Below are positions 1-64,000 of a DNA stretch of 64,000 bases, piece by piece. The translations under genes and the position numbers were made by a program. The notes beneath the pieces were generated by a model. The model saw only the letters and a list, made by a program, of their open reading frames with translations, made no database searches and had not been told where the DNA came from. Source of the DNA: Cylindrotheca closterium (Eukaryota; Bacillariophyta; Bacillariophyceae; Bacillariales; Bacillariaceae); assembly GCA_933822405.4 (NCBI GenBank), contig CAKOGP040001112.1, positions 527,887-591,886 of the forward strand, read 5' to 3'. Every line of letters starts with the position of its first letter. The stretch's first letter is position 1.

Positions 1-2465
1 CGAAGTTCGACCCTCTAAAGGACAGCTCGAGGATTTGGCAAACGAGATTAGACATCGAGCCAAGAGGGCAGAACGAACCTTAGCCGTGACGCTCACCAAA
101 AGAGATGCCGAAGACTTGTCAGACTATCTGAAGCAGCAGTCAATTCCTACTACTTTTATCCATTCTGGATTGAATATTCATGAGCGAGCGGACGCTTTGA
201 AAGCGTTGCAAAATGGTGAAGTAGATTGCCTTGTGGGAGTAAATTTATTGCGAGAGGGTCTCGATTTGCCACAGGTTTCTCTCGTCGCCATTTTGAATGC
301 TGATTCTGAGGTATGATTGTCAATCTCGTCTATGAAACTGACATCTTGTATTCTCTAACCTTACGTTGACTTGATTTTGGAAGGGTTTCTTGAGGTCGGA
401 CACTGCATTGTTTCAGACGGTGGGAAGAGCGGCTCGAAATGTGCAGGGACGTGCCATATTCTATGCCAATCGGGTAACCGATAGTATGGGGAGAGTGCTC
501 AAGGAAACAGAAGAGCGAAGACAGAAGCAGCTCTTGTATAACCGTCTGAATGATTGTAGCATGAAGTCCACTGAGGGGTCTTCTATGCTTAGCATTTTTG
601 ATCTTCTCAAGGAGCAAATTGCAGCGGAGCAGCCGTTGGAAGTCGTAGGTGGTAAGAGGCGAGCAGTATCAGGCACGAAAGAGATCAACAGCTTCAATTT
701 GACGTCTGATGTGACGGTCCAAGTTCCAGCAGGCAAGGCTCATGGTTCGATTAACATAGACCACGTGCCCAGTTCACCAGGAGTCTACTTTTGGAAAGAT
801 GAATATGATGAAATTCTATACATTGGCAAAGCCAAACGACTACGAACCCGGCTCAAGTCCTATTTGACACCCAAGTCCAAACATTCGGCTAGAATCGAGG
901 TCATGATCGCCAAGGCCAAAAGCGTCGACTTCATCTTAACAAGCTCTGAAAGGGATGCTTTGCTACTCGAGAGCAACCTGATCAAGCACCACCAACCTCC
1001 CTACAACGTGCTATTGAAGGATGACATATCATACCCATACATCTGTGCTTCAGTTGGCGATCAATATCCTCGGTTCTTCACGACACCACGCAAGGAAGAT
1101 AGGCTTACTTCTAGCAGGTACCGCTATTTTGGGCCCTATCCAGACTATAACGAATGCAACCAGATATTGGAAGCAATCGAGTCTCAGTATGATCTCAGAG
1201 CGAAGTCGTTCATGACCCGACATGGAGACATGGAACATGATGAGTACCAAGCGCTGTTTGATGAGGCGATGAAAGACACATTCGAATCGACATCTTCTTC
1301 CAAGTTCAATCAGCTCCGATCGGAATTTGAGGAGGCCGCCCACCTCTTTGATTCGAAGTACAACGTTTGTCGTGACATTATCACCTTTTCCAAAGTACCG
1401 GGGCGAGATGACTCCTTTGGCATTGTCCATGTTGTTCAACTTCGACAAGGTCTGGTTTCTGGACAGTTTTCTTACGACTGCCAGATTCCATCTGGAATGT
1501 CAAGTGACGAGGATTATGCTGCTGCGATGGCCCATGTATTAGAGCGTCAGCATTATCCTTCGGGAGAAGAAGCATTTGACTCCCGCTTGCCATTTTTTCC
1601 AACAGAAATCCTTGTTCAGTATGACATGAGTGGAATCACTGGTAGAGCAGTGAAACAAGTCATCCAAGCTGCTCGAAAAAAGGTGAATGCTTCTGGGGGG
1701 AAGAAGGAACCTCTGGCAATTAGGAGGGCCGCAAAAGGTGGTGCTCGAAAGAAGTCTGACGAGCTGGCTCTGAAGTTGTGCATAGAAAACGCAGAAAAAG
1801 CTGCTCATGACAAATCTTTGGAAGCTATCGAGGGGAGTATCAAGTCGTCAGTGGATGGTACGGCACTGGAAGAATTGCAGAAGTTGTTTGATCTCGACAA
1901 AAAGCCTTCCAGAATTGAATGCTACGATATATCGCATAATCATGGTGAACATTCAGTTGGCTCACGAGTCGTCTTTGTGGATGGTCAAAAGGAACCATCA
2001 CTTTACCGCAAATTCAATATCAAGAGTGTTGACGGTATCGATGACTATGCAAGTCTTCAAGAAGTGATTTCACGACGATTCAAGCGTGCGTGGGTAAATG
2101 GAGCTGGAGGGCCAGTGGCCGACAATGATCCATGGGGTCTCCCTGACATTGTTCTAATCGATGGAGGTCCCGGGCAGTTGAACAAGGCGGTAGAAGCTTT
2201 GGTTTCTCAACGAATATTTCCTGCTGATGGCTTTTACAATCGACCGACCAAGGGAACCAAACGCAGTGCAACGGTCGTAGTATGCTCGTTAGCCAAAGGC
2301 ATTAACAGAAACAAGGACGATCTCTACATTTATGGAAGCAATGAGCCCATCAATACTTCCACAGATTCGCCAGGTCTACTCCTATTGCGATCATTGCGGG
2401 ACGAGAGCCACCGATTTGCTCTAAACGCCCATCGGTCACGAAGATCCATCCGCAAGTCGATTTAA
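1..2465 (+). CDS. uvrB/uvrC: UvrB-UvrC fusion, bacterial-type excision repair (5' partial)
   Basis: Exons 1..310 and 384..2465 joined over a 73-bp GT-AG intron; the frame is open from base 2 and the gene starts upstream. About 796 residues are visible. The first part is the C-terminal helicase domain of Uvr[47 protein letters not shown], then across the intron [19 protein letters not shown] and ITDSM-like [12 protein letters not shown]. After a linker of about 70 residues comes UvrC: GIY-YIG nuclease (nt ~762-1020: [33 protein letters not shown]), a UVR-like helix pair (~1296-1400), and the RNase H-like nuclease (~1906-2440) with the Asp-Asp-His triad in [16 protein letters not shown] and RDESHRFA. 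The four Fe-S cysteines after GPYP are absent, and the protein stops just after the catalytic His, without the tandem HhH. UvrB and UvrC are separate subunits in bacteria. Plastid repair is an inference, because the N-terminus is not visible. Confidence 0.93.
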
Positions 2466-2636
2466 TGCTATAATGGCTGTTACACTTGTTTCCGTGGTTT
2501 TTAATCACATATCTGCTTTCTACAATAGGACTATGTGATACATTTATCAATATTTTCTATGACGAGGTGACATGATTGATTGGAATTTTGGCAGTTCCAA
2601 ATCACCTCAAAGCGTTGATGAGTCGCAAGCTTCAAC

Positions 2637-3827
2637 TTAGAAGTAAACTTCTTGGTCTCTTGCACGAAGAAACATCCTAGGTCGCTTTCTCAACACGTCC
2701 ATGCCCAATACGGCAGCTGGTGGAGAGTCTACTCCAATCCCATTCAAGGCTGCCAGCCCTGGAATGTCGCCTACATAAATGTGGCCACTACCGAAACTGA
2801 CATCTTCTGAATCACCAGACAAGGACAGATCGAATGTTGATGTGGATTTCAAAAGATTCGTGGGCTTGCCATCGCTGCCAGCGATTGTAAGAAGATCTCC
2901 ATTGGCAGCTGCTTTGGCCGCTGCTTGGGCGTTCTTGAACCGATTAGCAAATGCAGCAAAGGGGTTATTTGACTTCTCTTCTCCATCAGGTGGTAATTGG
3001 ATGGTCGCGATTCCAGCTTGTCTGGCAGCCTCTGAGTTTAGAACGGTAATGGGGGATCCAGTATCTAACAAGGCAGGTACTTTCATTCCATTGATATTCA
3101 ACATGACACTTGGCAACTGTGTTACAGGAATTGGATCAATAAGCACGCGCGTCATTCCGGGTAGTGCTTTTGTCACTGCCGTTTCCTCGTCTCCATAAAA
3201 CGTAATCGAGGCAGGATCCGGCATTCCGTCTTTCAAGGCTGAGGAGCCCCAGGAAAACTCGACACCTCCCTCAAAGCAGTAAAAGAATGGAAGACTGAGC
3301 AAACCTGCTGAGGCTGGACTGGCGATTGGCAGTGCGGATGCTGTCAGATTTTGCATAAAAATACCGTCTTCTCCCATCTCTTCTTTCATTTGGATTCCTT
3401 CCAGCTGTGAATCTCCCAGCATATAGGTTTGTCCACCTTGCATTGCTCCAGCTGAGGACAACCCAGGTAATGCCTCGCCCACCACCTCGAGTTCTAGTTC
3501 TGAAGCAACTTGGGCATTTATCGTATTGGTATTGGCAGCAGTGTCAAGTACGAAATCCAAACTAATGCCAGTCTTGTTTTGTGCCTTTTGATTCTTGGTG
3601 GCCAAGTTGGGAAAACGAAGCCCCATAGTAGGGTATGGCCCAATAAACTTCAATGGGACTTGAATGGATTCAGGTTCCTTCAAATTCTCTGGTTGAATTT
3701 CCTGCTCGACTTCCACTACGTATAGAGGGTTTGCGTAAAGTCTCTTGGTTTGCAGTGCCAATGGAGTAAAAGCTTCCAATTGGGTCGCTGAAAGCATCAT
3801 TGTGCAAAGAAAGATAAACGAAGTCAT
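2637..3827 (-). CDS. Retropepsin-like aspartic protease, plastid-targeted
   Basis: Intronless, 396 aa. I start at the ATG at 3827 because upstream in-frame codons are non-ATG. The N-terminus is a signal peptide ending LEA, then FTPLALQTKRLYA: an A^F site followed by a basic stretch, the diatom plastid presequence. Two Asp motifs sit in similar contexts: FVLDTAANTNTIN (about residue 100) and ALLDTGSPITVLN (about residue 255). Together they look like the two lobes of a pepsin-type enzyme built from retropepsin-like halves. The first lobe has DTA instead of the usual DTG or DSG. The insert between the lobes is Ala/Ser-rich and the segment after the second is Asn/Ala-rich. Substrate unknown. It converges on the UvrBC gene, 171 bp away. 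Confidence 0.75.
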   Translation of the reverse strand: MTSFIFLCTMMLSATQLEAFTPLALQTKRLYANPLYVVEVEQEIQPENLKEPESIQVPLKFIGPYPTMGLRFPNLATKNQKAQNKTGISLDFVLDTAANTNTINAQVASELELEVVGEALPGLSSAGAMQGGQTYMLGDSQLEGIQMKEEMGEDGIFMQNLTASALPIASPASAGLLSLPFFYCFEGGVEFSWGSSALKDGMPDPASITFYGDEETAVTKALPGMTRVLIDPIPVTQLPSVMLNINGMKVPALLDTGSPITVLNSEAARQAGIATIQLPPDGEEKSNNPFAAFANRFKNAQAAAKAAANGDLLTIAGSDGKPTNLLKSTSTFDLSLSGDSEDVSFGSGHIYVGDIPGLAALNGIGVDSPPAAVLGMDVLRKRPRMFLRARDQEVYF

Positions 3828-4474
3828 TTTGTTTCTGTAAAGACTGTTCAAATGTTGCTTGATGGAATATTATGAGAAACCTTGTCTTTCTTGTTTGCTT
3901 CTGTAACTACACGATTGAGTCACTGTTGTACCATATTGTTGTCAATGCTGATGAGTTGGCATCCTGTGATGGTATTGATCATGCAGGTTTCATGCGAACT
4001 CAAAAGCCTTCTCATCATCAGTGTCTGAGTAAGTCCAATGAGTCAGTGGTGCTGCACTCAGACTCCTTTCTTGTGCCACTTTTTTTCTCACCAAAAATTT
4101 TGGATTTTCAATTTTTCTAGAAAGCTGTTCGAAGCGGTTTTGCTTGGGAAGAATGCAAGGTCGCGAGCCGGACCGTCAAGTTCCTATGTAATTATCGTCG
4201 AGAAGTTCATTCTGCTTGCCACAAATGACTATGTTTTGGCGGATGACACCACTTTTTCTGTACGACTGGTGCAACTTTCATTCCACCCTCCGTGTGTAGG
4301 TACAGATCCTTAATAATTTATAGCCTCGACCTTGACGAGACCTACCCAAAGGCAAACCATACCGTTGGCCATTCCAAACATACGTCTAAAGCATTATATA
4401 TTGCTTCACATTTACATTTTTACCTACCGCATACCTTCCCGAATCCAAAATATATCAAAAAGTGAGGTGTCAAC
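3828..4474. other. Intergenic, shared upstream region
   Basis: 647 bp between the divergent starts of the protease and the Lys/Glu-rich protein. Short ORFs here (for example 4038-4313) have no recognisable motif or codon pattern. It probably holds both promoters; I could not identify a specific element. Confidence 0.6.
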
Positions 4475-6565
4475 ATGAAATTTTTTAAGAAGAAGAAGGG
4501 CGACAAGCTCGATGATGAGACTGCGACAAAAGAGGAGCCTGAGCCTGAGACAAATGCCGAGCCTGAGTTAAAAGAGGAACCAAAGGAAGAGTCTAAGGAG
4601 GAAACGACGGACGAGCCAAAGGTCGATTCAAAGGAAGAGAAATCACCACCCAGTTCTCCATCCAAGAAGGACAAAAGGTCCTCAACCTCGAAAAAGGAAG
4701 AAGACAAGAAAAAATTGAAAAAAGCTGCTAGTAAGAAGACAGTGGGAGATGATGACAAAAAGAAGAAAAAAAAGAAGAGTAGTGGTGTCAAGGGTGTTTT
4801 GGGAGCCGCAGTGGCAGGAACAACAGGTGCGGTGGCAGCTGCGGCTGGTGGTGCCGCAGCTGTGGCAAATAAGTCCAAGGATGCTGTCACTAAGTCTGCC
4901 AACGTAGTCGCATCTGGAACCAAAGACCTAGCGAATTCAGCAGCGGAACAAGTGGGCATGAAGGATAAGAAGAAAAAGCATAAGAAAAGTAGCAAGGATA
5001 AAAAGGATGGAGACAAGGACAAGGACAAGAAGAGTAGCAAAGATAAGAAGAAGAGTTCCGACAAAGATAAAAAGCAAAGCAAGGAAGAGAAAGCCGCAAC
5101 TGAGGAAGAGGTTCCAAAGGAGGAAAAAGCTGACGAGGAAGCAGTGAAGGAAGAAGCGAAGGAGGAAGCTCCAGAGGAAGCGAAGGAAGAAGCGAAGGAG
5201 GAAGCTCCAGAGGAAGAAGAAGCTCCAAAGGAGGATGCGGCTGCCACAACAGAAGAGGCACCCAAGGAAGAGGAGGTATCAAAGGAAGAAGAAGTAAAGG
5301 AAAAGTCTGCTCCCGCTGAAGAAGCTGCACCTGCGGAAGAAGCAGCACCCGCTGAAGAAACTGCACCTGCCGAAGAAGCAGCGCCTGCGGAAGAAGCTGC
5401 ACCTGCCGAAGAAACAGCACCTACCGAAGAAGCAACACCGACCGAAGAAAAGCCCAGTAAAGAGGCTGCGGCGACTCCAGAAGCTCCTGCTGCGGAAGAA
5501 GAACCAAAGGAAGAACCGAAAGAGGGCGAGGCTACCCCAGCAGAAGAAACGGAGGCTCCTGCTGAGGAGACACCAGCCGCCCAAGAGGCCGCACCTGAGC
5601 CAGCCAGTGAAGAAACGCCAGCTGCAGAAGAAACCCCAGCAGAAGATACGGCTGAAGAAACTCCGGCACCCACACCTGAAGAGCCTGGTGCTGAGGAAGC
5701 TGAAAAGGTTGAAGCCCCCGAGGAGGCCAAACAAGAAGAACCTGCTCCTCCAGCGGAAGCAGAAACTCCAGCAGAACCCGCCGCTGAACCAGAAGGCGAG
5801 AAGGAAGAACCAGCTGCCGAGAGCGCTGCTCCGGAGCCAGAAGGTGAATCTGCCGTGACAGAGGAGCCTGCTGCTGCAGAGGAGGCTGAAAAGAAGGACG
5901 AACCTCAATCGCGAGAGGCTCCAGAATCAGGCAGCTCCCGTGAAAAGACATCAAGCGCACCCTCAACCGATTTCCCCCCTCTTGAACCTATCAATGTGTT
6001 GGATGCAGAGGATATTGCGTCAATGGACGAGGCCAAATTGAAAGAGGAGCTGACCAAAGCCAATGCTGAGCGCGCAGACTTTCATGAAAAGCTTATCAAA
6101 CGAGAACATGAGCTACGAGAAAGCGCCGAAAAGATCAAAGGTCTAGAAAGTGAGATTGAGAAGCAACTCGAGGACTGGGATACGCTTGAAGAAAAGCTTG
6201 GCAAGGCAGATGCCGAAATGAAGAAACTCTTGGACGACGCACAAAAGCACGAAGCCCTCAAGTCTGAACTTGGTAACTTGGAAAGCTTGAAAGCAGAGCT
6301 GGAGAAGACCAAGGCTGAATTGGATTCAGTCAAGGCTGGTGGCGCGCCTGCCGGTGACGGCGCTGATGTAGCAGCAAAGGATGCGGAAATCGCTGCTCTG
6401 AAGAAAGAACTCAACGCTCTCAAGGACGATGCTGCCGGTGATTCGAAGCCCAAAGGTGAATCCGGCGACTTTGCATCGTTGACTAATTCGTTGCAAAACT
6501 TCTCTAACGAAATCTCTGATGCAAAGAAGGAACTTGAGGCCGCCCAGAGTAAAATGAACGAATAA
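4475..6565 (+). CDS. Lys/Glu/Ala-rich low-complexity protein with C-terminal coiled coil
   Basis: Intronless, 696 aa. The N-terminus is MKFFKKKKGDK, followed by alternating acidic and basic low complexity. A single Gly/Ala-rich apolar patch (about residues 105-130, nt ~4786-4865) could be a weak membrane or self-association segment. Lys-rich runs follow, then long Glu/Ala/Pro tracts made of AEEAAP and EEAPKEE type units (nt ~5090-5900). From about residue 505 a helical heptad region begins (LDAEDIASMDEAKLKEEL onward), with two Leu-rich segments around LKSELGNLESLKAELEKTK and AALKKELNALKDD. No family recognised. The even charge pattern suggests a disordered scaffold or nucleolar/cytoskeletal protein, but that is inference. 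Confidence 0.7.
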   Translation: MKFFKKKKGDKLDDETATKEEPEPETNAEPELKEEPKEESKEETTDEPKVDSKEEKSPPSSPSKKDKRSSTSKKEEDKKKLKKAASKKTVGDDDKKKKKKKSSGVKGVLGAAVAGTTGAVAAAAGGAAAVANKSKDAVTKSANVVASGTKDLANSAAEQVGMKDKKKKHKKSSKDKKDGDKDKDKKSSKDKKKSSDKDKKQSKEEKAATEEEVPKEEKADEEAVKEEAKEEAPEEAKEEAKEEAPEEEEAPKEDAAATTEEAPKEEEVSKEEEVKEKSAPAEEAAPAEEAAPAEETAPAEEAAPAEEAAPAEETAPTEEATPTEEKPSKEAAATPEAPAAEEEPKEEPKEGEATPAEETEAPAEETPAAQEAAPEPASEETPAAEETPAEDTAEETPAPTPEEPGAEEAEKVEAPEEAKQEEPAPPAEAETPAEPAAEPEGEKEEPAAESAAPEPEGESAVTEEPAAAEEAEKKDEPQSREAPESGSSREKTSSAPSTDFPPLEPINVLDAEDIASMDEAKLKEELTKANAERADFHEKLIKREHELRESAEKIKGLESEIEKQLEDWDTLEEKLGKADAEMKKLLDDAQKHEALKSELGNLESLKAELEKTKAELDSVKAGGAPAGDGADVAAKDAEIAALKKELNALKDDAAGDSKPKGESGDFASLTNSLQNFSNEISDAKKELEAAQSKMNE

Positions 6566-6889
6566 ATCTCCTGTGTATAGTGTTTATGTTTTCTCGTGTA
6601 GGAGCCCTAAATCAAATAAAAGAAATCTTTTCAAAGTAAAGCAGTTAGATCTTCGTCACTAGGAGTATCAGCTGCCTTTCCATTAGTCAAGTTGTGTCGA
6701 GATGTTGGTCTCTTGTTTGTGCATGGACACATGAGTGAGAGTAAGCGAGTGTCGGCTTCAAGTTTTTGCAGTCGAAGTAGTCGATTTGAAAATTCGTGCC
6801 AAAACACACGACTCCCTGCTACGCAGGTTTGGAATCAGTTGCGGCTCATCGTTGGCATCATTTTTTTCATTATTTCTTCAATTTGCACC
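6566..6889 (+). other. Intergenic / 5' region of the PhyH-type gene
   Basis: 324 bp. The reading frame of the next gene stays open upstream to 6692, with an in-frame ATG at 6731. The peptide it would add is not conserved-looking, so I treat this stretch as 3' UTR plus promoter/5' UTR. Confidence 0.5.
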
Positions 6890-7948
6890 ATGACTCTCCA
6901 GAATTGGCAAGTTGACCTAGCTGAGAAAGGTTACGCTGTTATCCCTGATGTACTGACTCCAGATGAATGTTTGAGCCTTGAAAATGGCTTTTGGAACTTT
7001 TGGAGGAGACTTTCCGGTGGACTTTTGAAGAAGGAGGATTCTGAAACATGGAGAATCATTTATGATTTCTTTCCTTTGCATGGCATGCTGTCGCAGCACT
7101 TTTCGATTGGCCATATGCAGGAAATATGGAATGTGCGCTCCCATGAACGTGTAAAGAGTGTATTCGAGACAATCTGGGGCACTGACGATCTAGTAGTATC
7201 ATTCGATGGTGCATCGACAGGCTTTGCACCAGAAGTGACAGGCCGTGGATGGCATCGAAAGGACTGGTTGCACATCGACCAAAGTCCTCATCGAAGTGAT
7301 TTCGAATGCATTCAAGCGTGGGTAACAGCAGAGGAGGTGGGAACTGGAGATGGCACACTCATGGTGCTTGAGGGTTCGCACAAACTTCATGCCGAGTTCG
7401 CAAAGCACTTCGGCTTGAAGAAAGACAAAGCTTACCGATCGGATTGGCTCAAACTGACACCTGAGCAAAATCAATGGTATAGAGATCAAGGGTGCGCGGA
7501 GCTTGCTATCGAATGTCCCAAGGGATCCATGGTTTTATGGGATAGTCGAACAGTTCATGCTGGTCGATCACCTTTGAAAGGGAGAGCTACTCCTCGCAAC
7601 CGCTTCGTGGCATACGTATGCATGATGCCAGCAAGTCGTATGCAACCAATTGAATGGAATAAGAAACAGAGGGCGTGCCTAGAAGGAAGAGTAACCAATC
7701 ACTGGGCTGCCAGTCGCGTCAAACTGTTTCCAAAGAGTCCCCGCACCTATGGGAAACCACTTCCTGTTATTCCAAACTATGAGCCGCCCCATTTGACACA
7801 TGAGCAGGCGCGGCTTGCAGGTTGGCCTAATCCAGAAGAGTGCCCTCTCACTATTGAGGATCGCGAGGAGCGTCTCCGGGGAGTTGAGTTGGCATTGAGG
7901 GAGATGGATGTGGGAAAAAAGAGGAGCAAGCGAAAGCTTCCTTCATAG
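6890..7948 (+). CDS. Phytanoyl-CoA dioxygenase (PhyH)-family Fe(II)/2-oxoglutarate oxygenase
   Basis: 352 aa from the ATG at 6890 (context CACCATGA); an ATG at 6731 would add 53 residues, including a hydrophobic stretch. The protein begins with KGYAVIPDVLTPDEC, the usual opening of PhyH proteins. Iron ligands are visible as HID in DWLHIDQSPH (nt ~7267-7296) and the distal His in TVHAGRSP (nt ~7550), followed by an Arg suited to 2-oxoglutarate binding (RNRFVAYV). GTLMVLEGSHKLH is the typical strand before the distal His. The Lys/Arg-rich tail KKRSKRKLPS could be a nuclear signal. The family hydroxylates diverse small molecules or proteins; the substrate cannot be told from sequence. Confidence 0.8.
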   Translation: MTLQNWQVDLAEKGYAVIPDVLTPDECLSLENGFWNFWRRLSGGLLKKEDSETWRIIYDFFPLHGMLSQHFSIGHMQEIWNVRSHERVKSVFETIWGTDDLVVSFDGASTGFAPEVTGRGWHRKDWLHIDQSPHRSDFECIQAWVTAEEVGTGDGTLMVLEGSHKLHAEFAKHFGLKKDKAYRSDWLKLTPEQNQWYRDQGCAELAIECPKGSMVLWDSRTVHAGRSPLKGRATPRNRFVAYVCMMPASRMQPIEWNKKQRACLEGRVTNHWAASRVKLFPKSPRTYGKPLPVIPNYEPPHLTHEQARLAGWPNPEECPLTIEDREERLRGVELALREMDVGKKRSKRKLPS

Positions 7949-8785
7949 ACGCCAGTATCCAATTCAATTACATGTAGTGCTTTGTAAATCAAACAACATA
8001 ATCAGGTTTAAACTCCTCTAATTTCTTGCATTATCACCATTATTTACTAGCGGCAGCAATACCTTATCAGCTTGTTGTACAGCTCTGGCAGCGTCAGAAC
8101 AAGGAGTATCTTGCATCTTGGGTCTTCGTCATCTGTGACCTATGCTACATGGTATAGAAATTCTGGTGCCAGTTTGAGTCTGCAATAGTACACTACGGTA
8201 CCGGTACTGTACTGTACTTTTAGATCTAACAAAATGGCGAGGGAATTTGAAATTAAGTAGTGGTTTGGACCAACCCGACTAAGCAACCAAAACTTCAATT
8301 TGGTGATGCTTCTTGTCTTCCGAATTTTTGTCATCACAGCTGGTTGCTTGGTCGGGTTGGTCCAAACCAACCACGTACTTATCGAATCTTGTATGACAGA
8401 CAGACATTTGTTAATTAACGAATTGCGTCAGCAAATGGCATGTGATTTTGTCGTCTTCTTGCCGAGCCGTCATCATCAATGAGGAAAAACGTGAAAAAAG
8501 TGAAGGTTCGTTTTATAAAAACAGTCTCAATCTTGGTAACAACGACAACACGACTTGGGAAACTTGACACTCTAGTGACATCGATTGGTAAGAAATCGGT
8601 TGTTGTGACGACATGTCCTTTGGCTAAGTGCTACAGATATTGAGTTGGAGGCTGTTTGATGAAAAGATACATACTGTTACTGTACACATTGGATTCGCAC
8701 CCTTCGTGGAGGAAGACGAACAAATCTTGATCTTACAGTACGTCATTGGCCTCTCACATTTTATCTACTCGTGTCATTCAGCATC
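7949..8785. other. Intergenic with a long inverted repeat
   Basis: 837 bp. It holds the 29-bp-arm inverted repeat listed separately (8261-8369) and short GGTACC/GTACTGTAC palindromic runs near 8195-8215. No supported gene; the ORFs here are short and motif-free. Confidence 0.6.
8261..8369. repeat. Near-perfect inverted repeat, 29-bp arms
   Basis: Left arm 8261-8289 and right arm 8341-8369 are reverse complements with one mismatch (T at 8280 against the C expected), around a 51-bp spacer. Outside the arms, AAGTA at the left and its complement TACTT at the right continue the symmetry after a small gap. It could fold into a long hairpin or be a MITE-like relic. I see no clear target-site duplication. 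Confidence 0.8.
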
Positions 8786-9724
8786 ATGTCCGCATACGCT
8801 CTTCCCGGACTATTCCCTCCAATCCAGCCATCGCTACCAAAGGAGACTGGAAATGCTTCCTCTTCGAGCTTGAATGATCTTGGTCTGTTCGGTCCTTTGC
8901 ATGAGCAGGACAATGTGGCCTCCACCAAGTCTACAGGCGTTTTCTCGTCGTCGCCGTATCTTTTTTCTCAGGAAAGTTCTGAGAGTGACGATTCGAAAGG
9001 CGATGAACCTGGAATCCATGTCACAGAGGCCAAAGTAGACCCTGTGCGGCTTGTCCAATCAGTGTCCCGCCCAAAGGGACACTCCAACAAGAAGAATCAG
9101 CTTAGGAGGAGAAATTCCAAGGATCGACTAGAGGAATCTGCGAAAGATCCTTCTAACTCTGAAGCATGCTCCAAAGATGAGGGCGGCAGAAGCATGCACG
9201 ATGAAGCCATCGAGTTTGCCCTTGCAATTTCCTTCAATGGAAGGAAATACACTGCAAAACGTACTATGCAACGCATTATTCAGCTTCGAGATGACCTGAT
9301 CACTGAAATGGATGATCGAAGGAGATGGCTCCTACTGCGAAAGTCCAAGTTATCAAGAGGCAGTGCTGAAGACTGTGAGTACATTGAAGTTGAAATTCCA
9401 GAGATACCATTTCTCACAGGAGAACAAGATGGATCAGGCGTTGGGGCTGGTTTCGTTGGAAGAGGGTTCTCAATGCTTCATGCAATGGCAACCTCGTATG
9501 GACCAGTAATGGAGAGATGGCTTCGCAATGTCCTCGCTGTGGTTCCACAGGATAGTGAAACTCTCATGAACTTTCTTTGGGAGCCTCTCGCTCACGAGTC
9601 TCCCGTGATGGACTCTCCCACAAAGGCATGCGTCACCTGGGCAACCTTGGGTTCGATCAAGGAACTCGAATGCGCCACTGATGATGACTCCGAATCAGAA
9701 GATGAAGATGAATGGGAGGGCTAA
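8786..9724 (+). CDS. Hypothetical protein, possibly PX-like
   Basis: 312 aa from the ATG at 8786. The N-terminal 140 residues are Ser/Lys-rich and look disordered. The central part (about residues 140-285) starts with FALAISFNGRKYTAKRTMQR, then IIQLRDDLITEM, IPEIPF and a helix WLRNVLAVVPQDSETLMNFLW. That order (basic strand, Leu-Arg-Asp-Leu helix, Ile-Pro-x-Ile-Pro turn, C-terminal helix) resembles a phosphoinositide-binding PX domain, but the canonical RRY motif is not clear. The C-terminus is a purely acidic tail (DDDSESEDEDEWEG). I do not claim a function; the PX reading is tentative. Confidence 0.6.
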   Translation: MSAYALPGLFPPIQPSLPKETGNASSSSLNDLGLFGPLHEQDNVASTKSTGVFSSSPYLFSQESSESDDSKGDEPGIHVTEAKVDPVRLVQSVSRPKGHSNKKNQLRRRNSKDRLEESAKDPSNSEACSKDEGGRSMHDEAIEFALAISFNGRKYTAKRTMQRIIQLRDDLITEMDDRRRWLLLRKSKLSRGSAEDCEYIEVEIPEIPFLTGEQDGSGVGAGFVGRGFSMLHAMATSYGPVMERWLRNVLAVVPQDSETLMNFLWEPLAHESPVMDSPTKACVTWATLGSIKELECATDDDSESEDEDEWEG

Positions 9725-10091
9725 GTCAAGTCAAATGTCGTCTGGCGGGGATACATGCATGTGATCAATGATATTTGGTGGTGGTTGATAGAATGTTAGA
9801 AATTTAAAAAAGGTGTTGGGTAAGAATTGTGTGACAATTGTACGATGTTGAATGTTTGATGTATAAGCACCACAAAGTGTGGAAAAGGCTGGCTTCTCGC
9901 CAGCATGTTAGATACAAAATACATACAGAAGAAAAGTTGAAGACGTATTTCCTTCTAATTTACAATACTTGATATCAACTTTTTTAAATGTATAGACCCA
10001 CACACATCTTGATAAAACAGATGCTACCTCTTGGAAAAACTTGCAGTCATTGGTTAGTGCTTCAAGTTTCCACCAAGTTGTGGAAACTTTT
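9725..10091. other. Intergenic between convergent genes
   Basis: 367 bp between two 3' ends, AT-rich, presumably 3' UTRs. No other feature seen. Confidence 0.6.
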
Positions 10092-13000
10092 TTAGCGACG
10101 TCGAGAGATTAGATTTCGAAGTCGGTCGATCTCATTGGCCTTCTCTTGGTTGGATGAGGTCAGTTGCGTGTTCCGGAAGGTAAGCTCTCTCATTTTACCC
10201 TTGCTGACTCGTTTCCAATCTTTCAGTGTCTTGTCCACCTTGTCCTTGGCAGTAGAAACTTCGTCGATTCTTGCCAAGAGGTATTTTCCTTCATCGCGTG
10301 CATTTTCTCGGTCCTTTGTGACTGTCGTTAGCTTGTTTGTGAGTGCCTTGAGAGTGTCCTTCATATCAGAGTTCTCCTGCGTAAGTGTAGCAAGTTCATC
10401 CGTCATTTGGCTCAACTTTGCCTCTTGGGCAGACATATTTGCTTCGGATTCCTTCATTGATTCAAGGCTATCCTTGTGTGAACTGACTTGTGCTTTGAGG
10501 TCGTCGTTCATTTGGGTGAGCTGATCGATCAGATTCTTGTAAACCTCATTCGATTGAGTTTGATCCTGAAGCTGTTGCTGGCATGTCGCCAGAGTTGCCT
10601 TAAGCTCACTGGGGTCAGCAACATAATCATTCTTATCAATAGTCTGCTCCAACTCATAGATCTTGGCTTGACATTCGACATTCAGTTGAGTCATCGCATT
10701 GAGTTTTGAGCGGTACTGAGACATAGTAGATTCCATTTCCTCACGGGCACCTTCCATATCAGCGTGTGCTTCTTGCAATTCTTCCTTAGCTGTTGCAAGA
10801 GAACGTTCCAGAGAACTGTTTCTTGCGCTTAGCTCAGCTACTTGCGTCGAGGCCATTGCAACAGAGCTTCGCTTGACAGTTTCTTGTGTGTTTACCCGTA
10901 CCTTTAGTGCCTCTAGATCTGAAGAGCAAAGGTCGTATTTGGATTGCAGTTCCGAATGGGCGGTTTGCAAATTGCTCAGTTCATCACTTAGAGTGATATT
11001 CTTTTGAGCCAAGTTCTTGTTGAGCTCTCTGATATCGTCAATCTTCGCTTGTCGCTCTTTGTCAATGTTTCCGAGCGATGTGAGTGTCGATTGAGCGACT
11101 GCTACAGTTTGGTGAGCTGTCTCGATTTCTTCCTTGGAATCGTTGAGTTTCACCTTGAGATCTTTCAACTGGTCTTGCAACGCTTCCTTTTCGGCTTCAA
11201 TTCCTGCGATTTGAGACGTTGCAGCAACCATGGCATTTCTGTGCACAGTTGCCTTGGCTTCAATTGTAGCCTGCGACTCGTAGAGCTGGCGTCTTTCTTT
11301 CTTGAAGTGTTCCACTTGCTTGTTCAGTGCTGCAATGATCGAAGTCATGGCAGCATTGCTGTTATTGTGCCGATTTGATACAATTTCTTTGGAAAGTGTA
11401 GTGAACTGGTTTTCCATCTGTTCCACTTCGATTGCAGTGCACTTGTATCTTGCTGCAAGTGAGTTGACTTCAATTCGTGATGCTTCATCCTTAGCCTGCA
11501 AATCTGCATTTCTATTCTCCAATCTGACGCATTTCTCTTGAAGAATCATTGTTCTTTCCTTAAGCTCAGTCATGCGCTCATTTTGCTTCTTGGCTGCAGT
11601 CACTGAGTATTCATTCAATCTCTTGATTTGCTCTACTTGAGCATTCACTTGCTTTTCCAATTCTTGGTTTGTCTTTGTCAATTCGTTGTTATCCTCCTTA
11701 GCTTCGGCAAGTTTGGCTTCGCTTTGATCCAGCTTTCCTTGAAGCTCTTCCCAGGCTTTGTTTGCCCGATTCTTGCTATCATAGACGTTCTTCATCGTGG
11801 CGCACTTCTCAGTGAGAAGAGCGTTCTCCTTGGCCGAAGAATCAAACTTTGCTTGCCACAGGTCGTTTGCGTCTTCATACTTGATTTGCCACTCGTTGAT
11901 GATATCATCCAAAGCTTCTTGCCACTCGGAATTGGCATCGCTGAGCTTCTCTTCCCATGATGCAAGCTTCTCAACGTCAGATTTCCTCTGATCTTCAATG
12001 TACTCTTCGTGGGTCTTCATCATAGCTTCAAGAGTACGTTTCGAGGCCTCGAGCTGTTCATTCAGTTCCGCAATCTTGGACTCCTGGCGGGCATTTGAGC
12101 CACCAAGGTCGGCCATTTGCTTTGACGCAGCAGCGATTGTGTTCTTGTGTGCCTCGACCTCAGCTTCGGCACGATCCACCTTTTCTTCCATGGCATTCTT
12201 CTCGTTTTCAAGCTCTTCAATCTTGGTTTCCAATGATTCAATCATCTGTCGTTTTTGCTTCAGCTCTTCACGCTTCTCGTAAGTTTGCGATTCGAATTTC
12301 TGTAACCTTTCATTCTCTTCGTTGAGTTCTTGGATCTCAATATTCAATTCAGAAACCTCTGATTCATAAGCTGCGATGCGAGCTTCAAGCTCAGAGATGT
12401 TGGTATTTGCCATGATCATGGCGTTCTTCTCTACGGTGATTTGAGTCTCAAGAGTTGTTCGTTCATCCATCAACTCTGTGCGTTGATATTGCAACTCTTC
12501 AATCTTACGGGCAAGTGCAGAGATCATAGCGGATTTTCCGTTCACAGTTCCCTTGCTATGGGTAGCAATCTTTTCAAGTTCAAGGTTTGCTTCCGTGAGT
12601 TCCTTGTTCTTTGTGGCGAGCTTGCGATTGGCTTCATTCACTTCATCATACTCAGCACAGCATTTCAGATACTTCTGTTGGATTCCGTCCTTTTCATTCT
12701 CAAGCCGTCTGTTGAGTCGTTCCAACTCGTTCATGTGATCATCCATATTGTTGAACAAGGTATGATCGGCTGACTTTGGCTCATTCGTTTTTGCCATTGC
12801 CTCACGTTCATTCTTGGTCACAAGTTCGCTTTGTTGCTTCATTCTGAATTCTTCATAAATCTCGTTTTTGGCATTACGGGTGACGTTAATCTCTTTGTGT
12901 GCACCATCAAGACGAACATTGAGTCCAGCCACTTCAATTTCCAATGCACTGTTGATAGTCTTCAGTTTGGACATTTCAGTTTGCATCAGAGAGACTTCGG

Positions 13001-14330
13001 ATCGATGAGAAACCTCTTGGATTTCGATCTTTCTCTTCATTTCTTCCACTTGCTGTGGCATGTCTTCGAATTCCTTGGCCGTTTTAACGGCGTCTCCAAG
13101 TCGGCTATTCAGTTGGTCCACCTTCTGTTGAAGAGCTTCCTTGCGGTCACGAATGTCCTCCATGAAATTGGCTTGAGCTTCTTTCTGGTGGCTCTTTTCA
13201 TGTTTGTATGTCTTCTCAACTGAGATCTGAGAGGCCAATTTCTCATTGGTTTCGGTCATCTGTTCCAGATCCTCGAAAAGATCAGAAATTTGCCGCGTCT
13301 GTTTCTGCTTTTCTTTCTCGCTTTTCTTGAAGCTCTCTTCAGCATTCTCAAGTTTGTCCTTGGTAGCGACGAGTTCCAGTTCCAACGCTGTATTCTGAGC
13401 ATTGAGTTGGGAATTTTCATACGTCGCATCCGCCAAAGAGTTCTCAAGGTCCTTGAACTTTGCATCCTTTCGCGATTGAGTTGCTTTCGTGGACATCTTT
13501 TCTTCCTTGTAGTCCTCCACCTTTGCCTCAAGAGACCGGATGGTGGCAATGAGCTCATCACGATCCTGATCCTCAACGGCTTGTTCGCTTCTACTTGGTG
13601 CATCGTTGCCTCGAATCCTGCGTTTCAACTCTTCGTTCTTGGTCAGCAGGGTTCTGTTGGTCATTGTGACTTCTTCGAGGACAGCGGTGACAGATGCCAG
13701 CTTTTTCTTCATGGTATTGTATCGTTTGGCCATGAGTTCCACTTCTGGATCATCAACTGCAACGTTTCCGTTCTTTTGAAGTTTGTTCACCTTGCGTTGG
13801 AGCATCCGTAGCTGTTCCGTCAATATCCGGTTCATTTCATTGGCTTCTGTCAATTCGAATTGAGGAGGGTCTTCTCTGCCGTTTCCAGCTCTTCTAGGAG
13901 AATTACCACCTCTGATGGGAGATGACGCAGCTCGGGTAGGTGAAGCTGCCATTCGCACCCTGCCACTATTACCAGCATTCCGTTGTTCATCTCTGTCCAC
14001 AATAGCGTCAAGCACAGTGAGAGCCTGTTCAAAGGTCTCACTCGTCGACGATCGAGAGGTCGGTGATGGTTCTCGGCCCTGCCGCGTATCAGCAGCGAAA
14101 CGAACTCCTTTAGACCTGGTGACAACTGGTGCCTTTTTGCTAGGGTTCGTTTGTATGTATGCCGAATTGGTTGGCGATCTGGCTCCATTGCGAGTTGGTG
14201 TTGATGCTCCCCCGCCATTTCTTGTGGGAGTTGAGGCTCTCGTTGGCGTCGGTGGCCTTATCTGCATTCTAGACCCTGTTTCTGGTGTCCTCTTCCGCCG
14301 AGAGGCTTCAAAGCCTGGTATCCAATCCAT
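10092..14330 (-). CDS. Giant coiled-coil protein with recurring Ala-rich motif
   Basis: 1,412 aa, no intron. I start at the ATG at 14330 (ACCATGG; peptide MDWIPGFEASRRK). Residues 1-200 are basic and disordered, rich in TPTR, SPTR and SPIR units that look like proline-directed phosphorylation sites. From LTEANEMNRILTEQLRMLQR onward almost the whole protein is a heptad coiled coil. About six segments share a pattern of a polar start, Ala-x-x-Ala, Gln/Asn, then Ile/Val-Ala-x-Leu: for example AIIMANTNISELEARI-like at nt ~12430, HKNTIAAASKQMADL at ~12150, HRNAMVAATSQIAGIEAE at ~11240 and SSVAMASTQVAELSARN at ~10870. The tail ends IDRLRNLISRRR. No motor or ATPase head is present, so this is not myosin or SMC. 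A cytoskeletal, centrosomal or Golgi scaffold is plausible; function unknown. Confidence 0.8.
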   Translation of the reverse strand: MDWIPGFEASRRKRTPETGSRMQIRPPTPTRASTPTRNGGGASTPTRNGARSPTNSAYIQTNPSKKAPVVTRSKGVRFAADTRQGREPSPTSRSSTSETFEQALTVLDAIVDRDEQRNAGNSGRVRMAASPTRAASSPIRGGNSPRRAGNGREDPPQFELTEANEMNRILTEQLRMLQRKVNKLQKNGNVAVDDPEVELMAKRYNTMKKKLASVTAVLEEVTMTNRTLLTKNEELKRRIRGNDAPSRSEQAVEDQDRDELIATIRSLEAKVEDYKEEKMSTKATQSRKDAKFKDLENSLADATYENSQLNAQNTALELELVATKDKLENAEESFKKSEKEKQKQTRQISDLFEDLEQMTETNEKLASQISVEKTYKHEKSHQKEAQANFMEDIRDRKEALQQKVDQLNSRLGDAVKTAKEFEDMPQQVEEMKRKIEIQEVSHRSEVSLMQTEMSKLKTINSALEIEVAGLNVRLDGAHKEINVTRNAKNEIYEEFRMKQQSELVTKNEREAMAKTNEPKSADHTLFNNMDDHMNELERLNRRLENEKDGIQQKYLKCCAEYDEVNEANRKLATKNKELTEANLELEKIATHSKGTVNGKSAMISALARKIEELQYQRTELMDERTTLETQITVEKNAMIMANTNISELEARIAAYESEVSELNIEIQELNEENERLQKFESQTYEKREELKQKRQMIESLETKIEELENEKNAMEEKVDRAEAEVEAHKNTIAAASKQMADLGGSNARQESKIAELNEQLEASKRTLEAMMKTHEEYIEDQRKSDVEKLASWEEKLSDANSEWQEALDDIINEWQIKYEDANDLWQAKFDSSAKENALLTEKCATMKNVYDSKNRANKAWEELQGKLDQSEAKLAEAKEDNNELTKTNQELEKQVNAQVEQIKRLNEYSVTAAKKQNERMTELKERTMILQEKCVRLENRNADLQAKDEASRIEVNSLAARYKCTAIEVEQMENQFTTLSKEIVSNRHNNSNAAMTSIIAALNKQVEHFKKERRQLYESQATIEAKATVHRNAMVAATSQIAGIEAEKEALQDQLKDLKVKLNDSKEEIETAHQTVAVAQSTLTSLGNIDKERQAKIDDIRELNKNLAQKNITLSDELSNLQTAHSELQSKYDLCSSDLEALKVRVNTQETVKRSSVAMASTQVAELSARNSSLERSLATAKEELQEAHADMEGAREEMESTMSQYRSKLNAMTQLNVECQAKIYELEQTIDKNDYVADPSELKATLATCQQQLQDQTQSNEVYKNLIDQLTQMNDDLKAQVSSHKDSLESMKESEANMSAQEAKLSQMTDELATLTQENSDMKDTLKALTNKLTTVTKDRENARDEGKYLLARIDEVSTAKDKVDKTLKDWKRVSKGKMRELTFRNTQLTSSNQEKANEIDRLRNLISRRR

Positions 14331-14766
14331 GGTGACAAAGGTTGGTGTGTTTGTTGCAGTAGTAGGTATCTTAGAATGAAAAAAACGAAAAAAGTTGTGG
14401 CGATATTTTTCTGGTTGGCGATATTTTTCGTTAGCAAGGCTGGCGTCCAACTTCTATCCACACCAACGGCATTGAATACCTACATATGTGTCACATCACT
14501 TAACACAGTCTTACTTTTAACAAATCAGATTCTTCTGAATCGGCATCAGTAAGTTCTGCGTTGGCGAATTCGCAGTTAGTAGTGCTGGCCGGCTCACTGA
14601 CTACGACTCCCATGACTCCTTGGCAGAATTGCTGGTCATAAAAGAAATCTTTGCAGCTACTGTACTGTATCTGTCGTTTGTCATCCCAACTTCTTGGCAA
14701 CAAGCAAGTCTCAATAAGAACAACAGCAGACAAATTTATCCGCTGGAAGTAAGCAAAAATCAGTAC
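14331..14766. other. Divergent promoter region
   Basis: 436 bp between the starts of the coiled-coil gene and the phosphatase gene. The phosphatase frame is open upstream to 14620 but only from a TTG, so I leave that stretch as 5' region. A TACTGTACTGTA run lies near 14659. Confidence 0.5.
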
Positions 14767-15861
14767 ATGGGTCTGATTGGAAACATCGCTAGTTCTCCTT
14801 ACATGGTAATTTGGTACATAGTTTGGTTCATGGCAAGCATATTCCGCCCTGCCATTTTGGCAACGATTGTGTGCATGGCCACCAATCCCAAGGCTGCTCA
14901 AGAAAAGATTAGACTGTTCGTTTTGACCTTTCAATTTTGGGCCTTGTCGAAAGACAAAAAGTTCAAAAAGCCTCCTCATGATCCGGCATCCTTTTTCATT
15001 GAAGGCGAGGATGAGGACAAGATTGAAAAGAAAACCATCATCTTTCTTCGTCACGGAGAATCTACCTGGAATGATACCTTTAACAAGGGTGACCGCAAGA
15101 TGGGAACCTTCTTGATTGGGTTCATCCCAGGACTTATTAGATCTTTGGGAACTGAATGGTACTTTTTGCTGGCCGGCAAGTCGGACGAAAGTTGGTTCTA
15201 TGACTCGCCTTTGTCCAAGAAGGGAATTTCTCAGGCGGAAGGTGTCGCAAAGTTCTTGAAGGAAACAAAGACAGAGTTTAGTACACCAAAGGAAGCCAAG
15301 CTCATCAAGCTAATGAAGGGTGAAAGTGATGAAAAGATGCAACTCACTTCGTCGAACTTGCGACGAGCCATTTCCACGATCGCCATTGCGCTGCAAGACT
15401 TGTTGGATAAAAATCGCGATCAAAAGATCAAGATCTTGACCGAGCTCCAAGAAGCCAGTGTCAACCCTGATGCTCAATCAATTCACAAAGCCAAGTCAGC
15501 CTTGGTGACTTCCTGGATCGATTCGGACCGGGTCAAGGAAATCTACAACACACAATGTGACACAAGCTTGAACATGGGCAACAAGTCCATCAAGAGTAAT
15601 GGTTTGATTCGTATGGAAGCATTTTGCGATATGGTCTTTGACAAGATGGATGCCCCCAATGTCCTTGCTACTGGTCACTCGTATTGGTTCCGTGCCTTTT
15701 TCCAGACCTATCTGCCATGGGAGTTTGAGCACATTTCCAAAAAGAAAAAGTTGGTCAACGGAGGTGTTGCTGGCTTTACGTTGATGCGCAAGAAGACCGA
15801 CTCGGGATACAAGTACATGATTGACAAGAACAGTGTTGTCACTCTGTATGGAGGCTTCTAA
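14767..15861 (+). CDS. Membrane-anchored histidine phosphatase (phosphoglycerate mutase-like)
   Basis: 364 aa from the ATG at 14767 (MGLIGNIASSPYM). Residues 5-45 are hydrophobic (VIWYIVWFMASIFRPAILA) and probably form a membrane anchor. The catalytic domain starts at TIIFLRHGESTWND (nt ~15037), which carries the phospho-accepting His of the RHG motif. SSNLRRAISTIAI supplies the second Arg, and LATGHSYWFRAFF (nt ~15663) supplies the second catalytic His (GHS in place of the common GHG). Between them is a family-specific insert with LSKKGISQAEGVAKFL. The fold covers acid phosphatases and phosphoglycerate mutase-like enzymes; substrate unknown. A second member of the superfamily is at 45187-46321. 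Confidence 0.8.
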   Translation: MGLIGNIASSPYMVIWYIVWFMASIFRPAILATIVCMATNPKAAQEKIRLFVLTFQFWALSKDKKFKKPPHDPASFFIEGEDEDKIEKKTIIFLRHGESTWNDTFNKGDRKMGTFLIGFIPGLIRSLGTEWYFLLAGKSDESWFYDSPLSKKGISQAEGVAKFLKETKTEFSTPKEAKLIKLMKGESDEKMQLTSSNLRRAISTIAIALQDLLDKNRDQKIKILTELQEASVNPDAQSIHKAKSALVTSWIDSDRVKEIYNTQCDTSLNMGNKSIKSNGLIRMEAFCDMVFDKMDAPNVLATGHSYWFRAFFQTYLPWEFEHISKKKKLVNGGVAGFTLMRKKTDSGYKYMIDKNSVVTLYGGF

Positions 15862-16680
15862 CAGATAAAAGTGCAGGATCGTGACTGCATGCATTTTGGG
15901 AACCATTTATTTAGAACAAACAACTTGTCACGAAAAAAGATTGGGAGACACAAAACAGAGCTTGTTCACCTGCGAAGCATCAGTTTTCGCAGCTACCGGT
16001 AGAGCGGAAGGACGGGATTGCATCATGCTAGGACTATATATATAGAGATCTGTCCCGACGAATATATAGGACTATAAAGATACTAAAATGCAAATGTATC
16101 TTGGGGATATTGCACACTATCCGTATGGGCCAAATGACAAACACATTCATTATATTTTATACGTCGTTCTGTTCCATTGTCGTCATTGTTTATTCAGTGA
16201 ATAGACGAATGAATGAATGAATGAACCAATCCGTCGTCAACTCCCAGGAACACTTGTGAATGAGTATATAGCTTTGCACGAGAGTTGTAGTAGTCCTAGT
16301 CTTCCTTTTTTATTTCTAATTATAATCTTCTCTATCACAGTGTGGTGTAACGTTACAGCCCCTCCTCAAGAGGATCATTCATTTTTATATTATTCCCAAG
16401 CAAGTAAGAACCACTGCACTCAGGCACAGCTCGAGTACAGTACAGTACTAACCGGAAAGGAATGAATGAATGAATGAATGAATCAATCGCCAGCCTGGTA
16501 GTACTCAAAATCGACTGGACAATGATTCCGTCACTGACATTTCTCATGACAGCAACAGCAGCAACAGCAGCAACAACAACATGAAGTAAGCAAGTAAGCA
16601 GCCAACCACCAAAACCAACAGAGCGTTTGTCGGAATCAATTGATTGGAGCGTGACGAGACCATTCATTTTTCTTCAAATT
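15862..16680. other. Intergenic with microsatellites
   Basis: 819 bp between convergent genes. It contains GAAT tetranucleotide runs near 16209-16226 and 16460-16483, CAG/CAA trinucleotides near 16550-16585, and TATATATA stretches near 16036-16065. No supported gene. Confidence 0.6.
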
Positions 16681-17852
16681 TTAATCACGCTCCAATTCGG
16701 CAATCTTCATGAGAATGTATTCATAGACGGGAAAAATGATACCATTGACCGGAAAAGCCCGAATGATAGTGATATTCAACCCGCGAAACAGGTGACCCAC
16801 TCCATGTTTTTGGACAATATCCCTGGCAATGGTAAGTATTCTTCTTTTTTCCAGTGGAGTGTCCAAAGGTGCCGTTTGAATCCGAGTCTTGATAATGTCA
16901 AACGGATAAATGACCGCCCAAGTCACGGCACCAGTGATACCACCTGACAGCGTGGATGCCGCCCAAGCATGTGCATGGTTCATATTTCCTGCCTGTGACT
17001 CGTCAATTCCAGCTTGTTCGGCAAAGACGGCATTGATCTTGTCCTTGAACCAATCGTAACCCGAAAAGTACAAGCCAAAGGCTGGAATTTCTCGCCAACA
17101 CGTACAAGCCCAAGCCCGATACAGTCCCCCAACTCCGTGTCCAGACGCAATGGTCCGAGCGGCTTGGAGGGGACCCTTGTATCCAGTCCCTTTGGTTTGT
17201 GTTTGCAACCGACATTTGACGTGTTCGGTCGGACAAATGATGAGGGCCTGCACTAATCCAGCAAAGGACCCACAGGTAAATGCTTTCACAGTCGAATCGT
17301 GATCCACGACATTCGAGTTGATTTGAATGCTGGTGGCTTGAAAATAGTCGTCGTAGACTCTGGATGACCATCCATAGGTGGCAAAAATTGTAGCGTTGAT
17401 AAAGGAAGCACTGACTAATGGAGCTGACATTCCTCGAAACAGAGACCCCATTCCCCCGTAGCTAGTGGCCAGTGACATGAGTGACACCCTTTGCGTTGCC
17501 GTTTGCATTCGGACCTGTTCGTTGAAATTGACGACGACAAAATGACAAACATTGTGAGAAACAAAAAAAACAGTTGACCGACAAATGACAATGACCCTTT
17601 CTTCCTATCCTATCTTATAATATATATTATATATTATAAGATAGTAGTAGTGGTGGCCTTGCATCGCTTGGCTAAACTCCGACGACGTACCTTGAGCGTA
17701 TCGAATGGATGGCCGACAACGACCGATGCCGAACCAGCAATCCCACCGGCAACGAAATCATGAAAAAAGCTCACTGTGTCTTCGGTTTCATGAACGATAT
17801 GATCCTCTCCCCGTTTGAAATCATGATGCTTGACTTCTTGTTTATGTTCCAT
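16681..17852 (-). CDS. Mitochondrial carrier family (SLC25) transporter
   Basis: Two exons: 17852..17691 and 17514..16681, joined over a 176-bp intron (GTACGT...ACAG, phase 0); 331 aa. The join restores HPFDTLK|VRMQT, the first of three carrier signatures. The second is CPTEHVKCRLQT and the third YPFDIIKTRIQT. The second repeat has Glu in place of Asp and a WREIPAFGLYFSGYDWF segment, as in the ornithine and carnitine/acylcarnitine carrier group. It should act in the inner mitochondrial membrane; the exact substrate (basic amino acids or acylcarnitine) is inference. The intron contains a perfect 35-bp palindrome. Confidence 0.9.
17610..17644. repeat. Perfect 35-bp AT-rich palindrome in intron
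   Basis: 17-bp arms that are exact reverse complements around one central base, made almost only of A and T. It lies inside the carrier intron, 47 bp downstream of the donor. Confidence 0.9.
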
Positions 17853-18301
17853 GATTGTAGTTTAGTGTTTTAGTTTTACGTTGTGCTGGATGTGCTGTTG
17901 AATTTTATGAAAAATCGTGCAAGACTGTCGTTTTAGATGAGTGTTTGTGTCAGCGGTGAGTAAGAGCGTCTTCCGATCAAGAGCATCAATCAATTGAATT
18001 GATGGTGGAAAGGCTATCAAGTCGTGAATCCACCGCCGATCCGGATTTGGGGCAGGTGGCTCGAATCTGACGCACGTCAGTTTGCGCGCAATGAATCTGT
18101 AGTTGCGGAGAGAGAGGCGTTTGTGCTTTCACGTGGAAAGGATCGGTTCGGAGTGGTCATTGCTGGTAGATGGTTGGACAGACGACACTCGAGCTCACGG
18201 ACGGATCCAAGTTGGAAGTCTCGCGAAACAACTGTGGAAGACACGACACCCTACTTCCACATCAATCATCAATCATCAACAACAGCGCTATCATCATCAC
18301 C
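17853..18301. other. Divergent promoter region
   Basis: 449 bp between the carrier and STE24 starts. The open frame upstream of 18302 is not conserved-looking; CATCAATCATCAATCATCAACA lies in the probable STE24 5' UTR. No specific factor site identified. Confidence 0.5.
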
Positions 18302-19905
18302 ATGAGTTTGCAATTGCCGTGGACGCCCTTATACACGCAGACTGGTGCTTCTTCTAGTCAAAGTGACTCTACTTTGGGATACTGGTCTCTGGTGGGAACG
18401 GTTGCCTTCACCGTCCTCGTGTACGCATTTGAAAAATCCTTGGACGCCCGTCAAAAGGCGGCCTATCAAAAGACCTCCTTTCCCACGGAATTGGAAACCA
18501 CGGTTTCCAAGATCGATGCGGAACGTGAAAAGGAAGGAAAGAAGCCAAAGGATGATGACGGCGACGCCGACGATGGTGGTGGCGACAAGAAAAAGGAGGA
18601 AAAGGAATCCAAGTCCTTGTTGGAGCAACTCAAGGACAAATTCAAGAGCAGTCAGTCGTACGGTTTGGACAAGATCAACTTTGGAATGATCGCTTCTACC
18701 TACGACACCTTTGAATCGGTGGCATTTTTGCTACTTGGAGCCTTTCCATATCTTTGGGACAAGTCTGTGGCGTTGGGTCTTTCGAAATTTGGATGGTCCC
18801 AATCCGAAGATGAAATCAAAATCTCGCTCATCTTTTTGGGACTCATCACCATTGTCGGAACCATCACTGCACTGCCTTTTGAAATTTACTCTACCTTCCA
18901 AATCGAAAAGAAGCATGGCTTCAACAAACAAACTTATGGACTCTTTTTCACGGACAAGATAAAGTCTCTCATTTTGACCTCGCTCATTGGTGGACCCTTC
19001 CTGGCGCTACTGCTCAAGATCATCAAGGCCGGTGGTGACTATTTCTACATTTACGTTTGGGGATTCATGTTTGTCTTTTCCGTCTTTATGATGACCATTG
19101 TACCCGTGGTCATCATGCCCATGTTCAACAAGTACGAGCCTCTACCAGAAGGTGGATTGAAGAAGAGTATTTACAAGCTCGCCGATCGTTTGCAATACCC
19201 ACTCAAGAAACTCTTTGTCATGGACGGATCCAAGCGATCTTCTCATTCCAATGCATTCATGTTTGGATTCGGTAGCAACAAGCGTATTGGTAAGTCGCTT
19301 TGGAAATGGAATGAAGCAGAATGAAAGTTCTCATGTGCTTGACGCAGCACAACGCGCAACGCGCAACGACAACGCTAGCTCACAATTTTTTTTCTTTCTA
19401 TTCAGTGCTGTTTGATACGCTCATGGAGCAAGTCAATCCTCCGGAAATCTTGGCCATCTTGGGACACGAATTGGGTCACTGGAAGCTTGGACACACCTTG
19501 ACCAACTTTTTTGTCACACAAGTCTACTTTGGAGCTGCCTTTTACTTTTTTTCCTTGTGCTACACATCTCGCGATTTGTATTCCGCCTTTGGATTTGATG
19601 ATCCCACGAACCCACCACCCACGGTCATCGGACTCATGCTCTTTTTCCAAACCTTGTGGGCTCCTGTCGACAAGGTTCTTTCGTTCGTCCTGACCATCTT
19701 CTCTCGGCACTGTGAGTTTGCAGCAGACGAGTTCTCGGTGGATCTTGGGTACTCGGCAGAACTGCAAAGTGGTCTCTGCAAAATTCACTTGGAGAATCTT
19801 GGTGCCATGAACCCTGATCCATGGTACTCCACATACCATTACAGTCACCCTCCTCTTGTAGAGCGTCTGTCCGCAATGATGGCACTGGACAAGAAGAAGA
19901 AATAA
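18302..19905 (+). CDS. STE24: CAAX prenyl protease 1 (STE24 type)
   Basis: Exons 18302..19289 and 19406..19905, intron 116 bp, phase 1; 495 aa. The join reads NKRI|VLFDTL, an STE24 hallmark. The enzyme is a zinc metalloprotease of the ER and inner nuclear membrane that trims prenylated CAAX proteins. The N-terminal membrane helix YWSLVGTVAFTVLVYAFE is followed by an Asp/Lys-rich insert (residues ~80-115) longer than in yeast or man, then several membrane segments. Zinc ligands are in ILGHELGHWKLGH (HExxH, nt ~19456) and in CEFAADEFSVDLG (downstream Glu). RDLYSAFGF and HPPLVERLSAM are also family-typical. The start at 18302 follows CACCATG. Confidence 0.93.
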
Positions 19906-19991
19906 TAAAGTACATACCGTAGGAGTGCGAAGGTGTATCTTTTTTTACTCATGATAATTAATTTTGCATTATTTTATTATAGGACTATTTC

Positions 19992-21113
19992 TTACTTTGT
20001 TTGAAAGATGTTTTGAATCATTGGCTTGCCCACGCTCAAAGCGGCATTGTCTAACTCTGCCACGGCATCGGGCTTGAGGGTCCAACCAGTGGCTCCGAGA
20101 TTCTCTCGAGCTTGCTGCAACGTCCTACATCCCGGAATTGGCACGGTTCCCTTGCAAATGGCCCAGTTGATTGCGACTTGGGTCTGCGACTTGCCGTATT
20201 CGCCAGCGACAGCATTCAAGGTTCCCAGCAGATCTTGTGCTCCAGGAAGTAGTTCTCGGAATAGCTGTTTTCTCGCGCTACTCTTGGGAAGATTGTCCAA
20301 GTTGTACTTGCCCGTCAGCAATCCCAAACAGAGAGGAGAATATGATATAAGTCGACAATTGTTATCATCGCAAGCCGAATTCATTTCCTTTGCTTCGCCG
20401 TAGGTCATGAGAGAATATTGGATCTGTGCGACAGCAAGAGGGACTTCTCGCTCCTTCATGTAATCGGAAACCTTTTGAAGTTGGATCGGACCAAAGTTTG
20501 ATACGCCAACGGACTTTGCTAGACCCTTGTCGTAAATATCAGCCACACCTGCCCACAAAGCCTTTTCTTGGAAGGGTTGATACTTGGACGTACTCCAATG
20601 AAGTTGAGCAACCGCAAGTTGAGGCTGTTGCAGGCGACGAAGACTTCCTTCAGCTGCCTTGACAAAACTGGAACTTGTTACTCTCCATGGATAAGGTGCC
20701 AATTTCGTGGCCACTTGCTGTTCATTGTCATTCGCTTGGGCCGAGCCAAAATCCCACCAATTTTTCTCTTTGTTGGATTCGGCAACGTCACTTTGATACC
20801 TCCTTTCAAACTCTCCCAAGAGCTGTTCAGCACGTCCATTCAGATCTAGGGTTCCATACGAGTCAGCAGTATCGAAAATCGTCACTCCTGCATCCCGAAC
20901 CTCTTTGTAAGCCTCGTATATTTCTTCATCTTGGGACGGGTCGTAGTCAAACAACAGCCGATTTCCCCACGACCATGTTCCGCATCCCAAAGTTGAAATT
21001 TGCAGAGGACCCGCTGAAACTTTTGCTATCTTTGGCTTGGATCCAATCGTCAATGATAATGCTCCAGTGGTGCACAGGAATAGTAGCAGAGCGAAAGCCA
21101 GTATTGACTGCAT
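19992..21113 (-). CDS. Aldo/keto reductase, secretory or plastid N-terminus
   Basis: 373 aa, intronless. I start at the ATG at 21113 (MQSILAFALLLFLC); the longer frame begins with GTG. Residues 1-22 form a signal peptide ending GALS. The TIM-barrel tetrad is visible: Asp and Tyr in FDTADSYG, Lys in VATKLAPYP, His in AQLHWS. The NADPH-binding end is PIPGCRTLQQARENLGATG. The family reduces aldehydes and ketones. The arrangement resembles plant plastid AKRs such as pyridoxal reductase, but the residue after the cleavage site is Leu, not Phe, so plastid import is only possible. It converges on STE24. Confidence 0.85.
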   Translation of the reverse strand: MQSILAFALLLFLCTTGALSLTIGSKPKIAKVSAGPLQISTLGCGTWSWGNRLLFDYDPSQDEEIYEAYKEVRDAGVTIFDTADSYGTLDLNGRAEQLLGEFERRYQSDVAESNKEKNWWDFGSAQANDNEQQVATKLAPYPWRVTSSSFVKAAEGSLRRLQQPQLAVAQLHWSTSKYQPFQEKALWAGVADIYDKGLAKSVGVSNFGPIQLQKVSDYMKEREVPLAVAQIQYSLMTYGEAKEMNSACDDNNCRLISYSPLCLGLLTGKYNLDNLPKSSARKQLFRELLPGAQDLLGTLNAVAGEYGKSQTQVAINWAICKGTVPIPGCRTLQQARENLGATGWTLKPDAVAELDNAALSVGKPMIQNIFQTK

Positions 21114-21296
21114 TCTTCTGCAGGGTATTGCTTGTTTTGTGAACACGTCGTTTGGGGTGGAATGATTCAGGTCGAACTAGTCTTGACGGTCTACGCTACG
21201 TTACCGTTATGTTATGTTGCGTTACTTTTATTTTGAACTGCACCTCTACGCCAACCGTACCATACATACAACACTACATACTGTAGGGTATACTAT

Positions 21297-21995
21297 CTAT
21301 TCTGAATTATCGACAACCGATTCTAGCCAATTCAATAGGTCACAACATCTGTCTTGATCCTCAATGTAAAGGTACCCCAGAAGAGCTTCAAAGGATGTGG
21401 AATCCTGATAGGCCGCTGGATTTCGACGATTATTCCTACGTGCCACTGCATTTCGTCCCCGCATGAGAACCTGCTTTTCCTTATCGCTCAAACCAAAGTC
21501 GTCGTGGAGTTGTTTCAGGAGGTGCGATTGATGTTCGGCCCGCACAATCGCCACCACTGTATTTTGGAGATCGGAAGTTCGTTTGGAGGGCCAAACATGC
21601 CGTGATCGAATGAATAGTTCAAAGACGACATCTCCAATATACGCCAAATCTGTACCACTCATTTGGTTCACTTTGCAGGTGTCGATGGGAAGTAACAACT
21701 CGGACAGTGATTTTCGTTTTGGGGGCATATCTTTAGCAGTGTCTCCTTCTTTTTCTTCTTGTGGCATATCAGAGAGGCGAAATACCATCGATTGATGTTT
21801 TTGTTGTATTTGTAGTATTTGTCTTACTATAGTCGTCGGAGGATTGGAAAACGCTTTGGCAGCAGGAAGCAAGTCGGCTGCCAACATGAGACAACAACAA
21901 CATGCCATCAACGACATCCACCATGTAGATTGTTGTGGTTGAATTTTCCCCCATCTCGGCTCTCTTGCAACGGTCGAACTGCTTGTCATCTTCAT
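21297..21995 (-). CDS. Mini-ribonuclease III, plastid-targeted
   Basis: 232 aa. The N-terminus has a hydrophobic segment MSLMACCCCLMLAADLLPAA ending AKA^FSNPP, the diatom plastid cleavage motif, then a Gln/Lys-rich linker. The catalytic domain covers the last 140 residues: LAYIGDVVFELFIR (acidic residues of the RNase III fold), MRGRNAVARRNNRRNP, and YQDSTSFEALLGYLYI with the second Glu/Asp motif. It has no dsRNA-binding domain, as expected for Mini-III. Mini-III trims 23S rRNA precursors in bacteria and plant plastids; that role here follows from homology. It is one of three organelle RNA-processing enzymes in the window. Confidence 0.88.
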   Translation of the reverse strand: MKMTSSSTVAREPRWGKIQPQQSTWWMSLMACCCCLMLAADLLPAAKAFSNPPTTIVRQILQIQQKHQSMVFRLSDMPQEEKEGDTAKDMPPKRKSLSELLLPIDTCKVNQMSGTDLAYIGDVVFELFIRSRHVWPSKRTSDLQNTVVAIVRAEHQSHLLKQLHDDFGLSDKEKQVLMRGRNAVARRNNRRNPAAYQDSTSFEALLGYLYIEDQDRCCDLLNWLESVVDNSE

Positions 21996-22395
21996 GTACT
22001 ATTTGGGAAACTTAGCAAGAATGAAGGATGAATGATACTACTACCACCAGCTCCATTCATGGATTTTTGTATTGATGGCTACAGTACGGTTTGAAATTTT
22101 GGTTCTGATGGGTGATTGCGTCTGGCCACCCGTCCATCTGGAAGGCGAAGTAAGATACCGGTACAACGTACAACCTACAGTAAGGGTACAGTCTGGTACC
22201 GGTAGGTACAAACAATGCATCATCATCCAATGTAGAATAATATATTCAATATATGTCTATTCTGTACTTGTACTTTACAGTTTATATGATTTTGTTCCTA
22301 TTACCCACCACCACCACCACCACCACCATCACATACACACACTAATCAGCCATCTCAAGAATGACTTTTTCCAACTACTGTAGTGGGCTATTTCC
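21996..22395. other. Intergenic with (CAC)n and GTACC-rich stretch
   Basis: 400 bp between the Mini-III start and the M50B stop. There is a CAC trinucleotide run at about 22310-22331 and several GGTACC/GTACAAC words at 22155-22210. No gene seen. Confidence 0.6.
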
Positions 22396-23661
22396 TCACT
22401 GAGTTTGCACCAAGAATCGGTTATTGTTGGTGTTTCCATTCTGTTGATAGAGTGGAATCACATTATCATTGAGTAGAGAGACCAAGGCAATGTACAATCC
22501 CACGGCTTGAAAGGCAATGGCACAAAAGGCAAACTGGAGTCCCACACATCTTGGCATGCAGCAAGGCCACATTTTGAAACAAGCATCTGCATCGGAACCT
22601 TCGACCGTTCGGGAGATGGTATCGTCCCATATATCCATGATACCGTACCAACCTAAGGTAGTATGAAGAGAAGAAAGGAAGGGGGGCAACAACAACGCAC
22701 AAGTGAGCTCCTGACTACATTCACAGCAGCACACTGCACATGGCCAATCATTACTCCCACAATCAATCAATCAATCAATCAATCCATCACTTACCAATGA
22801 AAACACCATAAAACAAGGTAACATATTGAATCATTGGATCCAAGTCCAGCAACCAATCTAACAACAGGAATAGTAGTGTGATGGACATGAAACCAATGCA
22901 TAGACCGACCAAAAGTTTATTGGGAGATCTCCTGTTGGATCCAAAACACAAAAGATAAAGAATAGTTTGTGAGCCAGTGATTCGATATAAACAATTAAAA
23001 TCAAAAATCAAAAAAACCCATCAAGAAGCCATCCACATCAAAACTCTTACTTACGTGAGACAAATCAACAGGGCCAACAAGAAAATACTGGCCGACACGG
23101 TCGCTCCCACTCTCGAACCACTCAGCGCTACAAAGATGCCCGCCCAAAAGGAAACACCGACATAGCCCGCTGGAATGACGCAGGGCCGAATCCCCCCACG
23201 AAAGTGTGCCACACCACCTTCATTCTCATAAACTTCAATTTTATCGACTTGTCCTCCCGTCATCCACGCCGCACTAGCACTGTTGTAAAGGAAAAGGAAC
23301 AGGAACAGGAAAAAAAACAAAGAGGGCTGTGTGAGTGGATTTGCCGTTGATTGTGTTTTTGTACACCAAAATCTCGTCTTCTCGTTTGTCTCGATCTCCA
23401 ACCCATCCATCCATCCATCCATCCATCCATCCATCCAACCATTCAAAAACAATAACATGACAACACAACAATAGCTGTACATAATAATTTTAATTTTACT
23501 TACTGCCCCATTTCATGTATAAAAACGGAAATAAGCTTCATTGGTTTGGCCACCGACTTTTCCATCGTGAACATGGTGAGGAGTGAGTAGACCGCATAGA
23601 GAGAGAGGAAGATAATCTCCTCGACCTCTCCGCAGCATCCTTCGAGCTTCCAGTTTGGCAT
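22396..23661 (-). CDS. M50B-like membrane metalloprotease, four exons
   Basis: Exons 23661..23504, 23279..23055, 22931..22795 and 22652..22396 (introns 224, 123 and 142 bp); 258 aa. Exon 1 is too short to show as a long ORF. It starts MPNWKLEGCCGEVEE, has a membrane helix, and ends at KLISVFIHEMGH with the last His split by intron 1. Exon 2 continues ASAAWMTGGQVDKIEV, restoring the HExGH(A)xxxxxTGG zinc motif of the M50B family, and then GGVAHFRGG and IPAGYVGVSFW. Exons 3-4 add helices and YGVFI|GWYGIMDIWDDTI, which holds the conserved Asp-rich segment. The family is made of multi-pass integral proteases related to site-2 protease; the substrate is unknown. Intron 1 carries a CCAT repeat. Confidence 0.85.
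23399..23440. repeat. CATC/CCAT tetranucleotide microsatellite
   Basis: About nine ATCC units within intron 1 of the M50B-like gene. Confidence 0.9.
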
Positions 23662-24208
23662 TTTGTAGTGTGTTGACTGCTGTTGTTCTTGTTGTGCCAG
23701 TCAATGCAATGGATGGAAAATGAACCCAAGAGGAAGCGACCTTTTTAGGGCTGATAGTTTTGTATGTGTTTCCAACAACCGGACATTTGGTGTCATTCCA
23801 TTCGGAGATCCAAACTGAAACCAAACCTGGCAACTACGGTACTGTATAGTAGTCGTTTCAGTCACATATCCGACCCACTTGACTGCCACTTTGTGCGCCC
23901 AAACCAAAATTGACCCAAAACTGATTGCGCCAAAATCGAAATCCCAAATGTTCGTAGAGAAAGTACCAGTTCTACTTGGAACCTACCAAAACAGACCCTC
24001 TGCCAGTCTCATCACAAAAATTGTCTCTTTCCCATCGTTTTAGCAATCCATTATTCCTGCAACGGGCTAACAAAGCATTGCGCAGTCAAGCAGCCACTCT
24101 GGATCCATCCATTCATCCAAGTGTGCTTTCACATCCAAGTCAAGTTTGTCTGATTTTGTCGTTTGCTCTAACTTTGCCTCAGAAAAAATAAAAATAACAT
24201 ACAATACA
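23662..24208. other. Divergent promoter region
   Basis: 547 bp between the M50B-like and cyclin starts. The longer ORFs overlapping it on the minus strand are out of frame with the protease. The cyclin side ends in an A-rich leader (AAATAAAAATAACATACAATACA). No further element recognised. Confidence 0.5.
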
Positions 24209-26212
24209 ATGCCAAGATCCAAAACTCAAACAACGAGACGAAAGTCCAAGCGTTTAGAGGCACTGGAATCGTCCAACGCTACCTACAGTGACGATCATAG
24301 CCAAATATCTTCTTCTTTTTCTGCTGCTGCCTCAGAAAGCAAGGCTGGGCGAAAGAAACGATCTTCCAAAGTGGCATTCGAGTCATCTTCGAACACCAAC
24401 GATGTCCGCAAAACTTCTTCGTCTCCATCATCTACCAGCAAATCTTCTCAACACCTTCCATTGAGTAGTAGTTCGCCAGATGGTCCCCACCGACGACTGC
24501 GGAATCGAAAATCTACTACCAATGAAACTGATAATGATCGCAATGCCTCGAGAGGACGCAAGCGCCGTGGATCCATCCAAGCTGCTTCGACTGCTACTGA
24601 CGCCAGTGGCACAAACACCAACAGCACCAACAGCACCAACAAACGAAAAAAGACGACTCGGCTCGCCGTCAACACAAAGGCGGCTTCATCATCATCATCG
24701 TCTCCGTCCAGCAGTGACGAGGAAACCAATCCTGCCGTTTCGAAAACCAGGGCGTCCCGGCTGAAAAAGACCACACAGGTCACACCCTCGCCTGCCAATA
24801 CTGCTGCTACCAACTTGAACACGAACTTTGATTTTGAATCGCCAACTTTGCATCGTCGACGGTCGACATCGAATGCTTCTTCTTCCTCTTCGGACGTTGG
24901 CATTTCTGCTTCTTCTCCCACTCTCCCAAACGGCGTCTTGGATTTGTATCCTTCCAAGGAAGCGTTAGCAGCTGCAGCTCCCAAATCCAAATGGCAATTC
25001 GGCCAGGACGATTGTTCCGCCGACAGTCTGACGGCCAGTTTCATTCAATCCTATGGCCAAGAGTATTGGACATTGCTCAAATCGACAGAGGGGCCCACCA
25101 TTGCGGATCAAGTTCCACCTTCTCCTCAATCTAGCAATGGTCATGGATCACCCCAATCCAGCACGCAATCGTCCGACGCTTCTTCCCCCAACACTTCCAG
25201 CAGCAGTAGTAGCAGTGGAGTTCGTTCCAACGCTACTCCGGTCCAACGACGAGACTATGTCTATGTGGATGCCTCTTGCAACCTTGAAGTTCCACAGCCC
25301 ACCGAATCCAATGTGTATCTAACCTACCAACCCGAATTGAGTCCCAAAATGCGGGCCATTTTGGTGGATTGGATCATTGAATTGTCAGAACACTTTCATT
25401 TTGGACCTTGCTCTCTCCACTTGGCGATTACTCTGGTCGACAAGGTAATGGCGTGTGGGCCACTGACCAAAATATACGATGATGATGATGACAACGAAGA
25501 AGATGATAGTGGCGATAACCCATTCGCGGCGGACAGTTTGGACGATGCCGAAAGCAAGACCAATTGCTTTTTCATTTCGAGAGATCGCTTTCAACTGCTA
25601 GGCGCCGCTTGCACCTGGCTCGCCTGCAAAATGGAAGAACTCTCTCCACCCTCCGTCTCGGAAATTGCCTACGTCTCGGACAACATTTACTCGACCGAAC
25701 AAATCAAGCGGATGGAGCGTCGAATTTGCAATGCGTTAAACTTTTCGCTCTTCCATCAGACTCCCTACTTGTATACCACGGAATTCATTCGGGCTTCCTA
25801 CGAATGTCCCGATCCAGCCTGCATGCCCAAGAAAACATCGCCCGTCTTTTACCACATGGTCATGTATTTGTTGGAGCTCTGCCGATTGCCATACCATCCC
25901 GTCACCCAAAAGCCCAGTCTCTTGGCGGCCGCCGCCGTCTATGGGGCCCGGGTCACCTTGGGCGTCCAATCCAACGACCGGACTTTGGACCAAAATGGCA
26001 GATGGAGCCGGACCTTGGAGCATTACACGGGATACTCCAAGGAAGACCTGCGTCAAACGGTCCTCCTATTGAATTCCTACCATCAGGCGGCCGAAGACTC
26101 GAGCCTCAAATCGGTCTTTGCCAAGTATCGGACCAAAAAGTATTTGCGGGTGGCCCTCAAGACGGTGCCACAAGTGTCCGATTTGGGGTTTGGAACAACA
26201 GTGAGTGAGTGA
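24209..26212 (+). CDS. A/B-type cyclin
   Basis: 667 aa from the ATG at 24209. Residues 1-340 are a Ser/Thr/Lys/Arg-rich disordered region with several basic clusters suitable for nuclear import. The cyclin box begins near residue 365: LSPKMRAILVDWIIELSEHF carries the MRAILVDW signature of mitotic cyclins, and LLGAACTWLACKMEE is the second conserved helix. An Asp/Glu-rich insert (DDDDDNEEDDSGD) interrupts the box between helices 2 and 3. The C-terminal cyclin fold follows (TPYLYTTEFIRASY, LAAAAVYGARVTLG). It should bind a CDK. The stop lies in a GTGA repeat that also matches a GTGAGT donor, so a further 3' exon cannot be excluded. Confidence 0.88.
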   Translation: MPRSKTQTTRRKSKRLEALESSNATYSDDHSQISSSFSAAASESKAGRKKRSSKVAFESSSNTNDVRKTSSSPSSTSKSSQHLPLSSSSPDGPHRRLRNRKSTTNETDNDRNASRGRKRRGSIQAASTATDASGTNTNSTNSTNKRKKTTRLAVNTKAASSSSSSPSSSDEETNPAVSKTRASRLKKTTQVTPSPANTAATNLNTNFDFESPTLHRRRSTSNASSSSSDVGISASSPTLPNGVLDLYPSKEALAAAAPKSKWQFGQDDCSADSLTASFIQSYGQEYWTLLKSTEGPTIADQVPPSPQSSNGHGSPQSSTQSSDASSPNTSSSSSSSGVRSNATPVQRRDYVYVDASCNLEVPQPTESNVYLTYQPELSPKMRAILVDWIIELSEHFHFGPCSLHLAITLVDKVMACGPLTKIYDDDDDNEEDDSGDNPFAADSLDDAESKTNCFFISRDRFQLLGAACTWLACKMEELSPPSVSEIAYVSDNIYSTEQIKRMERRICNALNFSLFHQTPYLYTTEFIRASYECPDPACMPKKTSPVFYHMVMYLLELCRLPYHPVTQKPSLLAAAAVYGARVTLGVQSNDRTLDQNGRWSRTLEHYTGYSKEDLRQTVLLLNSYHQAAEDSSLKSVFAKYRTKKYLRVALKTVPQVSDLGFGTTVSE

Positions 26213-26575
26213 GGGAGTGAGCTTGTGAGTGAGCTTGTGAGTCCCAAATAAGAAACAAACACAACACAACACAACACAATAGAAACAAAACAACACCAAA
26301 AGAATAAAGAATACAGGTACCTAGCTCCCTGGTACCAGCTAAGCAACGTCATCTAAAGACAAATGATATAATCTAAATGGTTCATAACCACCAACGAGTG
26401 CTGTGCTGATAGTACCGGTAGAGCATTCCAGAAACTTGAGACATGGTGGTTGACCAGCCTTTTTTAGCAGTTAGTACTTACGAAACAGATCTCAAGTAAC
26501 GTTAAGACTTTGGCGAGTAATTGTTAAAAAGTTATTTAGATGGTGATGATTATGAACGTGCTACAGGATAGCTAT
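26213..26575. other. Intergenic between convergent genes
   Basis: 363 bp. A GTGAGT/GTGAGCTT repeat lies at about 26201-26240 and an ACAACACAACACAACACAAT run at about 26261-26280. No gene seen. Confidence 0.6.
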
Positions 26576-27339
26576 TTACTTTCTCATCTTTAGCAATAGA
26601 CTCTTGTTACCCTTGATCTTCTTTTGAAGTTGAAGCAAACCGAAAAGAAGAGCTTCGGCAGTCGGAGGGCATCCAGGAACATAGATATCCACTGGAACAA
26701 TTCGATCACATCCACGGACTACTGAGTAAGAGTAGTGATAGTAACCACCTCCATTTGCACAAGAACCCATGGAAACGACCCAGCGCGGTTCGGGCATTTG
26801 ATCGTACACCTTGCGCAGAGCGGGTGCCATCTTATTGGTGAGGGTACCAGCGACAATCATGACATCGGATTGACGGGGAGATGCTCGAAAGACCATACCA
26901 AAACGCTCCATATCATATCGAGAAGCTGCAGCGTGCATCATCTCCACAGCACAACACGCAAGACCAAAAGTCATGGGCCACAACGAACCCTTGCGAGCCC
27001 AATTGACCAAATCATCGACCTTGGAAACGGTGAATTCTACATTATCCTTTACTGGAACTTGGTCCAACCAACGAGATTCTAGCTTTTCAATACTATCAAG
27101 TTGGCCAAGCTATATGATGCGCAAGTGAATGGACGAGACAAAACATGAGTCAAATGATCCCAGAGAACGGCCGATTCTTTATCGTGTTTGGCAATGTTGT
27201 TCGCATTCATTAAACTTACAGCAGATGTTCGAGATTCTGCAGATCCTGCCATAGGACGAACTACGATATGACAAGCAGCGTTCGATCGTGCTGCCCTAGT
27301 AGCGGCGGAACGGGCTACGGAAGAAAGCATGGATGCCAT
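26576..27339 (-). CDS. NDUFS7: NADH:ubiquinone oxidoreductase subunit NDUFS7 (PSST/NuoB)
   Basis: Exons 27339..27220 and 27109..26576 over a 110-bp intron, phase 0; 217 aa. I start at the ATG at 27339 (ACCATGG). Exon 1 encodes an Arg/Ala/Ser-rich presequence ([19 protein letters not shown]), a typical mitochondrial signal. After the join [14 protein letters not shown] leads into the conserved core. Ligands of Fe-S cluster N2 are [13 protein letters not shown] (adjacent Cys pair), [16 protein letters not shown] and [12 protein letters not shown]. The subunit carries N2 at the quinone end of complex I. It is divergent from the alpha/beta hydrolase with 255 bp between the starts. Confidence 0.96.
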
Positions 27340-27594
27340 GGTCGAGACTTTCAATGTGATGTTGTCGCTTCTTTGTTACGTCGCTGCTCTGGTTCCACCA
27401 ACGAACCTTTGTAGAAATTCCTACTAGGAGATGGGTAGAAAGGTGGGAAGTCCAGACGTTTTCGACTCCTCCGACTAAAGGAGTCGGAAGATTGACATCA
27501 TCGTTCGAAAAGTCAACGACGACAAAACTTTGGGCCTTCCCTCCTCCTTCCACATCGATAACACAGTACTGGTAGCGATAGACAGAACACAACA

Positions 27595-28913
27595 ATGAGA
27601 ATAGTATTTTTTGATATATTCATCCTTCTTTCCGTCCTCTCTTGCATCGAATGCGGGAAATCCTATGTCATTCAACCCAACAAATGGGACTATCGAGGTC
27701 ATGATATTGCCTTTGAAGTTTCTCATTCTCGCGGTGACAGTGATGTTTCAACGATACCATCGAAAAAGACACCCATATTGTTGCTCAATGGATTTGGTGT
27801 GGGAAGCTTTCATCAACATAGACTTATTGCAGAACTAGTCGTCAGCGACAAGGAGGAAAGCAGCAACGTCGACAATCCGGATGATGACAACTATCAAACA
27901 GTGTATTGTATCGATTATTTGGGACAAGGCTCCAGTTGGCCAAGGGACTGTGCAGATGGATTATCTGAGAATGAAAAGGGTTTGGCGTATTGTGCCGAAT
28001 TGTGGATTGACCAGCTGGCAACTTTTATCGAACAAGTGGTAATGCCACAGCACCAAGGCAAAAAAGTTCACGTGGTTGGAAATTCTGTGGGAGGTCACTT
28101 GGCGGCCCACTTGGCGTATCAACGACCCGATCTAGTGGAAACTATATGCCTGCTGAATCCAACCCCAGTGTGGGGACTGAATCTTCCAGGTTGGTCAGGA
28201 CATCTGCCGCCGCCCAAAGTCCCTAGAGCCATTGGCAGATTTCTATTTGACAAGATTCGGGAGCTCGGGACGATTGAGAAATATCTGGATGCGGCATACA
28301 CACGAAAAGATGCTTTTGACGAGACACTGGTAGGTTTTGATTGTTTGGGAAGATTCCTGTGGTTGTTGTTGTTGTTGTTGTTGTCGTGAGAAGACGTATA
28401 GTACTCACTAGGTATTTGTCGTCGACGACTCTCTAATCTCCTCAGATGAATCAAATTAGAGCATGCACCCTCGGGGCTGGTGGACATGCTGCCTTCGCGT
28501 CTATTTTGTGGTCTAAGCCCCTTTTAGTTGCCGGAGAAAAGGACTTTCAAAAGTGTCTCGCGGGGGTTGATTGTGATGTGCTCCTTTTGTTCGGTAAGGA
28601 TGATCCGTGGTGCAAACCTGCCTTTGCCAAGAAAATGCTGCAAGCATTGAATTCAAGAAAGAATGGTAAAGCACAGCGATATGTTGAGGTTGAAAACTGT
28701 GGACACTGTCCCAACCATGAGGCTCCACAAGCTGTAGGAAGTGTTGTTACCAAGTGGGTCAACTCAATGTATCGAGATGCCAAAAGTGTTTCGTTGGTCC
28801 GATCGGAAAAGGAAGTTTTTGATGAAGCGTGGGGGGCCACACCAATATCTGAACGGCAAGTGGAGGATATCGAGCTTAGTCTATTGGATCGAGTAGCTGT
28901 AACATTTGTGTAG
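27595..28913 (+). CDS. Alpha/beta hydrolase, pheophytinase-like
   Basis: Exons 27595..28329 and 28446..28913, intron 116 bp, phase 0; 400 aa. The N-terminus is a signal peptide (MRIVFFDIFILLSVLSCIEC). The core shows the oxyanion segment LLNGFGVGSFHQHR, the IDYLGQGSSWP strand, nucleophile elbow VVGNSVGGHLAAHLA (Ser), acid LLLFGKDDPW (Asp) and NCGHCPNHEAP (His). LLNPTPVWG after the nucleophile resembles pheophytinase and related plastid hydrolases acting on chlorophyll-type esters. No Phe follows the probable cleavage site, so plastid import is not clear. Substrate assignment is inference. Confidence 0.82.
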
Positions 28914-30164
28914 TCTCGTCAAAGCAGATATCATTGGTCTATTACAAACCTGCGCTGCACAGTGTATAAAGCCATTATGGATGAAATGGGGCAAGCCCAT
29001 GGTGGAACACTATGGGGATATTCCGATAGAGGAATGATAAAACTATTTGATGTACCGAGGGGGCTATGATGCCACATTGAGTCTGTACCATGTGTTTCGG
29101 GATGAGGGATTCCTCAGACCCTTTTCATGGGTACCCCCCAATCCCCCTGCCATAATATGTAGACAGTATATCCTCGTTCCTCTGATGTTGAGCCACTGGT
29201 ACCTGGTAGTTTCCTACGCAGGACTGGAAGTAATTCGATGTTGATCCAGTAATAAATACGGATGATCTATAGTAGCTAGTAGCTACGTTCATGTTTCGAA
29301 CAGAATTTCTTGGACCAGCCAGCAGTTCTTCAACTTGATCCAGAGCGAAGTAGTAGGTCCAGATCATGGTAGTATTCTAGTAAGATATCATGCCGGGGCA
29401 CTGGTAGATTCAAACGTAGGACTGGAAATACTAGAATACAGTCGATGTTAGCTTTTGGGGGAAGAGGTTGGGCGGAAGTGGGGACAATTGAATGTGAAAC
29501 AAAGCTTCTCAGGCCAACAGTTTAGACATATTCGAATATAGTACCAGTCCCTTGACTTTCCGTGACTTGCCTTGCTTGACTAGTACTAGTGTGATGTTGC
29601 TCTTATCAACAAGAACCTCCAACGTGAGGCGTGCAGGATATTCCAGTTGCCTTTTCGATCCATTTTGGATCCATTTATTTTCGTGCAACAATGACAACAA
29701 TACCAACAATATTCATCCCACAACGACCATATTCTATGTACAGTCAGCTAATATTGCGAATAAACTCGGACAATAAAGCTTTTCCTTTTCTCCCCGTGAA
29801 GGAACTGTCGCAGAGTGTTTTGAGACAAAACAAATATAAAAACTAAAAAAGTCTACTGTACAGTACAGCTTACAGAGTGGTGGATCTGCTGGACATCAGT
29901 TCCGACTTCCAAGGCACTGATATAGCCAGACAATTTGCAACCAATTTGCATGCAATTTATAAGCAATTTGCATGCAATTTACAAGCAATTTGCAAGGGAT
30001 TACACCAATACAGCGGCATCCAGTTCATGCAGAACTAACATATTACTCCTTTCATATCCATCCTTCCTTCACCTTTATTTTTTAAAAGGCAACAATTTGT
30101 TGAAGGGTCACTTAAAACTAGAGGAATTGTCTACTATTGATTGATAGCAACAGTAGTGCTTGTC
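28914..30164. other. Intergenic, gene-poor, with short repeats
   Basis: 1.25 kb. Two degenerate direct repeats share CTGGTAG and AGGACTGGAA words (about 29200-29245 and 29399-29450). A run of AATTTGCA-type repeats lies at 29931-29996. The rest shows nothing protein-like on either strand. Confidence 0.6.
29931..29996. repeat. Imperfect tandem repeat, about 11- and 22-bp period
   Basis: Six copies of CAATTT, each followed by GCA or A(T/C)AAG in a near-alternating pattern, about 170 bp upstream of the FAN1 start. Confidence 0.75.
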
Positions 30165-33100
30165 ATGGTCCGGACCCACAAACGAAAACGGAATGAAGGA
30201 CTTCCAATGTCATCACCGAGCAAAAAGGAGGATGGATCAGTAGACAATTGGTCAACCAAAAACAGTATGCTTAGCTATGAGAATGAATCGTCAGAGAACA
30301 TTCCACAAACGATGGAAAACAAACATGACAATTCTGGGGATACAATTGACATCAACACGGTGCAGTCCACGCACCCAGAAAGTCGGAACAAGCAACCCAA
30401 CAACAGCAACAACGAGACCGACGAAGACAAAAATGACAGCGATTCTGAATCTGAAATTGAATTCCTCCTCACGATTTTGCCTCCGTCTCCCAATATTCCA
30501 ACCAAAACAAGACCTTTGGCCAAGTTGCAATCCGCACTATCAACACCTAGAGACAAGAGACTCAAGCAACCGAGTCGATGTATGGAAAGTAGCGACAGTC
30601 GCCCATCTTCCAATTTCATATCGCCATATCATCAACAGCCTTGCAGCTTTACTAATAAAGACAGAGTTTCACCGGATAGCAGACAACCCAACGACCATCA
30701 TCATGATCCTCAAAACTCCCTAATGAAGCGCACAAACCAATGCTCTAATCAAACAATGGCTGGTAATGTTGGCACCAACCCCACTATATCCAATGACAGC
30801 AGACAAACAAATTCCAACAGAGCGCATACGGCCAATGTTTCACCGCTACCGACAACCGAAAACAAACTGAATCTGAATATTGACAGCAATGATCGAAGGA
30901 AGATTGAAGATACAGAAGAGGAAGAACGTAAGACTACAGAATCATTTGCGGGTCAGTCGAGGTTTAGACGTTCTGCCTACCTTCAGTCCCTTGCAGAGAT
31001 TTGCCATGCTATTTTGTGGGATGCTCGATGGAGAGTGGGTCCACAACAGAAGCGATTGCTGGAATGGGAGAAAGGGGATGATCTAAGTGCCATTTACACA
31101 TTAGCGGAGCGATACATCCCCATTGACATTCCGAAACCACCACATTGGAAGGGGGCTTCGACTGAGAAAACACCCATGTTGGTTGGTGGTGGGAGCGACC
31201 AAGATGAATCAAACCAAACAACAACAGTAGAAAAGTCACTGATATCACTACGAGAACTAGATTATGGTGTCACGGCAAACGCTACAACTGAGAGTCATTC
31301 GAACGACAGTAACATTAAAGATTCCAACGATTTGTCAGACCTAAACTTAAGTTCAGATGGCGAACATGCCTACACTGGAGATTCAGAAGAAGAAGCATAC
31401 GATCGGTGTCTAAACTTGTACTGTCGACTCTTTTATCGCAAGGGACCCTATTTCCGAGTGGATGATATTTTTAAGTACTACAGGGCCAATTTAAAGAAGA
31501 TTCAGCCAAAGAAAGCTGTCACCCCAGAAATGCCATGGAAGGATGGCGCCGAGGAAATTGAAAAAGATAACAGGAAGAGTTTTTTCCGTCCACAGAAGAA
31601 GAAGGCGAGCAATTCAGATGTTGATCCCATCGAGAACAGGGTCGCCAGAAACACGATTTGCGACGACATGTTGTTGGACATTGACTTATTGCACGGTCAA
31701 CTAAATGAAATTCGTGTTTTTGTCGAGGATTGGAAGATGCTGCATAAGATGGGGCTCTTGCGCACATTTACCGATGAAGAAGAATGTGGGAGGACAGTTG
31801 GGAAAAATACCAAGAATGGTATTTTGAAGCAGGATGAGCAGTGTCAAATTTTGCAGTTGCTAGGCTGCAAGAAGTCTTCCAACGACCAAAAGACAAATCC
31901 AGGTCCAATCAGTAATTCAGAAAATCTGGTTTGGAAGCAAATGACCCATCAAACGTCCATCCAATCAACCATATCTCCTGGCATACAAAGAAGAAGAAGA
32001 CGAGGTTGTGTTTTACCTGTCATCAAGCACATGAATGCAACTATTTTATATAGCTGGGCCAAATCCGTAGTGCTCAAGGCATCTAAAAAGGACTGCATTC
32101 CAACAGCTAACCTTCAATCACTTACTATGGCTGTGAAGGGGAAACTCTTGGAAATCGTTGGGTCCCGTACTGAGGCCGATGCCTTCCCTTGCTGCTCACG
32201 ACTTCGAGAACAACCATTGACCACATTGAGACGCTGTTTTCGACTTTACCTTTGTGCAACATCGGGACCTGGGAACATGCATGGAGATGATAACACAGCA
32301 TGGAAAAGCTTGCCCGAATCGCACTCCAAAGACCTCACTAAGCTCCCACTCCAGCATTTGATACACCCCCCAGGATCTAATTGTTGGAACAAGATTTCGT
32401 GTCCAGGAAAGGATTATCGCTTCAAAATAATAAGTTGCAACTTTTTGACGGCACACGAGCCATTAGACTTGGGATGTGACGAGAACTGCGGGACGAAGTA
32501 TGATCAGAAACTAGTCCAGGTGTTTCCGACTTTGGAATCCTTCTCAGCTTGGGAGTAAGTTAGCCAGATATGCTGTATATCGCATGCGAGTTTGTGCCAG
32601 TGATTGCAATGCAGTCTAACATTTGCTTTCCATAGAATCACTGTAGATTTAAGGGCAAATGTTGATTACCTGATGACACTTCGCGACGTGTTGCGATACA
32701 ACGAGAGAAAAAGATCGAGACAGCAAAACGAAGTGCGCAGTGACGGGGACAATGAATTCGAGTTAAATTTTGAGTCAGTCAGCGTTGATTTCCACGACTT
32801 GTTGACTCCAAATGGCCGGGAAAGGACGCTCCGAAAGCTTTGTGTTGACTTGGAGCCGAAAAATTTGGCAATAGACACTTTGATCGAAAACATCGAAAAT
32901 GATGTTGGCAAGTTGGAAGCAGGATTTGCCGCGGAGACCAGTCGCAAGCTACATGTTGAATGCGACAAAATTTTGGCAGTGGTTGCTGTTATTGCCCTGC
33001 ACACTCTCGCCGCTTGTAATATTCACTCGATTGAGCAAAGATTGCTTCTTTATGAAAAGCGGCCATGGCTACGACATTTGCGCTGGGAAGGGTGCCTTGC

Positions 33101-34730
33101 ATACATTCTTTGGGATACAGTCAAGACTCTCGAGTGCAAATTGGATGGTTTTTATGAGCTCGCCGTAAAGGCTCTCTGTGTCCTGTTGTTTGGGAAGGCT
33201 GCCATGCCTTCTGAGCTAGTGACCCACACAATGCAAGATGCAACGTTGATGCCTCTCCTTTTATCAAGGAGGACAAAAGGGAAAGCTTACGAACGACTCA
33301 CTTTGGACTATCTCCATCATCTTAGGCAAATGCGAAAGAAAAAACAACAGGAGGCGACGGTGCACACAAAGTTAGGAATCAAGGAGAAGCTAACCTCGAC
33401 AAAGCGGAAGTCAAGAGATTACGCGGCGAGAAAAAAGGAGCCCACTCCAAATGAAGTGGTTGCGAGTTTCAACAAAGCGCTAATCGAAGTGTGTGTCGAG
33501 AGAGCCCAAATCCCATTTTCTGCAATACGGACACTAGCACGACGTCTGAAAAGTCCGCTGAAAAAAACGCTGGAAGGAAGAAATTCTCCAGAAGCTGCTG
33601 AGCTGGGTCATCGCTACTCAAATGATTCAGATGTTTCCTTGGCTACAACTGATACTCAGTATAGTGATTGGACTCCAACCACTGACCACGCCGTGGCCAA
33701 TTCGATTACTACTGACGGAGATTTTGTTGGACGGAGATGTAGTTACATCAGTTTTGAAGAGAACTCGGTCAACCGTGGGTCGTTAAATGTCGAAGGGCTT
33801 GCGATGGAATTCTATCGAACAGGAAGATTACCGGTTGTGGATCGTTCTGCCCATAGCGGTGGATGGGTTGGTTGGCATGATGAGGGAGGGAAAGTTCGAC
33901 AACTGTGGCGGATCCTTTCATCTTGTAGCGTCCTTGGGATGGACTCTGGCTCCAAAGAAAATATTCCGACCCTCGAAATGGCCACAATTCACTTGACTCC
34001 ATACCAAAGTGCTCCATTTGACTTGCACTGTGGCGCGGAAATGAACACCGGTATGGTGGCTAGGAGAGGTTTCTACGAGCGCCGAAAGCACTTAATCGAG
34101 GCTTTTCTGAATGAAGTTGCATCCTTGAAACCTTCCGAGGTCGCGGATCTGGTGTATAAATCGGTCCAGAATCGCTTCGTGTTCTCTTCTGGGCATTCGG
34201 ATCCAACGCTTCGCCTTGACATCAAACAAGTGCGCAGTTTATCCCTGCTCGCCGCTGGAATGGGGGGGACCTTGCTCTCCGCCATCTGCAGGTGCTTCTT
34301 TTATGACTACCGCCATTACAGTGGGGGATTGCCTGACCTGACGCTTCTAAGAGTTCTGTCAGAAGGCAATGTAGTAGACCTTGGAGAATGGGTTGGAGAA
34401 GGATTTCACCCGGATAATCAAAAGGGAGAGAGTGTGCTTGATGATAGAGATAGTGAATTTTTGGGATGCAATAAGGTTGGAGATTCTCGCATGATACGTG
34501 GGCAGCGCAAAACACAGAGCTCAATTGACAACCAATGTAGCCAAGAAAAATTGACAATGCCACCAAGATTGGATCTTTCGTGGAATGGAAGTCCAGTAAC
34601 CGTTGAATGCATGTTCTCAGAGGTGAAGTCGGCAAACGACAGACTAGATGCCCGCCAGGAAGATTGGTTGAACATTTTGGATATTCATGGAAATGCTCGG
34701 GTTTGCAAGTTTGGTGGCAAAGAAAAGTAA
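30165..34730 (+). CDS. FAN1: FAN1-type structure-specific nuclease (VRR-NUC)
   Basis: Exons 30165..32554 and 32636..34730, intron 81 bp, phase 2; 1,494 aa. I start at the ATG at 30165 (MVRTHKRKRNEG). Residues 1-260 are Asn/Ser/Asp-rich and disordered. A helical region begins at RFRRSAYLQSLAEICHAILW, and LYCRLFYRKGPYFRVDDIF matches the FAN1 segment before its TPR-like repeats. The C-terminal third holds LNVEGLAMEFYRTG, GWVGWHDEGG, YERRKHLIEAFLNEV and the VRR-NUC site: GGLPDLTLLR (Asp), then after an insert of about 95 residues EVKSANDRLDARQEDWLNIL (Glu, Lys). FAN1 resolves interstrand crosslinks and flaps. The insert within the nuclease motif is unusually long. No UBZ finger is visible. It ends 63 bp from the convergent oxygenase gene. 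Confidence 0.93.
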
Positions 34731-34793
34731 ATTTATTCACCATCAAAACCCAGATTTTAGGGTTAGACTGGGAAAGGTATACATGCACGAGTT

Positions 34794-35881
34794 TCATTTT
34801 GGTACAGTTGCCAGTGCGTTGGATTCAATCATTTCGTCTTCCAGTTGTTGTTGATGATTTGCCAATCCAAAGCGCCATGCATTTCGCATCCCATCCATCT
34901 TTGCATAGTACCGTTCGCGAAATTCACCCTCGCTTTCAGGGTTGTAAGTCAGGAATACCGCCCGTCGAGAAAATGGTGACATATTGGGCGCTGATCGATG
35001 GGGTGCCCACCCATTAAAGGCCACAATGCTTCCACCCTTGCAAACAATATTGTCAAATGACAAATTCTCTGCAATTGCATCCTCAATCGCCCCTGCTCTC
35101 CCTCCAGCGTCTGGGTTTCCGTCCATTTCTGGCTCAATCAATTCCACATGCTTATCTTCATTCCAGGTACCTTTACAAATCCGTAGACATCCATTTTGCT
35201 CTGTCATGTCATCAACTAAAAACGTATTAAATTGAGCATCCATTGCGAGAGATAATCATCTCCTGCATACTGTGTGGAAAACTTACTTGCCACCATTACT
35301 GTCACAAAGGTTTGCGGGCCGTCTTCTTTAAGAGCTACTTTCAAGGATGGAGAGTCTAGGTGTGGTGCAAAACCAGATCCTCCCGGTGGTTTCAAGTTGA
35401 GCTTTTCCTTGTACAGCACCATTCGTCGTCCAAGAATTGTAGAAACAGTGTCACGTAAGTAGCCGTGGCATAGTTGTTTCCATGCTTTATGAGAATCTAC
35501 AAAGTTTTCAAGTCGAGTTAGTGTCCGCCTTTGTTCGATTGCTCCATTGTTGTACACTTGAATCGTTTCGTACGTCCGATCTGCTTGCATCTTTTCCCCA
35601 CCCCACACCAGCTCATCGGTAATCTTTCTCATGTGTTCCGATCGCATTGACAGTTCTGGCGGAAATATGCAGACGCTGTTTGTTACATAGTCTTTGCTCA
35701 GTTGATTGGATTCCACCAATATGGAAATCTCAGAGGAAGTAAGCTTCTGAGGATCTGGATGGCAGTCGTCATCATGATCATCTGCAACATTGAGAGATGA
35801 TAGGCCAAGCATATCCAAAAGTGCTTCATCAGCACTGTCGATATCAGCTTCGCCGTCCTCATCTGGTTTCCTCGGTATCAT
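34794..35881 (-). CDS. PhyH-family Fe(II)/2-oxoglutarate oxygenase, second copy
   Basis: Exons 35881..35287 and 35215..34794 over a 71-bp intron, phase 1; 338 aa. I start at the ATG at 35881 (MIPRKPDEDGEAD). The acceptor at CGTTTTTAG is chosen because it restores TVMVA|IDDMTEQNGCLR, the standard PhyH strand; earlier AG sites run into stops. Iron ligands are His and Asp of GFAPHLDSPS, with a distal His in GWAPHRSAPNMS and Arg in SRRAVFLTYNP. Residues 1-60 are acidic and disordered. It is not a close copy of the PhyH gene at 6890-7948. Substrate unknown. Confidence 0.83.
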
Positions 35882-36700
35882 AGTGGCTTGGTGTTGTGTT
35901 TGATTTGCCAACTATTTCCCTGCTCCCTGCTACCCGGTACCGTAGAGATGTTGACAAAACATCCGTAATGTGACGCTTGATGAAGGGCTCTTACATTATG
36001 CAGGTGCGGGTTTTCAGCCAATGAGAGTTAGTCAAATCACTCTGAACCAATCACAGCTAGCGGGCCTCAGCCATTCACTAAAAATAGACTATCTCCACTA
36101 AGTTAGTACTCGTCATTACTTTTCGATTTGCAGCCGCTCGTGCGGAGTATTGGTAGTAATAATGGCTGACGCCAGATAACAGCTGCACATTTCCAGCCAA
36201 TCAAAATGCTCATCCAAACCGAACAAACTGGAAACACTGCAGGTGTAGGACGGATTGGGGGCCAACAGCTAGTAACAACTGTCAGCGCAAAACACATCAT
36301 TGAAACTCTTTTAGGCCCAATTGGAGTCTGCGAAATCCAAAAGGATGAGCAATCACATATATGAGGAAAATCGAACAAGACAAAATACCAGATTGAACTT
36401 TCCGTCTACAATATCTCCACATAAAAGCAAGCAATCAAACATCCGGTACAATACCAGCTGGTAGTGCTTTTCACACCGTTACATTTGTGCAAAATATGAA
36501 TGAATCAACTACTCCGGATGTACTATTTTTAAAATCGAACGACAATAGATGAAGATTGTATTCGTGACCCAATGCTCGTGACCCAGTGATCCGATGACGT
36601 TTGTGCTGACAACTTGCCACGCAGGCCGAATCTTATGGTTTTCCGATCATGTCAATTCAACAATCCAATCGATCGCCTGTGACATCTGATAGTAGTCAAG
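35882..36700. promoter_or_regulatory. Divergent promoter with clustered CCAAT boxes
   Basis: 819 bp between the PhyH gene (minus) and the antiporter gene (plus). CCAAT occurs at 36018, 36047 and 36197, and the reverse ATTGG at about 36254 and 36319; an AGCCATT near-match lies at about 36069. This density suggests an NF-Y-type element set, by inference. No gene seen. Confidence 0.45.
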
Positions 36701-38199
36701 ATGAAGACCGTTTTCAAATCATCTCTTTTGCTTGCAGCTCTTCTTGCCGGAAGCGAGGCTCGTTCTGCCCCTTTCGGAATCAAGAACCAAGTTGCTTCGT
36801 TGAAGGAAAACAGCCTTCCCAACGTTGCTGCAGATGTCAACAAGCATTCCTCTTGGGAAACCGTTCCCCGTGGTGGTGCCGATGTCGTTTCCATTGCATC
36901 GGATGCCATCTCTGGTCTTAAGAAATACATGGGTGGAGCCAAGGCCGATACCCTTTTGCTGTTGTTGACCACTGCCTTGAACACCCCTATCTGCCAGGCC
37001 CTCAAGACCTCGCCAATCCTTGGATTTTTGGCTCTTGGAGTTCTCTTTGGTCCCAATGGATACTCTTTGATTAGCGATGTGCACAAGACCGAAATGATGG
37101 CCGATATTGGAATTGTCTTCTTCCTTTTCGAGATGGGTATTCACCTTGATTTCAAGACATTGATGAACATGAGAAAGGATGTCTTTGGACTTGGTGGAAG
37201 TCAATTCATGGTCACTGCTATTGCCGTCGCAGTCGTTGCCAAGCTCTGCGGTCTTTCTACTGCAGCCCAAGTGGTTCTTGGTGGAGGTCTGGCTCTTTCA
37301 AGTTCTGCCTTTGTTCTGCAATTGCTCAAGGACAAGAATCAACTCGAAACTACCTTCGGAAAGAAATCTTTCGGAGTTCTTTTGCTTCAAGATTTGGCTG
37401 TTGTCCCTCTTCTTGTCGTCACCCCTATCCTTGCTGGAAGTGGAAGTGGATTGGGTGAGGCTTTGGCATCGGCCGGATTGAAGGCTGCCATGGGTGAGTA
37501 CTTTCTGATTTTGAGAACACTTTCATGTATCTTAGTTGTTCCATTCTGATATTTTCTCGACCAGCTCTTTCTACCATTGGTATCGCTGGAAAGTTCTTGT
37601 TGAAACCATTCTTCAAGGCCGTTGCAGGAACAAAGAGCCAAGAAGCCTTTGTTGGAGCCATCCTCTTCACCGTCCTTGGTATGTCTTTCTTGACCGAAGG
37701 ACTTGGGCTTTCCAATACTCTTGGAGCATTCCTTGCTGGTGTCTTGCTTTCTGAGACCCCACACAGACATGCTATCGAGAAGGAGATCTCCGTCTTCCGC
37801 GGAATTTTGGTTGGGCTTTTCTTCTTCACTGTTGGATTCGAGATCGATCTTCAATTGATTGCCAACAAGGCTCCCCTTGTTGCTGGAATCGTTGCTGGAA
37901 TTGTCGCGTTGAAGGCAGTCATCGCCAGCGGCGTTGCTATGGCATTCGGGCTTGATAAGTCAATTGCCCAACAAGTTGGATTGATTCTTGCTCAAGGTGG
38001 AGAATTTGCCTTCGTTGCTTTCCGTCTTGCCCGCAGCCACGGAATTTTCGACGGCGAATTGACCAAACTTCTATTGACTTGCGTCAGTCTAACCATGGGT
38101 GTTACGCCATTCCTTGAGGAACTCGGCACCAAGATGGCTGCGAAGATGGCACCTGTTCCTGCCAAGAACACTGTATCTTTTGGCAAGAAGAAGAGGTAG
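36701..38199 (+). CDS. CPA2-family cation/proton antiporter (KEA/KefB-like)
   Basis: Exons 36701..37493 and 37565..38199, intron 71 bp, phase 1; 475 aa. A signal peptide (MKTVFKSSLLLAALLAGSEA) is followed by a stretch with VPRGGADVV, a motif seen in many diatom plastid precursors; the cleavage site lacks Phe. The transporter core then has about 12 membrane segments with LGFLALGVLFGPNGYSLI, IGIVFFLFEMGIHLDFKTL, LLLQDLAVVPLLVV (the QD pair of CPA2 ion sites) and LAQGGEFAFVAFRLA. It ends soon after the last helix, with no KTN/RCK regulatory domain, like plant KEA3-type short forms. Likely exchanges K+ or Na+ for protons. Thylakoid or envelope placement is inference. Confidence 0.87.
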
Positions 38200-38386
38200 A
38201 TTGAATATATTTTAATTTGACATACCAACCAAATTGGGTATTTTCTGCCATACCATTCCATATTCCGGGAAGTTTGAGGGACGAGAAGTAGTACAACATG
38301 CGAGTTTGAATATTATCTGTTAGCATAACACCATGATATATATCAACGTATGATGAGTCTATAGGTACAACTTTTTTTCAGTATCT

Positions 38387-40210
38387 TTATCGTTCTCCTC
38401 CTTTTTCTCCATGCCTTAAAAGCATGTGAAATGTGTCTGTTTTTACTGGCGCGCTCGATCGGGCAACTGGTGGTGCGGTTGGATCCACAGGGAGCGCTTC
38501 TGATAGATCCACCTTTGCTTCTTCCTCTTCAAATGGCATTGTGCCACTGTACTCAGGTATGGCCAAAGTCTTGTCTTTGCTAAGTTGAATGTCTTCTGCG
38601 GAACGAACCTCTGATGTGAGAGGTAAATTAGAATCTTCTTCTAGACCTAGTGATGCAAGGCTGTCATCATCATCGTCGCCGTCATCGCCGTCATCAGCAT
38701 CGCCGTCCTCCTCCTCGCCCACGTTTGATGTCACCGTAACGAATTCATGTTGTGCACTTTGTACTACAGCAGCACCGCTAAGTGAAACGAAGGAACCAGA
38801 CTCTCCAAACTCTCCTTCGTCTGCAGGAGGATTTACAACACCCGGTTCAACTGTAGTAACCTGATCTTCGGCCACTGATGAACTGGCTGGATCTCCTTCT
38901 TCGACTGGAATGTCTTCTTCCGTTGCAATGCCTTGGCCTTCTTCTTGAACAGAGGCTTCTTGATGCGTTTCTTGGATTTCTGTGTCTCCTGGGGTATCTT
39001 CAAGTTCGATTTCAGCAGGTGTGTCCAGACCTTCGATGATGGGTAAGTCTTCATTGCCGGTTTCAGGAGGGGCGTCTTCTTCGGTCGGTACTTCTTGATT
39101 TTCAGTGTTGACAGGAGTGCCTTGGTCTTCCTCGTCAATAGTGCTACTAGCCTCTTCCTTTTCGGCGGGAAGATCGGGTAGTCCAACGCTATCAACATCA
39201 AAAACAGGAGCGGGAGGCCGTTCTCTCAGAGGTTTGGTTTCCACCTTGTCCTCTCCTTTATCTCCGATTGCAAGGAACATGGAATACTTTCCCTTCGGTC
39301 CAGGTTCTCCTTTTCCTGGTTGGTCTTCTTTACCAGCAAACTGGCGATAAAGGGACGAGAAGCCACCATCATCGCCCTTTTCAACTGGAGAGTGAAGTAA
39401 ATCAGCAAAGGTTGCATCGTCTTTGACATACTTCTCTGGAATATCTTCAGAACACTCGATTGGGCAGAATACTTCACCGCTGGCATCTGGAATTGAAAAC
39501 TTGCAGTACATGGGTGCACTTCCTTGGATGTAAGCGTTTTCTTCCTGCTCATAGTCGCCAGCCATGGCAGTCAGATTCCATGTGACCTCCTCAAGCGCAG
39601 CGCCCCGATTCACAACAATATCGTAGCATCTTCTTGGCACCAAGCAGATATCAGCATGGTCGGACGAACCCCGTGTTAAGGCACTTTCGAAAACCTTACC
39701 CAGAGGGAAGATATATTCTGATTGAGTATTGGAGAAGAGAGCTCCATCACCAAATTGGACAGAGTTTGAAAGAGAAACATAGCCATTTCCTTCATTCGTG
39801 TTGAGTTTGGTCGTCGTTGTGTAAACTGAAGCTTCAGGGGTTGACAGCTCCGATTTTTCCAATGCATCCTGATCCTTGATTCCGATCACTTCAATTGCTG
39901 TGCCTTGCCAGCCATTTCCAGAACTATCATACATGTTCATTCGGTAGTGAATTGAGCCCTCGCGACATGGAGCAGAGGTTGGAGATATAGTGGGTGATAA
40001 AGTGTGACCATCATCATTGTAGATATCACTACTATCTGATACCTCCCGAAAAGGATCCGATTCAATTCTCTGTTGTACTCGCTTAGTGTCGACAGCAATG
40101 TGTTGGTACAATGCATGGTCAACAGCATCAGGCCAACTTCGAGCCTCTCCAGTGGTACTGATGCTCAAGAGGAGACTGCTAGAAAGTATTACAGAACTCA
40201 AGGACTTCAT
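38387..40210 (-). CDS. Secreted acidic protein with diatom extracellular-type domain
   Basis: 607 aa, no intron. Signal peptide MKSLSSVILSSSLLLSISTTGEA. About residues 70-80 read LSPTISPTSAP, a linker common in diatom secreted proteins. Next is a module with YDSSGNGWQGTAIEVIG and DICLVPRRCYDIVVNRG then EEVTWNL, resembling repeated beta modules of stramenopile extracellular proteins. Four cysteines (APCREG, CLVPRRC, MYCKF, FCPIEC) could pair. The second half is Glu/Asp/Pro-rich with repeats of the EEDxPxE type and runs of Asp. A cell-wall or mucilage role is possible; no catalytic site seen. Confidence 0.72.
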   Translation of the reverse strand: MKSLSSVILSSSLLLSISTTGEARSWPDAVDHALYQHIAVDTKRVQQRIESDPFREVSDSSDIYNDDGHTLSPTISPTSAPCREGSIHYRMNMYDSSGNGWQGTAIEVIGIKDQDALEKSELSTPEASVYTTTTKLNTNEGNGYVSLSNSVQFGDGALFSNTQSEYIFPLGKVFESALTRGSSDHADICLVPRRCYDIVVNRGAALEEVTWNLTAMAGDYEQEENAYIQGSAPMYCKFSIPDASGEVFCPIECSEDIPEKYVKDDATFADLLHSPVEKGDDGGFSSLYRQFAGKEDQPGKGEPGPKGKYSMFLAIGDKGEDKVETKPLRERPPAPVFDVDSVGLPDLPAEKEEASSTIDEEDQGTPVNTENQEVPTEEDAPPETGNEDLPIIEGLDTPAEIELEDTPGDTEIQETHQEASVQEEGQGIATEEDIPVEEGDPASSSVAEDQVTTVEPGVVNPPADEGEFGESGSFVSLSGAAVVQSAQHEFVTVTSNVGEEEDGDADDGDDGDDDDDSLASLGLEEDSNLPLTSEVRSAEDIQLSKDKTLAIPEYSGTMPFEEEEAKVDLSEALPVDPTAPPVARSSAPVKTDTFHMLLRHGEKGGER

Positions 40211-40610
40211 TGTTCTTTTGACGAAAAGAGTTGTACTGTTGGGGTCTCTTTTTTCGACAGCCCAATAAGCAGTGCACCTTGGCCTCTATGCATAGTCTGT
40301 TGAACGGATGGCAAGTGCGCCAAGAGATTTCGATTTAGTTGATGCCAACCGAGGTCAGTCGAATCAGTCAAACCTGGCCGGTTAGTCAAAGTGGTCGGTG
40401 AACTGAAATTTTCAACGGTCGACAGAAGTCTGTACAAAATTAGCCAAAATACCTCTAAGTACCGTAGCCCGCCGACAAATTGTTTGATCCAACGGCGAGG
40501 TATTTTCCGTTAGCCTAAATCGAGTGCCGATGTTGTCAAGCATTCCAAACGTCGCTTTGTTGCTGTTGTTGTGCTCCGTTGTGATCTCGCAACGGTTTCT
40601 CTTTCACAAC
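40211..40610. other. Divergent promoter region
   Basis: 400 bp between the secreted acidic protein and the MYB gene. In-frame ATG codons at 40530 and upstream would add a hydrophobic leader to the MYB protein, which I consider unlikely to be translated. Confidence 0.45.
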
Positions 40611-42122
40611 ATGCCTACGAACATGGAAACTATGATCCACAATCCTCATCCCGGTAACATGATCGGTCGCAAAGTGCGAGTCTTCTGGCCTGTAGACAAC
40701 AGTTGGTATGTTGGAACCGTCGAACAATTCGATGGTGCAACAGGAGAACACTTGTTGAGATACGCCGACAATGATACTGAATGGGTGAGAATCAATGAGG
40801 ATAATTTAATTCCTGAAGCTTCAGATCGAAGTGTTCCCGCCAATGAGGGTGAGATGATGCATCAGGTGCCACCCGTATCTCCTGCCATTCATCCAATTGA
40901 TCAATCAGGGCCAACACAAGTTCAAAGAACAAATCCTTCCGAGCAACCACCTCATGGTCAGCATCAGCAGGCTACTGTATCTCCTGAGCAAAAGTGGCAA
41001 GGGGAACCACCAAGACGGATGGGCGGACCTCCTGGGGCGCCTTCACAAGGCGGACCTCCTCCAGGAGCACCTCCACAGCAATCAAGTCAGAAGTATATGT
41101 CTCCCTATTCTTCTGGTCCTGGGTACCCACCGTCACATCCACTTATGGCATACCATTCCGCCCATCCATCTTACCCACCAAGCTATCACCAAGGACAACA
41201 TGTCCCTTCACATGCGCCTCCCGCTGGTATGTACGGTTATGCACCTGCCATGATGGGTGGTGTACCACCATCCATGATGTCCTCTCCATCTTCCGGCGAA
41301 CCTGGAAAGCACCCACAACATTCCATGGATGGGAGCCTAAGCGGCAACAAACGAAAGACCGGTCCCAAGGCTTGGACGAAAGAAGAGGATGCCTTGCTAC
41401 TGAATATCGTTCAAAGTATGCGAATGCCAATGAAATGGTCTGTGGTTGCCCAATCGTTGCCCGATCGTACGGGGAAGCAATGCCGTGAGCGATACGTTAA
41501 CCACCTGAACCCACGACTCAAGGTCACTGACTGGACACCGCTGGAAGATGCAACCATTTTCCACCTGTACAACACCATCGGCAGTCATTGGGCGAAAATG
41601 TCAAAAATGATCCCAGGACGAACTGACAATGGAATTAAGAACCGCTTCCACAACTTGAGGCGGCAACTTGAACGAGAAGACGAACACCGTCTGAGACTGA
41701 GTACAGCAAGGGATTTCCCGGAAGAAATCCGATTGGATCGTATTCGGGATTTTCCAAAGGAGCTTCGGGGAAAAGCTGCCGACCTATGGGATATGAAATC
41801 GGGGCTCAGTGTTCTTGCAGCACAAAGTGTATTGGGGGGTAACATGTCACGCAACGCAGGACGCTTTGGCCCTTTCCGCGCAGGGGAGCCAGGTGATATT
41901 TGTGTGAGATGCGGTTTTCTAGTTCCAAGCGCGCAGACGGGAAATGAGATATGTTCCAAGACTGGATGGTGCCAAAGTTGTGCGCGTATCCCACCACACG
42001 TAAGCGGAAACATGCTTCGCGAATGCTTGAATCTTCGTAGGTGCCAAGACGAGGAGAAGCGAAAGATTGTAGAAGGATGGGACGCTGAAGAGAAAGCCCC
42101 AGCTGTAGAGGCTTCGGGATAA
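40611..42122 (+). CDS. R2R3-MYB protein with Tudor-like N-terminus and Cys-rich tail
   Basis: 503 aa from the ATG at 40611; the ATG at 40530 would add 27 mostly apolar residues. First comes a Tudor/agenet-like fold: GRKVRVFWPVDNSWYVGTV, then LLRYADNDTEWVRI (nt ~40662-40800). A Pro/Gln/His/Ser-rich region follows. Two MYB repeats lie at nt ~41371-41680: AWTKEEDALLLNIV...KQCRERYVNHL and DWTPLEDATIFHLYNTIGSH...NGIKNRFHNL, each with spaced aromatic residues. Near the C-terminus CVRCGFLVP, EICSKTGWCQSCARIP and LNLRRC supply cysteines that may form a zinc ribbon. It is most likely a nuclear DNA-binding regulator. Confidence 0.85.
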   Translation: MPTNMETMIHNPHPGNMIGRKVRVFWPVDNSWYVGTVEQFDGATGEHLLRYADNDTEWVRINEDNLIPEASDRSVPANEGEMMHQVPPVSPAIHPIDQSGPTQVQRTNPSEQPPHGQHQQATVSPEQKWQGEPPRRMGGPPGAPSQGGPPPGAPPQQSSQKYMSPYSSGPGYPPSHPLMAYHSAHPSYPPSYHQGQHVPSHAPPAGMYGYAPAMMGGVPPSMMSSPSSGEPGKHPQHSMDGSLSGNKRKTGPKAWTKEEDALLLNIVQSMRMPMKWSVVAQSLPDRTGKQCRERYVNHLNPRLKVTDWTPLEDATIFHLYNTIGSHWAKMSKMIPGRTDNGIKNRFHNLRRQLEREDEHRLRLSTARDFPEEIRLDRIRDFPKELRGKAADLWDMKSGLSVLAAQSVLGGNMSRNAGRFGPFRAGEPGDICVRCGFLVPSAQTGNEICSKTGWCQSCARIPPHVSGNMLRECLNLRRCQDEEKRKIVEGWDAEEKAPAVEASG

Positions 42123-42768
42123 ATTGGTCTTTTGCAAACGCTCGGGGATGTTTTGCAACAACCATGATGTATTTTAGAAGTCATCACTCATCAACGCAGG
42201 GGGTGCATTGCAACAACCATGATGTAAATTAAAGGCATCACTCATCAGTACTATCGAATTGCTCTTTCTTTCTAGCTTTATCAAGCGTTTTGAGTCATGG
42301 CTGTTTTAAATCATGCGTGTCACTTTTTAACAATTGAAGTTCAGGGGGGAGGGCGACGGTATGGTGGAACGTTAATAGAAATGAGGACGAATACACAAAA
42401 GCTGTTTACGGATGAATGAATCAATCAATCCGATGCCCTGACGATCTGAGTAATTACAATATAAACACTAGCTACCAGTACTCTTGCATCCGCACACATA
42501 CAAAAAGGGGATTGTGCAAGCGCAAACGGGAGTGAGAGTCAGTCCCTCCAACCCGCCTAATTGACGCTCGCCCGCTTGAAAATGCGGTTTTGAGTACTTT
42601 GAAGTACGTAGAACAGACGTTGGACGTGATCATAAAATATCCCTCTCTTCCATGGAAAATGGGATTGAAGATCTTGAAAACTGACCACAGCATTCTTTAT
42701 ACGGTCGGTCTCACAATAACCATTGCAATCAATTTGAATCGATTATCTTAGTGACCAAACCTATAACA
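42123..42768. other. Intergenic with a tandem duplication
   Basis: 646 bp. It contains two copies of an approximately 55-bp unit at 42154-42194 and 42209-42248 (see repeat). No gene seen. Confidence 0.6.
42154..42248 (+). repeat. Two-copy direct repeat in the MYB 3' region
   Basis: Both copies share TTGCAACAACCATGATGTA, then a short divergent AT-rich segment, then CATCACTCATCA. The copies are offset by about 56 bp. Confidence 0.85.
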
Positions 42769-43487
42769 ATGCCTTTGAAACGGGTTCTACCATCCCACCG
42801 GGGGAGTTCCAAGTTGTGTGTAGTGGCACCATCATCTAGAAACTTGAACATGGCAAACGAGAACCATGAAGAGGAGGGAGAATCGGCACCATTGCCAAAG
42901 AATATCACGGTTACGAATGAGAATCTGGTCACAAAGCATCCCTTAGTACACCGAGGGCTTGGATTGACGGACAACTTTGGAGTGGAACTGGCCATTGTGG
43001 TGGGAAGTGCGATCTTCTTTCGTCGCCTTTGGATATTGCACGGCATCCATTTTATTGTCCTTCGGAGAACGCTACGACTGGCAATTGCTTGGATTGATTA
43101 CTTTTTTGAAGCTGGAATATACGAAGAGATCAAGCGAACTGCCGTGTACATTTTCCGGTTTTACCTAAACCACACAGAAAAGGCCCTATCCGGAGATTCC
43201 ATGCGCCTTTTCTTTGCGGCATCTTGGCTGCAGGTATGTAACATATCTTTTCGCTGACATTGTTAAAAGCATGCTTTACAAATCTGGTTTCTCACGTTTC
43301 CCTTTTGGTCCTCGCTTTGAAAACTTAGACTTACAATGCATGGGGATACCATATCTGGTTCGCAATTCTCAGGCGCCAATACAAACACGTTAACAAATTG
43401 GAACTGAATGAACAGGAGGATAAACTACAAACGACTGAAATGTTGGTAGAAAAACGCAGGCAGCAACAAGGACAACAGAAGCCATAA
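42769..43487 (+). CDS. Small membrane protein, unrecognised
   Basis: Exons 42769..43233 and 43329..43487, intron 95 bp, phase 0; 207 aa. An alternative start is the ATG at 42850. The acidic N-terminus (NHEEEGESAPLPK) precedes one or two membrane helices around FGVELAIVVGSAIFFRRLWI and LAIAWIDYFFEAG. A region YIFRFYLNHTEKALSGDSMR follows, and then across the intron WLQ|TYNAWGYHIWF and a basic Gln-rich tail. No family recognised. The spliced frame is clean, which supports a real gene. Confidence 0.6.
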
Positions 43488-43906
43488 AATGACTACACTG
43501 ATCCAGCAATACAATTTATGCAATTTCATATCAGCGGATTCCACAAAGAGTGGAGCCAAAACAGGAGGATTGATTCATTCACCTCCACAATCTCATCTCG
43601 GCTCCCAAGTCGGTGGATCAACAACTTCCTAGCAACCCAAGGGGAGAAAGCATGCTGCAATCTTACCATTCGCAATTTCAAGACGCATCTCCCCAACCTG
43701 AAATACCACTAGAGTGCACGTGTACCGTAGGCGTGTAGGACCTAAACTAGTGTACAGTTGCAAATTACATATTGAATATTTTAGAACTACTTCTGTACGT
43801 TTGAAGACCTCAGCAACTGAAACTGAAACGATGAAATGCAACGACACAACATACCGGAATGGTTTGAATTTGGCATCACATTATACTCTGCAAAACAACA
43901 TTGAAC
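43488..43906. other. Intergenic
   Basis: 419 bp between two plus-strand genes. Nothing beyond short motif-free ORFs. Confidence 0.6.
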
Positions 43907-45049
43907 ATGTCAGAGCATCAACCCCCATTTGCCCCACATGACCACGAAGAAGCAACAACAGTAGAACAGGACATTGCGCAGATTGTAAACCAGCCAAATT
44001 TTGACCATCTTGCCGAAGTGGCAACAGCGGGACAAATATCTTTGGTTGCAGAACCGACAGTTGCAACAGATATTGCAGATCATCACCATCACGATCCTCA
44101 TCATCACCACCACCACGATCAATATGTACATCCATCCAATCCAGAAATGGCTGGACTTCCTCCTGGCACGCAGCTTTCTCAATTGCATCCTCCCACCACA
44201 GGAGTACCAACCGCTGCATCTCTTCACCACCATCATCAGCAAGTCCTTCACGATCACGGTACTGGTCCACCTCCCAACAAGAAACAACGTCGTCGCTACG
44301 ACAACAACTTTAAAGCTGCCGTCTTGGATCATCTAAAGAATTCTCGCGCAAAGTTGCCCGCAATTGCCAAACAGTATGGAATTCCCGAAAATACGTTGAG
44401 AGAATGGACCAAGGTCAACGTCGTCGAATCCATTGAAAATGCCCGACTCAATCATGGAGGCACTCTCAAGGCTAATATGCAGGCCAACCCCATGAATCGC
44501 TTGGCTGAATCACTCGTGGCATTTTTCAATGCCAATGACAAGCAGCCAGATGGATTGCGCCAACCAATAACCACCAAACTGATTGTATCGAAAGGATTGG
44601 AAGCGAGAAAGAAGCTCCTCGAGCTGCATGACATTCAACCATTTTTGGATCCCAAAGAGAAAAATACACTCGAGGGCTTTACAGGAAGTGATAGTTGGGC
44701 CAAGAAATTTGCCCGGCGACACTCACTCAAGCTGGCAGGACACAAGAGTCGGGTAAGTTGATTGCGTTTGTACTTGATTGGCTTTCGAATGCTATGTTGA
44801 AGCGGAAATCCATACTGACACGATGATTTACTTGATATCATTTTCCTTTAGGTCCGAGAACTTGCTGATAACGACGTCAAAGTGTACTGCGAACAAATCC
44901 GACAAATTGCCCAACGAATGAAACAAGCTGGACCGGGATTTGAAGATATAGCCGTCATGCTGTTTCAAGCAGGTGACAAACTGGAAACCAGAACACGAGC
45001 ATTGGATGTTCAGGCCCGAGTCATGGCGGCGCATCATCCTCTAATGTAA
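43907..45049 (+). CDS. CENP-B/Psq-type DNA-binding protein without transposase core
   Basis: Exons 43907..44752 and 44852..45049, intron 99 bp, phase 0; 347 aa. Residues 50-130 are His-rich (runs of up to six His) and disordered. KKQRRRYDNNFKAAVLDHLK starts a helix-turn-helix (LPAIAKQYGIPENTLREWTK) of the Psq/CENP-B N-terminal type. The second half has the CENP-B/Tc5 DNA-binding-like segment SDSWAKKFARRHSLKLAG. Exon 2 is a short helical tail (CEQIRQIAQRMKQAG). No DDE catalytic domain follows, so this is either a domesticated pogo/Tigger-type protein or a native regulator. Family assignment is by motif only. Confidence 0.68.
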
Positions 45050-45186
45050 CGACATCAGGCTGCTGTTCTGTGGGAAATATACTAGCTGGGAAACATGCTC
45101 AACTAATTGGGGGAAGTATAATGTTACGACCTCTTACCTCTTGTATTCAAATTGATCTATTATTAGTTTGTATTAAATTTACGCTG

Positions 45187-46321
45187 CTACAGACCTTGTG
45201 CTAGCATACAGAATGACCGTAATTCACAATTTTCGTAGTTGGATCGCATCTGGTCCTCCCAACCTGCTTTGGAACCACAAAACTTGAACAGCTTGTAATT
45301 GGTCTTGTCCTGTCGTTTGTCCAATACTTGCGGTGGCATTTGTGGAACCCCTTCCTCTTGACCCCAATTGAGAATACATCGCAAGAACGCTGAAATGATT
45401 GAGCGAGACAATCGTGTTCACGTTAGACAACCTGCCTTGCTGCCAATAGTAGACAAATTAGCTACTCGACACATCCCACTTACCTGAATGCGAACATACA
45501 ACCAAGTGATGTTCTGGTCGACCTTGCAGATACTCAAAACCCTCTCGTGCTCGATGGGCAATCATATTCAATTCGCCTGATTCCATGTGCTCGTCCCAAT
45601 CCTTGCCCAACCGATTGCGGTAGTCGTCCCAAATGAAATCATTGTCCTGATCGCACTTGGTAAAGTCCACCCTTGGAAAGTCTTTGGAGATCTCGGCAAT
45701 AGTCCGTCTCCGATCACAAGCATAATTTACTGTCTCTCGTATGGATTCCAATGCTACAAAGGGGACCTTCTTGCCCGATGAATCATCATCATCATTATCT
45801 GGCAGCCAACGGAAGGAATAGAGAGCCGTTTGGACGCATCGTGTCATCGGAGATGTAATGACTGCCACATCATCTATATCTTGTAATATTTCTTCCGTCA
45901 TGGTGGCTTGAGTATGTTGAGCCAGTGATTGACATTGCGCCATTCCATTTTCCGTCAAGCGAGCATCCATATTCTTTTCGTTTTTGTAGTCACCGTCCAC
46001 ATTGTGGGTCCCTTCGGCATGACGGACCATGTGAATCACCTTGATATTTTCTTTGCCATGTTTCGTTCTGAGTTCATTGTACGAATCAATGGGATATAAT
46101 TTCCATGGTGCTTTGAAGCTCTCGCATTCGACCGAATTTTTTTGCGCTTGCTGTAATGATGATTGTGAATCTTTTGTCGTTGCTTGATTGGTTTTTCGGG
46201 GGGATGCCATCGTTGTGAATGCAAGCTTCGATTCCTTTGTCAATGCGGATTGCACAGTTGGTAGTATGCTTTGGATTGTCCAGAGACGGATAATGATCGA
46301 TCTTCCGAGAGATGTCTTCAT
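45187..46321 (-). CDS. Histidine phosphatase superfamily protein (PGM-like)
   Basis: Exons 46321..45484 and 45389..45187, intron 94 bp, phase 1; 346 aa. I start at the ATG at 46321; the longer frame starts at TTG. The catalytic motif is VIHMVRHAEGTHNVDGDY (RHA form, nt ~46030), with LTENGMAQCQSL after it, SPMTRCVQTA for the second Arg and VVCSHS|AFLRCIL for the second His, whose codons lie next to the intron. The form resembles plant phosphoglycerate mutase-like proteins of unknown substrate. An N-terminal stretch ending SKLAFTTMASP may be a targeting signal. The C-terminus is KLFKFCGSKAGWEDQ. Confidence 0.82.
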
Positions 46322-46536
46322 TGAGAGATGGTTGTCAATTGTCAACCTATGATAATGATGATGATGATGGGTGCTCGGAGGTTGGTAACGTTTGAGAGTC
46401 AGACGAGTCGATTGTATTAGAAGTCAGATGAGTCAGTCGTCGATTTCGTTCTGTAGTATTATCGCATCCACTTGAGATCTTGGCAACAACACAAACGTGC
46501 CAAGTCTACAAGGAAAGGGGTGACTTATCGTTCTAT

Positions 46537-48099
46537 ATGACAAAGAGATCATTAAAGGAAATGATGGAAACCGAGAAAACCCCGTCGATTGAGCCAATGG
46601 TGAGTTTTAGATAATAGTTTGATCCAGGATCCAGACAAGAACCCAAGAAGGATGACTAACTTTTTCTCCCTTGTGATCTGATCACCGCCTTGTAGGACAC
46701 TGATTCGCCCGCTCCAACACGAGGTTCTCTCTTGACTCTCATGTCTCGACCATCGCGATTTGGCAATGATTCAGGAGCACTCCCCATTGGAGAATTTGAA
46801 CCAATCGCAAAATCATCCGGTGTGACCACTGCGGATTTACCAGATTCGGCGCTTTCCCAATCCAAGATTTTGGTGGTCGGTGCTGGAGGCTTGGGCTGCG
46901 AAATCTTGAAGGACTTGGCCATGTCGGGAATGCCCAATGTCCATGTCATTGATTTGGACTCGATTGATGTCACCAACTTGAATCGTCAATTTCTCTTTCG
47001 TCAAAAGGATGTGGGATCCTCCAAAGCCAAAGTAGCTGCAGAATTCATCAACAAGCGGTGCCCGTGGATGAATGTCGTTGCTCATCATGGAAAGATTCAA
47101 GATAAAGATCCATCCTTTTACAAGTCTTTCAATGTCATTGTTTCCGGATTGGACAATGTAGAAGCTCGTCGTTGGTTGAATGCTACTGTTTGCGGTTTGG
47201 TCGACATTGACGAAGATGGAGATCCGGATCCATCCACTATCATTCCTATCATTGATGGTGGTACCGAAGGATTTTCAGGACAAGCTCGTGTTATTTTACC
47301 ACGAATTACTAGTTGCTTTGAATGTTCCTTGGAGGCTTTTCCGCCACAAAGAAGTTTCCCACTGTGTACCATTGCCGAAACACCCCGTCGACCCGAGCAC
47401 TGCATTGCTTACGCATTCATCTTGGAATGGCCCAAGCAATTTCCCGAAAAGAAACTCGATAAAGACAGTCCTGATGATATGAAATGGGTCTACGAGAAGG
47501 CATTAGAACGAGCCAAAAAGTACAATATTGAAGGCGTCACCTACATGCATACTATGGGAGTCGTAAAGACAATCATCCCTGCCGTTGCTAGTACAAACGC
47601 CATTGTTTCCGCTGCTTGTGTAGGCGAGGCTGTCAAGATCTTGACCTTTTGTTCCCAAACACTCAACACCTACATGATGGTAAGCTACAATAGTGATTTT
47701 GCGCTCTTCGTCTTCATCGTTTGCCGCTAACCAGCCAATTTTAAAATTGTCTCACAGTATATGGGATCGGAAGGTGTCTACAGCCACACCTTTGTCTATG
47801 AAAAGAAGCACGATTGCGCCGTGTGTAGCACCGAGACTCACAAGATTGAAATGTCAAAAGAAGCAACCTTGAATGAGTTAATTCAAATCTTGCGTGAAGG
47901 AGATTTGCGACTTGGTGCTCCTAGTATGACTACGTCCAACAAGACTCTGTACATGCAAAAGCCACCAGCCTTGGAAAAGGCTACCCGAAAGAATTTGGAC
48001 AAACCAGTCTCGTCTTTGATTGACACCGATGAAGAAATTGTGGTTACTGACCCAATTTTGCAGAGTATCAACCTTTCGCTTGCCATCTCCTTCCAATAA
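46537..48099 (+). CDS. UBA3: NEDD8-activating enzyme E1 catalytic subunit
   Basis: Exons 46537..46599, 46696..47679 and 47758..48099 (introns 96 and 78 bp, both phase 0); 462 aa, close to the human length. Exon 1 encodes only 21 residues ([10 protein letters not shown]...). The adenylation domain has [19 protein letters not shown] and [17 protein letters not shown]. The catalytic Cys lies in [16 protein letters not shown]. Zinc-type cysteines include CFECS and CAVCSTETH. The last exon holds the ubiquitin-fold domain ([18 protein letters not shown]). It works with APPBP1/NAE1 to activate NEDD8 for cullin modification. Confidence 0.95.
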
Positions 48100-48362
48100 G
48101 CGTCTATACAGTACTGTAGCTGTGGGCCAAGAGCATACAATAGTGTTGGCATCAATCAAGATCAATATTTTTTGAAGATCTTAGCGTCTATCATGCGCCC
48201 GTTCAGTCTTATTAGTCACGAATTGCATAAAACTATCGCAAGTCGCAAAGTCTCCATCTCATCGTCACAACTACACATCACCATCCTTCCACGCATACAT
48301 AGTGTATATCTTTCCTCCTGATGAGAGAGGCATCGCGATAACTGTCATAACTTACCAAGACG

Positions 48363-51241
48363 ATGAGCTTTGCCATCAAAATCCGAAGTACCCTGGCTGG
48401 ACGTCGAATGTTGGGTTCACAATCTTCCACCATCCACACATCATGGCACCGACAATTCTCGGATAATGGTGACAAGAAGAACAAGAAGAAAAATAAGAAA
48501 TCCGATTCGTTCACGCTGGATGATTTCTTTTCCAACTTAGATTCTCCAAAGAGTCAAACAAAGACAAGACGACAAAATAATCCGTCAGGGAAGAATCAAG
48601 GACAAGGAAGACAGAAGGCATCCATCACGAGTGATGCTTCGGAAGACCTTTCCACATTCTTCGACGAAGTCAATTCGATCATGAAGAAAAACAAGAAACA
48701 ACTTAAAACCAGCGAAAACCCGAAGTCTACTGACGATTTTCTGGCTAGTCAGAAGGAGAAAAAAAAAGCTATCTCATTGTTCGATATGATGCCTCCGAAG
48801 AAACAGCGTAGCCCAGATGCGTATGACGAAGATGTCTATGATGAATACATGGATATGATTGATATCATTACTTCTTCACCAAAGTTTCTGCGAAGGCATA
48901 CTAAGTCACCAATTGATGACGAAAGGGCAGCTTCCATTCTCGAATGGCTCAAGGCCGAAGAACCTGTAGTACCGCACCGCTTGCCATCCCTGCAAAAGAT
49001 AATGGCATCGAGCTTTTCGGACGATGAGCTTCTGCAAGTCCGAAAGGACTTTAAGTCCGAGCTCAAAGCTCAAAAGCAAACTTTATGTGATCACTATGGA
49101 TGGGACAATCAACAGTACACCGCTGCCATTCATGGACTGAGGAGTCTTGGCGCCATGTGTGCGAAGAAGGCAACAGGAGCCCCGATCGATATTGCTTGGC
49201 AAAAGCTCAAAGAGGCTGGGTATGAAATGGAAAAGGATCGGATTCACAACTACTTGTATGTAAGCGCCACATTCTCCACCAGATCCATTGACTTGTCGTC
49301 ATCAGGTGGTGAATCTATTATAGATTATCTGAATCGTTCTACCAACTCGGCCATTGAACGAAAGAAAGAAGAGACCCAAAGCCCAATCGATGACGGTGAA
49401 GAGACCGAAGCACTTATAGATACCACAGGAGAGATTGCAAACGTTCAAGACTTGCTGTATAGTCCAACTGAACAGAGCACCAGCATTCGTGTTAGAACTC
49501 TTGTATCCCAAAATCGTATCAAAGAGGCCGAGCAAGTGCTGGAGTCCACTGGTGTAAGATTTCGTAAGACTCAATGATTGATTGATTCATTCTTTTATGG
49601 CTCACGTGTCACTTTCCTTCAGAATAATTTTGATTTGAGACTGCGGACATACGCCCCGGTCTACAAGGCGTACCTTGATGCTGGAGATGTCCCAGCAGCC
49701 TTCAACTTGTTTTGCAAAATGAAAGAAGGCGAATTTGTTATTCTGCAGCCAGAGACGTATGTGCAACTTATTGCATGTGTAGCTGAAGGAGGGTATTTCA
49801 GGTAAGCAGCGCTGATGATGGCAAGGTTGGCGAGGGAAACGCCGATCGCTCATGATTTGTCATGTAGAGAGGGGTCTGAGTCCATTGCAGGTGTGGAAGA
49901 TCTTGGCTACTCAGTCGGCTCAGGGCCGAAACTGTTAGATTGTCTTGCCCAAGAGCTGGCGGACCATTCGGTCGAAATCACTGCGGCATCCGCTAAGCGA
50001 CTCTACAACGCATTCCAACGGGGCTTTCAGGATTCAAATCTGAAGCAGCTTCACCTATTGGAGTCAATACCTACTTGCAACGATCCAGCAGAGCCTGACG
50101 AGTTGGTGGTCAGCCGAGTCACTTTGGACGAAACAAGTGGCCGCTGTCCACGAACTGGTACATACCTTCGATTAATAGGTCTGGACGCAGAGCAGAAGAA
50201 ACTTCTTGGCAATGGATTGGCGACTCTTGCGACAGAAGCTTACGCAGAAAGGGCGATGAAGCAAAGTGCTCAAGCGGAATTGGAGCTCAAGCGGTTCGCT
50301 GATTGGCTGGAGTAAGTCATTCGCGCCTATCTTGACACTCTCCCTTTGCAGCAACACAACGGCTGATCCACTCCTTTTTTCACAGCTCGCGCACCGGCAA
50401 ACCGTACACAGCGATTGTTGGTAAGTGATGATGCAAACGATTGGGTATGCCTGTTATAATCGTTTCAATTGCTGATTTTATTTTCTCCCTATGTTCAAGA
50501 CGGCCCCAATATTGCTTACTACATGCAGAACTTTCAAGATGGACGATTCAGCTACCACCAAATCGAATTTGTTGTTGATGCTTTGGAAAAGATGGGAGAA
50601 AATGTTTTGGTACGCTTTCCTACCTGTCATCGTTTGATTGATCGGGATCTGTTGTGCTAACTGAGTTGGTTACATTTGTTGGGCGATAGGTGATCTTACC
50701 TCAAAAGTACACCCAGAACAGCTTTGTCATTACCAATGCTTCTGGACAGAGACGGCAAAAGCTGACGCAAAAAGAGAAAGAAATATCACGCGACTTATTT
50801 TCATCGGGCAAAGCATATGCCGTTCCAAGTGGATGCCTCGACGACTACTACTGGATGTACGCTAGTGTTGCGAGTCAAACTGTCAGTACGAATGGAGAAG
50901 ACATGTACGTCAAGCTGGGGAACGAAGATGGTAGATGGCCTGGAGAAAGACCAATGCTAGTATCGAATGACCAAATGAGAGACCACAAGCTCTCCTTGCT
51001 GGAACCAAGACTTTTCCGTCGATGGTACAGCAACTTCCTCGTCAATTTCACCTTCTCTGCTTTTGTCGGAGGAGATGCCACTGAGAAGGAAATCGGTTTC
51101 CGCACTGCAGATTTCTATAGTCGAGAAATTCAAGGTAACCCTTCGAGTGAAACAGGGAGTGGAGTGACCTGGCATTTCCCAGTGAGTGATTGGAAGGAAA
51201 ATGAGAGCTTCTGCATTAGGATACCCGCTTCGAGACCCTAA
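48363..51241 (+). CDS. PRORP: Protein-only RNase P (PRORP), mitochondrial-type presequence
   Basis: Six exons: 48363..49553, 49623..49801, 49868..50311, 50386..50420, 50500..50609, 50690..51241; 836 aa. The N-terminus MSFAIKIRSTLAGRRMLGSQ is Arg/Ser-rich without acidic residues, a mitochondrial-like signal; a long Lys/Ser-rich linker follows. PPR-like helices cover residues ~240-480 (APIDIAWQKLKEAGY, LRTYAPVYKAYLDAGDVPAA). CPRTGTYLRLIGLDAEQ is the linker of the central domain. The NYN/PIN-like metallonuclease has its Asp residues in AIVDGPNIAYYMQ, GCLDDYYWMYASVA and LVSNDQMRDHKL. WHFPVSDW...FCIRIP supplies the His and Cys of the PRORP zinc site. It cleaves the 5' leader of tRNA precursors. 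It faces a paralogue tail to tail. Confidence 0.93.
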
Positions 51242-51441
51242 TATTGCTAGTAGTCGGATTATTCGATCGATTGACCCTATTTGTGCTTTGAGTCGAGTCG
51301 ACACCACGTCGTCATTTTCCGTTCCATGAGAACGCATAGCATGTACCCGGTATAATTAGAGTCGTGTTGAAAATCGTAGCTTTTTCTTCCTCGTTGGTGC
51401 CATAGAAAAGCATTCTTTCCAAAACAGAAGTTAGAGAGGAG

Positions 51442-51870
51442 ATGTGGCAACTTTCATGCTGTGGAACTGTAGAACAACAGAACGAGTGGTCTTCTGATAG
51501 TCATGAAGAGATAATTAAAAGTACTCTGCTGCGAGATTACTTGTTGATGAAGTTACAAGAACTTGAAGATTCAAAGACTTCCAAAGATGCGGAAGAAGCC
51601 ATACAGGCAATTGACGAGGCTGTATCAATTGACGATTCAAAGCTTCTAAGGTTTCTCTTCCAAGCTGGCGCTCAATCCATTATTTATGAAACTCTCAGTC
51701 GAGAGAAGGGCAAGCCTTCGCCCCTCGTAGCGGCGTCACTGCTTTGCAAGTTTGCAAGCCATAACATTGGTTTTCGGCAAACCATTTACGGCCCCGTTGT
51801 TGACACTACACCACTGTCGCCGAGATCTGTTATGATGGAACAGTGGGGATACACCCGAATGATCCAATAA
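51442..51870 (+). CDS. Small orphan ORF between the two PRORP genes
   Basis: 142 aa, no recognised domain. It reads as a helical protein (LLRDYLLMKLQELEDSKTSK, LLRFLFQAGAQSIIYETL), with leucine-rich spacing that recalls armadillo/HEAT-like helices but is too short to assign. It starts with ATG in GAGATGTGG context, 200 bp after the first PRORP stop and 103 bp before the second. Codon use looks protein-like, but a non-coding origin cannot be excluded. Confidence 0.45.
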   Translation: MWQLSCCGTVEQQNEWSSDSHEEIIKSTLLRDYLLMKLQELEDSKTSKDAEEAIQAIDEAVSIDDSKLLRFLFQAGAQSIIYETLSREKGKPSPLVAASLLCKFASHNIGFRQTIYGPVVDTTPLSPRSVMMEQWGYTRMIQ

Positions 51871-51973
51871 TTGGGATGCGTTTGGGTTTTTACATTGCTT
51901 CTGGTTCATGTTCAACATGCAAAGGTTGGATTTTTGTTTATTAATTTAGTACAATAGCTTGTCTTCTTTCATT

Positions 51974-54390
51974 TCATCTTGCTATCGATACCAAAAAACG
52001 ATCAGACCCATCCCATTCTGTCACGGGAAAGTGCCATGCATGTCTGTCTGCATTCTCTCCCCATGGGTTGCATTGAATTTCACGACTGAAGAAATCAGCA
52101 GGGAACAACTTTACTTGCCTGTCTTCCCACTCGTCAGCATTGGTCTTGAGAAGATTATAGTTCACAATATGGCAACTGCACCATCTTCTGAATTCGCGAG
52201 GCTCCAAAAGATCAAGCTTGTGGTCCCTCATTTGATCATTAGTGACTAGGATCGGTCGAACGCCTGGAAACCTCCCTTCGTTGCTGGATACTGGAACTCG
52301 GAGGTCCTGGCCCTGTCGAGAACACGTTTGATTCGAAACACTGGCCAGCATCCAATAGTAGTCATCCAGACATAGCTGAGGAACCACATATAGCTTTTGC
52401 TCTTCTTTCAACTTTTCTATGTACAACAGGTCTTTGTCCGCCAACCGTTGATGTTGTCCCTTTCTGAGGAAAAAACTGGGCCCAATGTACTTGTTGGGCA
52501 TTGTGACCAGCGGCTTCTCTCCCATCCGCTCCAACTCATCAACGATTGCTTTGACTTGACTATAGTGGAACGATCCGTATCCAAAAAATCCAATGTTTGG
52601 GCCGTCTAGAGGAAGAGGACAAGGGTTAATAATTGTCCAAGCGAATCCACACTGCAACATGCAACGCAACACTCACCAACTACCACTGTGAATGGTTCTC
52701 CCTCCCGATTGCTAGAATGCCAAAAGACGGTTTTTAATCAGTAAGATTATGAGGGTGCGAACAAAACTGATTTGACATCATCAACTTACTCCAGCCATTC
52801 AGAAAATTTCGTCAACTCTTCCAATCCCTTGTTGCCGTTTTCATCTACAGGATGCTTCCGATTTTTTGTGAATTCTAGAAACTGTAATTCAGCCATCTCG
52901 ATGAGAGTATCATGCACATGTTGTCTTTGCTCTTCATCGAGATTGATCAACCGCAGTTTCGCACCAGTCGCTGGACAAAGCGCTGTCTCCAAGTCAATTT
53001 TTGTTCTTCCGACAACGAGAGGTGACGAATTTGGCTGGGTGGCATTTTGCAATAATGGAAGCTGGTCTTCATCAACCAAATCTTTTGGGCAAATACTTTT
53101 CGAGAGCGATGTCGATAGGCTTCGGCACGAATCCTCGGTGAGTTCCAACAGATCTTCCGCCAATTCAGCCACAAGTTGATCAAACAACATGGGCCCACAC
53201 GTTGCATTGAAGCCTGCTTTGGCTGCATCTTCAATCGGCGATGCATTCGCAGAGAAGCAACCCTCTTCCGCCAATGTGCACAATATCAGGGTATACGTAT
53301 CCACGTCAAAGTGTACACGGCTAGACTCCCTCATATCCCGATAAATACGAAGTATAGATTTGCAATCGCCATTTGCACAGTAGTGATCCAGTATTGGCAA
53401 AAACGTCCGCAGCTTTTGGACGTCACCATCATCACTTATATTCTATAGAGAAATGCAGATGGTGAGTGTTCAGTTTGACTGCACCTCAATCCGAAACAGG
53501 AAGTCCATGATGCTAGTCTGGTGTATGTATCCTCAGCATCTACCACATACCTTGAGTGATGACAAAATTTCCTCTGCTTGTGCAATTTCGTTCTTGGCAA
53601 TCAAAGTTTTAATTCTGAGGGTAACGGTCTTTTCATTGGGTGCAAACAAAGCGTCGTGCATTTTGGCCACTTCCAGTAACGAATCACGACAAGCGTTGTC
53701 GGTTCCAAGGATGTACATGTAGGTGCTAAAGGCATTCTCTGCGGGAATTATCCCACTTTCTTTTAGCTTTTCCCATGCCACCTGAATGGGAGCCGTTATT
53801 CGTCGTTTGGCGCAATAGTCACCCAGGTAAACAAGAACTCTCATGCAAAAGTTAAATTGTTGTTTCGTCAAGTTGTAATGTTCTTTGTAGTCAGCTGCTT
53901 GAGTCGTCCACTGATCCCTGGTTTGTTGTGCTATTGTTGTTGTTGTTGTTGTTCCTGACAACTGAGATGTAGTTGTCGTCGTCGTCGTATTCAGTGGAAG
54001 TAGATTCTTGGATAATAGAGCCGCCTTTGCTTCCTCTAGATTTTCCGGTTTGTCGTTTTTGAGCACCCTCGTGCTTGTCATCATCTCGTCCACAGCAGTT
54101 TTGTAGGCAGTCCAAGCTTCGTCATCGAACGCATGTGATGTTTCCGATGATGCTTCCATGGAACTTGTTGACCTTAATGAAGAAGAAATTATCTGGGATG
54201 AATGTGATTGGTGTTGTTGGTGTTGTTGGTTTTGTTGGTTGTATGAATGTACGGAATGCCAACTATGGACAGATCTTGTGGATGCACGCCTTGTCCTGAA
54301 AGATGTTCTTGTAAATGCTTCAGACGGGAGAAACTCTATGCACAACGACAACACCAACAATACCAAATGGAAGTCACGTGAGTAAGCCAT
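51974..54390 (-). CDS. PRORP: Protein-only RNase P (PRORP), plastid-targeted paralogue
   Basis: Four exons: 54390..53551, 53442..52790, 52711..52677 and 52605..51974; 719 aa. I start at the ATG at 54390. MAYSRDFHLVLLVLSLCIEF ending PSEA^FTRTSFRTRRAS is a clear diatom plastid presequence. Gln/His/Ser- and Thr-rich linkers precede PPR-like helices (APIQVAWEKLKESGI, LRTFLPILDHYCANGDCKSI). CPATGAKLRLINLDEEQ matches the paralogue. Nuclease motifs: VVVDGPNIGFFGYG, LCLDDYYWMLASVS and LVTNDQMRDHKLDLLEPREF. WHFPVTEW keeps the zinc-site His, but the final Cys is replaced (RFLVSIAR). The three introns sit at positions shared with the other PRORP, including a 35-nt microexon. It should mature plastid tRNAs. 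Confidence 0.92.
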
Positions 54391-55026
54391 TCGTGAAAAT
54401 TTTGTAGAGTCTGAGATCTTGGGGGAGAATGATTCCAATGGCAATCCTCGTTTTGTGTTTGAAAGTTCAAAGTGATGTCTTGTTGTGTGCGAAATCGAAG
54501 TGAAGGAATGGAGGCAGGAGTCCATCAAATCAATCCGAAGAAACGTACAAAGGTCAGATCTTATTCCTACCAAAAAGGAGATAGGAGTTTTCATACTGCA
54601 CTGTAGTTCAAAGCTGCAATACCAGGCACGGTATCATACCAGCACAATTTGAACATCATAGCTACAACACGCATCGTTCTAGATTTAGGACAAAGATAAT
54701 TTAGAATGAGTGAACATGGGGTTTGGCAGACCCCAACCTCCTTCCAGATCCTCCATCATTATTGCACGACTCTAAGCATCATATACTGTAGGTATACTAC
54801 TTGAGATAAATATGCAAATCTATAGTTGAAGTGGTTATCAAACAAAGAAACACGGATTCTGCATACGTTGGCAACACGTCAGCCTTGAGCTATTCGGGAT
54901 TAGCCCTCATGGCTATTTCCCACAGCATTCGATACCCTACATTCGACAAGACGTAGTCGTGTTGGCAAAGCCATCGAAATCCCGTCTCTTGAATTGTCAC
55001 GGAATGTATCATCACAGTGATTGCGC
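54391..55026. other. Intergenic
   Basis: 636 bp containing the PRORP promoter side and the 3' side of the Pkr1-like gene. Several ORFs overlap it, but none carries a motif. Confidence 0.55.
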
Positions 55027-55317
55027 TCAATCAGTCTTTTCATCCTTGTTGGATGATCCTCCTGAGGGGGGAGCTTGGCCACCACCACCGCCACCACCTC
55101 GGTTTCGTTGGGCCTTTTTGTATTCTCTTTCAAACATGGAAATGGAAATCAACAAACCCGCGCTAAGGAAGGATAGAACGACCATGTGAATTCTTGCAAT
55201 CCCTGCGAGAAATCCGGAAAGGGTCAAGACCAAAAGGATTCCAATGATGACGCGCACAAAGGGAATGAGCAGCAAACCGCCACCGGGTTCCATGATTTGT
55301 TGAGCAAAGGAAGACAT
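55027..55317 (-). CDS. Pkr1-like V-ATPase assembly membrane protein
   Basis: 96 aa. Two membrane helices: LLLIPFVRVIIGILLVLTLS and a second in IHMVVLSFLSAGLLISISMF, followed by EREYKKAQRN and a Gly-rich, charged tail. The order (small hydrophobic head, short loop, IH-x-VVLS-x-L, then an acidic/basic end) matches the Pkr1 family of ER proteins needed for assembly of the V-ATPase membrane sector. The start at 55317 is the only ATG that includes the first helix. Confidence 0.65.
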   Translation of the reverse strand: MSSFAQQIMEPGGGLLLIPFVRVIIGILLVLTLSGFLAGIARIHMVVLSFLSAGLLISISMFEREYKKAQRNRGGGGGGGQAPPSGGSSNKDEKTD

Positions 55318-55645
55318 AATGAAGTAGGATGTAGATAGGACTTCTTGGTAAGGTTATTGGGTGCTTGAAAATGTTTCAACCGTGGTGGTAAAACAAACTA
55401 TTGTTGGATTGACAAGAATGGAACAGAGGCGAGGTAGGATGAGTGTGAGAATGAGTGTGAGAAATTCAAAATTGAGCTTTGGTGCCTGTCCGTCGTTCAC
55501 CAGGGCAAAAAGGCCTGAAACAGTTTCAAAACGATCATCAAAATGCAACCAGGACAAAACAACCAAGTCAAACAGTTACACAAGAAGCAGCACGCAGAGA
55601 AGAAATAAGGATCTACAATATAGATTATAGACCGCAAACTACAAA
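55318..55645. other. Divergent promoter region
   Basis: 328 bp between the Pkr1-like and GPAA1 starts. It includes AGGATGAGTGTGAGAATGAGTG, a short GAGTGTGA repeat. Nothing else seen. Confidence 0.5.
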
Positions 55646-57517
55646 ATGGCAAAAAAAGAGGCAAAGAGGAGAAGAATATACAAAATACTGCTGTTTCTAC
55701 CATATTTTGTCGGCCTTTTCTGGACCTGTCTTCATCCGATTGTTTCCGTTTTGACGGGAGAACTCAAATGTCGTGGCTGGTTTCTAGATGAAAGTGCCAT
55801 TGAAACAAGATTTTCAACCCAACAATCCCAGGCTACGATACGGCTACCCGGCGGCTCCGCGACTCTTTGCGAAATCTTGGACTCCAGCAGGAGCAACCAA
55901 TCCAGATCCAACATATGGTGTTCCCCCAATCATGCCAATCGTTTTGATATTGCAGTTCTGGTGCCACTTTCCAATGCCATTGATCCAACCGATGAAGCTA
56001 TTGTCTTGGTAGTTCCACCACCACCAGCCAATGGCAACTGGTACAGCAGTTCATTTCATTACAGTCTGACGCAAACAATGAACAAACTCGCCGATCCAGT
56101 GGCAACTCCTTGGTTGGCAAAGACTGTCATTTTGGTGTCACCCTCCAGCCAAACGAAGGGTTCAACTGATCGCACATTGTCGTTGAAAGAGACTGTGTCA
56201 GCATTTTTAGATGCCTACTTGGGCTCCAAATTATCATCCATGGACACAGCAGCGATAGCACCGCTTCCTCCTCGGTATTGCCAAGCCATTTTGAGAAACA
56301 TGATTGTTGTCGATTTGCAAGACGACTCGACTACTTCCACAAGACAGGGAGCCAAGACTATGCCTCAAACTGATCTGAGTATACTACCACAAGGAAGGCG
56401 TGGGGCATTGCCCAATCTCGATCTGGTCACATTGGTGGGCAAACTCTACAAAGGAGCATCGTTTCTCAATACTCGGGCCTACCCTTCCTCCACCTTCTTG
56501 GCACATGGCTACACCCAAGAATCCAAAGACATGAAGCAACTCATTAGCGACAAGTTTGTGCCAGTAAAGCCCAGCAAGTTTGAAACCAAGGCACAGATTT
56601 GGGCCAACGAAATGGTAGACCTTGGTTTGTTTGCCTACACCTTGGCGGCCGGTCCCCATCCACCACATTGGCCTGCCTTGGACCGTGGCATTGACTCCTT
56701 GACGTTACAAGTATCCTTTGAAGGGTTCCACCGAAAGGATCCCAGTTTGGAAACGGTACAAATCTTAGAAAATATCGTGAGGGCACTATCCAATCTGCAC
56801 GAACGATTGCACCATTCCTTTGTCTTGTACTGGTTGCCAAGTCCAGAAAAATTTGTCTCGCACATGGAATACTTCTTGCCGACTGTATTGGTGCTCCTTC
56901 CACTGGCGACTCGAGCCTTTGGCATGATTCTCATGGACGATCTGACAGAGATGCATTTGACAATGATTGGCAGGTCCTTTCTTGTTTCATTATGTTCCAT
57001 GGCTGCCACGGCATTGGCGTTACTATTTGGTGCGTTACTATTTGGTGGTGGTGATGGTTCATCTGCTACCAGTACTAGTAGTAGTAGTGGAGAGGATGAC
57101 ACGATGTGGACCAACACGTGCTTGTTGGTTCTCTATGGTGCAGTGGCCGCCTTGTGGAGAATGACGGCGATTGCCAAACCAGATCACGATGCTACCACCA
57201 ACGAGGACGAGACCACGAGAAGGAGCAAAAGTCTGCAATTTGCGGCGTGTGCCACGGCAGCCTACCTCTTGGTACCCATTGCCTTTTGCCATTCGGCACT
57301 GGTGTACATTCCCGGAATGGTTCTGGTGCCACTTTTGGCCTTTCCAGACTACAGTCAATTGACTACAGCCAAGCGGCTCGTTCTAATGGGACTCTGGATG
57401 CTGACGGCACCACCGATATTAATGGTCCCACGCTTCTTTCCCCACTATACCATCTTTATTCGCTTTGCCTATGTGCCCATGCACATTCAATTGCTACTGT
57501 TAATTTTGCCATCATAA
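55646..57517 (+). CDS. GPAA1: GPI transamidase component GAA1/GPAA1
   Basis: 623 aa, no intron. An N-terminal membrane helix (ILLFLPYFVGLFWTCLHP) is followed by the luminal domain. Family marks are RCHGWF-like KCRGWFLDESAIETRF, LVVPPPPANGNW, VDLQDDS and GALPNLDLVTLVGKLY (nt ~56404). LYWLPSPEKFVSHMEYFLPT leads into about six C-terminal helices. The protein is the subunit of the GPI transamidase that binds GPI and substrate in the ER. The luminal domain is M28-peptidase-like, but a catalytic metal site is not evident, as usual for GAA1. Confidence 0.88.
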   Translation: MAKKEAKRRRIYKILLFLPYFVGLFWTCLHPIVSVLTGELKCRGWFLDESAIETRFSTQQSQATIRLPGGSATLCEILDSSRSNQSRSNIWCSPNHANRFDIAVLVPLSNAIDPTDEAIVLVVPPPPANGNWYSSSFHYSLTQTMNKLADPVATPWLAKTVILVSPSSQTKGSTDRTLSLKETVSAFLDAYLGSKLSSMDTAAIAPLPPRYCQAILRNMIVVDLQDDSTTSTRQGAKTMPQTDLSILPQGRRGALPNLDLVTLVGKLYKGASFLNTRAYPSSTFLAHGYTQESKDMKQLISDKFVPVKPSKFETKAQIWANEMVDLGLFAYTLAAGPHPPHWPALDRGIDSLTLQVSFEGFHRKDPSLETVQILENIVRALSNLHERLHHSFVLYWLPSPEKFVSHMEYFLPTVLVLLPLATRAFGMILMDDLTEMHLTMIGRSFLVSLCSMAATALALLFGALLFGGGDGSSATSTSSSSGEDDTMWTNTCLLVLYGAVAALWRMTAIAKPDHDATTNEDETTRRSKSLQFAACATAAYLLVPIAFCHSALVYIPGMVLVPLLAFPDYSQLTTAKRLVLMGLWMLTAPPILMVPRFFPHYTIFIRFAYVPMHIQLLLLILPS

Positions 57518-57773
57518 CACTTTCTTTTTAAAAAAAATTCATGATGATCAGTCTATTTTTACTTTTTAAAATTTGTTTGATTTTCTCTTTAACATGTCAC
57601 TCCAAGAATAACGGGAACGCACAATGTTTATTTAGTGATGCTTTCGGCAACTTGTCTGGTCAGCCAGCCAGCTATAAAAGAAGAACTTGAACCACTTCTA
57701 ATATACATTGAAATGAAATTGGCTTTCTACTGACATCGCATATCATGACTCAATCAATCCTATCATGACTCAA

Positions 57774-58760
57774 TCAACCATCCAAAAAGCCATCAAAGAG
57801 TTCTCGCTTTCGAAAGTACTCCCGTCGACAGGATGCATAGATTTCCATGGACCAAGGAGTCACTCCCGACTCCTTACTGGCCATGGAATAGGCCTTGTAC
57901 TCGCGTTTCAGCCGTGGACTTTGTAAATTCACCTTGTAACTGGTCCGAGTCACCTTGGAGGCCAATGGTGGCGATTGGGCGGAATCGACTGTGAGACGTT
58001 CGGCATCCAATTGTTCAAAAAATTGTTTGGCCTTTTGCAAGGTTGCTTCGTCTTTTTGCAACACGCGTCGTGGTCGACGTTTTTTCTTGTTGTTGTTGTT
58101 GTTGTTGTTGTTGGGTGGTTTGATGTCACTTGCTGCTGTTGCTGCTGCCTCCGAGAAGGATAGTGTGGTGGATGCCGAAGTGGAAGCGTTGCTGCTGCTT
58201 TCGACAGAATCCTGTTGAGACGCCAATGGCGACGAGGAATTCGAAGAGGAAGATGAGGATGGTTCATGGAGCAAGAAACTATAAGCACGTTTCCTGGTTC
58301 CGAAGGACTTGTTTCGTTTCACTGGTGCTTTCATCCACAATCGTTTGCTGATGGAATCACTGCTTTTGTTTTTTTGTGGCAACCGTGAAGAGGTTGGTGA
58401 CGAAGGGGTAGGAGAGGCATCATCGTCACCATCATCTTCTAGAGAGGATGATTCAATGCTCTCGTCACCACCATGATTTCCATCACTGAGGATGGATCCA
58501 GGAGGAGCCGTGGTCTTGGTACGATAGATTGGACGACAGAGGTCTTCGTCCCATTCAATTCCGGCGTCATTTGGTGAAGATTGTTTTGGTGAATCACCAT
58601 CATCACCATCATCACCATGAGACGAAGAATGTGATGTTGGTGTGTCACTATTATTAGTTTTGGGTGTTCTTCGTCGGCTCCACCAAACTCCATTCTTACC
58701 ACCAAAGCTGCGACGACGTTTTACTGGCAATGGCTTGACATTGCTCGTGTTTTCTGACAT
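57774..58760 (-). CDS. Disordered basic Ser/Asn-rich protein
   Basis: 328 aa. Low complexity throughout: Asp/His-rich segment (HGDDGDDGDSP), Ser runs, an eight-Asn run followed by KKKRRPRR, and basic motifs KRRRSF and KRNKSFGTRK that look like kinase sites or nuclear signals. A conserved-looking C-terminal segment (about the last 80 residues) has KAKQFFEQLDAERLTVD, TRTSYKVNLQSPRLKREYKAY and WSMEIYASCRREYFRKRELF. No family recognised. The structured tail suggests a real protein with a binding role. Confidence 0.62.
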   Translation of the reverse strand: MSENTSNVKPLPVKRRRSFGGKNGVWWSRRRTPKTNNSDTPTSHSSSHGDDGDDGDSPKQSSPNDAGIEWDEDLCRPIYRTKTTAPPGSILSDGNHGGDESIESSSLEDDGDDDASPTPSSPTSSRLPQKNKSSDSISKRLWMKAPVKRNKSFGTRKRAYSFLLHEPSSSSSSNSSSPLASQQDSVESSSNASTSASTTLSFSEAAATAASDIKPPNNNNNNNNKKKRRPRRVLQKDEATLQKAKQFFEQLDAERLTVDSAQSPPLASKVTRTSYKVNLQSPRLKREYKAYSMASKESGVTPWSMEIYASCRREYFRKRELFDGFLDG

Positions 58761-59445
58761 GTTGTTAGTCCAAGCAATGTCCTCAAGACGACTCTGCGAT
58801 CGATTGGCAGGTTGGATTCATTCGTTGCCTTGTTTTCGGTTCAAATTTTCGGGTTTTCTCACAAGACAGGCACCCGGATCGTAAAATCCTGGCGCGGGTA
58901 CTGGATTAGATTCAAATTGCGGCGCAGCAAAATCGTCAATCGTGGCTGGCGGCCGACGAATGAATGAATGAATCAACCCACGCGAGCGAGGCATCCATCC
59001 ATCCATCCGTCCATTGAGGATGATTTCAATCCCCAACGCAGTACGCTGTAGAGTGAGTACCATCTTCTACGCAATTCAACAATTCTCAAAAATGAATCCC
59101 GAAGTCGCAATGGAGAGGGACGCTGGAAACCCAAAGCATTCACGCATTGTGTTTAGTCAAGAGCCAGAAGTCAAGTCGTTCCAAGATTGCACCCCATCAC
59201 AGATATATATATCTCGTCACCCTTTGGTAAGTATCTTTCATCACATGAGTGAAAGGCATTCGTTGGGAACCGCAATTCACCTTTCTCTGTTTGCAATCCT
59301 CTTTAGGAAATCAATCAATCACAACTCAAAACAACGAATCTCATTGAATCAATCCATCAATCAATCAATCCATCAATCCATCAATCAATATATCAATATA
59401 TCAGGGAAGAATCATCATACTTGACAACATTGGAGTCTTATTTAA
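58761..59445. other. Divergent promoter region with tetranucleotide repeats
   Basis: 685 bp. GAAT and CATC runs lie near 58960-59010, and a long (TCAA)n/(TCCA)n stretch at about 59345-59405. An ATG at 59092 opens a frame to a GTAAGT donor at 59226, but it does not join in frame to the next gene, so it may be a spliced 5' leader. Confidence 0.5.
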
Positions 59446-61691
59446 ATGGAAACGAAAGAGTCCACGCAACCAATGAAAGAAGAAGACGAAGGAGAAGCAG
59501 CAGCAACAGCAGTCAAAACAGAAGCTGTCGAGGCCATGGCCACTACTGATTCCACCGTCGAAGCTGCCTTGCAGGCGGCTCAGATCGAGACGGGAACCTT
59601 GGAAGCCGCCGCCTCGATTGCCAATGCGTCCGCCATTCCTGCTGTTGCGGATCCTGTTTTGCCCACCAATAGAGATGTCAAGCTGGGCGATGAATCTCAT
59701 CCCGGCACCATGCTCTTGTTGGATTTGATCTTATTGCATAAAGTGCTCTTGCCCCCCAAGGAGAATCCAGACGATCGCTTTCAAGCGTCCGACCCCGAAG
59801 TCCAACAATTGGCCTCCAAACTTTTGACTTTGTTTAAAGAAGGCAAACAATGCGAATTGGCGGGTATCAAAGAGGTTCCCCGGCCATTTCTTGTGGGCAA
59901 GGGGCGCATCTTTGAAAAGAAGGGTGAGGAGTTTATCGAACTGAAAGACGATGTGGCTCGGGAACGGTTGGTGGAAATCATTGTGGACCGCTTCAAGACA
60001 CTGGACCGACTCAATTCCATTCAAGGCAAGGGGGCTGTTGATAAAGAAATCTTGGGAGCCTTTGATCTACAGTTTCGCAGCAAAAAAGGAACTGAAGAAG
60101 AGGGGGAAGGGGAGTCATCATCGAAAGATGGCAATGGGGAGACTAAGAAAGCTACTACTCAAGCGGCACCTCGTGCTTGCGACGTTCTGTTCCTTCCCAT
60201 CGGTCTGTCCTCTTCGGACAGTGCGCCCACCTATGATAATCAAACGGGCAACAAGGATTTGCTTGCTCTTGCGTCCCAAAATGTGGTGGTGGACACCAAG
60301 GAAGCGGACATGCGAGTTCAAATTGCACTCAAATTGTTGACCAGCAGGAATGATGATGTCAACAGTGACAGTGGCGAAACCGTTCCACCCAAAACACCCC
60401 GCTACTTGTTGCAGCAAGTCGATGCTACTGATTCAAATGATTGGAAGGAACTCGAAGCGGTCGAATTGGCCGAGTTTGCTACCATTTTTGTATTCGAGGT
60501 GTATTTGGAAAAACAAATCCACGGGACTCCAATGGTGGCGAGTGCTCCCGATACCTACAAGGCTTCGACGGTGCCACTGGAACAACCCACCGTGCACGAT
60601 GTCTTGTTTGGCCGAGGCGGCATGACCAATGGACACCCGGGCAATCGACGATTTCGGGATATCATTGCCCTGCATCGCCCCGATTACATTCGAGCCTCCA
60701 AAATGGACAAGCCAAAGGTGGCTCGTCGCATTGTACGAGCGATTCGACTGGGAAATCCTCCCGGCCGCTTTTTGAAAAAGGGGGACGACAACAAGTGGTA
60801 CGATGTGGGAGATCGGTGTGCGGCCGAAAAGACGTCGCAAGGATTGAGAGAACGATCCAATTCCGAAAAGCGCCAACGATCAGCCATGCGAGAAGCTCTA
60901 CGCATTCGACGAGACGACTTGGACGATGGAGATGAACCCTCCAGTAAAAAGGTCAAGACTAGTGGAGAGGATTCCGATATTCCTCTCACACTCAACATGA
61001 AGGAGAAAAAGTCCAAGACTCCGAAGAAAGCGGCAGTGGAGGGAGATGCAAGCACGTCCGATTTGCCACCCAATGCGGTGGATAAGGAAGGGAATATTTT
61101 GGTGACAGATCATGGTAGGTTTGTTTCGAGTGTATTTAGTACTATTTGTGACGTTTGCAATGATACTTTGTTGGCCATTTTACTAACACAATGTTTTCCT
61201 TTTTTTCCGACCATACAGACATTCTTTGTGGACGTGGTGGTCTCACCAATCATCACAAGGGCAACAAGCGATTCCGCGATATCGTGGCGCTCCATCGACC
61301 CGACTATGTTCGTGCTCCCAAGATTCAAAAGCCATCGGTAGCAAGAGTTATTGTTCGGGCCATTCGCAATGGAGATCCACCCGGTCGCTTCCTCAGGAAG
61401 GACAAAAAGTCGGGGCTATGGGTCGATATCGGGGACAAGCGAGCAGCCGAAAAGACTTCTCAGGCACTCCGAGAAAAGACCAGGGAAGAACAAGCCAAGG
61501 CTCCTGGGCTGTCGCCCTTTGCCGAAATGGAGGGAGCAGAAGCGGACGGACCAACTCCCGTCCTTCCCTTGCCAGACGGTGAAAAGGTAGAAGGAGAGGC
61601 AGAAGAGGAGACCAAGGCGGAAGAAGGAAAAACAGAGACTGAAAAGGCAAGAAGTGAAGCTGCCAAATCTATGGCCATGGTGGAAATCTAA
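59446..61691 (+). CDS. Protein with two DUF6824 domains
   Basis: Exons 59446..61114 and 61219..61691, intron 104 bp, phase 1; 713 aa. An acidic, Ala-rich head is followed by a region of about 250 residues with no recognised fold (GTMLLLDLILLHKVLLPPKE). Two copies of the DUF6824 domain follow: one at nt ~60592-60850 (HDVLFGRGGMTNGHPGNRRF, GDRCAAEKTSQGLRE) and one mostly in exon 2 (DILCGRGGLTNHHKGNKRF, GDKRAAEKTSQALREK). The join at D|ILCGRGG restores the second domain exactly. The family is broadly expanded in diatoms and its function is unknown. A Lys-rich linker and Glu-rich tail suggest a nuclear protein. Confidence 0.88.
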
Positions 61692-62479
61692 AACAATCCA
61701 GAAAATTTGTACCTTGCTCTTCTCAAGACACGAAACGATAAATACTCACGCAACAACTATAGACGCTGCGGTGCAAATTGCAAAGGACAGCGGTTATCTA
61801 CTTATAATAAAAATACTTTCAATAGACAATGATGGGAAATCTCAAATAAACATTGTTTGCTTCCTCGTCCATGATCTGTCGAAAGGTTCAGTAGTTTTCA
61901 ATCATGACATCCACCATATCGTTGAAGGTTTCCTCTGGATTGAGCGAGGCAAAAGCCAGAAGCCGATTTTGTGTGTCCTGATTCGGACTAAAGCTGCACA
62001 TCAACATCGTTCCGATACGTACAGTACATGATGCTCTTTCTCATTGATCGGAACATTCGCCAATGACAACAAGTATGGTTCCGCCTTTTTGAGGAACCGT
62101 TTGTCGCTTGTTGCATGAAGGATTCATTCTGCAATCACACATTTATGGGTGAATACCGAACGAAAGTAGAGTCACATGTGGTTAATGCGTGTCCTAATGA
62201 GCTTTTAAAATGAAGGAATATTTTATATATTGATCGGCTGTCAACCATTTGTCGCAACGGTTTCCCGAATCCTAGTCACTTAATCACAAGCCCTATCCTG
62301 CATAAATAATGTGCTAGAACGCTCTTGCCGGTGCACCACCGGAGTTTCGCACCAGCTATCCGCCACATTGAGAACTGCATATCCTGCACAGAAAAAGGAT
62401 TTCGACATCTTGCTTTACGATTGACACACAAAAAACAAAACGATCGAATTTGTGCAAGGAAACAAATCACAAAGCAATC
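61692..62479. other. Intergenic with minus-strand coding relic
   Basis: 788 bp. It holds the frameshifted relic at 61888-62126 and a minus-strand AT-rich box (ATATATAAAATATT, about 62219-62232). The rest is unremarkable. Confidence 0.55.
61888..62126 (-). pseudogene. Frameshifted coding relic, unknown family
   Basis: On the minus strand, frame A (62123..62001) reads SDKRFLKKAEPYLLSLANVP and INEKEHHVLYVSERC before a stop. An overlapping frame (from ATG at 62007 to a stop at 61888) continues MLMCSFSPNQDTQNRLLAF and SLNPEETFNDMVDVMIENY. The two look like one protein tail interrupted by a single -1-type shift near 62005. No start upstream fits frame A. It may be a gene remnant, a sequencing slip, or a terminal exon of an unseen gene. 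Confidence 0.4.
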
Positions 62480-64000
62480 ATGTCCGACGTAAGTTCACAT
62501 TGATATTCCTACAAAGCATCAACCCACAAGGCCCTGATCTAATCTGTTTAATTGTTCTTGGATTCGAAGGATCCTACCGAGGAAAATTTGGTTGACGTTT
62601 CTGCAACATTCCATCCGACTGCGTACGATGGATATGCTTTGATTGATAATGTCTCGACCACCAATGGAAAGAAGAAGCTTCTGAATGAGATGAACCTTTT
62701 GTTCCCAGAGGGTAGTGTTTCGGCAATCCTTGGTCCTTCTGGAGCTGGAAAATCGACACTTTTGAACGTCTTGACCGACTCGTTGTCGTCAAACTCCAAA
62801 GCCGTGGCAGACAGTAAGCAACTAAATTGTTCCGCTTTCCGTTTCGTAAACCCATCTAAAATGGTTGTGAATTCTACTTTGAAACAGTTCACTTGCCAGG
62901 ACACTCATCATTTGTTCCACAAGACGACCAGTTGCATGGTTTCTTCACTGTCAAGTCGTATATGCACCATTATGCCAAGATGGCAAATCTCAAGTTGCCA
63001 AGAAAAGAATTGGATGCCAAGATTGACACGTTGTTGAAGCAACTCGGTCTTACCGAACAAAAGGGTACTCGTGTTGGTGACATTTTCCTCAAGGGTTTGA
63101 GTGGTGGTCAGAAGCGTCGTTTGTCTGTGGCATTGGAGGCATTGACCGACCCAATGAATCTTTTCTTGGACGAGCCAACTTCTGGTTTGGGTAAGTAAAA
63201 TGAATGTTTTCGAAACAGATTGGCGGTTAAAAGTCCTTGCTAATCCGTGTTATCTACACAGATGCCGAATCTGCTTTGCAGTTGATGGAGTTCCTCAAGA
63301 GCTATGCACGCGCTGCATCTGGACGACGTGTCATCTTGACTATTCACCAGCCTTCCACCTTTATCTGGCAGCTTATTGATAATGTCATTTTGCTTGCCAA
63401 GGGTAAACTCATGTACGAGGGTTCTCGTAAGAGCATGGAAGAATTTTTTGCGAAGTACGAACACCCAACTCCGCATGGATGGAATCCAGCTGATCACTAT
63501 GTTACCATGGTGAATGACGAGTTCAGAGACCACGCCAGAAGTGTCAATGAATGGGCGCAATCCTATCAAGATTGGCAAAAGAACCATCATTTGGGTGGAC
63601 CAAAATCGAGTGCATTCTTCTCACCCCCAAAGCGTAGCGGAAAAGAACGTACCACGTCGATGAATGCGGCTACCAACAAGGGCACAGTGGATACCAAAAG
63701 ATCGAATTCTTTCATGGCCGTCGGTCCGTTGTTGTATCGATACTTCCTCAACTTGTGGTTCAACCCTGGAATCCTCGGAACCCGTATTGCCATGTACTCG
63801 ATGCTCGGTAAGTCCAGTGCTGGTAGTATAAGGCCAAAATGCTGTACCATGAGCGTCGACGCTCACATTTTCTTGTCTTTTTTTAATGATCAGCTTTGAT
63901 GGTTGGAGGACTATTCTGGGAGCTTGGAGACCGCACGGACTACGAGTCCATTATCAGTCGGACTGCCGTTCTGTTCTACTGTGTCGCCTTTTTCATCTTT
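62480..64000 (+). CDS. ABCG-family half-transporter (3' partial)
   Basis: Exons 62480..62488, 62570..62813, 62888..63190, 63262..63807 and 63894..64000+; about 403 residues before the window ends. The first coding exon is only nine bases (Met-Ser-Asp). The ATPase has Walker A in LGPSGAGKSTLLNVL, Q-loop FVPQDDQLHG, signature LSGGQKRRLSVALEAL and Walker B NLFLDEPTSGL|DAES with the Asp codon split by an intron. The switch His is in ILTIHQPSTFIW. The linker carries a Ser/Lys-rich stretch before the first membrane helices (ALMVGGLFWELGDRT). Domain order (ATPase first) is that of the WHITE/ABCG group, exporters of lipids or sterols; the substrate is unknown. Confidence 0.93.

Follow-up and report, generated by a model that had tools for sequence, protein, structure and literature searches.

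The diatom Cylindrotheca closterium carries a gene in which the DNA repair proteins UvrB and UvrC are joined in a single polypeptide of 1290 aa. The order of domains is a UvrB motor, a 78-residue linker, the UvrC GIY-YIG nuclease and the UvrC RNase-H nuclease. The best explanation of this protein is a nucleus-encoded, plastid-targeted excinuclease of a single chain, which would act independently of UvrA where polymerases or Mfd have opened the DNA beforehand (probability about 0.6).

The window, the whole stretch of DNA analysed, comprises 64,000 nucleotides (G000:C112:527887-591886) of a 47.6-Mb genome of 572 contigs. Its positions 1-2465 hold the 3′ part of the two-exon nuclear gene (Table 1). 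The spliced ORF is counted from the ATG at G000:C112:526406, and a second in-frame ATG lies 35 codons further upstream. Within the window, exon 1 is read in the frame 2-310. The intron splits the conserved UvrB stretch ADxEGFLRS between E and G, and is predicted to be spliced out in C. closterium. A first-pass annotation of this DNA had described a UvrB-UvrC fusion in one frame across one intron, and this is borne out, with the 310/384 junction where it had been placed. It had also described the coupling of a loader to a nuclease. The coupling of UvrB to UvrC stands; the label of loader does not, as the bacterial loader is UvrA, which is apparently missing here. The Pfam UvrB segment gives a single match over cut-off in the 47.6-Mb assembly and the UvrC RNase-H domain gives a single match, in both cases the fusion gene. 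No stand-alone UvrB or UvrC is therefore found elsewhere in the genome.

Table 1. Features of the UvrB-UvrC fusion gene. Residues refer to the 1290-aa protein, and positions to the window unless a contig is named.
Feature	Residues	Position	Strand	Remarks
Exon 1, 3′ end only	495-597	1..310	+	Domain 3 of the UvrB helicase, as far as NADSE
Rest of exon 1		G000:C112:526406-527886 (L002 7907-9387)		Upstream of window
Intron, 73 bp		311..383	+	GT...AG, phase 0, in-frame stops; spliceosomal type, predicted from sequence
Exon 2, stop TAA	598-1290	384..2465	+	UvrB end, linker, UvrC
ResIII	70-175			Pfam over cut-off
Helicase_C (PF00271)	503-616	26..440	+	Split by intron; Pfam over cut-off
UvrB family segment (PF12344)	623-653	459..551	+	Truncated, profile 1-31 of 43; Pfam over cut-off
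Linker, 78 residues		543..776	+	No UVR match; where bacterial UvrB continues into domain 4 (UVR coiled coil)
GIY-YIG (PF01541)	729-805	777..1007	+	UvrC domain for the 3′ incision; the catalytic Y, Y, K, R, E and N are retained; Pfam over cut-off
Region of bacterial UvrC Cys cluster		1131..1301	+	Cluster deleted here
Remnant of UvrC UVR element		1302..1376	+	Degenerate, below Pfam detection
UvrC_RNaseH (PF08459)	1096-1276	1878..2420	+	5′ incision domain; Pfam over cut-off
RNase-H catalytic codons		D 1926-1928, D 2043-2045, D 2160-2162, H 2409-2411	+	
C-terminus		2421..2465	+	Stops where bacterial UvrC enters (HhH)2; (HhH)2 absent

At the level of whole families, the NCBIfam uvrC model scores 318 bits, above its cut-off, from residue 722 on. 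The UvrB models score 722-729 bits, slightly below their cut-offs of 743-750, and uvrB spans residues 61-663. Both nuclease folds match UvrC structures, 1yd6 for GIY-YIG and 2nrt for RNase-H. The structure model was built on 25 sequences (pLDDT 71, pTM 0.35) and is good for single domains only; the placement of domains was left unused. Confidence is below 50 over much of the linker. The linker is 68-97 residues long in those 43 of the 66 fusions in which a sequence pattern allowed it to be measured.

The UvrB half was compared by residue in 66 distinct long fusions and 74 bacterial UvrBs, 10 of them cyanobacterial. The bacterial set was drawn from the best 80 matches. Filtering dropped 7 of the 80 bacterial loci and 14 fused proteins of at least 1150 aa, and shorter ones were unused. 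The SF2 motor (Walker A Lys, DESH, QTxGRAARN) is kept: K45, D338, E339 and H341 are present in all 66 fusions and R544 in 65, with Lys in the remaining one. Among the aromatic residues of the damage-probing hairpin, Y96 is Tyr in 59 fusions and Phe in seven, Y93 is kept in 63/66 and Y95 is replaced by His in 46/66. The hairpin residues D94, Q97, A100 and D106 are lost in most of the 66. Owing to these changes, including that of Y95, the recognition of damage may itself differ.

Other parts of the UvrB half are lost or rewritten. Domain 4 (UVR, PF02151), of which E. coli UvrB has one, is absent in the six fusions scanned (E ≤ 0.001 for the C. closterium protein, E ≤ 1 for five others). For domain 2, which binds UvrA in bacteria (UvrB interaction domain, PF17757), E. 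coli UvrB reaches 113.5 bits, and five fusions give nothing at E ≤ 1; the domain is listed for one of 115 fused proteins, P0115. The residues of UvrB in contact with UvrA are taken here to be 183, 190, 194, 196, 213 and 215 (presumably those of Truglio et al. 2004). R194 is found in 74/74 bacterial UvrBs and in 0/66 fusions, which have Q (49), H (8), E (3), L (2) or a single D, A, F or Y. R183 falls from 74/74 in bacteria to 9/66, R213 from 71/74 to 41/66 and E215 from 65/74 to 18/66, and R190 is mostly kept (72/74 vs 54/66). G197 was not used as its counts depend on the alignment (54/54 vs 23/64 in one, a gap in 58/66 fusions in the other). The fusions also have gains in common, namely F203 to Trp (61/66), A205 to Pro (62/66) and A211 to Pro (63/66), so domain 2 is rewritten and not decaying. 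Of the positions invariant in bacteria (at least 97%), 3/8 are lost in domain 2 and 17/149 elsewhere (Fisher p 0.066), and several of those outside domain 2 belong to the damage-probing hairpin (D94, Y95, Q97, A100, D106). The loss of such residues reaches beyond domain 2, and this counts against a reading based on the UvrA side.

The UvrC half was compared in the same 66 fusions and 42 bacterial UvrCs, and both active sites are intact. The GIY-YIG residues Y21, Y32, K35, R42, E81 and N93 are present in 65/66 fusions, with one alignment gap. For the RNase-H nuclease, D399 is present in 65/66 (one gap), and D438, D466 and H538 in all 66. The Cys cluster of UvrC holds iron-sulfur. Its residues C166 and C174 (42/42 in bacteria) and C178 (37/42) are found in none of the 66 fusions. 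The UVR element of UvrC is degenerate: R230, present in 42/42 bacterial proteins, is Phe in 63/66 fusions, and E224 and A226 are mostly kept. The occupancy of the HhH columns is 0.06 in fusions vs 1.00 in bacteria. Pfam matches to HhH, of which E. coli UvrC has several, are absent in six fusions scanned (C. closterium at E ≤ 0.001, five at E ≤ 1). The missing (HhH)2 is a DNA-binding part, and its absence counts against the excinuclease reading.

Domain 4 of bacterial UvrB is described as autoinhibitory, so that UvrB there binds DNA only with the help of UvrA (PMC5053424, PMC7835731). Incision at the 3′ side in bacteria is stated to require contact between the UVR elements of UvrB and UvrC (PMC7835731). 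It has been reported that bacterial UvrBC locates lesions without UvrA, via the hairpin, and that extra UvrC raises the UV survival of uvrA-null E. coli (PMC5814901). According to the same report, UvrBC without UvrA incised a damaged duplex solely given a prior bubble or 3′ nick, and its authors state that they are aware of no evidence for damage excision by UvrBC alone (PMC5814901). A review mentions nucleotide excision repair by UvrB-UvrC without UvrA (PMC7835731, its reference 109). This wording is stronger than that of the primary report itself. Reference 109 is presumably that primary report, PMC5814901.

With regard to DNA binding, loading, substrate, dual incision, the order of events and cooperation with Mfd and UvrD, we infer the following course. 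The loss of domain 4 would free the UvrB half to bind DNA without a loader. Entry would probably take place on DNA already opened, at a stalled RNA polymerase or at forks; action on pre-opened DNA is proposed because incision by UvrBC is reported to have required a bubble or 3′ nick (PMC5814901). The UvrB half, with its ATPase and damage-probing hairpin, would hold and inspect the strand, and the tethered nucleases would cut 3′ (GIY-YIG) and 5′ (RNase-H) of the lesion. No recruitment of UvrC would be needed, as both nucleases are tethered to the UvrB half. A plastid Mfd without the UvrA-recruiting module would clear the polymerase, and a UvrD-like helicase would take away the excised piece. 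In the order of events, UvrA may have been lost first, followed by drift of the UvrA-binding face.

UvrA is regarded as the damage sensor and matchmaker of UvrABC. A more specific proposal, put forward tentatively and with the odds against it, is a minimal excision repair of the plastid in which damage is sensed by transcription. Here, Mfd without its UvrA module would clear a stalled RNA polymerase and so expose the strand, UvrBC would load unaided and cut twice, and UvrD would remove the piece, UvrA having been dispensed with before the diatom-bolidophyte split.

The same protein could instead serve as a structure-specific nuclease of the plastid for recombination or copy-correction, not excision repair, in a role like that proposed for plant MSH1. 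Loops, branches or stalled forks would be cut, and RecA-dependent recombination would then restore the sequence. The altered hairpin residues fit such a role, as do the presence of RecA over its cut-off and the reported need of UvrBC without UvrA for a bubble or nick (PMC5814901). Plant MSH1, which combines a MutS-type protein with a GIY-YIG domain, is described with such a proposed role (PMC6981420). However, both UvrC nucleases are kept, including the 5′-cutting RNase-H site, which suits paired incision. Y96 of UvrB (Tyr/Phe) and the ATPase residues are also kept, and the genome encodes Mfd and a UvrD-like helicase whose N-termini resemble those of plastid proteins. A nuclease of this kind is considered unlikely.

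The independence of the single-chain excinuclease from UvrA was addressed by three types of search, exon by exon, in one assembly of unstated completeness. TIGR00630 gave 10 matches in the C. closterium assembly, none over cut-off and the best at 31.3 bits. PF17755 gave no match at E ≤ 1 in this assembly and was positive in 13/14 control genomes. The E. coli UvrA protein gave 25 matches at E ≤ 1. They all fall in residues 437-573 or 781-936 of the 940, and the best scores 27.7 bits. As a positive control, a search of this genome with E. coli UvrB retrieves the fusion with a score of 444 bits. L005, the best candidate from TIGR00630, was rejected, as on visual inspection it resembles an ABC transporter and has membrane segments. 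XPB, UvrD, RecA (over cut-off), Mfd and photolyases are all present, so the assembly is not grossly incomplete. UvrA appears to be absent from C. closterium in the one assembly searched, and its loss may extend to other diatoms.

Ordinary UvrABC repair would require that UvrA is missing from the assembly, too diverged for recognition or replaced by another ABC-type protein. The reliance on a single assembly gives some room for this, as do ABC-type matches of up to 31 bits, one of which was read closely. It is nevertheless improbable, given that all three search types fail despite positive controls, that the best candidate looks like a transporter and that the other repair genes are found in the same assembly. 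The loss of R194 in all 66 fusions and an Mfd without its UvrA module also argue against it.

The Mfd in question scores 617.8 bits, below the whole-protein cut-off of 800, and matches TIGR00580 at positions 394-904 only. It is 100% identical to a Cylindrotheca closterium sequence over 99% of the query, which makes the host this pennate diatom or a species very close to it. Its first ORF begins with an N-terminus containing NASNA↓F (the arrow marks the cleavage point of the motif), followed by a stretch at 41-210 with 43 acidic and 25 basic residues and then by the start of the RID domain. In 78 listed Mfds with a Met start and both landmarks, RID starts at a median residue of 252 (range 62-404). 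PF17757 appears in the Pfam column of none of the 120 Mfd homologues listed of 7995, some of which are fragments. Mfd is thus without its N-terminal, UvrA-binding module. In bacterial Mfd, the UvrA-binding surface is described as domain D2 (PMC7835731). Plants are stated to retain an organellar Mfd, also known as TRCF, with UvrABC absent (PMC11228841, PMC6981420), so the loss of the module may predate the fusion and be independent of it. The UvrD-like helicase, a frame of 1142 codons, has a hydrophobic stretch and the sequence STKA↓FRPS at its start, and it passes a rule for plastid targeting. The C. closterium Mfd fails this rule owing to two acidic residues, and 35/65 diatom-type Mfds pass it.

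The plastid rule is simplified and home-made: a hydrophobic stretch, then a small-x-small↓F/W/Y motif with a basic region. The plastid motif, in heterokont plastid-targeted proteins a cleavage site of the AxA↓F type behind a signal peptide, is known as ASAFAP. The 50 fused proteins used for the test begin with Met and have presequences of 35 residues or more. The rule is passed by 41 of these presequences vs 20% of shuffles, and some of the 41 hits are plainly off the likely cleavage site (e.g. P0003, P0004, P0052). It is passed by 75/1151 internal windows, and also by 25/73 bacterial UvrB N-termini, which include mature sequence. The nine presequences that fail include both Triparma models, in which the motif is absent. 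The presequence of the C. closterium fusion reads MLGGMIWMLRQRSAVA↓FISPLPRR, with the cleavage motif AVA↓F. On this motif rule the fusion is probably located in the plastid, which supports the earlier suggestion that the protein is directed to an organelle.

Action in mitochondria, or in both organelles, would agree with the excess of basic over acidic residues in most presequences and with the nine that have no plastid motif, both Triparma models included. This location is doubtful, as the hydrophobic stretch and motif occur in 41/50 presequences, above the rate in shuffles and internal windows, and the UvrB half groups with cyanobacteria.

The single-chain protein, probably targeted to the plastid, is widespread in diatoms and also occurs in bolidophytes. 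A search on the UvrC half yields 188 proteins at a threshold of 1e-20. In 115 of the 120 homologues listed, that of C. closterium included, Pfam domains of the UvrB and UvrC types occur together, as judged by the Pfam column and with some fragments among them; such a count goes well past chance. The remaining five are ordinary bacterial UvrCs of 741-773 aa, and no bacterial UvrB-UvrC fusion is recognised among the 120 listed of 188. All fusions named by organism among the 120 belong to diatoms or bolidophytes, the majority of entries being without an organism name. The named sources comprise Bacillariaceae sp., Cyclotella, Seminavis, Amphora, Nitzschia (including the colourless Nitzschia sp. 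Nitz4), Epithemia, Thalassiosira, Mayamaea, Pseudo-nitzschia and two Triparma species. P0114, a deep branch, is fused and has likewise lost R194. P0003 (1350 aa) and P0078 (1355 aa) come from MMETSP transcripts and are described as complete. Both span the two halves, so a fused message exists in relatives. Fusion proteins are already present in databases with automatically assigned names, for example ‘Excinuclease ABC subunit B’.

The first-pass annotation had assigned the gene to a nucleus. This holds, as does a stramenopile host. Further to that annotation are the loss or rewriting of the parts that face UvrA and pair UvrB with UvrC, the breadth in diatoms and bolidophytes and the cyanobacterial grouping. 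An artefact, through read-through of two genes, chimeric assembly or bacterial contamination, has nothing in its favour except that the window truncates the gene, and is rejected as next to impossible: in exon 2 by itself, one frame stays open from the end of UvrB across UvrC, an intron is present, the gene lies on a 1.285-Mb contig and 114 further listed proteins, of which two derive from transcripts, show the same join.

Among the best 80 bacterial UvrB matches, those ranked one to nine are cyanobacterial by title. Domain 2 was left out of the UvrB tree, in which 15 fusions cluster together with a support of 100. The fusions and 10 cyanobacteria are set apart from 64 other rows with an SH-aLRT of 94, one point below the star of the tool; the value of 100 at the fusion-cyanobacteria node after re-rooting was not used. 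In this tree the UvrB half therefore groups with cyanobacteria. The UvrC tree has 32 rows and unites the fusions in a single group (100/100), which joins between cyanobacteria and other bacteria. This tree dropped 13/25 UvrC loci, and both trees used 14-15 fused rows. The organism-named bacterial UvrCs in the protein listing are cyanobacterial in 3/4 cases and from Balneolaceae in 1/4. The UvrC data permit a cyanobacterial origin of that half without showing it. The simplest account is that of plastid-derived genes fused once. A cyanobacterial-type UvrB and UvrC would have been joined before the split of diatoms and bolidophytes.

In the published literature, all eukaryotes are said to lack UvrABC genes (PMC11228841, 2024), and excision repair is described as seemingly absent from plant organelles, with TRCF/Mfd alone being kept (PMC6981420). 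The part of a 2006 survey of GIY-YIG proteins that covers UvrC lists it without eukaryotic members (PMC1564403). Among the papers listed by searches of the open-licence PMC literature, none was recognised by title or start of abstract as dealing with a diatom or other eukaryotic UvrB-UvrC. A eukaryotic, probably plastid-targeted UvrB and UvrC, apparently without UvrA, stands against the statement that all eukaryotes lack these genes. As a putative natural excinuclease in a single polypeptide, it would make the UvrA-free action of UvrBC raised by PMC5814901 directly testable, and likewise the purpose of an organellar Mfd. Since diatoms are exposed to strong light, the repair of plastid DNA may bear on their ecology.

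Compared with bacterial UvrB, the fusion has the same ATPase motifs and a hairpin core that is altered in part, and is 46% identical to the E. coli protein over residues 4-529 of the latter. It differs in the absence of domain 4 (UVR), in a domain 2 that is not recognised by PF17757 and in the loss of R194 and, mostly, of R183. Bacterial UvrB is a separate protein, whereas the diatom version is joined to UvrC. Similar to bacterial UvrC, the fusion has both active sites, and its nuclease folds match 2nrt and 1yd6. Unlike bacterial UvrC, it is without the Cys cluster and (HhH)2, its UVR element is degenerate and it is covalently joined to UvrB.

Plant MSH1 is also a repair protein of bacterial type that has a GIY-YIG domain and goes to an organelle (PMC6981420), as is predicted for the fusion. 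Its recognition part is MutS-like, and the passages of that source on MSH1 name neither UvrB nor an RNase-H nuclease (PMC6981420). The chloroplast TRCF/Mfd of plants offers a second parallel, in that the lineage lacks UvrA and keeps an Mfd homologue in its organelle (PMC6981420, PMC11228841). Flowering plants are described there as having no UvrB or UvrC, whereas diatoms have the fused UvrBC. A further likeness is to the UvrA-independent UvrBC complex of E. coli, in which UvrB and UvrC are also found without UvrA (PMC5814901). The E. coli complex is described as non-covalent and in cells deleted for uvrA (PMC5814901), whereas in the diatom the covalent form is the only one found in the genome.

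The nuclear UvrB-UvrC fusion is retained in Nitzschia sp. Nitz4 (P0068). As this diatom is colourless and non-photosynthetic, the role of the fusion is perhaps not tied to photosynthesis.

The Mfd of C. closterium has an N-terminus that appears plastid-like (NASNA|F) and an acidic stretch of ~170 residues upstream of the RID domain. The UvrB-homology module, the UvrA-binding part of Mfd in bacteria, is absent. The UvrD-like helicase, of bacterial type in a diatom host, contains a predicted presequence of plastid type (...STKA|FRPS), and its C-terminal region is long and rich in proline. The two photolyase-family loci have similar scores and extents with internal stops (TGA, TAA), perhaps reflecting introns or the duplication of one copy.

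Beside the fusion gene, the aspartyl protease-like protein has an N-terminus judged by eye to be plastid-like (LEAFTP). The long A-, E-, K- and P-rich protein gave no Pfam match.

Features in the C. closterium assembly (G000)
Feature	Location	Strand	Pfam or repeats
Mfd	L095, G000:C267:216599-218185		
UvrD-like helicase	L145:691-4119 (G000:C562:569608-570792)		
Photolyase family, two loci	L135-L138, G000:C354 and G000:C62		
Aspartyl protease-like	window 2637-3869	-	PF13650, PF13975
Long repeat protein	window 4475-6565	+	KEEA, PAEE
Phytanoyl-CoA dioxygenase-like	window 6770-7948	+	PF05721

The deepest-branching fusion in both the UvrB and UvrC trees is P0114 (1774 aa), from a metagenome contig, and the fusion may thus be present beyond diatoms and bolidophytes. 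Its GIY-YIG domain is interrupted by an insertion, and its hairpin is closer to the bacterial form than that of other fusions.
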